This document shows positions 1-64,000 of a stretch of 64,000 nt of DNA, piece by piece. The stretch is from Trileptium ribeirensis (taxonomy: Eukaryota; Nematoda; Enoplea; Enoplida; Thoracostomopsidae). A program made the translations under genes and the position numbers. The first letter of the stretch is position 1. Each line of letters starts with the position of its first letter. Location of the stretch: the NCBI GenBank assembly GCA_030248225.1, contig JASANE010012823.1, positions 106,886 to 170,885 on the forward strand. The letters are read 5' to 3'. A model generated the notes under the pieces. It was not told where the DNA came from and did no database searches. It saw only the letters and a program-made list of their open reading frames with translations.

Positions 1-860
1 AATGTGGGCAAACGAACGCATAACTAAAGCATACCTCGTGAAACTTGGGTCGCTGCGTAAGACCACAATAGAGAGTAAAAAAGACCTGTATACTGCCGCC
101 GAAATAGGCTTGAGATATAGATTTATTTACAAACACTATTCATACGAGAAAAGATAATGAATAATAAAGATCTAGTCATGTTGAAAGGCGTACGTAAAAA
201 CAGCCTAGTGGCGGAAACCCCAAATATGTAGTTGCAACATGAGGGGGCACTACCATTGACCCTTTAGCGTGTTAAGCCTGCAATATATGCGCAATTTCGG
301 TACGAAACAGATGCGAGCACAATAGGCTATATGCTGGGCTGTGTTCTAGAGGTGAGCAGGCCATGATACCCAAATAGCCGAACCTGGTGTATCTACAAAG
401 CTCTACAGCATAAAAGGACCCGCTGTAAAGATATGAAAAAAGTATTGGCCACGTTCAACAACTCGTCCTGGAGCGAGCGATAGGCGATCCAATAAGACAA
501 CAGCGTGTGAGTCTAGCTCCTACTAAGTGTGGAATGGCAACTGCTAGGTATCGCCGTATACAATGAAATGCAATTAAATGTTTGCAATTGATCCCGCAAG
601 GCAGAGTCCACGCTGTGTCCGATATGATCGGGAATGCACAATTTGGTCCATCTCAATCGGATATCAAAAACCGAGTAGTAACAACACGTTGTAGTATTCG
701 GACGAACAGGAACGGATGCGCGATGCTAACACGGTTAACTGCGATGAAGAGAACATATACATTATATACAAGAGAATAATACATTATATACACAACGTCT
801 AACACCACAATGAACATTGTCAAACTGTTCAATCGAATACCGACAGTCACAAGAGGAGGA
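1..860. other. H1 3' flank, no gene seen
   Basis: This is downstream of the H1 stop on the minus strand. The only AATAAA I find on that strand is at 122-127, about 735 nt past the stop, which would imply a long 3' UTR. There is no stem-loop terminator. No coding or repeat signature was recognised. Confidence 0.4.
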
Positions 861-1069
861 CTATTTCTTGGCGGAAGCCCTTTTAGCTTTCGGCTTCTTC
901 GTAGCTTTCTTGGACGGCGAACGCTTTTTGGTCGGAGACTTTTTCGGCTTTGCAGCGGACGATTTTTTGGGCTTCCCGGCTTTCTTCGGCGACTTTTTCT
1001 TTATTGCTCCAGCCGCGGATGTTGCGGTTTTCTTTGGCTTGCTGTGAGTGCGTGCCTTCTTCGAAGGGG
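861..1069 (-). CDS. Histone H1 exon 3, basic C-terminal tail
   Basis: Encodes residues 110-178, a Lys-rich tail (about 40% Lys) with AKPKK-, SPTKK- and SPSKK-type motifs, ending RASAKK and a TAG stop at 863-861. The acceptor is CATTATTTTCAG|CC at 1070/1069. The split Ser codon is completed as T+CC. The other open frames over this exon are shadows of its biased codon pattern. Confidence 0.92.
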
Positions 1070-4000
1070 CTGAAAATAATGCAATGTATATCGCTCAAAT
1101 CGGTGCCAAATAGGGATTAACCGGAATTGTAGTTCGGCTAATTTCCGCCGGAGTCTAAAATCCAGCCTCACGTCTCATCATTGCAAATTTATATAAACAC
1201 GCGCATATAACTGCTATATGATAGCATGTTTGGCAAATTATAACAATCATGAAATCAGTAGACATACATGTATACAAACAAAAGAAATATATTTTCGCCT
1301 TAAAAAACAGGAACAAGACTGTTTCATTTATGGATTAGATTGTTAGCTAATTTTGTGTAAAAATATGATAAATTACGCTAAGGACATGAACTTGGAACTT
1401 CAATTCGAATTTGCCAGTTTTGCAGGAACCGGAATTTAGCTTACGTTCCGGTCTCATGTCTGTTGCCTCGGCTTTCGTTCTGATATCTTCGATTAACTCA
1501 AATATTTTCCCATAGCTATTTCACGACCACTACGCCAACTTGAAACATTAGAAGGTCATAACTCGCAAAGCCAGGAGAAACAGCGCCAGTGTGGTCACAC
1601 TGCGCTTAGGGACAATGTTAATGCAAGTCCCTGAGCCCAAAATAACAATTACAACTCTACAGCTATTTAATCATATATCAATGACCAAAAAGACGAATAA
1701 CTGGGAAATTTATAAATCACAAATAATAAAAGAGTCCCCATACATCGGAGAGTGAGCTTTACGTTGCAAGACCCCAACCCTTGCCCCGCGCATACCACAC
1801 CAGTACAACATTCTTGCGTGATGCTGCGATTGTAGTTAGCAACAATATAAACCTATATCCACATTCTAATACATGCCCCTCATACGCATCCATCAACATT
1901 ATAGTTGTATCCGGGTCCGGTTACCGACAATACCCAGACTGCTTGTCTGCGATGCCGATGTAATGGCGTACAATAACCTACAGACATGAGGTCAAATTAA
2001 TTCAACGTGCAAAAATGTTGCGTTGCGTTGTAGTTTGTACGCAACGCATCGGGCTATCACACAAAACTTTGCAGACCTAATCTAGGCTTTAGCATACGAC
2101 TACATATTTGAAAAAATAATAAATTTCACATGTTTATTCCTGAAATTTAGCATTCATAAGGCCTCGGTTCAGGTCAATTTGGGTTCCGGTTGCTCACCAA
2201 TACATATCATCAGTTACATAATAACCGGAAGCGAAACTGTAATTTTAAAACGGCAACGGAATCTGGAATTTAGAAATGTGTAAGACGTAAGTAAAATGCG
2301 TACCATAACAAATGAAAAAAGAAATAAACGTAGTGTGGATTTTTAAAATGTGTTGAAACAACTGCTACAAACAATCCAACTAGTATTGATGTCAACGTAA
2401 GCTGGGATCTGGGTCGATGAACAATTCCTGCGACAAAATAAAGTAGTAGCAGTATATCGTGTATTAACGGGCATTGGATGTTGCAGCTCGAAGGATTTTG
2501 CGTATTACAAGGGTTCGAAGAATTCTCGAGAAATACTGACAATGTCAAATACACACGACTGAAGGAATACACTTGTCCATATTTATGTTTTACAGGGCAG
2601 CTTGATGTTGTAAAACTTGACCAGCTACTGCGTGATACAGCTTATAAAATTCTCAAAAATCTGTTCTATCAAAAAATGTTTTATGAGGTTTACAAGTTTT
2701 TGACTCAAATCACAAGTGGATTGAATAAGACGATAATGTATATACTGCGAATCAACATATGTACAAAATCCATTGTAATCTTAACCAAATCAAACTAACA
2801 ATTGAACAAGAGGCCATTGCCATAGGGAACGCCGGTCTTACCCACAAAAATCTACGCCCTTCGCCGATATCACAAAATGCTGTAGTTACATTTTAATTAT
2901 TGGAGGGTCAGTGTGCGTGCCATAAACATAATTATGGCGCCGAAACGGTTTTAGCAATCTCAGCGGTACATGTAAAACGAATCATGTCAAGGGGAGACTT
3001 GGCATCGGAACCACAAAAAATTGACAATTGAATTTGGCGACCAGGCTAAGCGATAAAATATTCAATCGACGGACTTGGCAAGATCTTATAAAACTGTTCA
3101 ACTGTCACTAAGCATAAATAAAATTTGACAAATGTTTGAAAACGACGCTGATACAAAAGTTGCAGCTCCCGATAACAGGCATCTAATATATATTGTATAT
3201 GCTGAATCGAACACTGTAGCGGTAACTAGAACTAAAAGCGGTGAAATACACAAAATAAAGGCGACCCCAAGCAACTAAAAATTCAAAGTCTACAATATGT
3301 GCCAAGTTGTGATAATATGAGCAGGAAATTATTGCAACAGCAGATGCGATTATGCGTCGAATAAAACTTAGCGAAATTAAGCTGAATAATTACATGATTG
3401 CCATGGACGAAACGAAAGGCATATGGACAGTTGCTGATGGCTACCTTAGTAAACTCCACTCGCTACGCATAACCAAAACGGACTTCGGTCCAAATGAGAC
3501 ACTCTCTACTGCAGGTATCCCAATATTAGCAATACCGGTGTAAAAAAGCTGACAATAAACTAAACTTACATCGCTTCTTCGCAACTTTGGTTTTCTTTTC
3601 GGCTTTATCGCCAAGACGGAACCTGCCAGACGCGCCAAGCGATGTGGGTTTGGTGTGCTTCAATGATCCCGTTTTCAATCCGTTCCGAAGAGCAATCTTC
3701 AAGTGGCTATTGATCATTTTCGGATCCTGGCTCAGCTTGAAATTGGCCAACAAATACTTGAGAATCGCATCGCGTGACGAGCCATTTCTGTCCTGAAACC
3801 AACAAAGAAAATAGCTTGAAAGAAAACAAAGTGCTAAATTGTATATAGCTGCAGACGTTTCCAGAGGGCGTGAACCGGGGGAGGGGCGCCCGATTTTGTC
3901 AAGAGAAAAAGCTTAAAAATCGTTGCGACTTTTTTGTTTTTTGTCAGAACAGAATTTTAATACAAATTTTGATCAAATTGTATGTACTTTGGACCAATTG

Positions 4001-7000
4001 GAAAGAAGTTGGTAATATGTGGTTAACCGGAGGAGGCCAAAATTTAGCAAGCAGACATGAACCGATGGGCATCTGTTCAGAACCAGGGGGAACGAAAAAA
4101 TACCAAGTCCTCCAAGTTAGAGAGCACAGGTTAATGGTATATATAGCAGAAAAGACAAACAATACCCTGAACACAAATAATAACGACAATGATATACATG
4201 CCTGGAAAAAATAGCAAAATTATGATGCACGACATGTAATATATAAATGCTCCGATTTTATCAGACAAAATTGAAATTCTAGAACTTACCCGGACGAAGG
4301 GACCCTTCATATAATTACAAAAAGAACAGTACTTAGAGCAGTTGGGTCAAGCGCAACAGCCAGTGGCACATCATCCTAACTTACCATCTATACGAACCAC
4401 ACGTTTATTTACACATAATTTTCCAGCCAAGCCAAATAATTATAGTTCTCGACAAAATGATTATATATGCGCAGAGACTCGTTCTTGATTTCATTGGACA
4501 AACGAAATCTTTTCCAGATGAATCTTCGGTTTTCGCACAGATTCCCCGGTTTAGGTATCAACTTTCCCGTTTCTCCATCTTTCTATCCACTTATATACGG
4601 TTTGTGAGAACCTTGTGGATATGGATAGAACATAGATGGTAATAGGGGCAGTGGGTTACTTCCAAAGGGTCGGACCCCCAGCTACTCCCCTCCGGGTGGT
4701 GCGCCACTGGCGGGAGCCCCCGACTTAGGCTAAAAAATGTAACTCACCTACCAATGTTTTGCTAAAACGGTGCCCTATATTCCCGATTTCGCGAAGTCGC
4801 AAAAGTTTGTCCACGCCTAGTACGAGGCCGTGGTAATACCAAAACTTGAACTGAAGAGTGTCTGACCCGCAGGAAATATAAGTACCCATGCAACGTAGTC
4901 TAAAGGCGTGTTCACACGCTCACTTTTTGCTCAAATTTTGATCAAAATTTGAAAGCATCTTTTTTGCTTTTTTGGTAAGCTTGAACGTGTGAACACTGTT
5001 CAAACTTTTCAAGAATACTCCTGTAACCAATCATGGACGAGAGGTATTACGTGAAAAAGTTTCAGCTCAAATTTTGAAATATTGCCTTTTTTCTTTAAAA
5101 ATTACTGTCAAATTTTGATCAAAATTTGCTCAAATTCTGAGCAAAAAGTTTGAGCGTGTGAACACGCCTTAACAAATGTCGACCCTGGAAAAAAGCTTGT
5201 TTTACGCCTCTGGACTGAGCATACCGAAAACGGTATAGCATGCATTTCACTCCGAAGTCACATTGGCGCAATTACTGTGTGTACTCATGAACATATCATA
5301 ACATACTGCGTCAAATCGAATGTGCTTACAAAGCTTGGAGCGTAGAATACACACGTTCGCTCTATCTCCAGTCGCCTACCTTTACTACAGATAGGTTTGT
5401 TGCATGTTCTTCTGTAGAAAACTTAAAATTATTGGTTTATATGATTCTAAGAGAAAATAATAGATAAAAGGTAATTTTCTGAGCAGTGGTCAGAGACACT
5501 GTTTAGGCTAGCGTTGGACAAACAGTGCGCGTCAGTTAGATCACAATGTTGATAACTTTATAATCAGAATGGTATAAATGAGAAACACCGTGATGCTGCT
5601 GGCACAGTTTAAATAAATACAGTTCATTGCCAAGAAAGCAGTTTCTAGCTGCGTTGCAGATAAAGTTAGTTTACTTCAATTTAGACTGATTTACCAAGTT
5701 TACAAGCGCACTGGCGGGTGCCTGACGCAATCTATGTTAGCCAAGCATACCCTAAGTACTTCTGCGTAAGCCATACTCTGTTACCGAGTTGGACCGGTTT
5801 AATTCAAACGTATCCCACAGACGTCTGGATGTGTAAAATAGCTGCTACAAGCATCGACCTGGCTTTGATTTAACAAACTCCTGCAGGTTATTATGAAAAA
5901 TTCCTGCTCAAATTATGTGTCCTACTTACGTTTCACACGGCAAATTGGTTAGTTAATCTTTTCTTTTGCTTGGTTGTATTGGAGCTTGATCATTGTATAA
6001 TATATATTACATATGTTTGGATTACAGGATGAATCAAAAAACGTGGAAAATTTCAAACAAAATTTTTAAACCGGTATTGCGGTTCCGGTATGGGTTTTGC
6101 CCCTTGCCGGAACCGCAGCCGGAACCGGAATCCCGGTTACTCCCTGACCCCCATGGTTAAACTGAGGTCTCCGTCTCAGGTTGCTTGGCAAAATCAGCGC
6201 ACCCCCGGTGCCTCCAACCGTCCTTGCTCATAGCATCGTGCTTAATTTGGACACGTTGACAGCAAAACTCCAGTGGGAGCTTGGAACGCAAATATGTTTT
6301 CGGAAACTCTTAAAACTCGTATATATCTCTCAATGCACTTGAAATGTAATAGACACCTATAAACCAGGCGTAAATGGAGGCGTTCACTCCCTTTCTATTT
6401 TATCCATTAGCTTCCTGTATCTAATTTAATACTATCTGTGTTGCTAAATTTCCAGCGCATAGTACGATCAATTTCTATATAAGTACAATCTTTATCTTTA
6501 TGTGAGTATGGACAATGCATAACAGTTCTATGTAATAAGGCTGGCTTGACCGGTAATAAACTATGTTGTTGTTATAATCCACGGCTATTTCAGGTGGGGC
6601 CATACCAATTTTGTGTTGAAAGGTGTACCAGTTATTTACGTTTAATTATACCGTTCCCAATTACTTATACAACATCCAGGGCGTTATTTGTAAAGTCTCT
6701 GACCTCTAGCAACACGCTGAACCGCTCGATAAACCAGAGACAGCTCGCCGAAAAGGGGCCGGTCCTCCAACTTAATAACCACACTCAGGCAATTTTCATT
6801 CCTTTGGAGGTACAGAGAGCAACATTTTGGTATCCGCCCTAAATCCCCATAACTCTGCTCGTTGAAAATATTAGTGTATTTATTACGATCGAAAGCGGGA
6901 TAATTTATATCAGCCCAAAAAATTTGTGCCCTGCCGAAAGGAGGGCTGGCGAACGCAGGGCCCCCACCCCTATATCTATATAAAAAACTGTAAGTGCGGA

Positions 7001-7362
7001 AAATGAAAAACTCGTATTTCAGAATGAAGCATTCTAGATGACCGTCTTGTTGATGGAAAACGTTCACTTACAGACTATTTTTTGCATTCGGCGATGCAGG
7101 CCGAAAAGCTCGGTCGAGGTAAACTGAAGAAGGGTCAAATGCATCACAAACAGAATGTGTTTCTTCCTAGTTACAATCAATCTCAATTCTCTACCAAAAC
7201 AAAGCCGTGTTTCCTATTCATGAAAATCAGAGCTGAAACGTCCAGCAAATCACCTACCTTGAGTCCCACAATCGCCCTCTTAACCATATCTCCATATGTA
7301 GGATGCGAAGCCGGAGCTTTAGTCTTTTTGGGACTATGCCGAACAGCAGTAGTTGCAGCCAT
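861..7362 (-). CDS. Linker histone H1, three exons, 178 aa
   Basis: Linker histone that binds nucleosomes and linker DNA in the nucleus and compacts chromatin. The coding sequence is join(861..1069, 3570..3792, 7258..7362) on the complement, 537 nt including the stop. Residues 1-19 are a short basic arm with HSPKK. Residues 20-97 form the winged-helix globular domain, starting SHPTYGDMVKRAIVGLK and closing with the H1 hallmark GASGRFRLGD. Residues 98-178 are a Lys/Ala/Pro/Ser tail with repeated S-P-x-K motifs (SPSK, SPKK, SPTK), the usual CDK phosphorylation sites. Length is normal to slightly short for H1. Both junctions are GT/AG and keep the frame (intron 1 phase 0 after Lys35, intron 2 phase 1 inside Ser110). 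I chose the ATG at 7362 because it begins a typical MAATTA-type H1 N-terminus. Most animal H1 genes are intronless and end in a histone stem-loop. I see no stem-loop near 861, so this is probably a polyadenylated, replacement-type H1. Splice sites are read by eye, not from transcripts. Confidence 0.93.
1070..3569 (-). other. H1 intron 2 (2.5 kb)
   Basis: Delimited by the donor at 3569 and the acceptor at 1070. AT-rich, with scattered CCGGAACCGG-like and ACCGGAA motifs around 1120, 1430 and 2180-2265 that recur at 6070-6145 and look like remnants of a dispersed repeat. The small frames at 2270-2798 and 3352-3543 have no recognisable domain. Confidence 0.6.
3570..3792 (-). CDS. Histone H1 exon 2 (residues 36-109 plus one base)
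   Basis: Encodes the rest of the winged helix, from DRNGSSRDAILKYLL to the basic KKTKVAKKR. The acceptor is TTGGTTTCAG|GAC at 3793/3792 and the donor is CGAT|GTAAGTTT at 3570/3569. The join to exon 1 gives the contiguous GLK-DRNGSSR typical of the family. Confidence 0.92.
4904..5168. mobile_element. TTAA-flanked inverted-repeat element, copy 1
   Basis: 265-bp nonautonomous element. The left end GGCGTGTTCACACGCTCA is mirrored at the right end by TGAGCGTGTGAACACGCC. Sub-terminal arms carry AAATTTTGATCAAAATTTG. It is flanked by CTAA on the left and TTAA on the right, close to the TTAA duplication made by piggyBac-type elements. It has no coding capacity. Related copies lie at 49826 and 62179. 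The family assignment rests on the flanking tetranucleotide and should be treated as provisional. Confidence 0.7.
5213..5290. repeat. Dispersed repeat, copy 1
   Basis: Contains ACGGTATAGCATGCATTTCACTC followed by a conserved ACATTGG. A clearly similar segment lies at 50731-50800. The full repeat borders and type are unknown. Confidence 0.5.
7258..7362 (-). CDS. Histone H1 exon 1 (residues 1-35)
   Basis: Encodes the start Met, the short basic arm and helix 1 of the globular domain, ending at ...AIVGLK. The donor reads AAG|GTAGGTG at 7258/7257. The intron is phase 0. Confidence 0.9.
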
Positions 7363-7371
7363 TTTTAAAAA

Positions 7372-7394
7372 CCAATTTGAAACTCCCGCGAAAA
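7372..7394 (-). promoter_or_regulatory. H1 proximal promoter motifs (E2F-like and inverted CCAAT)
   Basis: On the minus strand, TTTTCGCGGG (7394-7385) matches the E2F consensus TTTSGCGS. An ATTGG (inverted CCAAT) lies at 7376-7372. Both are within about 35 nt of the H1 start codon. AT-rich TATA-like sequence follows at 7403-7415. E2F and CCAAT sites are common in cell-cycle-regulated histone promoters. The inference is from motif and position only. Confidence 0.4.
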
Positions 7395-7422
7395 CAAGAT
7401 AGCGATATAATATAATAGACTG

Positions 7423-10400
7423 ACAAACCAAACACAGCGCTCAGCGTAATAATAAACACAAAATGAGAAACAACACGGCGTGTTGGTTGTATATATAAGA
7501 GATGACAAAACCTCGCGCTGGTAGGGTGTATGTTTCCAAACTGCTTTCGTACGACGCTCGCTACAACATAAATAAAGTTTAAAGGTGTCGCGGATTTAGG
7601 CTCATAACTTGGCACCTACTGCATGCAATTCAGGTCGAGTGGTATCGTTCGATAGCAGAGATTCTGTTCTACACAATGATGTTATTACTGTTTAGTTTTA
7701 CAAATGAAAACATCACTTAGAAGCCAAGGAATGTTGAAATATAGTGATATTTAATCGATCTATCGTGTCTTTAAGACGGGTGGTACGCTACCGGTCATAC
7801 GTATGACCCAATTATCGCACTAATTTGGTAGCACAATAGCTTTTACGCTCACATAGAGCTGTATAGACAGTATATTGTGTTGTTATAGGGTTTAAGAGGA
7901 GATATTCTTGTGCGTATTTAATACAGTGTTTCGTGCGTCGCAAAATTTGAGTTACATTATCGCCTTAGCGCGTTCTGATACCTTAGCACTGTGGAATGAG
8001 TTTTTTGTTTATTTTATAATAAACGCCGCGAATTTGACATTTAGGCCTGAAAAAATGGGTTGTTAGGTCTCAGCTTCAGGACAAGGGAGATAACAGCAAA
8101 GACTTGTATACCCGCATGTGTTCATCCTTCATGGTTAATTTGGCCTGAATTTGCATAAGGTTAGAGGATGAAATGAAAATTAGCATAATTACAAGTTTTA
8201 TAAAATAAAGTTTTGAAAATAGGGTTTTCCAGTGACAACAGTTGAAGATGTAGAGCGAGCAAGCTTAGTCTCAAAACCACTCCAGCTCGCGCCAAGACAA
8301 ATATTTTGAGCTCTCAGTAACATCCATCCGACCAGCCCTTGTTGAGATATAAGTATCACAGCATTTATCCTAATTAAATATTGTGAGGCGCAACTAACAA
8401 CAACGTAGTTGGGAATTTAAATAATACAAGGCCCATTACCTACGGTAATTGGAAACCCTCAAATAGTTTTTTTGCGTAAATTCACCACTCAGCGGTCCGA
8501 ACATGTGTACAATGTAGATGTTTAACAGCGGTCCTGTGGACTCTTCTGATAGAAGTGCTTTATGTGTTAATTGGATTAAAGTTTTGAGCTGTGCAAAAAG
8601 TGCAGTGCGCTATTCAGAAGTGAAGGTGCGCTAGTGGAAAATGGTGCTGGTCGAAAAGTGGTGACCGGCTCCGCCGACTTATTTTAGCGCCACTGACCGT
8701 GTATCACGATATCAGCAGTCCGTTTGAGCTTGCGAAGATAAGCTGAGAATTGTCACTCTAATCCACTAAGATGGGCCCACTGAAGTAGTAAAATAAATCA
8801 GAGGTACGGGAACTGTCAGGGCAGGTGCCTCCGCGTAATCAAGCTGAAACGCCGCTTTGGTTCTGCCTCCCACCCCTCTCCCTCTTCCAAAAAATATACG
8901 CAGGTGATGTGATGCTTCTTATTTCGGATGAGATATTACATTTTAGGAATGAGCTTTATACGTGTTCCTAACTAAGCTTTACTTACCACTCCAGACGTGT
9001 TTTATCTTACTTTCCACCGAAGTATTTCCTTTAGCGTACCCGAGATGTGTTTTAACTTGGCTTGCTGAAACCCCCCCCCACCCCGGCTAAGTACAAAATC
9101 CTTCCTGGGTGTCTGGGATCAATGCATAAATACATTATAGAATCTGTAATGGCCAGGAAATTTATATACCTGTAAACGTATTCATTCAACATTTTGAACA
9201 ATGTTAAACAGGGACAGAGGTGTCACCAGAGCGGTGGTCAGAGGGTCGGCCTTCCCACTTTTTACTGACAAACGTGAAAAAATTAACTGATGATGTAATA
9301 ACAAAACGAATGTAAACGACCGACCTCCTCTAGTTTGCCCCCCCCCCCACTTTTGAAGGGCTTGCGACGCCCCTGAATAGGAATTCTCAAGACATCCTGT
9401 AAAGATAGGCCTAGACTTAAGCTTTGCTTTGCCTTTGCTACCGGTGACCATACGTAACCCAAAAATATAGTAAATTTGCATTATTATGGTCCAAATGGAT
9501 ATTTTCTGAACCAATCGCCTTATCGAGCTTTGCGGACTGGTCAAAATTGACGATTATCCTGTTGAGGTGGTAACCGAAAACACCTAGTTATGAGCAGTGC
9601 ATGCTGGATACTATGAGTTTATATACATACACGCATAGCCAACTTCCTAGATTTATGGGGATCGACCTACATATCCGTCCGTAAGGCCTCTATATACGTA
9701 TATACATATGTGATCAACATGACAAATTTTTTGAGAGGTGCATGCCAGACATATTTCTAAATATATACATAATTGACCAGCTTGCTACATCTCTGTCAGA
9801 ACGACCTGCATGGCCATACCAAGACATATTTCTGAGGTACCACGTCCCCCGCTCCACTCCCACCCCCGTGGTTGCGCCCCTGCAACGGTGATTGCTTGTT
9901 ATAATATGCTAGGTGATTGGCGTATCATTGGAGTACAGCCAATAACATTTCCAATGATGAATACGAGCACAGCATAACTGGGCAATCAAACAGTACATCA
10001 AATGTAATTTTAAAAATATTAGAAATATTTTTGTTGATCTCAACCCTGGTCACCCGCCCTCATAAACTTGTGGATCCGCCAGTGCCGACTTGGCATCTTT
10101 ATTCGAGATCGTCGCAAAAGGCTCTTTGTCGACAATGAAGAGAATCGTGTTTTCCCAAAGGTGCGCGTTGGTACACTCCGTAAGGTATGAAATCATATGA
10201 GTTCTCGGTAGAGTGTACACGTACCGTGCATAATCCTACACGTCCAGCTATCAGCATTATTGACGAAATGACTAGATGGTTCTTCCTGGTTAGCGGTACT
10301 AAAAAGATGCAGTGGACACGTTTTGTGAATTATGCCATTATAGCTTGGTGGGTCTTTTTAGCACCCGCTGTAGAAATTATCTACTATAAGTGATTTTCTT

Positions 10401-12360
10401 TAGTGGGCACTTTATGGTCTCATTTATTGTGCAGTGGACCCTGTTACCAAAATAACTAAATTGTTTCCTTCACTGAGCGCTGTTCAAATGAGTGGATTGT
10501 TCGTTTGCTTTAACGGGTTCTGTCCAAAAGGCTGTGTTAGTAGGTATCCTTGCGAAAACTAAGCGTCTTATTGGATGACTCTCAGCCCATTTCACATTAT
10601 TCAAGCTATAAACATTTCATTTAAGGTAGCTTGTTGGGCGGTAAGGGGTGAGTTACGAAAGTGTGTCTCTTTATTTCTCCTCTACCCTCGCCAGCAAATC
10701 CCACTAGCAAAATTCATAATTAAGGAGCTAAATGTGTAAGAATAGTTTAATGCATCATTTATCTTGATGTGTGCCTACAGCCCGATTCTGTCACAGAGCC
10801 AATTCAGGCACATCCACATCCGACCCTTCATACATAAAATAAATAGCTAAGCTATGCTAGTATGTTTGTACGAGCCAGGAGTGGCCATGTCTCAGGGTTT
10901 GATAGCCGGGACGGACTACAGAAAAAATATTTATTACATTCAGTTTTAGCAGATTGTGTTACAGGTAAAACATTTCGCTCTCGGCCCAAAAATGCTCGAT
11001 TAGCAGTAATTAACGAGAGACGAATAAATGCAAGTGAAATAAATACGCCAATATCGCTATTTTGAAATTTTTTTTGTTTGAAAGCCTTTTACAAGCCAAC
11101 CTAGTATCTATGTAAAACACGCTCTTTTGTGCATGAAAATTACATTAATGTAACTGGAAGGATGTCTTACGAATATATGACCGTAAATATCACCAATTTC
11201 GATTTTTTAGCGATTTTCTAATGTCATCGTATATGTCTGGCCTTTAGAGCAGATGCCGGCCCTTGTAACAATTTATCGGCCTCGGTTTACTATTAGCTAA
11301 ATATATTTATAGGGTTTGGCTAGGCCCAAAAACGTCACATTAGCTAGTCGCAGCTAGCCAAACATGGCTTTAGAGACGCGACAGACTTACAATATCCGGC
11401 CCTGCTGCACACATCTTAAGGTAAATGATGCATAAAGTCAATAATGATAAACTGCTAAACCCCCAGTACAAGTACAATTTGTGGGCTACGCGGGCCTGAA
11501 AAAATTCTTTGAACTCGAGGGTACAGGGCGGTGTGGCGGCGGAAACGCCTTCAGAGGCTTGGGTACCCGCGGGTTAAAAAATTTGCGCGCGCACAACTCT
11601 GTGTTTTTCTTGAAGCAATAAGTCGGCCTTCGGACACACTAAGAAAGTGGACACATATACAAGATATTGGATTCGTCATCGACGGTGGGAATGTTATTGA
11701 ATGCAGGGAGATAGAAAGCCTCGTACCGAGGTTCCCGACCTCGAGGTGCCGACCTTCTTATCTTAGATTCCGAGTTTTTGTGCAGTGTTATCCAATATCC
11801 TTAATTATTTTTCGAATATTCGATGTTTTGGCGTTTTGACCAGTCATTTTCAACGAAACTATGAGTATATGTCCCTGTGTCATATAATATATTCTCATAT
11901 ATATTTTATGTTAAATTTGGTTTACTTCCGAAAGCATCTCTACTACAATTCTTAAAATATAACCTTTTAAACTGCAATTAAATTGCTCATTTATAAGTTT
12001 GTATTTGAATCAAATTCATGACGTACATTGTTTTACACCCTATGGTACTAGACAAATTGCGGCAGCTTAATATTGATAAAGGATTTTATAATTTTCAAAT
12101 TGTTAAAATTTGTTTTAAAATAGCATCATTAAAAATTAGCACTATTTCGTTGCAAATCCGTCCCAACTAGTAAATATCTAAAAAGATTCATATGAACGTA
12201 TTTATATATCTTTATATTACAAAGACGTTATATTCAATTTACATGAATTAATGTGAAGGTCTTGCGAAGATCAAAATATTTTAGTTGAAATATGATAAAC
12301 TCAAATTTTTTTAATTTTGGTTAACCTCATGTGTCAAACAACAAACATATAATCTTAAAA
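7423..12360. other. 5 kb without a recognised gene
   Basis: Low-complexity and repeat-derived DNA. Notable items are the C-rich runs at 9066 and 9342, the repeat at 9300-9380, and clustered TAGCTA/GCTAGC sequence at 11290-11370. Short frames at 9917, 10187, 10862 and 11531 show no domain, splice pattern or codon bias that I trust. Confidence 0.4.
9300..9380. repeat. Dispersed repeat with poly-C core, copy 1
   Basis: The pattern TGTAAACGACC...C-run...CCACTTTTGA...GCGACGCCCCTG recurs at 22160-22230 as TGTAAACGGCC...CCTCCACTTTTGA...ACGACCCTG. The order and spacing are shared, so they are copies of one repeat family of unknown type. Confidence 0.55.
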
Positions 12361-12368
12361 GCATTATG

Positions 12369-12788
12369 GGCATAAGTCTAATATCGGGGCCCAAGAAATG
12401 AAAAAAATTTTTTGCTCCGATTTGCCTAAAATTTTGCATACGGGGGTTTTCCAGTATGGGGAATTCATTTTTGACACTTTTAGCGAAAAAAAATTTTTGA
12501 CCAAAAAAAATTTTTTTTGACCCAAAAAATTTTGAAAAAAATTTTTTTTTCAAAAAGTCACCCAAAACCATTTTTTGATGCCAACGGAAAAATCGGACAT
12601 GCTGCGGGTTTCTTTTTGGATTTGATGCAGTGCAGCTTGGTGAGCGCAACTAAGCAGCATCTCTTAAATTTCGTCGAGAGTCTTTTTATTTTTTCTCACG
12701 CTTGCTATCTGGCTTTGTAATTGTTGCCTCGTCTTCTCACATTTTCGTTTACTTTTTTCTCACGCTAGCTAATTTTGTAACACTTTCA
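12369..12788 (+). repeat. Left terminal inverted repeat of the Merlin element
   Basis: About 420 bp. Matches the complement of 13398-13807 from the outer end through the TTTTGTAACACTT that abuts the transposase remnant. Contains long A-run/T-run blocks around 12485-12560 that differ in length between the arms. Confidence 0.85.
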
Positions 12789-12917
12789 TCGTTTACCGCC
12801 TGCTTAGTTTTTGTTTTGATCCGAATGCACTTTGGAAATGGATGTTTTTCCGATTAACAGAACAGCTAAAGGACGAACGAGCTGCCGTTGCATTTTTGCC
12901 ACACGGCGTGACGTCAT

Positions 12918-13397
12918 ACACACTAGAGTGAGTGCCCGGTTTGTGCACGTGAAATGACCATGACACAGGATGCCTGTGTGGCTGGTTTCAAGTGGCGTTG
13001 GCCCCCAAAAGCATGCCAAGCAAAGTATTTTGACCAACAGTTACTTACGCAACCACCAGATTGCCGCCAAAGAAGGTCGTCATGCTGATCTACTTCTGGG
13101 CCGCGGAGGTCAAATACAAGCAGATTGAATTCCTCGTAAACGTGGCGCACAATACGGTTATTGATTACATGCAGTACCTCCGTGATATCTGTAGCTGGAA
13201 GCTTTTGCAAGATCCAGTTCGCCTTGAGCGATTACCGGGGCTGTCTGCCAAATAGACGAGAGCGTCATGGTCAAACGGAAATACAACCGCGGCAGACTGC
13301 AGCGTGAACGATGGGTCTTCGGCATATATGATGTCCTTGTAAAGGAGGGCTATTTTAGTGCTTTGTCGACGACCGTTCTGCAGCAACCCTGCTACCG
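12918..13397 (+). pseudogene. Broken Merlin (IS1595/ISXO2-like) transposase
   Basis: Remnant of a DDE-type transposase. Three recognisable blocks sit in different frames. The first is an N-terminal zinc-ribbon-like piece (ECPVCAREM...FKWRW, from about 12930). The second is a helix-turn-helix region (LIYFWA...NTVIDYMQYLRDIC, 13061-13255). The third is the start of the catalytic domain (QIDES...KRKYNRGR...WVFG, to about 13325). At least two frameshifts separate them, and an in-frame TAG follows the second block. After the WVFG block the sequence runs into the right inverted repeat, so the remaining catalytic residues are deleted. Nonfunctional. Confidence 0.85.
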
Positions 13398-13807
13398 AAG
13401 TGTTACAAAATTAGCTAGCGTGAGAAAAAGTAAACGAAATGTGAGAAGACGAGGCAACAATTACAAAGCCAGATAGCAAGCGTGAGAAAAAATAAAGACT
13501 CTCGACGAAATTTAAGAGATGCTGCTTAGTTGCGCTCACCAAGCTGCACTGCATCAAATCCAAAAAGTAAGTTGAATATGTTGATTTTTCTGTTGGGCCA
13601 TCAAAAAATGGTTTAATTTCGGCAAAAAAAATTTTTTTTAGAAAATTTTTGGGTAGAAAAAAAATTTTTTTGGTCAAAAAATTTTTTTTTCGCTAAAAGT
13701 GTCAAAAATGAATTCCCCATACTGGAAAACCCCCGTATGCAAAATTTTAGGCAAATCGGAGCAAAAAATTTTTTTCATTTCTTGGGCCCCGATATTAGAC
13801 TTATGCC
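13398..13807 (-). repeat. Right terminal inverted repeat of the Merlin element
   Basis: Mirror of the left arm and ends in GGGCCCCGATATTAGACTTA at the outer border. The target duplication GCATTATG follows immediately. Confidence 0.85.
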
Positions 13808-13815
13808 GCATTATG

Positions 13816-15300
13816 TTTATTTGGGAATTGGTTGCAATTAGTGTTAGATAACCGCCGTGAAAGCTGTCGGCCGGCCGTTAAACAAAAAGCCTGGCGAAGA
13901 TTGTCCCAGGCCACGTCTGAATTCCGGCCGTCGGCCAGCGGCTGGTCGATCACAATTTCTGACCGTTAACCGCCGCAAATTCGTCGGCGGTCCGTTAGCG
14001 GCCGGCTGTTAATACTTCGCTGCAATCACTACTGGATCCAGACGGTGGCAAAGAAGATAGAGTCAGACCTAAGTCCTGTTATCTAAAATTTGTGAAAAAA
14101 ATACAAAATATGAACAGTGTCAAAAAATTTGTTGATCAAGGATGGAGCTTTGGCCGAGGGCCATAGGTGGTGAAGAACCACCGGCTTTGAGGGGATAGAT
14201 TTTCTCGGGTGCTTTTGGCCATCACGCTATTTTCTTTCCAATTTTTGTCTTTCACCCTATTTTTGCAAAATTTTACGGCGCCGGAAGCGCGCAGTCGGCC
14301 AGCAGGGCGAAGGGAAAGGGTGATGAGTCCCTCTTTAAAAAGACCTGGATCTGCCAGTGGTTACAATTGACAGTCGTGAAATTCGTTGTTCAGCAGTTAT
14401 GGGTTTTCGCTTGGTCGGCCGTGGTCTGTACTGTTACTACTATATACCAACAGCATATGAACTATAAACCGCACTACTGGAACTTCATTAACCAACATGC
14501 AAGGATTTTGCACAAACTAGTGTCACCATGTCATGTTAAATATATACGTTTATTTTTAAACTAACATACCCGCCAATGTTTGATAAACCTCAAAGTCGGA
14601 TGTCGTCTAGCACTAAGTATATTGCAGTCTCGCTTTTGTCAGCCTACGCGTAAAGATTCGGCACTTGCTATAGCACGCCGTGTAAAACCTTTAGACAAAA
14701 ATAATTTTGAATACATGCTGAAAAATCATTTACAAATATTAAATTCATATCGTAGTAAGAGAATCTTCTTAGCAGTCAGCCGTATATTTGCCGTCGCTTA
14801 GCCATTGAATAGCCGGCTTGCCATTGAGCTGTCTGTCCACCGTTAGCCCTCGACGAAAATTTTAACGGCCGTCGATGGCTGGGAATTTGACTTCAAAACC
14901 TGAAGCTGAACAACACTAGTTGGGATCGAACAAACTGTGTAATGGCAGTTTATTACGAGTATAGCAAAGTTTTCAAATTGAACTGTTGTGTTGCGCGCAC
15001 CATATGTCAAAGCAACAGCTACCTTGGTTAGAATCACAAGTTGATTAAACTTTAACCCCTACAGAATCAGGAAGTCAAAATATTCAAAAATTGCTATTCA
15101 TTTTATAATTAGCAACGTAGTAAAATCGATGCAGTATTCGAGCCACATTTTCATTCTATTTGGTATAAATTTGGATGTCCATTAACCTAAGCGCGCCATT
15201 CAAAACTCAGAGTTACAGAAACATCTGGGAGAGGGCTCTTCGTTGCACGAAATGTGGAGGCGGCAGCTCCCCCTCCGCTATCTTGTGTCCACCTGTTTTC
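13816..15300. other. Intergenic, with a GC-rich palindromic patch
   Basis: 13850-14020 is GC-rich for this region and packed with GGCCGGCC, CGGCCGTCGGCC and CCGCCG words. Similar CGGCCGTCGATGG words recur at 14860. This looks like a repeat with short internal inverted units. 14150-14350 is another unclassified repeat-like patch. The frames at 14367 and 14580 have no recognisable domain. Confidence 0.4.
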
Positions 15301-15672
15301 GCAACTATCGTTGGCCTTTAGTGCACTACATTCGAGGAAAATAATACAGAATTTTTGTGCCAAATCCCACAGCTTTATAGAGATGTATCACCCAACCAAT
15401 TGCTCGCTTATGCCATTTTTCCGCAAAAAAATAGTCAACTAGCTGTGCCTTTTGTGACTTTTGGCTTTGTTCAAGCTGAAGTTTGCGACGCCGACGGTCC
15501 AAACAAATTTTTGTTTGTTTCCGCAGTATAATGACAGTTGATTACATAGCCAAGCATGAAGATACTGTTTCTGGTTTTTTTGTTGTTTTTCTTTTTTGTT
15601 TGTCTTTTTTCAGTTATTCAAGACTAATAATTTGTATGGTAGTTGGGAATTTGCCGATATAGGCGCTTAGTA
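15301..15672 (+). mobile_element. CCCAACTA-family element, uninterrupted copy
   Basis: About 370 bp, one of three copies in the window. Shared landmarks in order are CAACTA at the start, CCACAGCTTT, TTTCCGCAAA, GAAGTTTGCG...GACGGTCCAAAC, ACATAGCCAAGCATGAA, GTAGTTGGGAATTTG, and the terminal AGGCGCTTAGTA. The inverted ends CCCAACTA/TAGTTGGG are clearest in the 17983 copy. It encodes nothing. It is the reference for the 29036 copy, which carries an extra kilobase. Confidence 0.7.
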
Positions 15673-16805
15673 TGTCATATTACTATAGTATATATTAATA
15701 AATGCACGATCGTAGATGATTCGCCAACTCAGCCGACTATAATGTATAAATATTGAAACCAATCAGATCAACAATAATTATTATTATTAACTATTACAGT
15801 GAGCAAGTGGCATCAAAACGATGTCTGCTATACAGATTTTCTTCGCGGACGACATGTTGTGTCTTGCTGTTTTTGTGAGCCCAACGTATCAGCTGCAGCA
15901 GTATTCGGGACAGAATTGAATCGACTCGTAATGAAAGACTCTTTGACAAATTGATCTGTTTGATCGTCGCGTATTCCATCGAATAAATCTTCTGCATCGA
16001 TTGTTGTTGAAAGAATTATATTTTCGCTGTAATTTTGTAAATATACAATACCTAAATACGTTAGTCTGGTTTAAATGGATATTCGTGGGTTATTCTTTCG
16101 TCAAATCTATTTACATTCTTAAAATTATTGGCAGCATATATTTCACAAACTAGCTCGAAATTTACGACTCCGTTTCCTAGAAACGCTTTTCAGAATCACG
16201 TTCCTTCATCGCAGTTTTATTCACCCTTAGACCGCGGACACAGCTGTCGGACTCAGCATGTCATTTGATGAACACCGACAAACTTGCAAATTGGGCTACT
16301 GAGAAAATATGCATACATGCTGATAGGGGAGAGGGGGATTATCCCCTGAGAGTTGCCCACCCTTGGGGCTTCGCCGACGCCATGAGAGGTAGTCTGATTT
16401 TTCTGATCCGTTTTTCAAAATATGCGAATGTGCAAGTGCAAAAATTTGGTCGACAGGAGTTCTGTTCGCATTTGTTAAACTGCAAATAGCGATGACAAAA
16501 CTGTGTGTGCTAGTTTTTGCACGGTTCACTTTAAAACTTCACAAAAAAACTACCTTCGTGTACGTATTTGAAACTAACTCATACATACCTAGCGGCTGTG
16601 ATCATTTGCTAAACACTGACGGCGTAATGTCCGTTTGCTTCTGGTTTTAAGTTTTCGAAGTTTCGTTGAAAATACCTATTTCACTTATATGCCTCAGTCC
16701 GTTTGCTATCGATTTTTGAATCGAAATATGATTTCAACACTACCCTTAGAGTTATATCTCTCGCTGGTTTCTATTTTGATTTACCATATCGGTAGTACGC
16801 TCACT
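15673..16805. other. Intergenic, no gene seen
   Basis: AT-rich. A minus-strand frame at 15794-15997 vaguely resembles the end of a retroelement RNase H region but has no diagnostic motif. Nothing else was recognised. Confidence 0.35.
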
Positions 16806-17067
16806 TTCGCTTACGGAACCGGGCAACTATACAATGCTAACAGACCACGTATATTCGGTTTCGCTTACGGAACCGGACAACTATACAATTCTAACAAACA
16901 ATATATATTCGGTTTCGGTTATGGACCCGGACAACTATACAATTCTCACAGCCAATGTAAATTCAAATTTGCTTAGGTAATCGGATAACGAAAAATGCAA
17001 ACAGACCACGTATATTCGGTTTCGCTTAAGGGATCGGACAACTATAACACAATGCTAACAGACCGTG
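16806..17067 (+). repeat. 54-bp minisatellite, about five copies
   Basis: Units start at 16806, 16860, 16914, about 16968 and 17021. The consensus opens TTCGCTTACGGAACCGGACA and closes with ...TATATTCGGT. Three units translate as diverged FAYGTGQLYN-type 18-residue repeats, because 54 is a multiple of three. The frame stops at the fourth unit and has no ATG-led gene structure. Confidence 0.8.
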
Positions 17068-17982
17068 AGAAAATTCGTTTATCGCGTGTTTTATTTACAT
17101 TTGCAAACTCTATGGTGGGTAGAAGGTAAAATTCGAGAGCTGCCGACGGTTTAAGGGGGACCCTTATTGGTATTTTTGACAAATCCATTCACACAAAACT
17201 TAACACGCTCATTTTCCACATCCCACGCATAGGATGAAGGTCTGTATAACGTCACACCCACATCCCGCATGTGGGATGCGACACTACTAATTTAGTTGCA
17301 CACAATGGCGTGTAGCAACTCTAAAATAAAAAAATGGCGTGCCATAAAAACATTCGGATCCCATATGTGGGGCGTGGGCATGAAGCAAGAGTTCTCGTTT
17401 GGACCATATGCTTCAGCGTCTGAAAATACTGGGCACTGAATTGCGTTAAATTGGCTTACACTGCTGTCTATACTATTTACATTTTATAACCACATTGTTT
17501 CGACTATATCAGCTTAGCCGGGCTCGTGATATGTCGCAGTTCCCCACTGCTCTGTAGCCGATTGTGGTTTGATCGCCCAGTCAGATGCGGTCCACGAATG
17601 ATATTAAATTTCCTTTTGCCTTAAAATGGAATATTTAAGATCTTTTTTATTTTCAGTAGGGTTCCCACCGTGTGACGCAATATTAGAAGCAGCGAGCGCT
17701 ACGTATAAAATATTATAGGTTTGGTTATCTTGATGCTAGGCGCGTGGAAATATTGGTTGAGACCACAAAAGGAAAGCGAATTTAAAAACGTTTTAAATCA
17801 GTCAAATCAGTTTACGATGTGTCTTAAATCAAAGTACTACAGGAAATGGTTACTTTCCTGAAATTAGGTAGCTAACTCTTTGAAGTACATTGAAATTAGA
17901 TGGCCTTAAATGTTGAGTCATATTCCTCCAACAACTAAATCCACAGAAAGAATTGCGTGCAAGCGCGCAGATTAAAATATAA
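17068..17982. other. Intergenic with short palindromes
   Basis: 17215-17380 holds three related short dyads: CATCCCACGCATAGGATG, CATCCCGCATGTGGGATG and ATCCCATATGTGGGG. No gene was recognised. Confidence 0.4.
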
Positions 17983-18342
17983 GTACTAAGCGCCTAGGTG
18001 GGCAAATTCCCAACTATTGTAAACATTGTTGGACTTTAATGATCATTGATAAAATGAGAAACAAAACAGAAAAAACAAACAAAATCCGAAACAAAATGTT
18101 CATGCCTAACTATGTAATAAATTGCCATTATACTCTAGTCGCCATAACATTATAGTGCAGAAATTCGATTGGACCGTCGGCGGCGCAAACTTCAGCCTGA
18201 ACATAGCCAAAAGTAGTAAAAGGCACAACTATGTGACCATATTAATAAAATAGCACGCTTCTTATCTATAAGACTGTGGTTTTGTCACAAAATTCAGTAT
18301 TTTTCTCAAATTTAGTGCACTAAAGGTCTAACGGTAGTTGGG
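17983..18342 (-). mobile_element. CCCAACTA-family element, inverted copy
   Basis: Reverse-oriented copy of the 15301 element, starting TACTAAGCGCCTAGGTGGGC and ending GGTAGTTGGG. The inverted ends are CCCAACTA (18009-18016) and TAGTTGGG (18335-18342). It keeps the GACGGTCCAA and ACATAGTTAGGCATGAA landmarks in complement and has no large insertion. Confidence 0.7.
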
Positions 18343-18974
18343 AATAATTTGGTGTATAACTTAGGATATAATTCAATTATATATAAGAACAGTGTTGCTG
18401 ACCGGTCTATTGCATCACATTATCTAGTGTGTGCCTAAACAACCGATGGCTCAAGTTATATATCCGGGACCCAAAACGATATATGTTATCTTCGATTATG
18501 ATATATACATATTAAGTATTTTATCATGACTGTTACACACTGGACGGAACGGTGATCACTACTAATATTATGTAATCAACCTACCGTGCCCTGAAATTGT
18601 GTCTTTTTGAAATATTTGGCTCCGCTTTTGTTTACTTCATGATGAAACTATCAATTCAGTATATTTCGCCCAGCTTTCAAGAATATGATTTCTACGCTGT
18701 TATATCACGTCGCATTGCATTTTAAACGTGGTGATATTCAGTACGTCTAACTTTTCTATCATTTTCAAAACTGAATTATCTGCCGAGAAAGGATAAAATC
18801 ATCTCAACTAAACAATTTGGTTTCAGAGAAAATAAAATTATGACCTCGGCTTGCTAGTGCTTCAACTTTCAGTTGAATTCATTGGGAATTAATGAATTTT
18901 GGAGTTCTTATTTTGCTACTGATTCACCTTTCAAATAGAAAAATAGTTATAGTAAACATTTATATAGAATATAT
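18343..18974. other. 3' flank of the 490-aa gene, no gene seen
   Basis: AT-rich spacer. No further exon for the minus-strand gene was recognised here. Confidence 0.35.
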
Positions 18975-18980
18975 TTTATT
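18975..18980 (-). promoter_or_regulatory. Candidate poly(A) signal of the 490-aa gene
   Basis: AATAAA on the minus strand about 110 nt after the TAA stop at 19092-19090. It supports the gene ending there rather than splicing onward. Confidence 0.55.
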
Positions 18981-19089
18981 TAAAATAGATACAGTTTGTG
19001 GTACTTTGAAGTTCGCCGCTCATGACACTTTGCTTACGCACAAAATGCTAAAATTGATGTAAAAGCCACAAATTGTAAGAAACCTATAC

Positions 19090-20147
19090 TTACAGCGACC
19101 GTTGCCTTCGAAGCGTCAAATGTATCACATCGTTCTCTGAACATCTTCTTTTTGAACCATCCGTTGTCCAGAATCGGCTATTGTTGTTGACATCGAGTAA
19201 GGTCGCATCTGGTTGGCCGTTTTCGTTTGGATTACTATTTTGTGGAGAAATAGGTGGACTTTTCAAACGCTTCCAATCAAGATAAAACTTCGAGTTCCGA
19301 CCACCACCTGTCGAAGTGAGGTGACTGAATTTTTCTAAGAAATGACCCCATGATGACGATGAAGATGATGCATTGCAAGACGATTTGATTTCACAATCGT
19401 TATTGGTATTTTCCGATTTTTGAGTTATAATATTGTCAATCGTTGCAGAAGTTCCTGACGTCCGCTTTTTTAGTACCTCAAATTTGTATTCAGCAGCAGC
19501 AGCTATTGGTGTTTGGGTATGACTTAAAGAATCGTCTGAATATATCAACGTATCAGGAACTTCGTTGAATTCCTGACGCTGATGGCCGTGCTTTCCAAAA
19601 TCTGGGAGTTTCAACTTACTAATTACATCGATTACATCGGGGAAACGAGAAGCTACTTCGATCGCAGTTGTAGTGATTTCAGTGCTTTTTTTGACGGTTG
19701 TTTTAATTTGTGACTGATTCGCAGAAATTTTGTTTCCACAGTCATCTATTCCTAGTAGTTTAGATGATGGAGGGTTCAGCACTTTCTCCGTTGTTTCAAA
19801 AACAGTTTTTAATGTATTTTTTTCGGCAACGTCACCAACAGTCTTGAGCGCGTTCAGAGGTTTTTCTGCAATCCCAGACGATGAAGGGATAAAATCCTCG
19901 ATTGGTGCCGGTTTTACGACAGCTGGATTCCCATTAGCAGCAGCGGACCCCTGTCCCGGAGCTCCATAAATACCTTCCTGAATTGCGATGGCTGTTTCGC
20001 CTACACCGAAACCCGTAAGACTGTCGAATACAATTACACCAAGCGCGTCAACATAAGCACCGGGATTTTTCGGTTGCTTTGCAACCACAGCGCTCTGGTA
20101 GACAAGTCCAGACGGCCGGAAGTCTTTGTGAATAGCAGATTCTACGC
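19090..20147 (-). CDS. 490-aa gene, exon 3 (long variable tail)
   Basis: The acceptor is CGATATTATAG|GC at 20148/20147. Completes G-VESAIHKDFRPSGLV, then about 310 residues of Ser/Thr/Lys-rich sequence to a TAA at 19092-19090. The consensus donor GTAAGTAT begins at 19093, within the last two codons. Confidence 0.8.
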
Positions 20148-23100
20148 CTATAATATCGGAAAAATGACATAGACACCTCACCGATTATAAATTAGTGTTA
20201 CCTAGGTGGCTGGTAAAATACTGCAAACTCTGGTTTTGTCTAAAATGGTCACAAAATTTTGAAGCGGTTGCGACTCCCTTTTTTGAATACCAGCTCTTAT
20301 GAGTAGATATGTAACCACCCAATACATCAGTAGTTGAACTGATCAACCGTAACATAATGCTATTAAACTAAATGAATTTCTAATCATAAGTCGGTGACCC
20401 TGCAGGGCCGCGGCAATGACTCACCGTACCTTTCTAGAACCTTGGGGCTCAGGGGGCTTCATCCTGATGCAGAAATGGATAATTTATTACATGTATAGTA
20501 CACGGGGCCTCGAACACCGTTGCATGTACTGTTGTATTACGGGGGAGGGGCTGGGGGTCGGGCACTGAAATGTTGGGCGTGGGGGTGAGGATCGGGCAGT
20601 GAAATGTTAGGAGAGGGGGATAGGGGTCGAGCACTAAAATGCTGGGGAAGGGCGTAGCTGCTCGAACATTTTTGCCGCGACACGGAGACCCTAGCTCTGA
20701 AGATGTTGCCAGGCCGACCATTGTTACAGATAACGAGCCAATCCAACTTAAATTGTGAACATTGAACCAAACACTATGCACAATTATAGTGCTGGAAAAT
20801 ACCTGTAGTTATTCCATCAAGAGCAACACCACCTGCAATTCCCCCGGCAACAGCGGCAACTGGACCTCCGACTAAGCCTCCAACTACGCCTCCCGTGACG
20901 ACACCTGTTGTTCTTGTGGCTGATTTCATTGCCATATCGCCTGCTGATCGATTGCCTGTAGCGTAGTGAATCACTGAAACTCAAAACAATAATACATTAT
21001 GTAGGTTTCACGTTTATTAAACTTCGGATCATTATTTGGGATTTCTGCTGTAGTCTCAGATTCGCTAAATAAATAATAGAGAGAAAGCCGTATTTTCAAG
21101 CATCCAGTGCAGTATCTCATTTGCAATTAATGCAGGTATAAAAATTCTATTTTGCTGCTTGCTAATTGCAGTTAATTTATCACTTTCATACTTAACTTTT
21201 TTCTTAAATCAAAAATTGAAGAGAGTATACATTTCCAAAAGTGCAGGCGTGTTGTGAGGCATCCACCACGAAAATATTTCATAATATAAGTATAATGGAA
21301 CCGTGACAAGATCACATCTAACAAATATTAATTAGCGGACAGCCTATGGTGTTGAAATCGGCGTTGTCAATTGGTGTTGAACAACGAAAACAATAATTAA
21401 AACAGGTTTAATTTACAAACCCATGACAAGAATTTTTATTCCATAATAATCGGTGTGGAAAATATGAAATTTGTTAATAATGTATATAGTTGAAAGTTTG
21501 AACTACGCTTTTTAGTAGTTGACATCAAAATAATTTTACCAACAAACAGTAAATTAGGATTTATGTTTTACAAAATTTTTTCGTTTCTTATACTTATATA
21601 TGGATGATACTAAATACATTTATAATAAGCCGAATAGTTTCCTTGACTTTTGCGATACATTTAACAATCTGGAAATGTTGGATCGGTACAAAACTATAAC
21701 ATAATTTACTGCGACCAATTTCTTCTCCCTATATATCTCGCTCTTTCCAGCTTAGTCTTCTCTTTGCCTGTATCTCACTCCGTCCGCTTTACTCATCTGT
21801 CTATTCATGACTCGAAGGTATCCAAGGGCTTACGGTGGGGGGTGTGCCGTAGATAAAAAATTGCTCCATGCTACCCAGTTTTCTCATGTTTTTACCCATT
21901 TTTCTTAAGTTTTTACCCTTAAAATTTTTGTAATTTGGCTCACAGTTGTTCATATTATTTCTATTTTCCCTAGCATTATGCTCATTAACCTTTCTGCGGG
22001 TGGAGTATAAGGCGAAAATCTGGCTCAGGAAGGTCCGAACCTAAGAGTGACTTACCCGCTGCCCCTTCATGGACATCTATGGATACATAATTTTTACCCA
22101 CTAACGCTTTTAAAAATCACTGTTATCATTGCCTGGTTAACTGATGGGGTTATAATAAAATAATTGTAAACGGCCGCGTTCTTGCCGGGCCCCTCCACTT
22201 TTGATGAGCTTAGAACGACCCTGACATTTAAAGTGGTTCTTTTTATAATTTTGCTATAAACTGTGTCAATTTAAAAATCAGAAAATATATCAGTATTTTC
22301 AATTGGTTTAGTTTTTTGATAACCGTAAATTTGCGACATCAAAACAATAGTAGCAGAATTCAGATGCTATGTTGAAACAAAATGTTACTGGTCAAAAACA
22401 GTCACCTGTTGATTATCAACTTTGAATTTTGAAAGGACCGTGTTCTTAAACAAATTCAATGAACAGTGATGTAACCAAATTGCATCTACTACAGTTTAGA
22501 TTTTAATTCGACTTCGACAGATGTTCTTTCGTAAAAAAATGTGGAAAATTTCATTGAATGTTTGCGAACACAAGGTGTCTTCACTGTCATCGCGGTTTTT
22601 CAACGCTTTTCGATTGAGCAAAAAGAGGTCCTAACATTTTTATGCAAAAATAACAAAAAAAGATGAACTACTGATGTAGGTAAATTTACTTTCCGCATCA
22701 TTTAGTAAGAATCGTGTTAAAATGAATGATAACATTGTACAGCCATTTCGTTCCTTAATAAAAATTCCATCGCTTTTCTAATTTGACAGACCAACTAAAC
22801 TTTTAAAAAACACCTTATGCATTGGTCATCTTCCATATTTATGAACATATTAATTAATTATTGTGTATTAATTTAATTTAATTAATTGAGTTATTAATTG
22901 TGCAATATTGAAGTGGATACATTTGGGTTTTTAATTGGAACATTAGTTTCAAATTCAAATCAAATTTTATTCAGTTCCTATGGTACATACGAGACTACAT
23001 TTACTGCAATGTTCTGCTTCTCAAACGTGTTCATACGACTTGCAAGTTGCAATGTAATTGAATGTTGTCGAACTAGTGTAGTATTTAATGGGCTAACGCA

Positions 23101-24359
23101 TAGGCATATGTGCTCACCGAGCGGCGTAAAGGGTTTACCTTGCCAATGGTATTCCCAAAAGCCCCTTCTCTGAGAAAAATTCTACCTATCATGAGCAAAA
23201 TTACAAAATTATGACAAAAAATTGTGGAAAATACGTACAATTATGGGGAAAAGCCATGAAGCTTGTGGAAAATTCTTCCTATCATGAGCAAAATTACAAA
23301 ATTATGACAAAAAATTGTGGAAAATACGTACAATTATGGGGAAAAGCCATGAAGCTTGTGGAAAATTCTTCCTATCATGAGCAAAATTACAAAATTATGA
23401 CAAAAAATTGTGGAAAATACGTACAATTATGGGGAAAAGCCATGAAGCTTGTGGAAAATTCTTCCTATCATGAGCAAAATTACAAAATTATGACAAAAAA
23501 TTGTGGAAAATACGTACAATTATGGGGAAAAGCCATGAAGCTTGTGGAAAATTCTTCCTATCATGAGCAAAATTACAAAATTATGACAAAAAATTGTGGA
23601 AAATACGTACAATTATGGGGAAAAGCCATGAAGCTTGTGGAAAATTCTTCCTATCATGAGCAAAATTACAAAATTATGACAAAAAATTGTGGAAAATACG
23701 TACAATTATGGGGAAAAGCCATGAAGCTTGTGGAAAATTCTTCGTTTGCCTGGCTCACTTCTCTCACTCCTACCGCAACCACCACGCCCCTAACCGATCG
23801 ATCTTGTGCAATTATGATTAAATAAATATAAGTTCGAACGTCCATTTAGTTCCAGATCAGACGTATATCTTAATTTTTAGAAAAAACTCTATTATGGTCC
23901 ATTGCTTTTCCTCACAGGCATTGAAAGTGTTTGATGCGCTTGTGTCTAATTAAAGGCAAAAGTATTTATATGAAAAATTGTATCACATCGCAATTTGTGT
24001 ACTTAATCCTAAAACTTAGTGAAATAATGATTTCGAATAGATTTTTAAGAAAATAACTACAAAACGAAAATTCAAACGGGTCAAAAACATCAATTTGCTG
24101 TAAACATAACCTTACCTCCTTTCACGTGTCCAACTACAGGGACACCATTGATAAACCCATTCATTTCGTCCACAAATTCAATCTGGGTTGCTTTAGCTGA
24201 TGCTCTGTTACCACGTGCTGCCTCAACCGCTGAGCGCAACTGAGAAACAATTGGGCATCGCTTTGAGAAATTTTCTTGAGTAGTTTTTGCGCCAGCGCTG
24301 TCTTGTCCGATCCATTGGACAAGAGATTTTATTTGGGATGCCACCGGAACAGCATCCAT
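19090..24359 (-). CDS. Uncharacterised animal protein with glycine-zipper-like segment, 490 aa
   Basis: Coding sequence join(19090..20147, 20803..20973, 24116..24359) on the complement. All junctions are GT/AG and phase 1, and joining restores uninterrupted sequence. The N-terminal ~170 residues resemble an uncharacterised animal family I know only by pattern: ...QDSAGAKTTQENFSKRCP, GVPVVGHVKGG, HYATGNRSAGD, a Gly/Ala/Val-rich segment with many GxxxG steps (GGVVGGLVGGPVAAVAGG), then DGITTG and HKDFRPSGLV. The Gly-rich segment could pack against or insert into a membrane; that is inference. The remaining ~300 residues are Ser/Thr/Asn-rich, low complexity, with a Ser run near ASSSSSSWGHF. There is no signal peptide and no catalytic motif. 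The start ATG at 24359 is chosen because no splice acceptor precedes it. The end is ambiguous: the stop overlaps a consensus donor (CT|GTAAGTAT), so an isoform could splice past it. Function unknown. Confidence 0.8.
20148..20802 (-). other. Intron 2 of the 490-aa gene
   Basis: 655 bp. Contains a G-rich minisatellite at about 20550-20650 and otherwise nothing recognised. Minus-strand frames over it are repeat translations. Confidence 0.7.
20550..20652 (+). repeat. G-rich ~35-bp minisatellite, three copies
   Basis: Three diverged units around GTCGGGCACTGAAATGTTGG, beginning near 20556, 20591 and 20627, separated by G-rich spacers. Confidence 0.65.
20803..20973 (-). CDS. 490-aa gene, exon 2 (glycine-zipper segment)
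   Basis: 57 codons, phase 1 at both ends. The acceptor is GAGTTTCAG|TG at 20974/20973 and the donor is ACTACAG|GTATTT at 20803/20802. Encodes HYATGNRSAGD through DGITTG, including the Gly/Ala/Val segment. Confidence 0.8.
22160..22230. repeat. Dispersed repeat with C-rich core, copy 2
   Basis: Partner of 9300-9380: TGTAAACGGCC, a C-rich core, CCACTTTTGA, then ACGACCCTG in the same order. Confidence 0.55.
23186..23740 (+). repeat. 93-bp satellite, six near-identical copies
   Basis: The unit includes CCTATCATGAGCAAAATTAC and ATGGGGAAAAGCCATGAAGC. Copies repeat exactly every 93 bp, with ATGACAAAAA at 23211, 23304, 23397, 23490, 23583 and 23676. Because 93 is a multiple of three and one frame lacks stops, the array reads as six 31-residue repeats (MTKNCGKYVQLW...) in a 204-aa frame ending at 23825. 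It lies inside an antisense intron and has no homology I recognise. The perfect identity implies very recent expansion. Confidence 0.85.
24116..24359 (-). CDS. 490-aa gene, exon 1
   Basis: Encodes residues 1-81 (MDAVPVASQIKSLVQWIG... to GHVKGG). The donor is AAAGGAG|GTAAGG at 24116/24115. The first 11 codons are duplicated upstream at about 24505-24537. Confidence 0.8.
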
Positions 24360-24690
24360 TAATTCCAGAATTTTAATAATAGATATAACAACACATAGAT
24401 TGAAATGTGACGATAAATTAAGGATACGAATAAATCTATCATAAAGAACAGGGTTATTAAGCTTGAACTATAATACAATTCAAAAGGTAAGTTTCAAAAA
24501 GTAATTTTATTTGGGATGCCACCGGAACAGCATCCATTAAGTCCAGAATTTTAATAATTGATGCATAATACCACAGTGTTTGAAAGGTGACGATAAATTA
24601 TAGCCACGAATAATGTAACAAAAAGAAAAGGGTTCTTATAAAGTGAACTATAATACAAATCAAATATTAAGTTTCAGAAAATGAATTCTA
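24327..24690 (-). repeat. 178-bp tandem duplication of the gene's 5' end
   Basis: The segment holding the first codons and upstream flank of the 490-aa gene (about 24327-24504) is repeated with about 85% identity at about 24505-24690. GGGATGCCACCGGAACAGCA occurs at both 24335 and 24513. The upstream copy keeps an ATG and 11 identical codons, then diverges and stops after 26 codons, so it makes an upstream start or decoy rather than a working exon. Confidence 0.8.
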
Positions 24691-25916
24691 TAACAAGAAT
24701 TATTCAAAAGTATCATTGTAGTGATCACACAAATAATAATCAATGCTAGCGAAACGTCATTTTGCTAGTTAAAATATGATCACAACAAACTATGTGTTTC
24801 AAGCGGGTCCATAGTATAGTGGATAGCATGGCTGCTGCGCATGCGGAAGACCCTGTGTTCCATTCCCGGTGAACCCATCGTTTAGCTTGAGCGGCATTTA
24901 ACAAAAATAGCTAACATAGATTATAATCATCTGTAAAGTTATGCATATCATTATTATTTTGTTATATCCCGATCAAGCTAATGTATGGGCGGATGTGCAG
25001 CATGTTAGCTATAATTTTTTGCAATTTTTTAAAAGGTTAAAAAAATTTCCGAATGTTCATTAAAAACAAAACGATTTTCCTTTTAGCTAGTCGCTCTGTG
25101 TAAGTAGCTTTCAGGTAACCGGGCCTCGTTAAATTCGATTCAGCTGGTCAAGCCGCGTCAAATGGTGGGTAAAAATTCAAATTTTAAGAAAATTTTGGCC
25201 CTGAGTGGGAAAAATCAGAGAAGGGGCCCACCATATTTTCAGTATAGCCCCCATAGTCTCTGGACCCCAATCATCTCTTACCCCCCAAAAGAAATCTCTT
25301 CGAAATCAGGGTCGCCCCTTTTCAGGTATAACCTCCTGATGATGCTAAATTATTGTTCTTTTTATTTAGATTTTTTGGCTCTTTTTATTTGGATTTTTTG
25401 GGGCATAGATGTTTTTGGCAATTTTTTTCCTAAAATTCAGTTTACAATTGTCACCCGCCTAAAACCCATGGACCAGTTTTTCCTGCTCTTTCCAATGGAA
25501 AAGGTTTCAGGGCTCTAGCTCTTTAAGGGGGTTCAGGAGAAGGGTCCAATTTCAGGAGTCGTATTTTTTTTAGAAATATGGATTTTGGTTTTTTGACCTT
25601 TTTGGAGATAACTTTGGATTGGATCGACCCATTGGGCTCAAATTTGGATATGATATAGAAAATGTAATAGGCTATACGGCGGGTCACGGGGTGTAACAAT
25701 TACTGTCCGTCACAAGAAGATATGGCTCCCGATATCGGGAATGCAAGCGAAAAATGTATATTTTGATGTTTGGAAATTAGGTTTAGACTGGGCTCAGTTT
25801 TAGGGTAAGCTTGAAGCTTAGGTTAGGGTATCCGGAAATACTGCACCGGCAAACGCAGGCGAAGAAGCACTAGTACTGTGCACCCAAAACCGTGGCAGTT
25901 AGCCAGCGCAGCGATG
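24691..25916. other. Intergenic, repeat-like
   Basis: Contains the tRNA-like sequence at 24805. At 25160-25560 there is a patch rich in CCCC and TTTTGG words, similar in style to 28000-28320. No gene was recognised. Confidence 0.4.
24805..24877 (+). pseudogene. tRNA-like pseudogene or SINE head
   Basis: 73 nt that fold as a cloverleaf. The acceptor GGGTCCA pairs with TGAACCC with one mismatch. The D arm holds AGTGGATA, and a 17-nt anticodon arm has loop TGCGCAT (anticodon CGC by position). The T arm has loop TTCCATT. Defects are G instead of U at position 33, a mutated T-loop consensus, mismatches in three stems, and no downstream T run. Probably a dead tRNA copy or tRNA-derived SINE. Confidence 0.6.
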
Positions 25917-26103
25917 CTTAGTCTTAGTCTAAGGCTTAGGCTTAGTCTAAGGCTTAGGCTTAGTCTAAGGCTTAGGCTTAGTCTAAGGCTTAGGCTTAGT
26001 CTAAGGCTTAGGCTTAGGCTTAGTCTAAGGCTTAGGCTTAGTCTTAGTCTAAGGCTTAGGCTTAGTCTGAGGTTTAGGCTTAGGCTTAGTCTAACGCTTA
26101 GGC
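25917..26103 (+). repeat. 18-bp satellite of CTTAGG/CTAAGG words
   Basis: About ten units of roughly GCTTAGTCTAAGGCTTAG, with local expansions of TTAGGC. Each unit is itself an imperfect palindrome (CTTAGTCTAAG). TTAGGC is the nematode telomere hexamer, but here it is mixed with TTAGTC and inverted copies, so this is an interstitial satellite. Short stubs of the same pattern are at 26686-26720, 28738-28762, 31638-31655 and 50722-50738. Confidence 0.85.
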
Positions 26104-26686
26104 TTATGCGGGATTGACGTTATAATGTTTCCACCAGTTGGAACTTTTGTCCCCCTGTAGTGTCGGCTATACCGTAAAGACAGTGACAGCGACACCCATA
26201 CCATATACAAAATATGAGGGTGTCAGGAACACCCTTAGCTACTGCATTTTGGCAGTAGAGTGCCACGGGAATCCTATTGTTCTGCAGTGACAGTGTGGCA
26301 GACACCGTATAGCATTAGTATGGTGACTTCCATATTGTAAACTACTGAATAAAAATTTTTATCGTTGAAAACATTTTATTCTGACTCTAAAATGTAGAAC
26401 GCAAGATAAATTCGGAAGTGGCACTTGAATCTATCCAGTGCAGTCCTAGACAGGTGCCCCGTAGGCTATATGGGAATTGACCCGACAGTATGGCCGATAC
26501 CATCAAAAAAACGTAAAACTAATATGGTGTGCTTGACACCATCTAAAATAAAGCTAACAGCTAGCTAGCTACCCTGTGAATTTTTATTCAAAAAGTAGAG
26601 GGTGTCTAAGACACCCTGTTGTGAAGGATGTGCCTGACACATAAGTTCCAACTGGCGGGGACATCATAACGTGAATCCCGCATAAT
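26104..26686. mobile_element. Inverted-repeat element inserted in the 18-bp satellite
   Basis: 583 bp. The left end TTATGCGGGATTGACGTTAT...AGTTGGAACTT is mirrored by AAGTTCCAACT...ATAACGTGAATCCCGCATAA, arms about 42 bp. The flanks on both sides are the TTAGTC/TAAGGC satellite, so the insertion split the array. The target duplication may be TA. The interior holds several short dyads of the GGTGTC...GACACC type (26219, 26292, 26528, 26608). No coding capacity. A degenerate relative lies at 48009-48483. Confidence 0.75.
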
Positions 26687-26760
26687 AGTCTAAGGCTTAT
26701 TTTGTTAGGCTTAATCTAGAACTCCATAAGAAAACGTATTAGAGACATTGGAACTAACCT

Positions 26761-27804
26761 CTAGACGCGATACATGTTTCCGATTTGGGAAATGAGTGCA
26801 CCGACAATATTTTCAGCAAATTGTCGTCGCCATTGAAATTCAATAAGGGTACGCTGGAATAGGCTATGAGGAACACCTTGGCGTCGCCGAATGAAGGTTT
26901 TCAAATTTCCCCAGAGACCATCAATGTTTTGCGTATGGGCGTCGGGATTGTCGGGATGAAGGAATTGGCGGTTATGGTGGTTGACCGTGGCGTGAGTATA
27001 TTGCTGGGGGCTAGGTAGGCGTTGCAGTCCTTGGATGTAGGTCTGGAAGCTGTCGGTGATGAGTCGGGTTCCCGGTCGGATATGTTGAAACATTACAGGC
27101 ATGATTGTGTTGATGGTGCAATTGGGGACGTGGAAAAGTAGACACTTGCCGTTTGTCGTTCAGTTATGCCCACCACCCATCCATGCTGACGACGTGGCAT
27201 GCCGCGGTTGTATTTTTGTCGATAAAACTTCGACTCGTCAACTTCTACGTCGATACCGGCGCCACCCAACATGCTGTTTTGCGAATGATCACGGTCGTAA
27301 GCCACAGCGACATCCCTACAGTAGTTTTACCAGTTCGTAATGGTATCTGTGGCGACCCCTGCTTGCAAGCGAATGAAATTTGACGGCAAGTTGTTGATAT
27401 TGCCGAAAATGATCACGAGTGTCGTTTCTAATGTGATCCGGTAACCGACAAAAAATGAGCCGCTTCAAATAGATAATTTGGCTCGGCAATTTTTACAGCG
27501 CCATTCGTACTTGTCAAGGCGCGCGAGGCATTACGCGCAGCCAAATACATCGCGTCGCCACATGTACATTGTTGGTTGTTAGCGGTAAGTCTCCATTGGG
27601 CAACAGAACAATAGTATCTTCATATGTACTTGTTCTACGCACAATTTGGTTATAGGTCATGCGTAAATTTTTAATATCAGGTTCAGGAAGTATAGTATAT
27701 ATTAACTGGCGAAATGTTAAATCTAGTATTTTGAGGTCTGCCACGTGCTGCCATAGCTTAATATTATACTGTAAAATATAAAAAAATGGAAAATAAATCA
27801 TCAA
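26761..27804 (-). pseudogene. Decayed Merlin transposase, second copy
   Basis: Nearly full-length but broken transposase of the IS1595/ISXO2-like (Merlin) family, distinct from the 12.9 kb remnant. Reading 5' to 3' on the minus strand: an N-terminal region from about 27804 (LDLTFRQLIYTIL), a zinc-ribbon-like piece (KYEWRCKNC), GSFF, RDVAVAYDRD, the catalytic start VDESKFYRQKYNRG...GWVVGITER, then PGTRLITDSFQTY, ATVNHH, and IDGLWGNLKTFIRRRQG...IEFQWR. Lesions are frameshifts near 27520 and 27147 (single-base loss after QT) and in-frame stops before GSFF and after the NW of the helix-turn-helix. The final 113 codons are intact, ending at 26761. I found no matching terminal repeats. It is also flanked by stubs of the 18-bp satellite. 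Confidence 0.85.
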
Positions 27805-28378
27805 TCGAGCGTTCCCAAAGGGTTACTTCCGAAGTGGTTAACTGTTCTTGCGGATAACTTCAGAGGGAGGCCAGATATATCGATATGAATGGTATCATTA
27901 AGTTTCTTCTGTAATGCTGGATCGATTTTGCATCATGTCTATTTTGCAAAAAATAATTTTTTTCAAAATTTTCAGGTGACATTTCGCAGGTGGGCTCATT
28001 GGGTAAAAACAAAAAAATGAAAAAAAAATTTTGGAAAATGGTTCTATGCGGTATTTTTGTACTCAGCTCGTCAAGCTGAGTCGATTGGTACCAATTTCAG
28101 CGGCGTGCAACGATTTGCTGATTCCCCCCCAGCCCAAACAGCGCCAAATTTTTTTGGGTTTCCGAGGGGACCCGAAAAAATCTAAAAAAATCTAGAATTT
28201 TAAAAATTCCATTTTTAATTGCAATGATCAGGGGAGGTCTGGAGGATCACAAAATACCAAAATTTCCAGAATCTGACCATTTTTGGGCAAACGCGGGTTG
28301 GGGGATAATGGAAAAGAACCGAAAAACATAGGTAAACAGTGCCTTGATAAGTCTGTAATAAAGAAACTGTATAGTATT
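27805..28378. other. Intergenic, low complexity
   Basis: A/T runs and C runs (28125) of the unclassified type seen at 25160-25560. No gene was recognised. Confidence 0.35.
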
Positions 28379-28545
28379 GAATTTAATACAAATCCGACCG
28401 AGGCTGGATTATATACTTAGTTTTAAATATTTTAAAGGATGTGCCGCTAAGTAATAGTATCGAATTTAATACAAATCCGACCGACGCTGAATTATTTACT
28501 TAGATTTAAATATTTTAGGTGTTGTGCCGTTCAGCAATTGTAGCA
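28379..28545 (+). repeat. 83-bp direct repeat, two copies
   Basis: GAATTTAATACAAATCCGAC begins both copies (28379 and 28462), with matching downstream sequence through TTTAAATATTTTA and TGTGCCG. Confidence 0.8.
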
Positions 28546-29035
28546 AAATGTTCTTGGGCTAAGATTATTGTCAAACTCATAATGTTAAAATTTCGTTATA
28601 CAATTAGTGTTTTCGATCAAGTAAAAAATATATGCACCGTATTTGGCACAAGTCATACTGAGTGTAGTGACGTTTACGCTGTTAAAAATGAACATCGTAG
28701 TGCGGGAGGTTAGACGACGGCGGTAGATTCCAAATTAAGTCTTAGGCTTAGTCTAAGCCTCATACAAGCAATTTTATGGACTGATAATGGAAGATCCTGC
28801 CTATGAATATTGCACATTTGAATGATAAATTCCCACCCGTTGACCACTATGTCTAAGTCTGTTTCGAATTGGTATAATTGAGGGAATACCGAGATGTCAT
28901 GTAAAATAATTAAATTCACTTTTGCCAGTCAAACTTACCTTGGCCACAAAGACTGCCGGGCAACAGTCGTTTTACCAAATACAAAAAATTTTAATGTGAA
29001 AGCTTGAAGAAATCAGAATGTAAAAATTTATTTTT

Positions 29036-30419
29036 GACTACTGTTGGGCCCTAAATTCGATAAAAATACGCAATTTCTGCAACAAATCCACAGCTTTTAT
29101 ATAAAGGAAACAAAACCCATTACACTATTTTGCCGCAAAGATATAAACACCTATTTATGCCTTTTACTACGTTTGGCTACATGCAGCTGCAGTTTGCCAA
29201 AACGATGGTCCAAACCAATTTCTTATCGTGTGCATTATAATACTGTAGATGTAAAAAGGCGCAAGCCACCCAACCAAAAAACACAAGACACAACGACAGC
29301 CGAACCAAAAAGAAAACCAAACCACCCGACAAACGAACCCAACCCCCCCAACCCAAAAAAACGAACCAGGACCCCCAAGAGGAAACAAGAGCACGAAACG
29401 GAGGCCAAGAAGCCGAAAACGCAAAAAACAACACCACGCCAACCAAAAAAAAAAAAAGCGACCCCGCCACCGAACCGGCCCAGGAGCAGGACGAGGACCG
29501 GACCAGCGGCGCACCCACCGAAAACCGAAAAAGAGGAAAACAAAACAAAAAAAAAAAAACAAAACCACCGACGGGGGCCGAAAAGCGACAACCCAGGAGG
29601 CGCGAACGGACCCGCAGCCGCGGCGCCACAAAAACCAAAGACGAGCCACCACGCCGGCGCCACACGCCGCCCGGGCCGCGCGCCAGACCGACGACGCGGG
29701 AGCGCCCGCCGCGCGAGGAGCAACACCCGAGAGGCCGGAACCCAAAACCCACAGGCCCGGGCACGCGAAACGGGCGAGACCCCGCGGAAAGAACCAGCGC
29801 GCACCCGCAGCAGACACGAGAAACCCGAACACCCCACCCCGCCAACCACCCAACCAACAGCACCCCACCACCAACACAAGAGCGCACCAAGCACCAACCA
29901 ACAACACGAGACCCAACCACAGCCGAAAACCCAACAGACGCCACACGCACATCAAAACACGCGCGCCAAACCCGGAACAAGCCACACCACACAAACCACA
30001 AAAATGGCCCACCAACAACAACCACCACCAAACATCCTCTCACCCAATAACAATATTAACAAAATAACTACACAGTGATGCCCGCATCCACCTCTCCCCA
30101 TCCCATCTATCTCAAAGACAATAAAAATAAACAAACACACCCAACTCAACACCCCACACAAAAAACATAACCTCCAGCCACAACTACCACAACCAAAAAA
30201 AAAATCCAAACAACCCCAAAACAAAAACAAAAAAACAACCCAATCAAAATCAACCTGGCGTCTAGTATAAAGGCACAACTAGGAAAATTACATAGCCAAG
30301 CATGAAAATTTCGATTCTACTTTTGCTTATATTTCCTTTATCTTTCTCGTTTTTTAAATTATCATTAAAGTGCAACAATGTTTCCGGTAGTTGAGATTTG
30401 TCGACCTAGGCGCTTAGTA
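29036..30419 (+). mobile_element. CCCAACTA-family element split by a 1-kb insertion
   Basis: The left part (29036 to about 29245) keeps CCACAGCTTT, TTTGCCGCAAA, TACGTTTGGCTACATG and TGGTCCAAACCAATTT. The right part (about 30255-30419) keeps TTACATAGCCAAGCATGAA, GTAGTTGAGATTTG and CCTAGGCGCTTAGTA. The copies at 15301 and 17983 have these halves adjacent, so about 1.0 kb was added here. Confidence 0.7.
29253..29951. other. 699 bp without any T (plus strand)
   Basis: Read base by base, no T occurs from 29253 to 29951. T is then sparse (about 29 in 303) to about 30254. The block is not a tandem repeat. Composition drifts from A/C-rich (29260-29450) to G/C-rich (29580-29810) and back to A/C-rich. 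The surrounding genome is roughly 30% T. Lack of T removes all stop codons on the plus strand, and lack of A removes them on the minus strand, so open frames of 220-344 codons here are expected and carry no weight. Either a real, highly strand-asymmetric insertion or a sequence/assembly error. Confidence 0.9.
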
Positions 30420-31726
30420 TATATTATGCAGTATTTACATTTAAAATTGACAATCTAAAATTTGTAACATTAAGCCTTAACTAAGAACGCATAAAACAAT
30501 AAGATAAATTTTAGCAAGATATTGTCCAATTATGTGGTTCCATTTGCCGGCTAGACGCTTGCTCAAAATGACATAAACATCCTATTTTAGCACAAAGTGT
30601 CACAAAATTTTCAACAATCAAATAATAACAGTTCTAAAACCGTTAAGTCATCAAAAAGTGGAGAAAATTTCGGTACAGAAATAAACAAGAAAGTTAATTT
30701 TGTGTTCTTTATTGTTCAGAATTGTTAGACTAAAATGTGTCATCACAATCGTTTTTACCCTCCATAAATTACTAACAAATATTGACTATGTACGAAGCTG
30801 AAAACATAATACAAACTTTTTTTTAATATACATTAGACGCAGATTTTAGAGCGCTGTAGCAGATAATTTGAAGAAAAACATCTGAAAAATATATTATACA
30901 GCAGCCATATCCGGAAAAAAGCCAATAATAGATAACATAACAATAATAATTGTACATCTTGTACAGACAGAGATATAGACAGTTTTTCAAAAGCTGTACT
31001 ATGGATTATTGTTTTTATGAGGTGGTTTTCTAAACCATTCGTCCATTGCAATACCAGAGCAGCTTGACGTACCGCGTTTTCTCGACCGAAGTGCCGCTTA
31101 ATGTATATACCAGGTCTTTTGACCGAATTTTTAAACTTTAGAGTCCGGGCGGATTTGTACAGACAGAGATATATATAAAAAGTTTTTCAAAAGCTGATCT
31201 ACGGATTGTTTTTTATGAAGTGGTTTTCTAGACCATTCATCCATGGCAACACCGGAGCTGCTTAATCGCAGCTGAAGTTAACTACTGGACTTTATTAAAT
31301 TAAAACAGGTAAAGAAAATTTAAAAAAAAATTATCTTTCCGAAAAATTACATCATCTATTCATGTGCGAAAATACACCTAATTGATCAAAACTTTTTTTA
31401 AAATACAACTATTCTTTTCAGTTATTATTATTATTTAGTAATTTTTGTCATCACTAAATGATAAAATTCCGAATTGCGCCCAAGTCAAGCTGGGGCCTGT
31501 AATATAGGCTTAATAAGCTTTAATAAGATAGTCCGTAGAATTTTCGAAGAAGCTTATTTTTTCCTAAAAAGGACGAATTGTGTCAAATTTGTCCAAGTTT
31601 TCGCCCCTCGAATAATCGAATAATGTTTTGTCTCTCTAAGCCTAAGCTTAGCCTGGACACACAGTTAAATTATAAATTTTTGGCCTAAGATACTCATGCC
31701 GAGTTTTTCAAACGATGTTATGAACA
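30420..31726. other. Intergenic with a 196-bp direct duplication
   Basis: GTACAGACAGAGATATA...AGTTTTTCAAAAGCTG...GGTTTTCTA.ACCATTC.TCCAT.GCAA.ACC occurs at about 30961-31060 and 31157-31260 with many substitutions. No gene was recognised. A short AAGCCTAAGCTTAGCC stub of the 18-bp satellite is near 31640. Confidence 0.55.
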
Positions 31727-31995
31727 GGGTAAATATGAGTTTGGGGTCTAACCCTTGAGCAGGTAACTCCCTACCCCCATGGACACCTATGACATAGCTT
31801 AGTCTTCAAAATATATTATAAATATGACTTTGGGGTCTAACCCTTGAGCAAGTAACTCCCTACCCCCCATGGCCACCTATGGCATAGCTTAGTCTTCAAA
31901 ATATATTATAAATATGACTTTGGGGTCTAACCCTTGAGCAAGTAACTCCCTACCCCCCATGGACACCTATGACATAGCTAGTCTTCAAAATATAT
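31727..31995 (+). repeat. 90-bp tandem repeat, three copies
   Basis: GGGGTCTAACCCTTGAGCA recurs at 31743, about 31832 and 31922, with CCCCCATGGACACCTATG and TAGTCTTCAAAATATATTAT in each. Copies 2 and 3 are nearly identical. Confidence 0.85.
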
Positions 31996-33674
31996 TATAA
32001 TTTCTGCGTTTTGGTTTCTTTTACCAATTCGCGGTAATTCATTCGTGTATTCGCCGACCTATGTACTTAGTGTGTAATCAATTACGAACGTAATTACGTA
32101 GACATTTCAGCAAGTCGTATTGTACAATTATAAATGCCCGCATTTTGTGTATGTTCACAAAAAGCATGCAATTATATATTTAAAATTTAAATGACACCAC
32201 TTCGAAAGGTACTCTTATGAGGCAGGGAAGGACCATCTCTCTCACTTCAACTGATGGACGGGAAAAAATTTAATCATGTATATACTAGATGCTACGCTGT
32301 GACCATTGGGTTAAAATTAGGAGTTTAGTTGGGAAAATAATAAAACCATAAAATATAAAAATACTTAGGGACAGGTCAGTATACTTAGAACATAAAATAA
32401 ACAATATTTAAAATTTAAAATAGTAGCCATGGATGTTGGGTATTGTTTGAAGGTGCGTTCGCAATCGGTTGAACCCAATAAAAAGAGATTACCGTGGTCT
32501 TCTAGCTTTTAACTGGGCAATTTTCTATACCTAATTATTGTGCTTCAGTAAAGCACTTCAAGTCAACGCAGCAGTGGCTGGTGAATTAATGTCTGATGCG
32601 ACCTGGTTTTCAACCCAACAGCGAAAATAAATATATGTAAATAACCGCTGCCCTCTCACTTTTGTTCAGCGATCACCTCCATTCGTCAGTGCTATCTTTA
32701 TTCAATGTTTTTCGATCTGCTGTATGCTAGCGTTTACAACCTATTTTATTGAAGTTCCAACATTGGCTTCAGCGTCGGGACCATAGTTGTGGAAGCCTTG
32801 AAGGTCTGTCGACTTAGCGGGTAGATGGTCTCGGAGCGGGACGTGTATGCGGAGCTTCGCGGGCTTGAGGTTCTCGAGGAAGGGGACAGGGGTAGGTCAG
32901 GAGAGGGTAAATTTTTTGAAATTTTGAGGAATGCAATATTTTTGCCAAATTGCGATAAATTTTTTTCTCATTCCCGCTATTTTTGCTAATTTTACCTCAA
33001 TTTTTGATAAAATTTTCCCCGCGCCTTCGCCATACGGCTGCTGGTCAGGGATGTAGAGATTTTAGGGGTAGATTTGGCTTGAGGGGATGCCCGACCCTTC
33101 GAGGTGGGAACATAACGCCTTGCCCCCTATCGACACCTATGGGCTGGGCGGTTTGGTTTCTGCTGGGTATTGTAAGAAATAAAAAAAACTTTTATGGGAT
33201 TTTATTGCGAAACGGTTATGACACTCTTTGCATGGCTGTTTGTGACAATAAAACATTAGAAACTGAATTCTAGCCGAAACATCTAGTATAATGGAAAGCT
33301 TCTACGGTATGGCTCAAAAAATTTAAAGTTAAAAGAAAAAAATAGAAGAAATATATAAAAATTTATTTTCAAACATTTTGAGCACACAAACACAACAAAA
33401 ACACATGAGTGATAGTCTTCAAAATGAAACGTGTTGTCCACTAAACTAGTTTATTATAAGATATAGGTTGTTATTTAGCATAATATACATTGCTATGAAC
33501 ATAAAAAAATGTAAAAATCCTATCAATACATTGCAAATTTGACTCACGCTGTAATCTATTTCCCGACAAAAATCACTATTTTCTATGTGATAAAGCAAAC
33601 GGCGTATTTGCTTATTTCTATTTATTACTAATCGTTGATTTATCACTGTTTCTATTAGGTTGGAACGGACTCAC
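31996..33674. other. Intergenic, repeat-like
   Basis: 32830-33160 is an unclassified patch ending CCCCCTATCGACACCTATGG, a tail also seen at 22070 and 31780-31970. No gene was recognised. Confidence 0.4.
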
Positions 33675-33980
33675 TGATATACCTAATTGCTGGTAAAACT
33701 CATACAGGTTCTTTATTCCTGTGCCCGTTGTTGCAGGGCAGAGCTTAACAACCCGTATTTTCAGTTATAAATTTAAAATTCTTTTGATCTCACCAAGTAT
33801 TTTTCTCTTCTACTTATAACTAAACTTAATATACCTAATTGCTGGTAACTCATACAGGTTCTTTATTCCTGTGCCCGCTGTTGCAGGGCAGAGCTTAACG
33901 ACCCGTATTTTAAGTTAGAAATTTAAAATTCTTTTTATCTCACCAAGTATTTGTCTCTTCCGCTTATAACTAAACTTATT
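33675..33980 (+). repeat. 152-bp direct repeat, two copies
   Basis: TATACCTAATTGCTGGTAA and TGCAGGGCAGAGCTTAAC occur in both copies (the latter at about 33734 and 33886). The copies differ at a handful of positions. Confidence 0.85.
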
Positions 33981-34204
33981 GCTCCACGTGTTGATTTCTC
34001 AGAAGAAGTCTTCTCAAGAACTATATTTTCAGGCAATATATACTATATAAAAATCAATATAATAGTTACAAGTAGTTTCGAAGGTAGCTTTGATTTTGCC
34101 GCTAGAGACGCTACTATTTTAGTGATGTTAAAGAACACTGTACAAACTTCATATCATGACATAAATATTACTTCAAATAGGGTGGCGATTTGTTGATTTA
34201 ACAA

Positions 34205-34910
34205 TTCAGATTTTACATTTCAGCTAAACCACATTTCTTGCGACTCTTTGGTTTCACAAAACCCGTTATATTTTACGCAATACACGCGCCATGCTCTTGA
34301 TTATTGAATTTCATGTCCCGATTTCAGATTTTACATGCAGCTAAACCATATTTGTTGAGTCTCTTTGGTTTCATAAAACCGGTTATATTTTACGCAATAC
34401 ACGCTCCATGCTCTTGATTATTGAATTTCATGTCCAGATTTCAGATTTTCCGTGCAGGTAAACCACATTTGTTGGGTCTCTTCGGTTTCACAAAACCCGT
34501 TATATTTTACGCAATACACGCGCCATGCTCTTGATTATTGAATTTCATGTCCCGATTTCAGATTTTACATGCAGCTAAACCATATTTGTTGAGTCTCTTT
34601 GGTTTCATAAAACCGGTTATATTTTACGCAATACACGCTCCATGCTCTTGATTATTGAATTTCATGTCCAGATTTCAGATTTTCCGTGCAGGTAAACCAC
34701 ATTTGTTGGGTCTCTTCGGTTTCACAAAACCCGTTATATTTTACGCAATACACGCGCCATGCTCTTGATTATTTAATTTCATGTCCAGATTTCAGATTTT
34801 ACATGCAGGTAAACCACATTTGTTGAGACTCATCGGTTTCGTGATACACATATTTTGTTCAATACATGCGTCATGGTTTTTACTATTAAATTTTATGTCC
34901 AGTTTTTAGA
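34205..34910 (+). repeat. 117-bp satellite, about six copies in a dimer pattern
   Basis: ATGCTCTTGATTATT recurs every 117 bp (34291, 34408, 34525, 34642, 34759). Alternating units share private variants (CACGCGCC versus CACGCTCC, TACATGCAGCTAA versus CCGTGCAGGTAA), giving a 234-bp higher-order unit. The last copy is degenerate. Confidence 0.85.
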
Positions 34911-37440
34911 CTCCACCACTCGTATTAACATATGGCCATACTGCTATTTGAACTTAATGCTTTATAATAATGAATTAACAAAACTGGGTGCTTGTGTTCA
35001 ATATGAAGCTTTATTTATGGTAACTATTAAATAACCTAAGTAGGAACAATAGGCAAAAAATGCTTAGTATTTCACAATATTATGCTTAAAATTTAAGTTT
35101 TTAAGCATAATTCTTTTAAATTTTCCGATTCATTTGTGGTAAACATTTTAGGTCCTCATTTAGCATAATTAATTCGCACCTACCTACTAAGTTCATACAT
35201 AATATTTAGCAAAGCTTCAAGCCAGCAAGATATCTAAATAGCATGCTAAATATTGAGTATAAACATTTTGTGTGCAGCTTCATCTCTCATACAAACTACG
35301 GCACAGACTGGTCTGTGAATATTTTCGGTCCTATGTACCCGGGTTGTATCACGATGAGGAACATCATGCACAGGCCTACAATGACTTCTAGAGATTAGCA
35401 GTGATAAAGCAATGTTTTACCTTGCGTTTGCCCTAGGTAATAGCAGCCAAGTTTGTTAAAACGTGGCCGAGAGGTATAGCGCTCTGTCCCGTCACACTAG
35501 TCCAGACGGACGTGTTCAACTGCCGCTGATACTGAATTATTAAATTTGGAGTTGATTTTATTTCAAGGAAATAAATGATAAACGTAACATATAAAATGAT
35601 ATAAACAGTTCTTTGATTTTTTTTTAGCCGACGAAGCTTTTGGTTTCATTTTGGTAACAATTGTTACAATGCTTTATCGATGTACTCTGAGATGCACATT
35701 TGGTCTGACGATTAGACATGAACTTTCTAGAAAACATGAATAGTTGATAAAAATGTATACAAATCTGAGTTAGCATGCGATCAGTGAGCAATTTTTAGTT
35801 TACGTGTCTTGGCGATACTTGTTGTATATAAAAACGTTCAAATTTTCCATTAAAAAATCTTTAGTTCTGTTGTCTTCGCTGCAATCATAAACATGTTGTT
35901 CGTCTTGTTACTATATTGTCTATGCCAATAATAGTTGCAATATTGTACTAAAAAATAAAATTTTAGTATACCTAACGTATGATTTGTGCAGATAATATAG
36001 CAATCTTTGTAACATTTGATGCTAAACTTGCTAAAATAATTCTACTGAAATTTTAACAATATTGTTTTCATCTGTGGATTTGAAAATTCAAATACATGTA
36101 CATGTTTGTATTACTCTTCAATTTCAAAAATGATGGAAAACATTAATGAGTGAGTAAACTTAACGTGACCCCATTACCATTTTCCCGTAATTTTGCATAA
36201 AAATTGTTACGGAACGCTTTTTAGTCAATTTAGATTCGGCGCAAATCTGTTCGGTGTAACTAATATAAATGAAGTAAAATATTTATCAGCTGTCAATTTG
36301 AGGTATACGTCTCTGATATATGGGAAATGAATAATACTTCAATGAGTTTTAAATTTTCCGTGAGTCGTATCAAAATCTTGTAGAAAATAGCATAAATACA
36401 ATTTTGCGTCGCCAGCAAAACAACATAATCCACAGTTTTTCGAAAAGTTTGACATTATGCAAACATAAAATTGCAAGACGTTTCGGCCAGAGAATATTAC
36501 TTCCCAATCCCATATATAATATCAATCATACTGGATTCATAGCGGTCATCAAACTCATATGGTTTACGGCCAATCAGATAATTTTTAAGCTAATCAAGGC
36601 GAAATCGCGGACCAGAAAAAACCGAGCTAGTGAATACGCTTCGAGAAATAATCGGTATCACTTTTACACACTGGATCAGTTAGATTGTATTTGGAAAGAA
36701 GCCGTATAACGTTTTATAGTCAAATATGTCTAAGTTTTTATAATCAAAATATTCGGGGCTGTACAGTGTGTGAAGTGAAATTGCCAATTATGGAATGAAT
36801 ATATTATTCACATTTTATCAAATTTTATGAAATATCATAATTAGTATATATAAATTAAATACAAATGTTTTTTCAACTTTATTGTGGATGGATATATCAT
36901 AGCTTTTGTGAGTGATATTGATACCAAATACGTCCATACACCATGATGATATTATATATATAAATTTTTCTCTGCTAGGCTTCAGTTTTAGAATAGTGTT
37001 TTTTTCACAACAAAATATGAACATCAAACTCCACTCAGTAATAACAATAATATCATGAATACTGGGAAATTATCTACACTGTTTCGCAATATAACGTTTA
37101 ATATATACGGTTTCAACTGTTATTATCTCGAATATTGTTCTGTTCTCTTCTATTAAAGTTCTACATCCACAATGCCGAGAATTAGGCTTTAAGTAGTATA
37201 GTTGAGTTGAAAACAGGTAAGTCATGTGTGTTTTTTGTGCAGGATTATATATTTATTTGTAATGAACCTGGGTACGCCGTGTATATTCGGGTATTACCGT
37301 TCATCACATCACATTACCCAACCGAGTAACAATAAATTTAAAGCCATTCGTATTATATAAAACATTTGCAGCTGAAAAGTTCAAGCTTCAATTGTATTGG
37401 ACCAAAATTAATGGTAGACTGTGTGGACTGTAATCACCAC
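34911..37440. other. Intergenic, AT-rich
   Basis: Apart from the tRNA-like sequence at 35463 I recognise nothing. The frames at 36404 and 36818 have no supported start or domain. Confidence 0.35.
35463..35530 (+). pseudogene. Degenerate tRNA-like / SINE promoter region
   Basis: An A-box match TGGCCGAGAGG (35464-35474) is followed 39 nt later by a degenerate B box GTTCAACTGCC (about 35513-35523). No good acceptor stem. Probably an old tRNA-derived SINE. Confidence 0.4.
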
Positions 37441-37444
37441 TAAT

Positions 37445-39384
37445 CTGTTCGCGTAAGACATTCTTTAGCGTGCGGTGTAAACATTCGGTTCGACTGCGGA
37501 TGGTGCGCCGTTGTACGTTGCCATTTGATACCTAACTTCGACATTTGGTTGTTCCATAAGACAGTTTCAATTTGCGCTCCGTGGTCGGTGAAAATGATTT
37601 GAGAAATACCAAAACGCGATATCCGTACATTGGCGAGGGTGTCAACAATAGTAGACGCTGAAATTTCGCTAACGGGATAGAGTTTGGTACCTTCGAGAGT
37701 ACCGAACGATCATCATGACAATATACCGCTTATCATCGCTTATCGGTTCAGAGTTAACGATGTTGTCTCATCTGCAGCGACTCGATTAAGATATTGTATG
37801 GCAGCTGATTTTCGCGGCTTTGTAGTCGTTGCAAGTTTTAATCATATTGCAAATGTCTTTTTTCAGGCTCGGCCAGTGATACGACTGGATAATAACAGCG
37901 AACACTGGCGCGTAGACTGCATGCGAATGTCCGTGGAACAAGGCAAACACGTATTTTTCGGCAGGAATGAACGATTCCTGTCGTCGTACAATTTTTGTCT
38001 GCTGTTGATAGACGTTCGTCGGATCGATCTGAGGTTTTGAAAAACGTTTGCAGGTATTGATCACCGTATTGGGCATCCGTGTTGTCGTCGATCGTAGGCT
38101 TTCCTTGGCCTGTAGCAACCATTGTTCGCAATAGAAGTGGGCGACTGGGTGACCATGTTTTCTTTACAAGCAACGTGCCGAGTCGTAGCATCGAATTCGG
38201 AGATATGCGATAACAATCGGCGCTGTTGGTGACTGGAATTGTTCATACTGAAGCAACAGACCAGCGGTTTGTGATCTGTGTATACATTTCCTGGATGATA
38301 AATGACGCAGAAGGAACGTTTGAGGATGAGAAAAAAAAATGCAAGCAATTCACTGTCGAACAAGGACTGCTTTCGTTAATTGTCGCTGAAATTTCTTGAA
38401 AAGAAGACGATTTGGCGCAAGTCGCAGTTGAGAATTTGATGCACAACTGCACCAGATTTGTAGAGATGCATCACAACATGAGCGCTACGTTGCGGATAAC
38501 CGTGGATCGGACGCATTAAGACCTGCTGCTTTAAAGTGCGGAATGAAGTTTAGGCATTATCGGACCATTCGGTTTATGCTGGCTTTGAACCTTTATTCGA
38601 TCCTTTATTCGATTTCGCCGGTTTCGTCAGATCGGTGAGCGATGCGGTGCCATTGGTGAATCTACAGAGTACGACCAATCGTCGCTACTCTCTGAGTGTT
38701 ATTTGCTGCGGGAGTTGATTCATAGCCTCGATATCGTGAGCCAATGAGCGGATTCTAGCCTTTGAGATGTTGACTGTCGGCTTGAAGAATACGCATTTGG
38801 GTTGTTTGAGTTTGAGTTCATTTTTGTCAAGACGTTCGAAACCACGGTTGAGAGGATAGCGATGTTCGCCATCGGTAACACTTGCTCCGAGAATATCGTC
38901 GGTATACATTTTAGCTAGCATGCCGCGGAATGTGTGATCCATAAGGCCCTAAAACGTTTGCGACGTGTTTCGCAGACAAAGTAGGATGTGTTGGTAGAGG
39001 AACATGCCGAATGAAGTTGTGATGGCCGTGTTTTCGACATATTTAGGTGCTATCGGAGTCTGATGGAACTTTTTGACGTAGTCCTACTTGCTGAAGACTC
39101 GACTAAAATATAGTTCGTTGAGTTTCGGCATCGGATAATGATTGAACTTGGTTTGCGGAGAGTTTGCGCGTTGACACCGTTGGTTGGCACCGATTGGGTG
39201 TTGTCGTTGTTCCCGAATCGCCGTTAGCCTTCCGATGAATACCAGCGTGCCCGGGAGAGCCATTGATGAGCCGTAGATACACATGTTGGTACCTGAAATA
39301 GTTGTTTATTTTCCTCGCTGAACGCTCTATTCCCGAAATCATTGCTTCAGCTCGACTTGTGGTTCCCGCTCCATTGTTTGACAA
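37445..39384 (-). pseudogene. Gypsy-type LTR retrotransposon pol relic
   Basis: Fragment of a Ty3/Gypsy-like polyprotein, read 5' to 3' on the minus strand. It starts with reverse transcriptase (FSRVFSK, NTAITTSFGMF, the active-site box YTDDIL at about 38900, ELKLKQPKCVFFK). RNase H follows (FDSELLAFF, YTDHKPLV, RRLLSHISEFD at about 38190-38350). Last come the integrase zinc-binding region (YHWPSLKKDI...C..C, about 37830-37880) and core (FTDHGAQIET, TTAHHPQSN, about 37480-37620). In-frame stops interrupt the RT, and frames change between RNase H and integrase and within the integrase core. Of the integrase D,D,E residues, only the middle Asp appears intact. No gag, protease or paired LTRs were found. 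Confidence 0.85.
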
Positions 39385-40944
39385 TCGTAGTCATTGATTG
39401 GTTAAGCGTTGCTCGTTCATCGACCGCTGTCACTCTTGATTCGATTGTTTTGTTCGCTTCGAGCAGCAAACCGTCGCGTCGGGTTCATTAATGTCAGCCA
39501 AGTTGGTTTTACTGTGACTTAAATTTACAAGAAGGAACCTCAATGTGTTTATTCACAAACAAAAACAACAAAGTACGAAAGAACATCACAGCGGTACAGT
39601 ATTTGACGAACTGCAGCTGCAGAAATATGCTATTGAGACAGAAGACTTTTAGAAAGGATTTGCTTATATAAGCATAGTTAACCAATAAATAAGTTGAGAA
39701 TGGGAAGTGGGTTCAAGAAATTTGGACCAATTTTAATAGTGTTTTTCAAATATTTTCAATTGTTATCGACAGCACCTTCTTCGCAACGGTTTTGAGCTGC
39801 TACATATTGTGCTACGTATGGCCGATTAAATATATCCTGCATAAATATATATTAAATATATGGCTGCTGGTAATGTAGCTCTTCCAAATTGAAATGGGTT
39901 GAGCCAAAATTGACCGTGGACCGTTCCGGACTACTGCAAATGACGGTTCGGATAGGCCTATCATTAATTTAGAGAAAGTTGAATAAATCATTTATAATTA
40001 ACGCTTACACTTACATTGTTTTTATACAGTGGCGTAACCACTACCTGATTAGTGGGAGGGTGTGTGTGGCGGTTTGAGTATAAATGTTTAATACAAACCT
40101 GACAGCTGATTGACAAAATGTGGGATCGAATATTTAGAGTAATCCCGGTAAGCGCAAAACCTAGAGAGCGGGTGTCTACACCCCTGGCTCCATCGACTAC
40201 CCCCCGCGGTGGATACGCCCTGTGTTCATAACATACTACGATCACAACAAGCAACGTTCTGACGGACTATGGCTTATAGCAGTAATGTTAGTGTATATAT
40301 TACAGTTACATTACAACTCTAAGCTAATCATTCTGTAGTTACAAGGATAATGAAGCCCAAATTTACTTTAAAATAGAATGCCTGTTACGCTGACTAATTA
40401 AACGGACCGCTGATATTGTGTGGCCGACCGCCGAGAAACTTTTTGTTCAACGGCATTTACTGAATCACATAGAAAATGAAAATCAGTCGCCATCTGAATG
40501 TGTTTAGCCTCACTGAGAATATTTTGACTTCTTGCAGTGCAGTTTCATTTCTATTTAAACCAACATAATACATACATATATACGCTGCATTAGATAATCG
40601 TATTGTGTTTGAACGATGGTGCACGTTTTGACATCGTCCGATTATTTTTAAACTTTCAAAAATTGTGAAATTAAATTTATAACAGATATTTTTCGTTCTG
40701 ATTCTGTGTGCTGCTACCCGACCGAAATTGATTAGCGACTGAAATTACATTTTAGAAATTTGAAACTGAAAGATTAGATTAGGAACAAATTAGCAACTGA
40801 AATTGAGCTATTTGAAACAAGTGAATAATCATCTCTGTACGGGGCCAGTGGATTAGCCGAAATCTTATGGAGCTCTCTGAAGTTTTGCTTCTTGATGGCA
40901 CGAAGTGTCCTGTTCATCTTTAGCGTTCTTCTTACTACAATTTA
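39385..40944. other. Intergenic, no gene seen
   Basis: A C/G-rich patch at 40020-40230 starts CAGTGGCGTAAC and ends in GCGGTGGATACGCC, resembling a dispersed repeat end. Nothing else was recognised. Confidence 0.35.
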
Positions 40945-41672
40945 GATGTTTTCTATGAACACTTTCTGGGTCGAAGTTGGTACAATGAAGGTGGTCCATT
41001 TTTATGGCAAGGTCTGGAGTAAGGTTTACAGATTATGAACACTTTCTGGGTCGAAATTGGTACAATGAAGGTGGTCCATTTTTATGGCAAGGTTGGGGTA
41101 AGGGTTACAGATTATGAGCACTTTCTGGGTCGAAGTTGGTACAATGAAGGTGGTCCATTTTTATGGCAAGGTCTGGAGTAAGGTTTACAGATTATGAACA
41201 CTTTCTGGGTCGAAATTGGTACAATGAAGGTGGTCCATTTTTATGGCAAGGTTGGGGTAAGGGTTACAGATTATGAGCACTTTCTGGGTCGAAGTTGGTA
41301 CAATGAAGGTGGTCCATTTTTATGGCAAGGTCTGGAGTAAGGTTTACAGATTATGAACACTTTCTGGGTCTGAAATTGGTACAATGAAGGTGGTCCATTT
41401 TTATGGCAAGGTTGGGGTAAGGGTTACAGATTATGAGCACTTTCTGGGTCGAAGTTGGTACAATGAAGGTGGTCCATTTTTATGGCAAGGTCTGGAGTAA
41501 GGTTTACAGATTATGAACACTTTCTGGGTCGAAATTGGTACAATGAAGGTGGTCCATTTTTATGGCAAGGTTGGGGTAAGGGTTACAGATTATGAGCACT
41601 TTCTGGGTCGAAGTTGGTACAATGAAGGTGGTCCATTTTTATGGCATTGCCTGGAGTAAGATTTACAGATGA
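40945..41672 (+). repeat. 79/80-bp satellite, nine copies in 159-bp dimers
   Basis: TACAATGAAGGTGGTCCATT recurs at 40981, 41061, 41140, 41220, 41299, 41380, 41459, 41539 and 41618. Two unit types alternate: GAACACTTTCTGGGTCGAAATT with GGTTGGGGTAAGGGTT, and GAGCACTTTCTGGGTCGAAGTT with GGTCTGGAGTAAGGTT. It ends about 450 bp upstream of the 591-aa gene. Confidence 0.9.
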
Positions 41673-42124
41673 CGAATAGGGTCTTTAGACAATTAGCCTA
41701 CTATCCCGATTGCCCTGTAAAATTGTAGAGCAAATCTGAACAGGTGCGATTTGGATGGGTAAAAGTGTCCATTCATGTAGTGTGATCTGGACCTCTACAG
41801 ACATGCATGAATAAGACAGGCCTTTATCTAATGACGTTACTTCAATATTTTATAATATTCACAACGATAAACAATTGCCAAAAGTATAATGAATTAAGTG
41901 TCCATGATATTTGTTGTTAACAGACATTGTTCTTATAAGCTTTCATGATTTATTCATGAACCTAACTCTATTGATAGCTCTGCTTCAAATTCAAAATATG
42001 ATCATGATGTTTAATACAATGCTACATACTTTAACTTTAATGGTTTTAGATAAATATTGAAGCTGTATTAGCGAAAAAGAAAAGAAATAAAGAAAAAGAC
42101 AAGGTGAAATTCGATTTGGCCAAA

Positions 42125-43900
42125 ATGAGTAAATTCAGCTATGCCGAGACGGTGTCGAGACCAAAAACGATTCCGGAAAACGACGATAATACTAAGACGA
42201 CTAACGACGAATTAGCTGACAATGGCTCGACTAATTTCAACAATATTATTTTGGATCCAGAACCGGAAACGGATACCTGTGTCAAACCGACGTTCATCAA
42301 AAAACCGCTGTTACCAGACCCAGTTTCTCATCTAAATGGTGACACAAATAAGGCGCTTGAGGCTCAACTAGCGGCACTTAATACATCGGTTGTGGATGTG
42401 ACTTATCGATTAAACGAATTTCAGCTTCATATTAGTGAAATAAAATCAAAAATGAATCAAATAGCATCAGAATTTGGAATAAATCTCTCTGAAATTACAT
42501 CAACAGCTGCGCCCAATATTGCTTCAGCTACAGGTAGTACAGAAACTATGACTGCAACAAACGGTATAAAATTGCAGCAAGATGAAGATATGTTCGATGA
42601 TTGCTTTAAAGATATTGGATGTGCGTTAAATTTTGATGATCAAGTATCAGTTCAACAGCTGGAATATGTCGACGCTACAAATGAGGCGTCTAAGGAGCTG
42701 CAAGGAGACGACACTAAAGTAACAGCGACATATACGAACAAGTTTCTACAAGTTCCGGGAACTAAATCAAACAGTGGTGTCAGCGACAACAGTGAAAAGA
42801 AAGCAACTGAAATACTAAATTGTAATGGATACAATTACACCTCTCGAACACCGCTGTTAATGTCGCCAAGAGCAGGATTGTCAAGCCGTTTCAGGCCAGC
42901 TTTTATTGAGTCAGCGGTACGGCGCCATCAGTCACGTGGAATTTCTCGAAATAAATGGGCAAGTCTTCCGTCAACACCACTGTCTGTATCACCGATTCGG
43001 GAACACGAAGATGAAATGGGAGGAGATTCGGATAACCCATTTGCTGTGTTTTCACCTCCTGGGTTCCGTAACATAATCCGAGTTAACAATGCCGGACAAA
43101 CATATCATCGGCCGCTGTTTCGAAAGTTCCCTTTAGCAGTATCAGAGTACCGACAAAGAATATCTTCTAGTAACGATAGAGTTCAGTCCCAGAGTCGAAA
43201 TGATGCAAACATCCAAGCATTTGATCCAAGATTTCCGTGGCAATGCCAATCAGGTGCCCTCGGAGCAACCGTGCGTCGTCCACGTGCGTTCTCGTACAAT
43301 CCGAATCAGGTGGTGGGGATGACAATGGCTCAGCAAGCTACTCGACAACCACAGCTGTATCCCAATGCATCGTATAACATCCCAGTATCCGGAGGATATT
43401 ATAGCGAATGGTCTACTGTGGACAGTAATTCTGACGCAGTTCGCAGCCCCGGACTACCTAGAAAATCACCGTTGTCGCCTCCTGGTATTGTACTCTATGG
43501 AACAGGCAAGAGTAGCATAGGAGGGTCGTCTCAAAACAAAACGTCAGTCGAAAATAAATCAGAATCACAGCATAATGAAACTGAAAATTATACTAGCGTC
43601 CAAATAAGTCCAAATATTGCCGGAGAAGACAAAAATGACTCTGGTGTTTTTGGCGTTCCAACTGTGCGAAGAATTTTTGTAGGACATGTTGACAGCACAG
43701 TCACGCCAGAGCAACTGATCGATTTTTTGCAAGCTAAATCCGTTAAAGTCGTCGAAGTCCGTGAAACCACGCCGGCAGATATCGATACAAGTCGAGCATT
43801 TTTTCGAAATTTTGTTGTCACAGTCGAAAATCCGGACTATACAACGATGGCTGATCCATCATTTTGGCCAAAAAATGTTTATTGTAAACTCAAATGGTAA
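42125..43900 (+). CDS. 591-aa coiled-coil protein with C-terminal RRM-like (LINE ORF1-type) domain
   Basis: Uninterrupted frame from ATG at 42125 (MSKFSYAETVSRPKT) to TAA at 43898-43900. Residues ~75-117 form a coiled coil with heptad hydrophobics (LEAQLAALNTSVVDVTYRL...). Residues ~120-510 are disordered, Ser/Pro/Asn-rich, with basic RGISR-like stretches. Residues ~514-591 match an RRM-like fold, RRIFVGHVDSTVTPEQL...VKVVEV, closing with DPSFWPKNVYCKLKW. That WP-x-x-V ending is characteristic of RRM-like domains in ORF1 proteins of animal LINEs, so RNA binding is likely. I see no reverse transcriptase in the following 10 kb and no poly(A)-like tail, so it may be a lone ORF1 or a domesticated gene. 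The frame stays open upstream to 42050, right after ATGGTTTTAG, a plausible splice acceptor, so an upstream exon is possible. Function not established. Confidence 0.75.
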   Translation: MSKFSYAETVSRPKTIPENDDNTKTTNDELADNGSTNFNNIILDPEPETDTCVKPTFIKKPLLPDPVSHLNGDTNKALEAQLAALNTSVVDVTYRLNEFQLHISEIKSKMNQIASEFGINLSEITSTAAPNIASATGSTETMTATNGIKLQQDEDMFDDCFKDIGCALNFDDQVSVQQLEYVDATNEASKELQGDDTKVTATYTNKFLQVPGTKSNSGVSDNSEKKATEILNCNGYNYTSRTPLLMSPRAGLSSRFRPAFIESAVRRHQSRGISRNKWASLPSTPLSVSPIREHEDEMGGDSDNPFAVFSPPGFRNIIRVNNAGQTYHRPLFRKFPLAVSEYRQRISSSNDRVQSQSRNDANIQAFDPRFPWQCQSGALGATVRRPRAFSYNPNQVVGMTMAQQATRQPQLYPNASYNIPVSGGYYSEWSTVDSNSDAVRSPGLPRKSPLSPPGIVLYGTGKSSIGGSSQNKTSVENKSESQHNETENYTSVQISPNIAGEDKNDSGVFGVPTVRRIFVGHVDSTVTPEQLIDFLQAKSVKVVEVRETTPADIDTSRAFFRNFVVTVENPDYTTMADPSFWPKNVYCKLKW

Positions 43901-43960
43901 TAATATATTCAAGGCTACGAAACCCTAAAAAGTTTTAATTTATTTGTACGCGTGACGTAA

Positions 43961-44095
43961 ATTGTAACACTCGAAAATCCGGACTAAAAAGCTTGACTGA
44001 TCTGTTGTTTTGGCCAAAACCTATTATCGGAAACTAGAATGGTGAAAAATTTTCAAAGCTGATAAACTCTAAAATGTTTATTTGTTCCCAACCAG
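43961..44095 (+). repeat. Decayed tandem copy of the 591-aa gene's 3' end
   Basis: Repeats 43814-43945 at a 147-bp offset: GAAAATCCGGACTA at 43826 and 43973, then TTTTGGCCAAAA and AA.CT..AATGGT in both. The second copy has lost the frame. It duplicates the last ~24 codons plus the proximal 3' UTR. Confidence 0.75.
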
Positions 44096-44290
44096 ATATG
44101 GAATAATATATCAATACAGTAATAACTTTATTATTAAATTACCGATAAAAGTTGCACCAAGATTTGTCAAACTGAAACATTTTCAAAATCTCGAATGGTA
44201 CTTAGATAGATATTTGCGTAAAGCAAGTAGACCTAGATGGTCCATTTTGCCTAGCAATTGTGGCTGAGTCTCTTGCCCAAGGGGATTAGC

Positions 44291-44364
44291 GCGACCACTG
44301 GTTTCGAACCCCTGACTTCAGGATTATGAACCCGGCGCTCTAACCACTCGGCCACGCGGCCACC
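44291..44364 (-). pseudogene. tRNA-derived SINE head
   Basis: On the minus strand, an A box TGGCCGAGTGG and a perfect B box GGTTCGAAACC are spaced as in tRNAs, with a CAT loop (TTCATAA) between. Acceptor and T stems pair poorly, so it is not a functional tRNA. Pol III promoter boxes are intact by consensus. Confidence 0.6.
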
Positions 44365-44594
44365 AAATGGTGCTTAGATTAAAATTTGCCCACACCTTTT
44401 GTAAACAAATTTTTTTGACTACTAACTAAACATTGGCTACTCAGTACGGAGCATGAATAATACTTAGATCCAGCGGTAGTTTGTCAAATTGGATAATGTA
44501 TATAAATCATTCGTAGTTGCATCTAAAACAATCGGAACATTTGATACAATCGTGCAGACGATAACAGCAACATTTCATCTGATTCTAGCGTGGG

Positions 44595-44707
44595 TAATAT
44601 TTTCGCCAGTTATAATGTAAAAAATCTGAGATCCAGATAAACTCGACTGCATAGTTGAGTTAATCTGGGACTCAGGTGTTATTACACAATAACTGGTGAA
44701 AATATTA
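44595..44707. repeat. 113-bp near-perfect hairpin
   Basis: TAATATTTTCGCCAGTTAT on the left pairs with ATAACTGGTGAAAATATTA on the right. The arms are about 55 nt with a few mismatches and meet at ACTGCATAGT. The compact size suggests either a small foldback element or a structured RNA, including a miRNA-like precursor. No expression evidence. Confidence 0.7.
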
Positions 44708-46377
44708 TTTGTCCCATTCGGCTAAAATTGTCACTGCGCAGTTGAGTTCAATTATGGTTTTGACAATCGATTATACGATGTTCGACAATGTTCGGAAAAT
44801 ATCGATGATATAGTAAGTATGCAAAGTAACGCTACACTACGCAGTTTCAAAATGTAAAACCAATACACCAATCAGTTTACAACTTATAGCAACAAAAGCA
44901 ATAATTCCGCGATTTTGACACTATGATGATAGCCTTTGCTCTCTTATACAACTACGAAACGGGCTATTGGCTAAATAGCACACCTCCAGTTGAATGTCTC
45001 TGATCACTTACACTTATAAGAATTTTTGTCAGATCACCTTAGCAGGTCACACGTTATAGACGGTAATGTGAAAATTTTGGTTTGATTTTGGTATTAAAAA
45101 AGTGTTGCTTAACCCCTGCTCTTGGGCAGTGAACCATACTAATCTAAATCTTACAAATGAAAAATAGATAGAACGATTTCACTTGGTTTGGGTTTTTTTG
45201 GCAAAGAGAAGAACTAGTTTTGATGTTTCATGGTGTAGGCAATAAAAAACCCAGTAGTTATACAGAAAAACTTAAAGATATCTACTGGGTGTAGCGGCCA
45301 TATCTTGTAAACACCACACAGATGCCGGTAAAAAATTATTTTTACAACTCTTGGTTAAACTCAGCGGTGAATATATTGTGTTTAGTAATGGAGTACGTTT
45401 CGTCTACCACGGGTGTCCAAAAAGCGCATATGTGCACATTTAACTCCCGTCAAATGAATAGTTTTTTGCAACTTTATCAAAATAGTTTTGTTGTCAAATA
45501 TCGTGATCTTAAACATAAATCATTATATAATCGCCAGCTTTATGGGATTGTATGAACGGAATTCCTTCATGACTACTAAATGATGATCACATAGTCAGTA
45601 TAATTGAGAAAATTATCGAAGTTTAGTTTTGTCAGAAGTCCTTGAAATGACTTATGCTGATTACTGCAGAAATTAGTGGTATATTTTCACTAAGTTTGGT
45701 AATATGCTTTTATTATATAGTTAAATTTTGCTATTTGGTGTAGTTCTAATTTTACGGTACTTTATTGCAGTTTATACAAAGGTACAGTTGATGGGTTGTG
45801 AATATAATAAGTGTAAGCTGGTAAATTGAAGCATAGCTGAACAAATATACAGGAGTTTAAACACCTTAATGCACAGATTAATTTGTCATTTGCTTAATCG
45901 TTTAATAAACTCGAGATGGTGTTGGTCTCAGGCTGTGCGGGTGTAGAACCCTTGATTCAAACAGTCGAGGACCTGTTGTAGGGTTCACTAAGAAACTTCG
46001 CAAAGAGACCGAAAGACAACGCACATCAATACAGACAGCACATCGGATGTTCGCTGTTCCTGTTTTATTAGCAATGGCCACTAATAGGTTAAAAAATAAA
46101 CTCCCACACTATATTAATTTCTTTTCGCATTGTAAATTTAGATATTCCTGAGCTTAGACGCCGATTTAAAACCAGGATCCTTTTAGTCACACAATTGACG
46201 GTAAAGTCCTAAACGAACCATTGACTAGGAAGTACATGTATCTCTGGACACATCTTTAAATTTGCTATTTTATTGTACGCCAGGTAAAACATAACTCTGG
46301 CATTGCGCCTCACACACATTAATCTAAACACCCAATTATTAAAATAGGATTTCTTATAACGCTGCTAATAGTACCAC
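44708..46377. other. Intergenic
   Basis: AT-rich. At 46003-46205 there is a weak plus-strand match to the end of a LINE reverse transcriptase (NRLKNKLPHYINF then, in another frame, ELRRRFKTRIL). Otherwise nothing was recognised. Confidence 0.35.
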
Positions 46378-46777
46378 GAGTGCATTAGGGAAAAGTATGA
46401 CACTTTCCTGCACTTTAATGTAAACCTGTGTTGTATGATGACACGGGCGTTTTAATCCTCACCCCCTCTTTTCTGGGCGGGGGGGGATGGGGAGGCGTCA
46501 TGCACAGACTCCCCACATTTTGTTTGGGGGCAGGTCGAACCAATTCTCAGTATGTAAGGCGGGGGATGTAGGTCAGACCACCCAAGTTTGAGAGGGGGTT
46601 GGATTATAAGCAGCTACCGGATGCATGTGAGCGCCAAGCTAACCCCTCACAAAACGTGAGTGTCTGTGTATGAAGACCACCAAGAAATGAGGGGGGTCCG
46701 GCCTAAAACGCCCGCGTCATCCAGCGCGAGTTTACATTAGAGCACAGGAAAGTGACATACTCTACCCTAACGCACTC
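46378..46777. mobile_element. 400-bp inverted-repeat element with ~75-bp arms
   Basis: The left end GAGTGCATTAGGGAAAAGTA...CACTTTCCTG...AATGTAAAC...GGGCGTTTTA is mirrored at the right (TAAAACGCCCGCGTCAT...GTTTACATTAG...CAGGAAAGTG...CCCTAACGCACTC). The G-rich interior is unlike the flanks. No coding capacity and no clear target duplication. Nonautonomous DNA transposon of undetermined superfamily. Confidence 0.75.
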
Positions 46778-48008
46778 TTGAAGTGTTCTTGTGATCGCAT
46801 TATTGACAACCTATTTATGGCACGTACTTCAAGCTTCTGTTTGGTATCTCTCTATTCTATGGGTTATATTTTGTCTCTTTCTGGTATATATTAACTTTGT
46901 TCTTTATTCTATACGGTAAAAATTAAAAATAAATATAGTATATAAAAATAATTTTGGGAAAAGATAGAACAAAACTGGCTAACTCAAAAGTTAAACAGTA
47001 GCACAAGAATAGCTGTAAATCGCTGTTATAAGTACCTAGTTCCTATTTCTTTTGTAAGACGAATTTACAATCTAACTTTGATTTCCACTTGTAGATAGAT
47101 GACCGTAATTACGAAGAAACCATACTACTTGCCTACTTGGCAAAGGTATATTGATAATATCTTATGGCGTTTAGTGAATTTTTAATTAGGTGTACGAAGG
47201 GCTTTAGGAACGCACATGCAACACCAACGTAAGTTGCTGAATGTTTTTTGTTCCCTGGACAAAGTAATTTTCGCGTGATTGAATTTCCCGGATTTTAGTT
47301 TTAAGGCGGTCGGTAATAATCTTGATACAGCAAAGGACGAATATATCTTTTACCGACACATATATCGTTTACCCCGGTGTACCAGGACAATGTAATCTTG
47401 ATAAATTTTGTGCAGGATGTAAGATATTCGTCTCGGGTTTCAATTACAGTTACTTAGAGTATAATTTCATCGGTCTAGGCAGCAGCCAACCTTTTGGTTG
47501 GATGCTAACAGTTACACTATATTTCAACGTGGCATTGCTGAGCGATATGGTACTCTTTTTATAGATGGCCGCATGGGGTATGGAGGTTACCGCCTTAAGG
47601 GTCGACGCCCCTAAACATTTACTCTTTCCGTTGAAATTCCGGAACACTACTCCTCAGCAGAAAATTTCAACAGGGGGCACGCACGTATTTGCAGGGGTCA
47701 ACTCAACATGTAATCTAATGACATCACGTTAAAAAATTTTTTACAGTTGTAAACTGGGGTGCCAATGTCAAACTGAGGGCCAGTGCCCCAAGTGGCGACA
47801 TCCTTGCTACTCTTAACAACGAAAGTGGCAAAATTATAGCAATTTTATGAGCAAAATCACAAAAAATGCAAAATAAATTGGAGAAAATAGGAAATATGAG
47901 GAAAAACTCGCCAGAATGAGGAAAATGTGCGGTTACCAACCCTTGCCCATCACACCCCAGACAGCGCACACCGTCACGACCACGGCGAAGCCATTTACGC
48001 CTCATCCC
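46778..48008. other. Intergenic
   Basis: 47740-47950 is an unclassified repeat-like patch with GAGGAAAA/AAATAGGAAA words similar in style to the 93-bp array. No gene was recognised. Confidence 0.35.
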
Positions 48009-48483
48009 TAATGCGATGCTCACGTTGTAATGTTTCTAACGTTTGGAACCTATGTACCGCACACAGTGTCACGCACACCGTCCACAATAGGGTGTCTTTT
48101 ATTATAAAAATTTTCAAGGGTAACTAGCTAAGGGTATTGCCACCTTTTGGCAGTGTCAATCACACTGTGTCTTCTTTGTTATTTTTTGACGGTGTGCGGC
48201 ATAATCTCGTCAACAGATACAGAGATTTAAAAACACTACGCAGAATAGCTGACTAATACACCGTGTTAGCTACAGATGGTATCCGTTACTGTTAATTCGC
48301 GCGAAATTGCTAGCTAAAAGTGTGTACGACATTGTAAACAAAAATGTAGTAGCTAGGGGTCTGTCGTACACCACGGGAAATTGGTTTATTATATGGGTGT
48401 GACCCTGACTGCCTGTACGGTAGAATAACGACTAAACGGGGTAAAAGTTCCAAGAATATCATTATATGAAATCGCACGGAAAT
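48009..48483. mobile_element. Degenerate relative of the 26104 inverted-repeat element
   Basis: The left end TAATGCGATGCTCACGTTGTAATGTTTC...TTGGAAC corresponds to the complement of GTTCCAAGAATATCATTATATGAAATCGCA at the right. The order TGCGAT...TATAATG...TTGGAAC matches the 26104 element. The interior again has GTGTC/GACAC-type dyads. The ends are approximate. Confidence 0.5.
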
Positions 48484-49232
48484 CCACTGCCAAACATAAA
48501 ACTTTATGAAACTTTGGCTAAGCCTAGAAGAACTTTCCACATTTTGAATCGCTAAAGCCTTTCATATTTTTCAAAAATTTTTGATTTAGCGCGCATCATG
48601 TACGTTATGTAATCTTGAGTGATGAGTAGGATATTGGATTACAAAAATATCTACAAATTTCAAATATATATTAATGATGTCCATTGCTCTACAAAAGTAA
48701 ATGCCTTTCGGTGTTTAGTCGGCATAGCGATCAAATGTTTGTTGGAACCACATATTAATTTTATAACTTTATAGCTCCGTTAAAACAAGACTTAGAAGAC
48801 GCACTGTTTCGTAATTTTTGTTTTACAAAGTTCAAAATTTTATCGCCTGCTTCGTTTGTCATCGATACGTATTTTGATCACCTTTATATACATACATATT
48901 TATATAGACGTTTATATATATAAATATATATCTATATATATATATCTATATATAAATAAAGTATGTATGTATTTCGAGGTTATGTTCTCAGCAAGGGTCA
49001 TTCGGGCTTAAACTTGATTCTAAAATGCCAAAGAAACCAATATTATAGTTAGATAATCGATCAGAATTGAAAGCTTACGCGGAAGGCCTGCGTAACAGCG
49101 CTACGGTTTATATCGTTTTATTGCTTCTCGGTGCACCAGGTGAGATGAGCACGACTGTCGAATTTGCAATTTGACAGTTGTTTGCCTTTGTCAAGTTTTA
49201 TATAGTAAAAGTAGAGATTTTATTGAATGCAA
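48484..49232. other. Intergenic with TA-rich microsatellite
   Basis: 48890-48960 is TATA/TATATC simple sequence. No gene was recognised. Confidence 0.4.
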
Positions 49233-49571
49233 ATTTGGGAGCTGGCTTTTAGTTTTAAATAATTGGGTATATGCAAAAATTTAAAATTTAAATTAAATTA
49301 AATTTAAATTTAAATTAATTGTATATGCAAATTTTGGGAGCTGGCTTTTAGTTTTAAATAATTGGGTATATGCAAAAATTTAAAATTTAAATTAAATTTA
49401 AATTAAATTTAAATTAATTGTATATGCAAATTTTGGGAGCTGGCTTTTAGTTTTAAATAATTGGGTATATGCAAAAATTTAAAATTTAAATTAAATTTAA
49501 ATTAAATTTAAATTTAAATTAATTGTATATGCAAATTTTGGGAGCTGGCTTTTAGTTTTAAATAATTGGGT
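49233..49571 (+). repeat. 99-105 bp tandem repeat, four copies, with variable TTTAAA tract
   Basis: GGGAGCTGGCTTTTAGTTTT recurs at about 49238, 49336, 49435 and 49540. Copies differ mainly in the number of ATTTAAATTAA units at their end, so length varies by slippage there. Confidence 0.85.
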
Positions 49572-49825
49572 AGATAGATATCTACTGTGTTTTTGTGGCT
49601 ATAATTTCGAGTTTGCCTAATGTACTATATATACAACGTACCTACAGTAACAAAATCACAAAAGAATCATTATCACCCTGCCATTTTAGCACAAAATACA
49701 CTAGCAAAAAGTTATGGGCATTCGTTTTAAACAGCAGCTTCCAGTCAGAGTATGTTTTTTCATAATTCTAACAATAGGAATGTGCTAATTTTTTGCTCTG
49801 AGTTTTTGTGTAGTTCTTTTATTAA

Positions 49826-50144
49826 AGGTTCATTCACACGACCAACTTTTTGACCAACGTTTAAGCTCAAACTTTGATCAAATTTTAATCAAAATTTGAA
49901 AGCATTTTTCGTGTTTTGATGAATTTGAACGTTTGAACACTATTCAACCTTTTCAAGCATATTGCTTTAGCCAATCAGGAACAAGGACTAGAACTTTAAA
50001 TTTTTAATTAAAATTTTGAAGCATTGTGATTTGTAGTATTTTCTATGACTAATTAATAATCAAATTTTGATCAAAATTTAATAAAATTTTGAGTTCAAAT
50101 TTTTAGCACAAAATTTGAGCAGAGTTGGACGTGTGAACCTACCT
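49826..50144. mobile_element. TTAA-flanked inverted-repeat element, copy 2
   Basis: Preceded by TTAA (49822-49825) and followed by a TTCAA. The ends AGGTTCATTCACACG and CGTGTGAACCTACC are inverted. The interior shares TTTGATCAAAATTTG arms and a central TAGCCAATCAGG with copies 1 and 3. Confidence 0.7.
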
Positions 50145-53100
50145 TTCAATCGCTGTGCTATATTGATATATCATAGTAGTTCATAGGGCGCAGATAGGTA
50201 TTTCCTAAGAGTCGGGCCTTCCAAAGCTACATTTACCCGTCCCGCCCCTGAAGCCCAGCACCACTCCTATCGCCAAAAGCATTTACCCAACCCCTACGCC
50301 GACGGATCCTGGAAATCCGTGATATATGGAGGCTCTGTTCAACGTATCGTGTCTAGTTTGATGAGTAACTGATTAGCAAAGATTACAGGTTTCAAACTAA
50401 ATAGAAATGTTAGTTAAATAAATAGATTGGTATACGCTGCATAAAGACTTTCACTGGATGACCAATTGCGCGCTGGCACGTTTAGAAAGTTTGCCATTTT
50501 GATAATGCACAAATTTGACAACATTCTTCTGCATTTTAGGCTACGTGAACGTTACCTCTTAAGTGATTAAGTGTCTTATCGTTGTAAATTGCTTTTACCT
50601 TCAGCTGTAGTTTTTTATTCAGTGTGCTGGCCCATGTCACCTTTAGTGGTAAGACATTATATCGTTAGAAAAAAGATCACCTTAGAACAGGGGGCTCGGC
50701 ATTTGCAGCCCTCGACATAGGCTTAGTCTTAGTATATCGAGAACCGCATAGCATGCATTACACTCTCGCGTCTAATAGTTACATTGGCCAGTGTTACTAA
50801 TAGAATGATGTCAAAATAGTGAGTTTTCTAATCAGTAAAGTTCGTGCCGTCTTTTGTTCCTGTGGTCAGGAAAGATAACTTATTAAGCCATTCAATAATC
50901 TAACACGATTTTCTTAATGAAACAGGTCATTATCAGGATTTGGGAAATATTGAACAGCCCGCGTAAACTGGCAGTGTATCCGAGTAATCTTCCTCAATAA
51001 CAGTTTCATCAAGTATGAATGGTTCATGTGCGGAATAGCTCTGAATCTGAATGTATACCACCAGACATCGTTACTCGCTGCTGGATGTGTTGATTGTGAC
51101 CGACGAGTTCATGAGTATATTTCTTGCCCACGACCTCACTACGTTTAGCGTCACCGATGACATTTCACCAAAAACACTATTTTCCGATCTACAAGTACTC
51201 CTCCATTGATTTCTTCAGCGTAGGGCCAATAAATTCCATTATGGTTCAACCAGTGGCGCATTTAGTGGCGTAGGGCGATAGGCTTCTTTCGAACGTGTCT
51301 TCAATAGGGAAATTTAAACATGTTTTGGCGTATCGTGGAGACGTTATAACAGCAACATGTTTTCAGAAATACAACATCATTGACTTTAAATTCAGCCGAC
51401 ATCATATATCTGACGATGCCAGCGAGGCGTCTGGCTAATATCCAGGGTACGTAACATCGATATCGATATATATAATTATTGATGAATTGACATTAATAAA
51501 AACTTCAAACGAATACGCTAAAGCACACTAAACAATTATCACTATTTATCTTTCGGACCAATTTTGCTGTTGGGCCATTGGACCAATTTTTCATAAGTCC
51601 AGGTCTGCATACAATTGGAGCACAGTTTGTTGTTGACATTATTACTCACATTGTCAGCTTTAATCATGAGTGACTTTAATACCCATAAATAGGTTTATTA
51701 GGTATCCTAATTTCGAAATATGTACTATTTGCAATTCCACATATTTCATATATTTGCTTGATTGATGATTGCATCGTATTTTGATCGTTTATGAGCGTTG
51801 ATGGCAAATGCGGTTTGTTCCAACATGAGAATGCTATATGTGGTACAGATACAGGAGTATTGTAACAATTGTCTTCATTTAGAGTAACTGCTTTGAAAAC
51901 CTGAACAAAGTCACTACCACAATCCAATATATGTATATATATATATATAATTTCGTCTGAGTAAAATGATAGCAAATGACTAATTAATATATAATAATAA
52001 CGGCATTTATAACGCGCTTTTTTCGCAAAAGCGTTGCAAAAGCGCATGAGATTGTCAGAATATACAATAATCAGAATGAAGCAAGTTTGTAATATCACTC
52101 TGACGAACTGGGAAACAAGTGAGTCTTCAGTTTTGCTTTAAAATATATAGAGACATAAAACTCTATATTTTCGTCGAGGCGGGGATCCAGATTTGTTAGA
52201 CTACGTTGCGTAGGTATTTATAGGGATGCAGCGAGTGACTCCTCCTGCTCGTCGGATCACTATTTCGTTGAAGACACTTTAGCCAGTCCCCCAATCCCGT
52301 AAGCCCCATTATGGGCTGCAAATTTTACGACTCCTGCTAATATTTGAAAAAATTCGCATAAATAAGCAACAACCCGAATAAATTTGCAAAATACGACAAT
52401 AACGTGCTTCGTTTTAACAAAACTGGGGTTCTATTCCTACGACGGCCTCACAATCAAATTGGGTGCGGGGGTGAGGTTCTGATCCCCGGGATCCTCATAT
52501 TTACGCCAATGCTAGTGTATACTTTGTCTTTTAGTTATAAACTGAATTGTTAATCAGTTGAATAATGAAGTATTATCGTCATCTAAAACGTCCCAAATGT
52601 ATTATGTATGAATGTATTATGTATGTTGAACGGAGACAATTTTTTCTATGTTCTAACACCTACGAAGCTAAAAACGTTACTCATCCACATCTGCTGCATG
52701 CGCGTGTATTCAAAGTCTGCAACTCGTATTGACCGAAGGGTTTAAGTACCACTTCGTGGCGAAAATAAGCACAGTTCCCAAAGCAAAAGCCGCTGAAGCA
52801 ATTCTAATTCCGGCTGCAGTGTGCCTGTTGTCCCGTTATATATCAGAGGTATCTGGGGTGTTCAGATTTTAAACTACGTGGTTCCTTTCGGGAGAGGGTT
52901 TGCACGGCTTGGTAGTGTAGGTCGTCAGTTAACCAAAGATTTTCTTTATTCACCCTAATTTTTCTATAAATCGCTTGAAGCATATCAACGATAACCATTT
53001 TAACTCATGGTAAAACCATTGTTTATCAAAGTCTGTGCCTTATCAGATTCAGCTACGGTAAGACAGTTCTAGGCAACAGTAACAGAGATGAATCGGTAAA

Positions 53101-53795
53101 GCTGCTTTGGCGGTAGGAAAAGTGGAAACAATTCTGTGGTCATAAATGACTATCAGCAGCGATAGTAAAGACATTCTAGTCTTGTTACGATTGAAAACAA
53201 ATCCACTGGGGTTACGTTTATAGCTGAGATAAAACTTGCTTTTTTTGCAGAAAAATAATCAATCAATCAATAAAGTTTATTAATAAATCTTTACTCTAGT
53301 AACCTGAAAGTTACCGAAGAAGATTTGCTTCAGGCGTTAAGGCCATCGTAGTAAGGTCGAAACTGAGGCAATGACTTACCAACTGCGGTGGTGTACTAGT
53401 AAAAATTAAAATATACAACAGAATTTAGATAGATATATGTCCACTATATACCCAGATAGTGCATTAAAAATTAATATTACACCAGAAAGGGCACGATTTC
53501 ACTTACATTATGTCATTAACAATAAAAATTTAAAAGAAAGATCAACAGTTGAGAATGCTCTAAGGATTTAGCGATAAACAATTAAAGGCCGGGTTTATGC
53601 TACAACAATGTTTATAATGAAACCGTCTGAGCTTAATCTTGACTAATCACTGCAAATTTAGGACAGTAGCTGATAAATTTTAACTTTGTACACTTAGACT
53701 AATTTATAACGCTTTAAGCTCAACCATCTTAACTTACATTGTTGATATATTAAATCAATCGTCAGTGGCCCGACTTGGCTCCGAATCGAAGTAAC
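50145..53795. other. Intergenic, retroelement debris
   Basis: 50731-50800 is the second copy of the 5213 repeat. 50930-51240 looks like decayed minus-strand coding sequence (EDYSDTLPVYAG) without an identified family. A 3' tail AATAATCAATCAATCAATAAAG is at 53251-53274. No intact gene. Confidence 0.4.
51985..52045 (-). mobile_element. LINE 3' tail, minus strand
   Basis: On the minus strand, GCGAAAAAAGCGCGTTATAAATG is followed by TTATTATTATATATTA. The same tail ends the LINE at 53985-54040 (CGAAAAAGGCGCGTTACAAATG then TTATTATTATAATTATT). Only the extreme 3' end is recognisable. Confidence 0.6.
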
Positions 53796-54040
53796 GAGAA
53801 ACAATAGTTTTTGTTATCTGGGACCCTCGGAATGGAACAACTTACCAAAAGCGTTACGAAATCCGAACCTTGATTTAGCTCAATTCAAATCTAAGCTGAT
53901 AACTCATCTGTTCCCGGCTGCATGAATATAAATTGTTAATAACATGGCATCTTTACCCGAGATTTATTATCCTGCCCTTTTGTCACACTTCGGCGAAAAA
54001 GGCGCGTTACAAATGTTTTATTATTATAATTATTATTAAT
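53796..54040 (+). mobile_element. LINE 3' end with ORF2 C-terminus
   Basis: The plus-strand frame TRNNSFCYLGPSEWNNLPKALR...LAQFKSKLITHLFPAA then TGA is the usual C-terminal end of ORF2 in CR1/L2-like LINEs (WN-x-LP ... FK-x-x-L-x-x-HLF). The 3' UTR ends in the tail shared with 51985 and an ATT-rich simple repeat. 5'-truncated, as is typical. Confidence 0.8.
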
Positions 54041-55034
54041 TTCGTGACTGATACATGCGCTGTTGACAATTAGCAGTGTTGGTCATGAAACGAATAAAAC
54101 GAGAGCCTTTTTGGATATATTAAGTTGTGTACTTCGAAAATAAACCGGATATAAGAAGCTGCCTCCACTTTCGTGAACCGAAATTCTTTGTACCTTACAG
54201 AAACGCGGCTATCGCTCTTCGGTGGAACAAATTGAAGTACAATTTCGATTTATGGGGTTTCGGGTGCAAGTTCAAGCCTTTAGTGTAAAGGCTTTGTACC
54301 TTACAATGTTGTAAGCAGCTTAAAAAGAAAATTTTTTGCAACTAGTCCCAATATGGCGGAGCACAACAAAACCCTTCGTCCTTTACGTATGGCACTACCA
54401 GCTTCGCTTATTTCGTTTATACTCCTAAAGTTTCCGTTCATAACAAGTCATGCACCGTCTGTGAATCATTCACTGCTGATTAATTGATGTTTAACAACAA
54501 ATATCCGAATGATTTTGTTTTATCATCGCCGTAGACTCGTATTGGCGGCTAGCAATTAATAATTTTATCTATCTATATTATTTAATGCTGCTAGCTAAAT
54601 GTCAAAGAGACAGAGAGACATCAAAAGTAGTAGTAAGTCGAACCTGTTACACAATGTTATGTACAAAGTTTCCGCCGACATCAAACTTGTTTTCAAAACA
54701 ACCACATCATCTGTCAGTCTGAGCATAAGAATCATATAATTATATTGTTTTGTGTTGACCAACAAACAATGAATGGTTCAGTGGCACTGCAACGTGGGGG
54801 CCCAGAGGCATCACTCCCTTGGATTTCTCAGGGGAAGGGCGAAACCCGTCTGAATTCGCAGCAGGTTTTCGAAAAAATAGTTTTCTGAGCAAATTTTGCA
54901 ACTAATTTAGCTCACTATAAAGCTCAATACCGTACCCGTTGCCTAACTTTGCTTGTGCAATAGCTTTAGGGCAAAATAAAATGGCATGCGCTCTTGCAAG
55001 CAATGCATGCAAATAAACAAGGGCATCCTCTCTT
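54041..55034. other. Intergenic, no gene seen
   Basis: 54180-54310 holds an inexact direct repeat around TTTGTACCTTACA. Otherwise nothing was recognised. Confidence 0.35.
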
Positions 55035-55475
55035 AGAGATATTGATATGATCGAACGAATACCACGCCATTTTACGAGACGACTTTTCGCTAGACTCTGA
55101 TGGCAGTATATAGATTATGCTGAAAGGATATAGAAGCTTAATCCTGAACCATTAGAACTAAGGAAGTTGCAGTTTGACCTAATAATGGTATATAAAATAC
55201 TTCATAATGAATTCGATACTTGTCGTGCTTTATTTCATGTGTCCGCTGTAACGACCACTACATGCCATGTCAAAAAGCTGGCTAAAATAAAATTTAAGAC
55301 TACCTCATTAAAATACTCACTTGCCACAAGGGAATTCGCTCTCAAACTCTGTAGGTAGTAACAAAAATCTTGTAACCGCTCCAAGCGCTGAACAATTCAA
55401 AGACTTGCTTAAACAGGTTGACATAACAGGTTTTTACGTTATGACAGACACATATAGTCACTTGTAAGAGGGCAA
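55035..55475 (+). mobile_element. 5'-truncated LINE, ORF2 C-terminal fragment
   Basis: Blocks in order: RIPRHFTRRLFARL, YIDYAER, LNPEPLELRKLQFDLIMVYKIL (the conserved LE-LRR-x-DL-x-x-YKI region), a spacer, then NLVTAPSAEQFKDLLKQ. At least two in-frame stops or shifts separate the blocks, so it is dead. A different subfamily from 53796 by sequence. Confidence 0.8.
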
Positions 55476-58400
55476 TCCTAACTGATTAGTCTTTATTGGT
55501 TGACACAATGGTGTTTGTTTGTTGTAACAAGAATAAAAATATTTAGTTTTAATTTTTGCATGTATGTGTGTATAAAATATATGCAGTCTTTTAATAAACC
55601 AATAAAAGTCTTTGTTTATAACAATTTTTAACCTAAAAACTGGTCATTTTCGTTGCGTAAAACAAATTGTCTTCCAATTTTTACATATATTTTGGTCTGT
55701 TGACTAATAAAGTACGGGTAAAACACAGCTTGATCGCCCCCTCCCCAGCCCAACTTCGTTCCCGCGCCTATGGAAAGGATGTATAAACATCCACATATTT
55801 ATTGATTTTCATGTGTCCATGTAACAAGCAATAAAGCAAGCTAATGCACCATCTACGATAAGATGCGAATTAAAAACAAGTATATAACTTAGAATTACTG
55901 TGAAAAAGCTATAGAACAAAACGCTATAGTTACACTAAGCACACCAAATAAAATTTCTCCATTGACGGTTCAGCCGGATGCTTCGCTTGTCACACAGAGC
56001 CTAGCTAAACTCCCTGTTTGCAACATTAGGACTAGTTAAGCTATCAAAATGTACCATAGTAGTCCAGTTAAGCTATAGTTCACCCGAACTAGTTGAGTTG
56101 GACGCGTGACATGGCCCTGCTGGCGCATACATCTTGCCGTAAATGATGCACAATCGTTGCTTAGCCTAGCATTATACTCTTTGAAGAGCCATTAACAAAA
56201 GCTTAATTTATACAAGAAGCTTAGTAAACTATGTAGAGTACTATCAAGCTAAATGATTATATATAAAATCTAGCTAAAATGAGGAATTATATATACGCAT
56301 GATATTTTCAGGCGTAATAACAATAACTATTCTTGAAAGAAAGGTGGTAACGTAAAAAAAGTACCATTGCTTAGGTGACTTAACCTTCTCGTATTCTTAG
56401 GTATTCAGGTAATAGTTAATTTAAAAGGAAACCTAGTAAACCAGATTAGTATCAATCTAAATTTATGATATAAATTAACCTAAAATATTTGGAGCAAATA
56501 TAATTATGTCATCTTCAGACGTTTAATTAATTGTTGTTTGTTGATATATGTCCTATCCATTTCGTTGTGCCATGTATATCTGTATGCACATAATCTTGAT
56601 GCTCAATAATGCATGCGTAAGCTGCGCCCTTACCATCCTCTTTTGACAAAAGCGATTGCCATTCAGTTGTTCACTGAACACAAATTTCATTTTTGCGTTA
56701 AAGAACAGAAATTAGTTCGTTTCATATTCCATACATTATAATTTGAAAATGTTCGCGAATACATTGGTGTTAAAGTACAGGGGCCGAATTGCATTCGCTA
56801 ATGGCGTTATGGAACAGGAAAATGTCGAAATTGAATACGGCTATTAAAATCCGAGTTGTATTCGCTAACAACGTTTCGTATATCGTGTCAAAAGAGGGTG
56901 GTTGGGGGCGCATCTTAGGTTTACTTTTGCATAAACTTATGACTTTTGATATATGTGTGGATGTAAAATATAGAATATATAATAATTTAAGGCGAGTAAA
57001 GTTATCTGTAAGTTCTACAAATATACTAACAACCGTTAGGCTCGTACAACCACTTGCGATCACAGTGAAATGTTATATAGCATTACGTGCACGATGCACT
57101 GACACCACCTCCACATTTACTCTGATCGGAAAATTGATTTTTCTTGGGTAAAATGAATTGCACTATGAAGGAATGGTTAGTTATGACTATAATTTAATTA
57201 TGTAACTACAATACAATTTGTCGGCTTATGTGCATACATTTCGTTAACTGACGGCTTAAATTTCTTCAAAACATGTTGCAGCTTGCAACATGATAATCTA
57301 GAAGATTATATTACCTACAACCGTCAATTCAATCATTGAGGTTTCCTACATAGTACCGTTTGCAGTTTACTTTTGACCTGGGGCATCACCAAAAAAATCT
57401 TGATTAAATAAAGAAGTGGACTTTTATCGGTGCATTTCAATTTTTTGTACTCAAAAAATCGCTAAAATTCAAAACAATTACGACTTGTGTACATACTTTG
57501 GCACCGTTTTCAAAAAAGGAAGGCAACTACAATGTTTTGCTTTTCAGAAAAAAGTTAGAAACTTCTAAACACAATTAGACACACTTAAAAATCAACCATT
57601 TTGACGTTGCAAGTTCTTACACAATTGTTTTTTTTTACACATCACGTGTTTTCCAATACAGTTAGTACTAGTGTTGTCTATGTATGTAAATACTATGAAA
57701 ACAAGTGGTACGTTCGCGCTTACTAAAAACGATCGATTAGGTAGTTAAGCTTTGATACAAAATATGACAGTATTGTGATTGCCTAACAAATAATTATTTT
57801 CCGACATTAATTAATCAAGATATATATATAAAATTTCCGGAAACGGCCGCAAAATAGTGTTACGATTTTTCTATTTCTTTTTCTTTTTTTACAAGTATAA
57901 ATCGATAACCGATATCGATACATACATGGTACAATGAGGCACGTGTTGATTTGTAAGAAAATAAAGCCACACACACACAAAAAGATTGTGAAACACACGG
58001 TCGATCCGTCGGTCTTTCATAAAGCTAGCTCTATAATATAATTATTAAGTTTCCAGCAGAAATAAATTATTGATATCGAATATCAATATATACGATTATG
58101 TCGTATATTTATTTTAGCAAAAGTTAAGATTTTGTTACTGGCGATATATGTAATAAGAGAACGTTTGCCATTAGTACGTTTATTAGTATGTAGACACTGG
58201 GTTTCCCTCGACTTTTCGTAGCCTAGGACTACTCTATGACTCACAAAGCCTTATTTACACACCGGGGATGGATGGATATCCACACAAATTTCGTCCACAG
58301 AAAGAGTCCGAAACTATTGAGTCAGTGATCGGTCTTCGTAAACAGTATCTCTCTGGGGCAAGGCCTTAAACGACAACTATGTTTTTTCACTTGTCTGTAT

Positions 58401-60110
58401 CGTAACTGTTTACTGTTGTTGTTGTAGATTGCCGCTAATACACTTTGAGAGCTAAAATGTCACTCATATTTCCCTCCTGCATATCTCAGATTACGACAAA
58501 ATTAATGATAATGTTTACACCAAAATATTATGTATTAGTTTGCTTGTTCATTGATAACTTTCTTGTCAGCAACAAAGCTCTGAGGAAATACAACAGTGAC
58601 AAAAATAAATTACTTACAGATTAAGCTGCTGTGATATTAAGAATATCGATATGATTTTGTTATGAAAGTTCAACAGTGTGTTCCTTGTAATGAATTCGAA
58701 TTCGGTTTTGCTTGAGAGTTGTCTTTTTGATGCATCCAAATCTTACTGTGATGATCGTTATACGAACAATGTTGAAAGCATTTGTAATTCGGACAATAAT
58801 TGATGGTAGTTGTTTTGTTTTTGTGTTTACTATTATTTATGTGTTGAAGAAAATATGATTTCAACCAATTTGACAACACAAACTCAATTTTCATTCAAAT
58901 TTACTGAAATTGTTGGTAAAAATATTTTGAAATGTAAATTTGTTATGCCCTAACTATGCTCCCGTAACCATGGGCGTAACCGCGAGCAGAAACGTGAGAG
59001 TTCGAATCAAATTATAAAATCAGCGTCATATAAAAGTAGGGAGACAGCTTGAGATGTATAAATGTGCAATGGAATGTGATTGATTAAGCTGAGTGCGATT
59101 TCGAAGAACCCCTGCTTAATAAAGACTGTGGGTACAGATCACTTACCTTACCCCGGCGGTAATTACGCCACCAACTTTAACCAATCTTACTTTGTCATCA
59201 GCAATTTTGTTTACATTGCAATAATAAAAAAATTAGTCAAATCAAAAGGGTTTATAAATCCACAGCTTTTTGTGTAATTTCATTGTTTTGTGTAACGTAT
59301 GCATATATTATTCGGTTTCAGCGGTAGCTTTGAAAAATATTTTTAGTTCAATTAAATTTCTGATCCATGCGATTCTGTGAAGTTTGAACTAAAAAAGATA
59401 AATACAATTCATTATCTGGCGGCTGCGCTAATAAAATATTATTTATAATCAGGTGTGCGTCCTCAGGAAACGTAATTGATGTGACGTTATGATAACTGAA
59501 CAAAAATATCTCATGTTCCTGCTATATCCATCCACAACAGGTAGAAAATGAAGCCCCATATTCAAATCAATGCATCTCCCAAAAAGTGTCTATTGTTATT
59601 CGAGCAAAACAGAATGGATAATCAGCTGTAAGAGGAATAACCCCTTGCTGATTCTCTTTTTATTCAATTGTACACCCTTTTCTTATAATGTATTCACTGT
59701 GTTTAATATACCATTTGTTCTACCTAACAGACACTTCTGCAGACTGTTAGGGGTGTATTTTTGAATAAATTTTTGTTTGTTTGTTTGTTTTTGTTTGATT
59801 AACCGTTTATAATTAACCACATCAGGTATTAAGTCACGCCGCACATTTGTCATCGGCTGTAAAAAAATTTCACTGTGCGAAACTTGAAATGTCTCTCTCA
59901 TGGCAGTGTTTCGGTTACTTAGAAAATTCTTTTTATTGCATAAATACAACACCGTCAATTGATTCAACTAATTGTCACAAGCACAGATTTTTCTCATAGA
60001 CGTTTCCTCAAGCAGGTGCACAAAATTCGAACAATATGCAGTATCATATCCGCAGCTTATAGAAAAGACGAATAACCTGTTGTACTATTTTGCAGCAAAG
60101 GTATAGTCTT
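55476..60110. other. 4.6 kb without a recognised gene
   Basis: AT-rich. Overlapping frames on both strands at 56770-57151 have no domain and no clear splice or start support. A 9-bp-arm palindrome lies at about 57270-57290 (CATGTTGCAGCTTGCAACATG). A retroelement-like tail GAATAAATTTTTG with a TTTG microsatellite is at 59763-59800. Confidence 0.4.
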
Positions 60111-60366
60111 CTACACTGAAAATAGGTTTCTGTGAAATTTAAAAGAACGTTCTTTGAATTTTGCAACACCAGATATACTTTTAAAATTCAAAGAAACATT
60201 CCTTGAAATTCAAAGAATTATTTTTTAAGAATAACGTATCTTTGAAAATTCAAAGATAGTTTTTTGAAATTTCAAGGAATATTTATTGGAATTTTAAACG
60301 AATATCTGGTGGTGCAAAATTCTTAGAAATTTATTTTAAATTGCACAAAATGTATTTTAAGTGTGG
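60111..60366. mobile_element. 256-bp full-length palindromic (foldback) element
   Basis: Left ACACTGAAAATAGGTTTCTG and ACACCAGATATACTTTTAAA are mirrored by TTTAAACGAATATCTGGTGGTG and ATGTATTTTAAGTGTGG. The two halves pair along nearly the whole length through repeated TTTGAAATTCAAAG words. Noncoding MITE. No certain target duplication. Confidence 0.75.
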
Positions 60367-62178
60367 TTGTGCCACTTGGTTAGTTTCAAGCTAAACGTAC
60401 AATGTCGACTATCCAAACATATTTCCGTCTTTCGTTTATATGAATATCCTGAGGCCGCAAAGATATTTTATTACATAGTTATGCTGTAGGGTTTGAAGTC
60501 AGATTTTTACTAGTGGTTCATTTCACTTTTAAGTTGCTCAGGATTACATTTGCAATAAAGCTAAAAATACCACTCCCTGGCTCGCTTCTTTATAACTGCT
60601 GGCAACAACTTTGACCAGGATTGTACGACTCTGTTAAATCATTGTATTTTCAGCTCTATGAAAACTCTGTTGTAGCTTCAATTTCTATAATGAGTGCACA
60701 AAATTTTATCAAAGTACTCATGCTTTTGTTGTGTACAACGTGCGAATTTCACATGACATAATTCCATGTCGAAGCTGTGATGTTTCATAAGAGTAGGCAA
60801 TATTAATTGATTGATTGACTGATCAATTGATCAGTTTAATATGGCAATTGATTTTAACTTCGTATATAAAATTGTATAGCCATATTTTTTATATAATAAA
60901 ATAAAATTATCAAATTCTTCCGTGTATATTTAAACTCATCGCTCTCGACACTATATGTGTTTTCTCTGGTTTGTATTACAGTTGCCGCATTGAAGTTTTA
61001 TCAAACTACATTTCTATACATGGGTCAGCTCTTGCTTTATCTTCTAAACGGAAACTAGATACGATAGCTGTAATTTCAAGCGATTACAACACGAATGTCG
61101 ATGTTTTACCGCACACACGCATTTGGGTTTGACTATACAGATTGTTGTAAATTACAATTTCTGATGTCGCTAGGTTTGGCACAATTGCGATTGTGCAACT
61201 AGTCTGAGTTACATAAGCTTCTATGCGAATTTATATGGCTTATAGAAACTTAGAGCGATGAATTATAGTTGTATATTTTAAAATATTTCATAAAATTATT
61301 GGCTAAATCATTAATGTGTTTGTTTGAATGTCGCGAGATTGATTACCGTTGTGCCATAAACATGCAGGCTGTAGTTTCTGGAGTTTAGCTGCAGGAATCA
61401 GCAGCGATTCTTGTCTTTATTCGTCGTGGTGTCATCTTCTGATATTTTAGTTATTTCATTACTTATAGACCACTTTGGTCATGTCATCAGACCGCCTCAT
61501 TTAGCGGTACGTCTACCCACACCAGCGCTGGGATCTCATGCTCTTGGAGATCTCAGCGTAACATGCTTACTACTTTTATGTCTCAAACAATACATTCTGA
61601 GACAGCGACACTCTGAAACATTATTGTAATGCACTGGCAGCAGTCAACAGTTTTGATGGGACTGAAAGTTTTGGTAGAACCAAGCAGTAACAAGATTGAA
61701 ACACAGAGTAACCTAACTTTGTCTCTCTATAACCTCGATACCGGTCACTTACGGGGAACGGTTGACCTAGGCTTGATCACAGGTTGATGCTGATAGGTGA
61801 CCGATAGTGGTGTATTGATTGATATTGAATTATACCCAGAATATTATTTAAAAACGTTTAAAATAGTTTAAAAATAGATTAAACGATATTTATTGGTTAA
61901 ATGAATGATAGAACATTCGCAGATAACAACATAAAATATTGAGTTTGAATTTCAATCGCGCGGGAAATGTTATTTTTTGAAGTTATTAGCCAAAGTACTT
62001 GATTGCCGCCATAATTTCTCTCAGACTCAGACATTTAATTATAAGCGAGCAGAACAGCCTAAACAATTTTTGGTTATCAGTACGTTGCTACGTTCTTTAC
62101 CATTTTCGGAAACACATCTTTGATAACTTTTTTGATTATAGGATTTGTAATAATATAAAAGCCATATTTATTTTTTAA
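60367..62178. other. Intergenic, no gene seen
   Basis: A perfect 18-bp palindrome ACTGATCAATTGATCAGT is at 60818-60835. A dyad GATCTCATGCTCTTGGAGATC is at about 61532. The frame at 61411 shows no domain. Confidence 0.4.
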
Positions 62179-62493
62179 GCTGTATTCACACGTCAAAGTT
62201 TTTGCTCAAAATTTGAGCTAAAAGTCTTAAATCAGATTTTGATCAAAATTTGATCAAACTTTGATCAATATTTGAATGTAATTTGTAATGGAAAAATATG
62301 GCAAACCGTCCTGCTTCAAAAGTTGAGCTAAAAAATTTTCAGGCTCTATTCTTTTGTTGTGATTGGCTAAAGCAATATGCTAGAAAAGTTAACAGTGCTT
62401 ACACGTTCAAATTCACCAAAAAGAAACGCTTTCCAATTTTGATCAAAATTTGAGTTCAAAATTTGAACACAAAGTTCAACATGTGAACCCAAC
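62179..62493. mobile_element. TTAA-flanked inverted-repeat element, copy 3
   Basis: Flanked by a perfect TTAA on both sides (62175-62178 and 62494-62497). The ends GCTGTATTCACACG and CATGTGAACCCAAC are inverted. The interior has TTTGATCAAAATTTGATCAA, and the central GATTGGCTAAAG is the complement of copy 2, so it lies in the opposite orientation. Confidence 0.75.
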
Positions 62494-62497
62494 TTAA

Positions 62498-63460
62498 CTA
62501 AAATGTCTGGTTTATATAATTTTGATCCATCATTATAGCAAGCCAGAGCAGCCACCCGCATACCCCCAATTGGGGGGCATCAGCCTTGGGGGGTCACCAC
62601 AGTGGCAAAGAAAATCTGTTAAAATTCGAATGAATAGTTGCATAGTTAGGATTGGACGCTAACAGGGCTACCACCCCGAAAATCTAAAATCAGAGGGACT
62701 TCCTTCAAAAGCAGAGGAACTACAATTCTGTTTAAAAATTTCCACTGTTTTTTACCACATCGCTTCATTTAATTACTAAAGCTATGCCTAGTTCCCGACC
62801 CCGAATACCTTCCAAACAATCTCTGGAGCTTAAAGCGCCGCCAAAAGAAGGTGGACCACCAGAAGGCCTAACAACTGCCAACGGTTACAGCCTTCTTCCA
62901 GCAGTAACAGTCTAAATTGCGAGAAGCACCAGATGCAACTACTTCAGCACATGCTAGTGGTGCAGCTACCGAAGTGGAGCATACCGAAGGTAACATTCAT
63001 TGAACGAAGCGGTGTCAGACAAAGGCGGTTTCAATGACTGAATCTGACAAGAGACTAGGTTTGTCGTTGCTTCATTGATCTTAAGAACAGTATGCCTGGT
63101 TTCGAAAATGGGGGCCTAGACCCTGGGACTTTAGGGGGGGACCGCACCCCTAGTTGCTCCGGCACTGCATTATTGATCCTCAAGTGACATTTTGCGAACT
63201 TTACAACGGTTTATTTGCTAAATAAAAACAAACATTGAGAGCTTCCGCTGGCTATTGTCCCTGAAAGGTGTCAATTATTACTTGAATTATACGGCTTTGT
63301 GCGTGTGCACGTTACGTCCGATCCGATCAGATATGATTTCAACTACTATTGAATACAGACTGTGACTTGCATCTAATCCGACGCGTAGTGCCTCCCGCAC
63401 GAATACTTGCACTAGGTTGTTTCTCTTTTTTGATATAACGCCCGGTCCCTAAACTCGACA
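62498..63460. other. Intergenic, with a coding-like patch
   Basis: 62770-62995 has codon-like composition (APPKEGGPPEGLTTANGY in one frame, EAPDATTSAHASGAATEVE in another) with CTTCTTCCAG and GAAGGTAAC as possible splice signals. I cannot assemble a gene. A palindrome CCCCCAATTGGGGG is near 62563. Confidence 0.35.
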
Positions 63461-64000
63461 TGGGCCTTTATGTATACATCTTTACGATGTGCCCCATCTT
63501 GAAAAATCAGTATCCCCGTGGAGAAATTTTTGACCACCCCTTGTTATAAATTAAATATTTCGACTTTTCTTACCCCCAGGCTAATCGTCTTACTAACGTG
63601 GGCGCATCTCGCAGTTATCTTCCATGACTGCTCATACTCAATCCGTTTAGTGCTATAGCTTTACGTGACACGGGCCTTTATGTATGTATCTTTACGATGT
63701 GCCCCATCTTGAAAAATCAGTATCCCCGTGGAGAAATTTTTGACCACCCCTTGTTATAAATTAAATATTTCGACTTTTCTTACCCCCAGGCTAATCGTCT
63801 TACTAACGTGGGCGCATCTCGCAGTTATCTTCCATGACTGCTCATACTCAATCCGTTTAGTGCTATAGCTTTACGTGACACGGGCCTTTATGTATGTATC
63901 TTTACGATGTGCCCCATCTTGAAAAATCAGTATCCCCGTGGAGAAATTTTTGACCACCCCTTGTTATAAATTAAATATTTCGACTTTTCTTACCCCCCAG
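63461..64000 (+). repeat. 210-bp satellite running off the window edge
   Basis: TTTACGATGTGCCCCATCTT recurs at 63481, 63691 and 63901. The 210-bp units appear identical except for the first few bases of unit 1 and an extra C at the very end of the window. At least 2.6 copies; the array continues past 64000. Confidence 0.9.

Follow-up and report, generated by a model that had tools for sequence, protein, structure and literature searches.

A 699-nt block without T is a base-deleted copy of a Merlin-type transposon and very probably a data artefact

How can 699 consecutive nucleotides be free of T on one strand in DNA that contains 30.7% T overall? The question is raised by positions 29253-29951 (plus strand) of the window, that is, the whole 64-kb stretch analysed (contig C8484, 106886-170885). 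An earlier note on this DNA had pointed out the run and the T-poor sequence behind it, and had proposed either a genuine strand-asymmetric insertion or the dropout of bases in a single long read.

Composition of the block and its tail

A run-length scan of the window gave exactly the 699 nt previously read at 29253-29951, and this is the longest T-free run of the window. With the block and its tail excluded, no T-free run exceeded 29 nt; for A-free runs, which correspond to T-free runs on the minus strand, the maximum was 47 nt (15565-15611). An independent-base model predicts a longest T-free run of about 27 nt in the window, and gives a probability of about 10^-106 for one of 699 nt anywhere in 64 kb. 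T reappears from 29952 but remains sparse up to 30256, close to the limit of about 30254 noted before, and the genome-like T content of about 30% assumed at that time is in line with the value measured for the window. The tail, 29952-30256, contains about 10% T and about 5% G and consists mostly of A and C. Its scarcity of G, absent from the earlier description, comes in addition to that of T: the window's three longest runs without G (79, 67 and 59 nt) are all inside it. A change-point fit placed the edges of the anomalous region at 29253, 30005 and 30309. With the alignments of the next section taken into account, the region is divided as follows.

29253-29951, plus strand: T-free run of 699 nt, read as a Merlin-type copy minus T and with G partly lost (run length, losses at equal gap costs, T-strip control)
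29952-30256, plus strand: tail poor in T and G, read as the second arm of the same copy (composition, losses in 29701-30195, G+T stripping)
29266-30255, plus strand: stretch aligned to the transposon, positions 1152-2578 of copy L008 (score 780.5 versus 106.2 for the reversed query, base-specific gap costs)
29253-29265, plus strand: left edge, 13 nt, T-free and unaligned to the element (alignment)
30256-30330, plus strand: right edge, with normal composition immediately (alignment)

Tandem Repeats Finder reported no array within 29253-30256, and among periods 2-12, the coding period 3 included, none was prominent in the block, in agreement with the earlier statement that it is not a tandem repeat. 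Long open reading frames (ORFs) cross the block on both strands, because stop codons need T on the plus strand and A (as read on the plus strand) on the minus strand. For the plus-strand ORF neither a Pfam family nor a homologue was found, and since the block also lacks a 3-base period, a gene was rejected as explanation. A search of the window for RNA families gave no match.

Models of composition did not decide between deletion and substitution of T. In Markov fits, pure T-to-C substitution (-1088.9) had a slight advantage over deletion of T alone (-1095.2), the best fits came from mixed models (-1064 to -1066), and deletion was not singled out. Runs of 13 A and of 7 C were more frequent in the block than in window sequence deleted of its T, which counts against deletion. 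The alignments, however, show deletion, and substitution in its place was rejected.

Alignment to a Merlin-type transposon

The assembly (687,459,628 bases in 20,229 contigs) was searched with the block, a check named in the earlier note, and other copies were indeed found, belonging to a Merlin-type transposon that does contain T. Besides the locus itself (100% identity), 23 of the 24 matches were elsewhere, limited to block positions 214-382 (window 29466-29634) or parts thereof. Targets matched by the whole of this 169-nt query part exceeded it in length by about 43 nt.

Judged from their sequences, the normal copies bear the marks of Merlin elements, namely a transposase domain, target duplications and inverted ends. 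They are 1.5-2.0 kb long, with inverted ends and 8-bp target duplications; copies L002-L008 are 94-99.7% alike across shared segments, and their common ends start with GGTTCTTTTCC. Exact 8-bp duplications are present in four of the five two-ended copies (L002, L003, L007 and L008) and absent in L004; L005 and L006, which have one end only, stand outside this count. In copy L007 the inverted ends measure about 358 bp, and a 323-aa protein with the DDE_Tnp_IS1595 domain (PF12762, 3.9e-18) is encoded at 1633-2601 on the minus strand. According to PMC8101967, Merlin elements have target duplications of 8 or 9 bp and inverted ends of 24-462 bp that start with GG. The GG ends, the 8-bp duplications (4/5), the ends of L007 and the DDE_Tnp_IS1595 transposase all resemble this superfamily. 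L008 is a variant, nearly one long inverted repeat, whose arms of about 760 bp lie outside the Merlin range. The copy in the window is unlike the superfamily in being devoid of T and of much of its G, and in its extremities: the first 21 nt of the element (L008 1131-1151) were not recognised at the left edge of the block, nor its last 67 nt (L008 2579-2645) at the right edge. About 2 kb from the block, 26764-27159 (minus strand) holds a fragment of another transposase of the DDE_Tnp_IS1595, Merlin-type family (1.7e-8).

Two gap schemes were used, with base-specific costs against L008, and with equal costs for all bases against L005 and L002. Over 29266-30255, the comparison to L008 gave losses of 357/385 T, 172/325 G, 24/385 A and 15/332 C. 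In another, base-by-base comparison of the block with L008, the bases facing gaps were 91 T, 14 G, 5 A and no C. At equal costs, 144/146 T, 30/112 G, 8/169 A and 6/132 C were lost relative to L005 (29307-29679), and 197/230 T, 148/222 G, 10/198 A and 14/212 C relative to L002 (29701-30195). The loss of G was uneven, with 19/30 in the first hundred bases, 3/26 and 4/29 in mid-block and 49/50 near the end, so that about 12% of G is missing in mid-block and 98% at the end of the tail, with A and C mostly retained. A strict order of loss T, G, C, A was rejected, for G (82/101) and T (97/119) were lost alike within 29953-30152. At the centre, 131 block bases are left unpartnered by L008, which is without part of the centre; when the same stretch was aligned to L007 reversed, 22 were.

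Stripping of single bases singled out T. When T was removed from a normal copy, the alignment score was 492, versus 133 for the unstripped copy, and the controls with A, C or G removed scored 17, 24 and 31. For the second half, removal of G and T from both sequences gave 590 versus 40 unstripped; removal of T gave 192, of G 82, and of any other two bases together 50-108. Over all sequence compared, the top score was 494 for a genuine match and 50 for a reversed control; after G and T had been stripped, the two values were 494 and 197. With lenient costs, T-stripped alignments extended into unrelated flanks, and the alignments given above were used instead. At the level of sequence, the block is thus shown to be a T-deleted and partly G-deleted copy of a repeat from the same genome.

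Alignment to the element begins 13 nt inside the T-free run and stops at 30255, one base short of the end of the tail. The only sequence common to both flanks of the copy is AAAGGC, and their local similarity (25) falls between the 90th and 99th percentile of 300 shuffles.

Other sources were tried. As to a T-deleted copy inside the window, the reversed control scored best among the matches listed, and comparison of the block with T-deleted flanks gave scores (34-44) that did not stand out from the controls, reversed (42-44) or shuffled (up to 49). A comparison of the tail within the window after stripping of G and T yielded many low E-values and is uninformative, because the alphabet is reduced to two letters. 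A 31-nt piece had no exact match in viral_contigs or genome_contigs, and block and tail together had no match in plasmids or phages.

Similar stretches elsewhere and their contig strand

Among a further 236,885 bases, from 24 stretches of contigs C8484, C11273 and C2948, two T-free runs of at least 50 nt were detected, in L020 and L026. The run of L020 (4592-4692, 101 nt), first counted as a further artefact, was dropped, as it sits in a natural repeat. That repeat (4500-4780, contig C11273) is abundant, with 1152 first-look candidates in the assembly, and its 101-nt T-free part is purine-rich; of its 42 matches, 27 extend across the full 281 nt, most being equal in length to within a few bases. 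No counterpart of L020 scored above reversed controls in all sequence compared.

L026 (6603-6885) is T-free and then passes into a G-poor part resembling the tail of the window. With L026 as query, the assembly yielded at least 69 matches in 40 contigs, with 40 of 108 candidates scored. Eight of these contigs were inspected, the query's own and seven of the 39 others, and contained T-free runs of 278-624 nt or, in L040 (minus strand), an A-free run of 389 nt. In the T-poor parts of the eight loci, survival relative to A was 0.21-1.00 for C, 0.01-0.19 for G and 0.00-0.06 for T, the T figure being low by choice because the parts were selected for low T, which leaves those for C and G unaffected. 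Over whole loci, the order of survival was A, C, G, T in seven of the eight, and in L034 T was slightly above G. Four loci (L034, L035, L038 and L039) include about 0.6-1.5 kb made almost solely of A and C, where C is scarce too. The tail of the window, used as query, retrieved one more similar place, on the plus strand of contig C13249. No undamaged counterpart of L026 exceeded reversed controls in all sequence compared. Deletion of bases is demonstrated by alignment only for the block of the window; the other loci show a similar composition.

The strand of these stretches was strongly biased. With the query's own contig excluded, the loss was on the plus strand in 37 of 39 contigs (binomial, 2.8e-9), whereas control sequences were found on both strands: the 23 Merlin matches away from the locus itself were 12 plus and 11 minus, and those of the natural L020 repeat 26 plus and 16 minus. 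Stretches of the same composition appear to recur, nearly always on the contig plus strand, as shown by similarity for the set as a whole and by inspection in seven of the 39 other contigs. The loss is bound to the contig strand, as expected of an assembly artefact produced in the contig frame.

Origin of the loss

An artefact is the most likely explanation because the loss tracks contig direction, which living DNA cannot know. We hold it as nearly certain that the block is an artefact of some kind, whether of consensus building or of the reads. It is not a new kind of DNA, but a data error laid over an ordinary transposon. The real DNA at the locus would most likely be an ordinary Merlin-type copy, and the full statement that we put forward, as a probable one, is that this copy was rendered faultily by a step acting in the contig frame, be it consensus building, polishing or gap filling. 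The fault may have arisen at a point where few reads could be placed uniquely in the repeat, as is suggested by damage that spans about the length of the repeat, with edges near those of the element. The step, working in contig orientation, would have dropped T and G, and this accounts for the strand bias. Repeat-sized poor sequence in an otherwise normal contig resembles the outcome of low-accuracy gap filling with long reads in draft assemblies (PMC8848313, PMC3504050); in contrast to the present case, the portions of these two papers used here describe lower identity in general, with no mention of base-specific loss.

Alternatively, one long read across the repeat may have lost its T and then much of its G signal, and been pasted into a gap of the contig; possible causes include the dimming of a colour channel and the skipping of bases while the inverted repeat folds. 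The loss grades along the block with no abrupt switch, and the uneven loss of G is explained in this way. Moreover, a raw solitary read is among the options that a gap closer can insert (PMC8848313), PacBio reads are known to suffer from long artefactual segments of low quality (PMC6304105), and inverted duplications make nanopore reads miss bases (PMC7229812). But since reads fall on either strand, A-free stretches would then be expected to be as common as T-free ones, and the plus-strand loss in 37/39 contigs goes against this, unless it is such reads that set the direction of the contigs. The nanopore case shares with ours an inverted repeat with missed bases; yet in PMC7229812 the loss sets in where the two arms meet, whereas here the first arm is also affected, the loss is base-selective and it follows the contig strand. 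Loss in a read is a possible cause, though a somewhat less probable one, and between the two our preference leans to the contig-frame step. Of the dropout suggested at the outset, the core thus stands, since the block is a normal transposon copy minus T and part of G; its attribution to a single long read fits the strand bias less well than a contig-frame fault.

That all T and much of the G truly disappeared from a genomic copy through a base-selective deletion process, such as the copying of an edited RNA into DNA, is highly improbable. Letter by letter, the copy does look base-selectively deleted, but similar stretches follow the direction of contigs, and on the same count of 37/39 other contigs the genuine strand-asymmetric insertion proposed earlier was not upheld. 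The U-deletion RNA editing of kinetoplastids, described for trypanosome mitochondria in PMC12266143, likewise generates sequences that differ by T/U only. It does not fit here because G was lost as well (30/112 and 148/222); the affected sequence, too, is different, being a transposon. Equally implausible is a natural low-complexity or T-free sequence in its own right: such runs occur in the genome, as in L020, but the notion is contradicted for this block by its match to a T-containing transposon after T stripping.

A search of the literature, covering titles and abstract openings, found no description of the loss of particular bases across a whole block. Users of the assembly should be aware that stretches devoid of T and G seem to be present in other contigs as well, where they give rise to spurious long ORFs, spurious proteins and spurious strand skew. 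A tally of base-free runs for each contig strand would be a cheap way to check other draft genomes for this fault.

As a whole, the window has a eukaryotic look, with few long ORFs, many tandem repeats and pieces of transposons. Protein searches meant to place the organism gave no result, and neither did searches of solved structures. Retrotransposon pieces are carried by neighbouring ORFs at 37789-38375 (minus strand), with matches to Integrase_H2C2 (8.9e-8) and RT_RNaseH (1.1e-4, below the curated cut-off). An open frame of 616 codons with a strong 3-base period lies at 42050-43897 (plus strand); no Pfam family, solved structure or homologue was found for it. Tandem arrays were located at 23176-23743 (period 93), 34205-34840 (period 117) and 40954-41670 (period 80/159), and in the last of these the 159-bp period may represent a higher-order repeat of two units.
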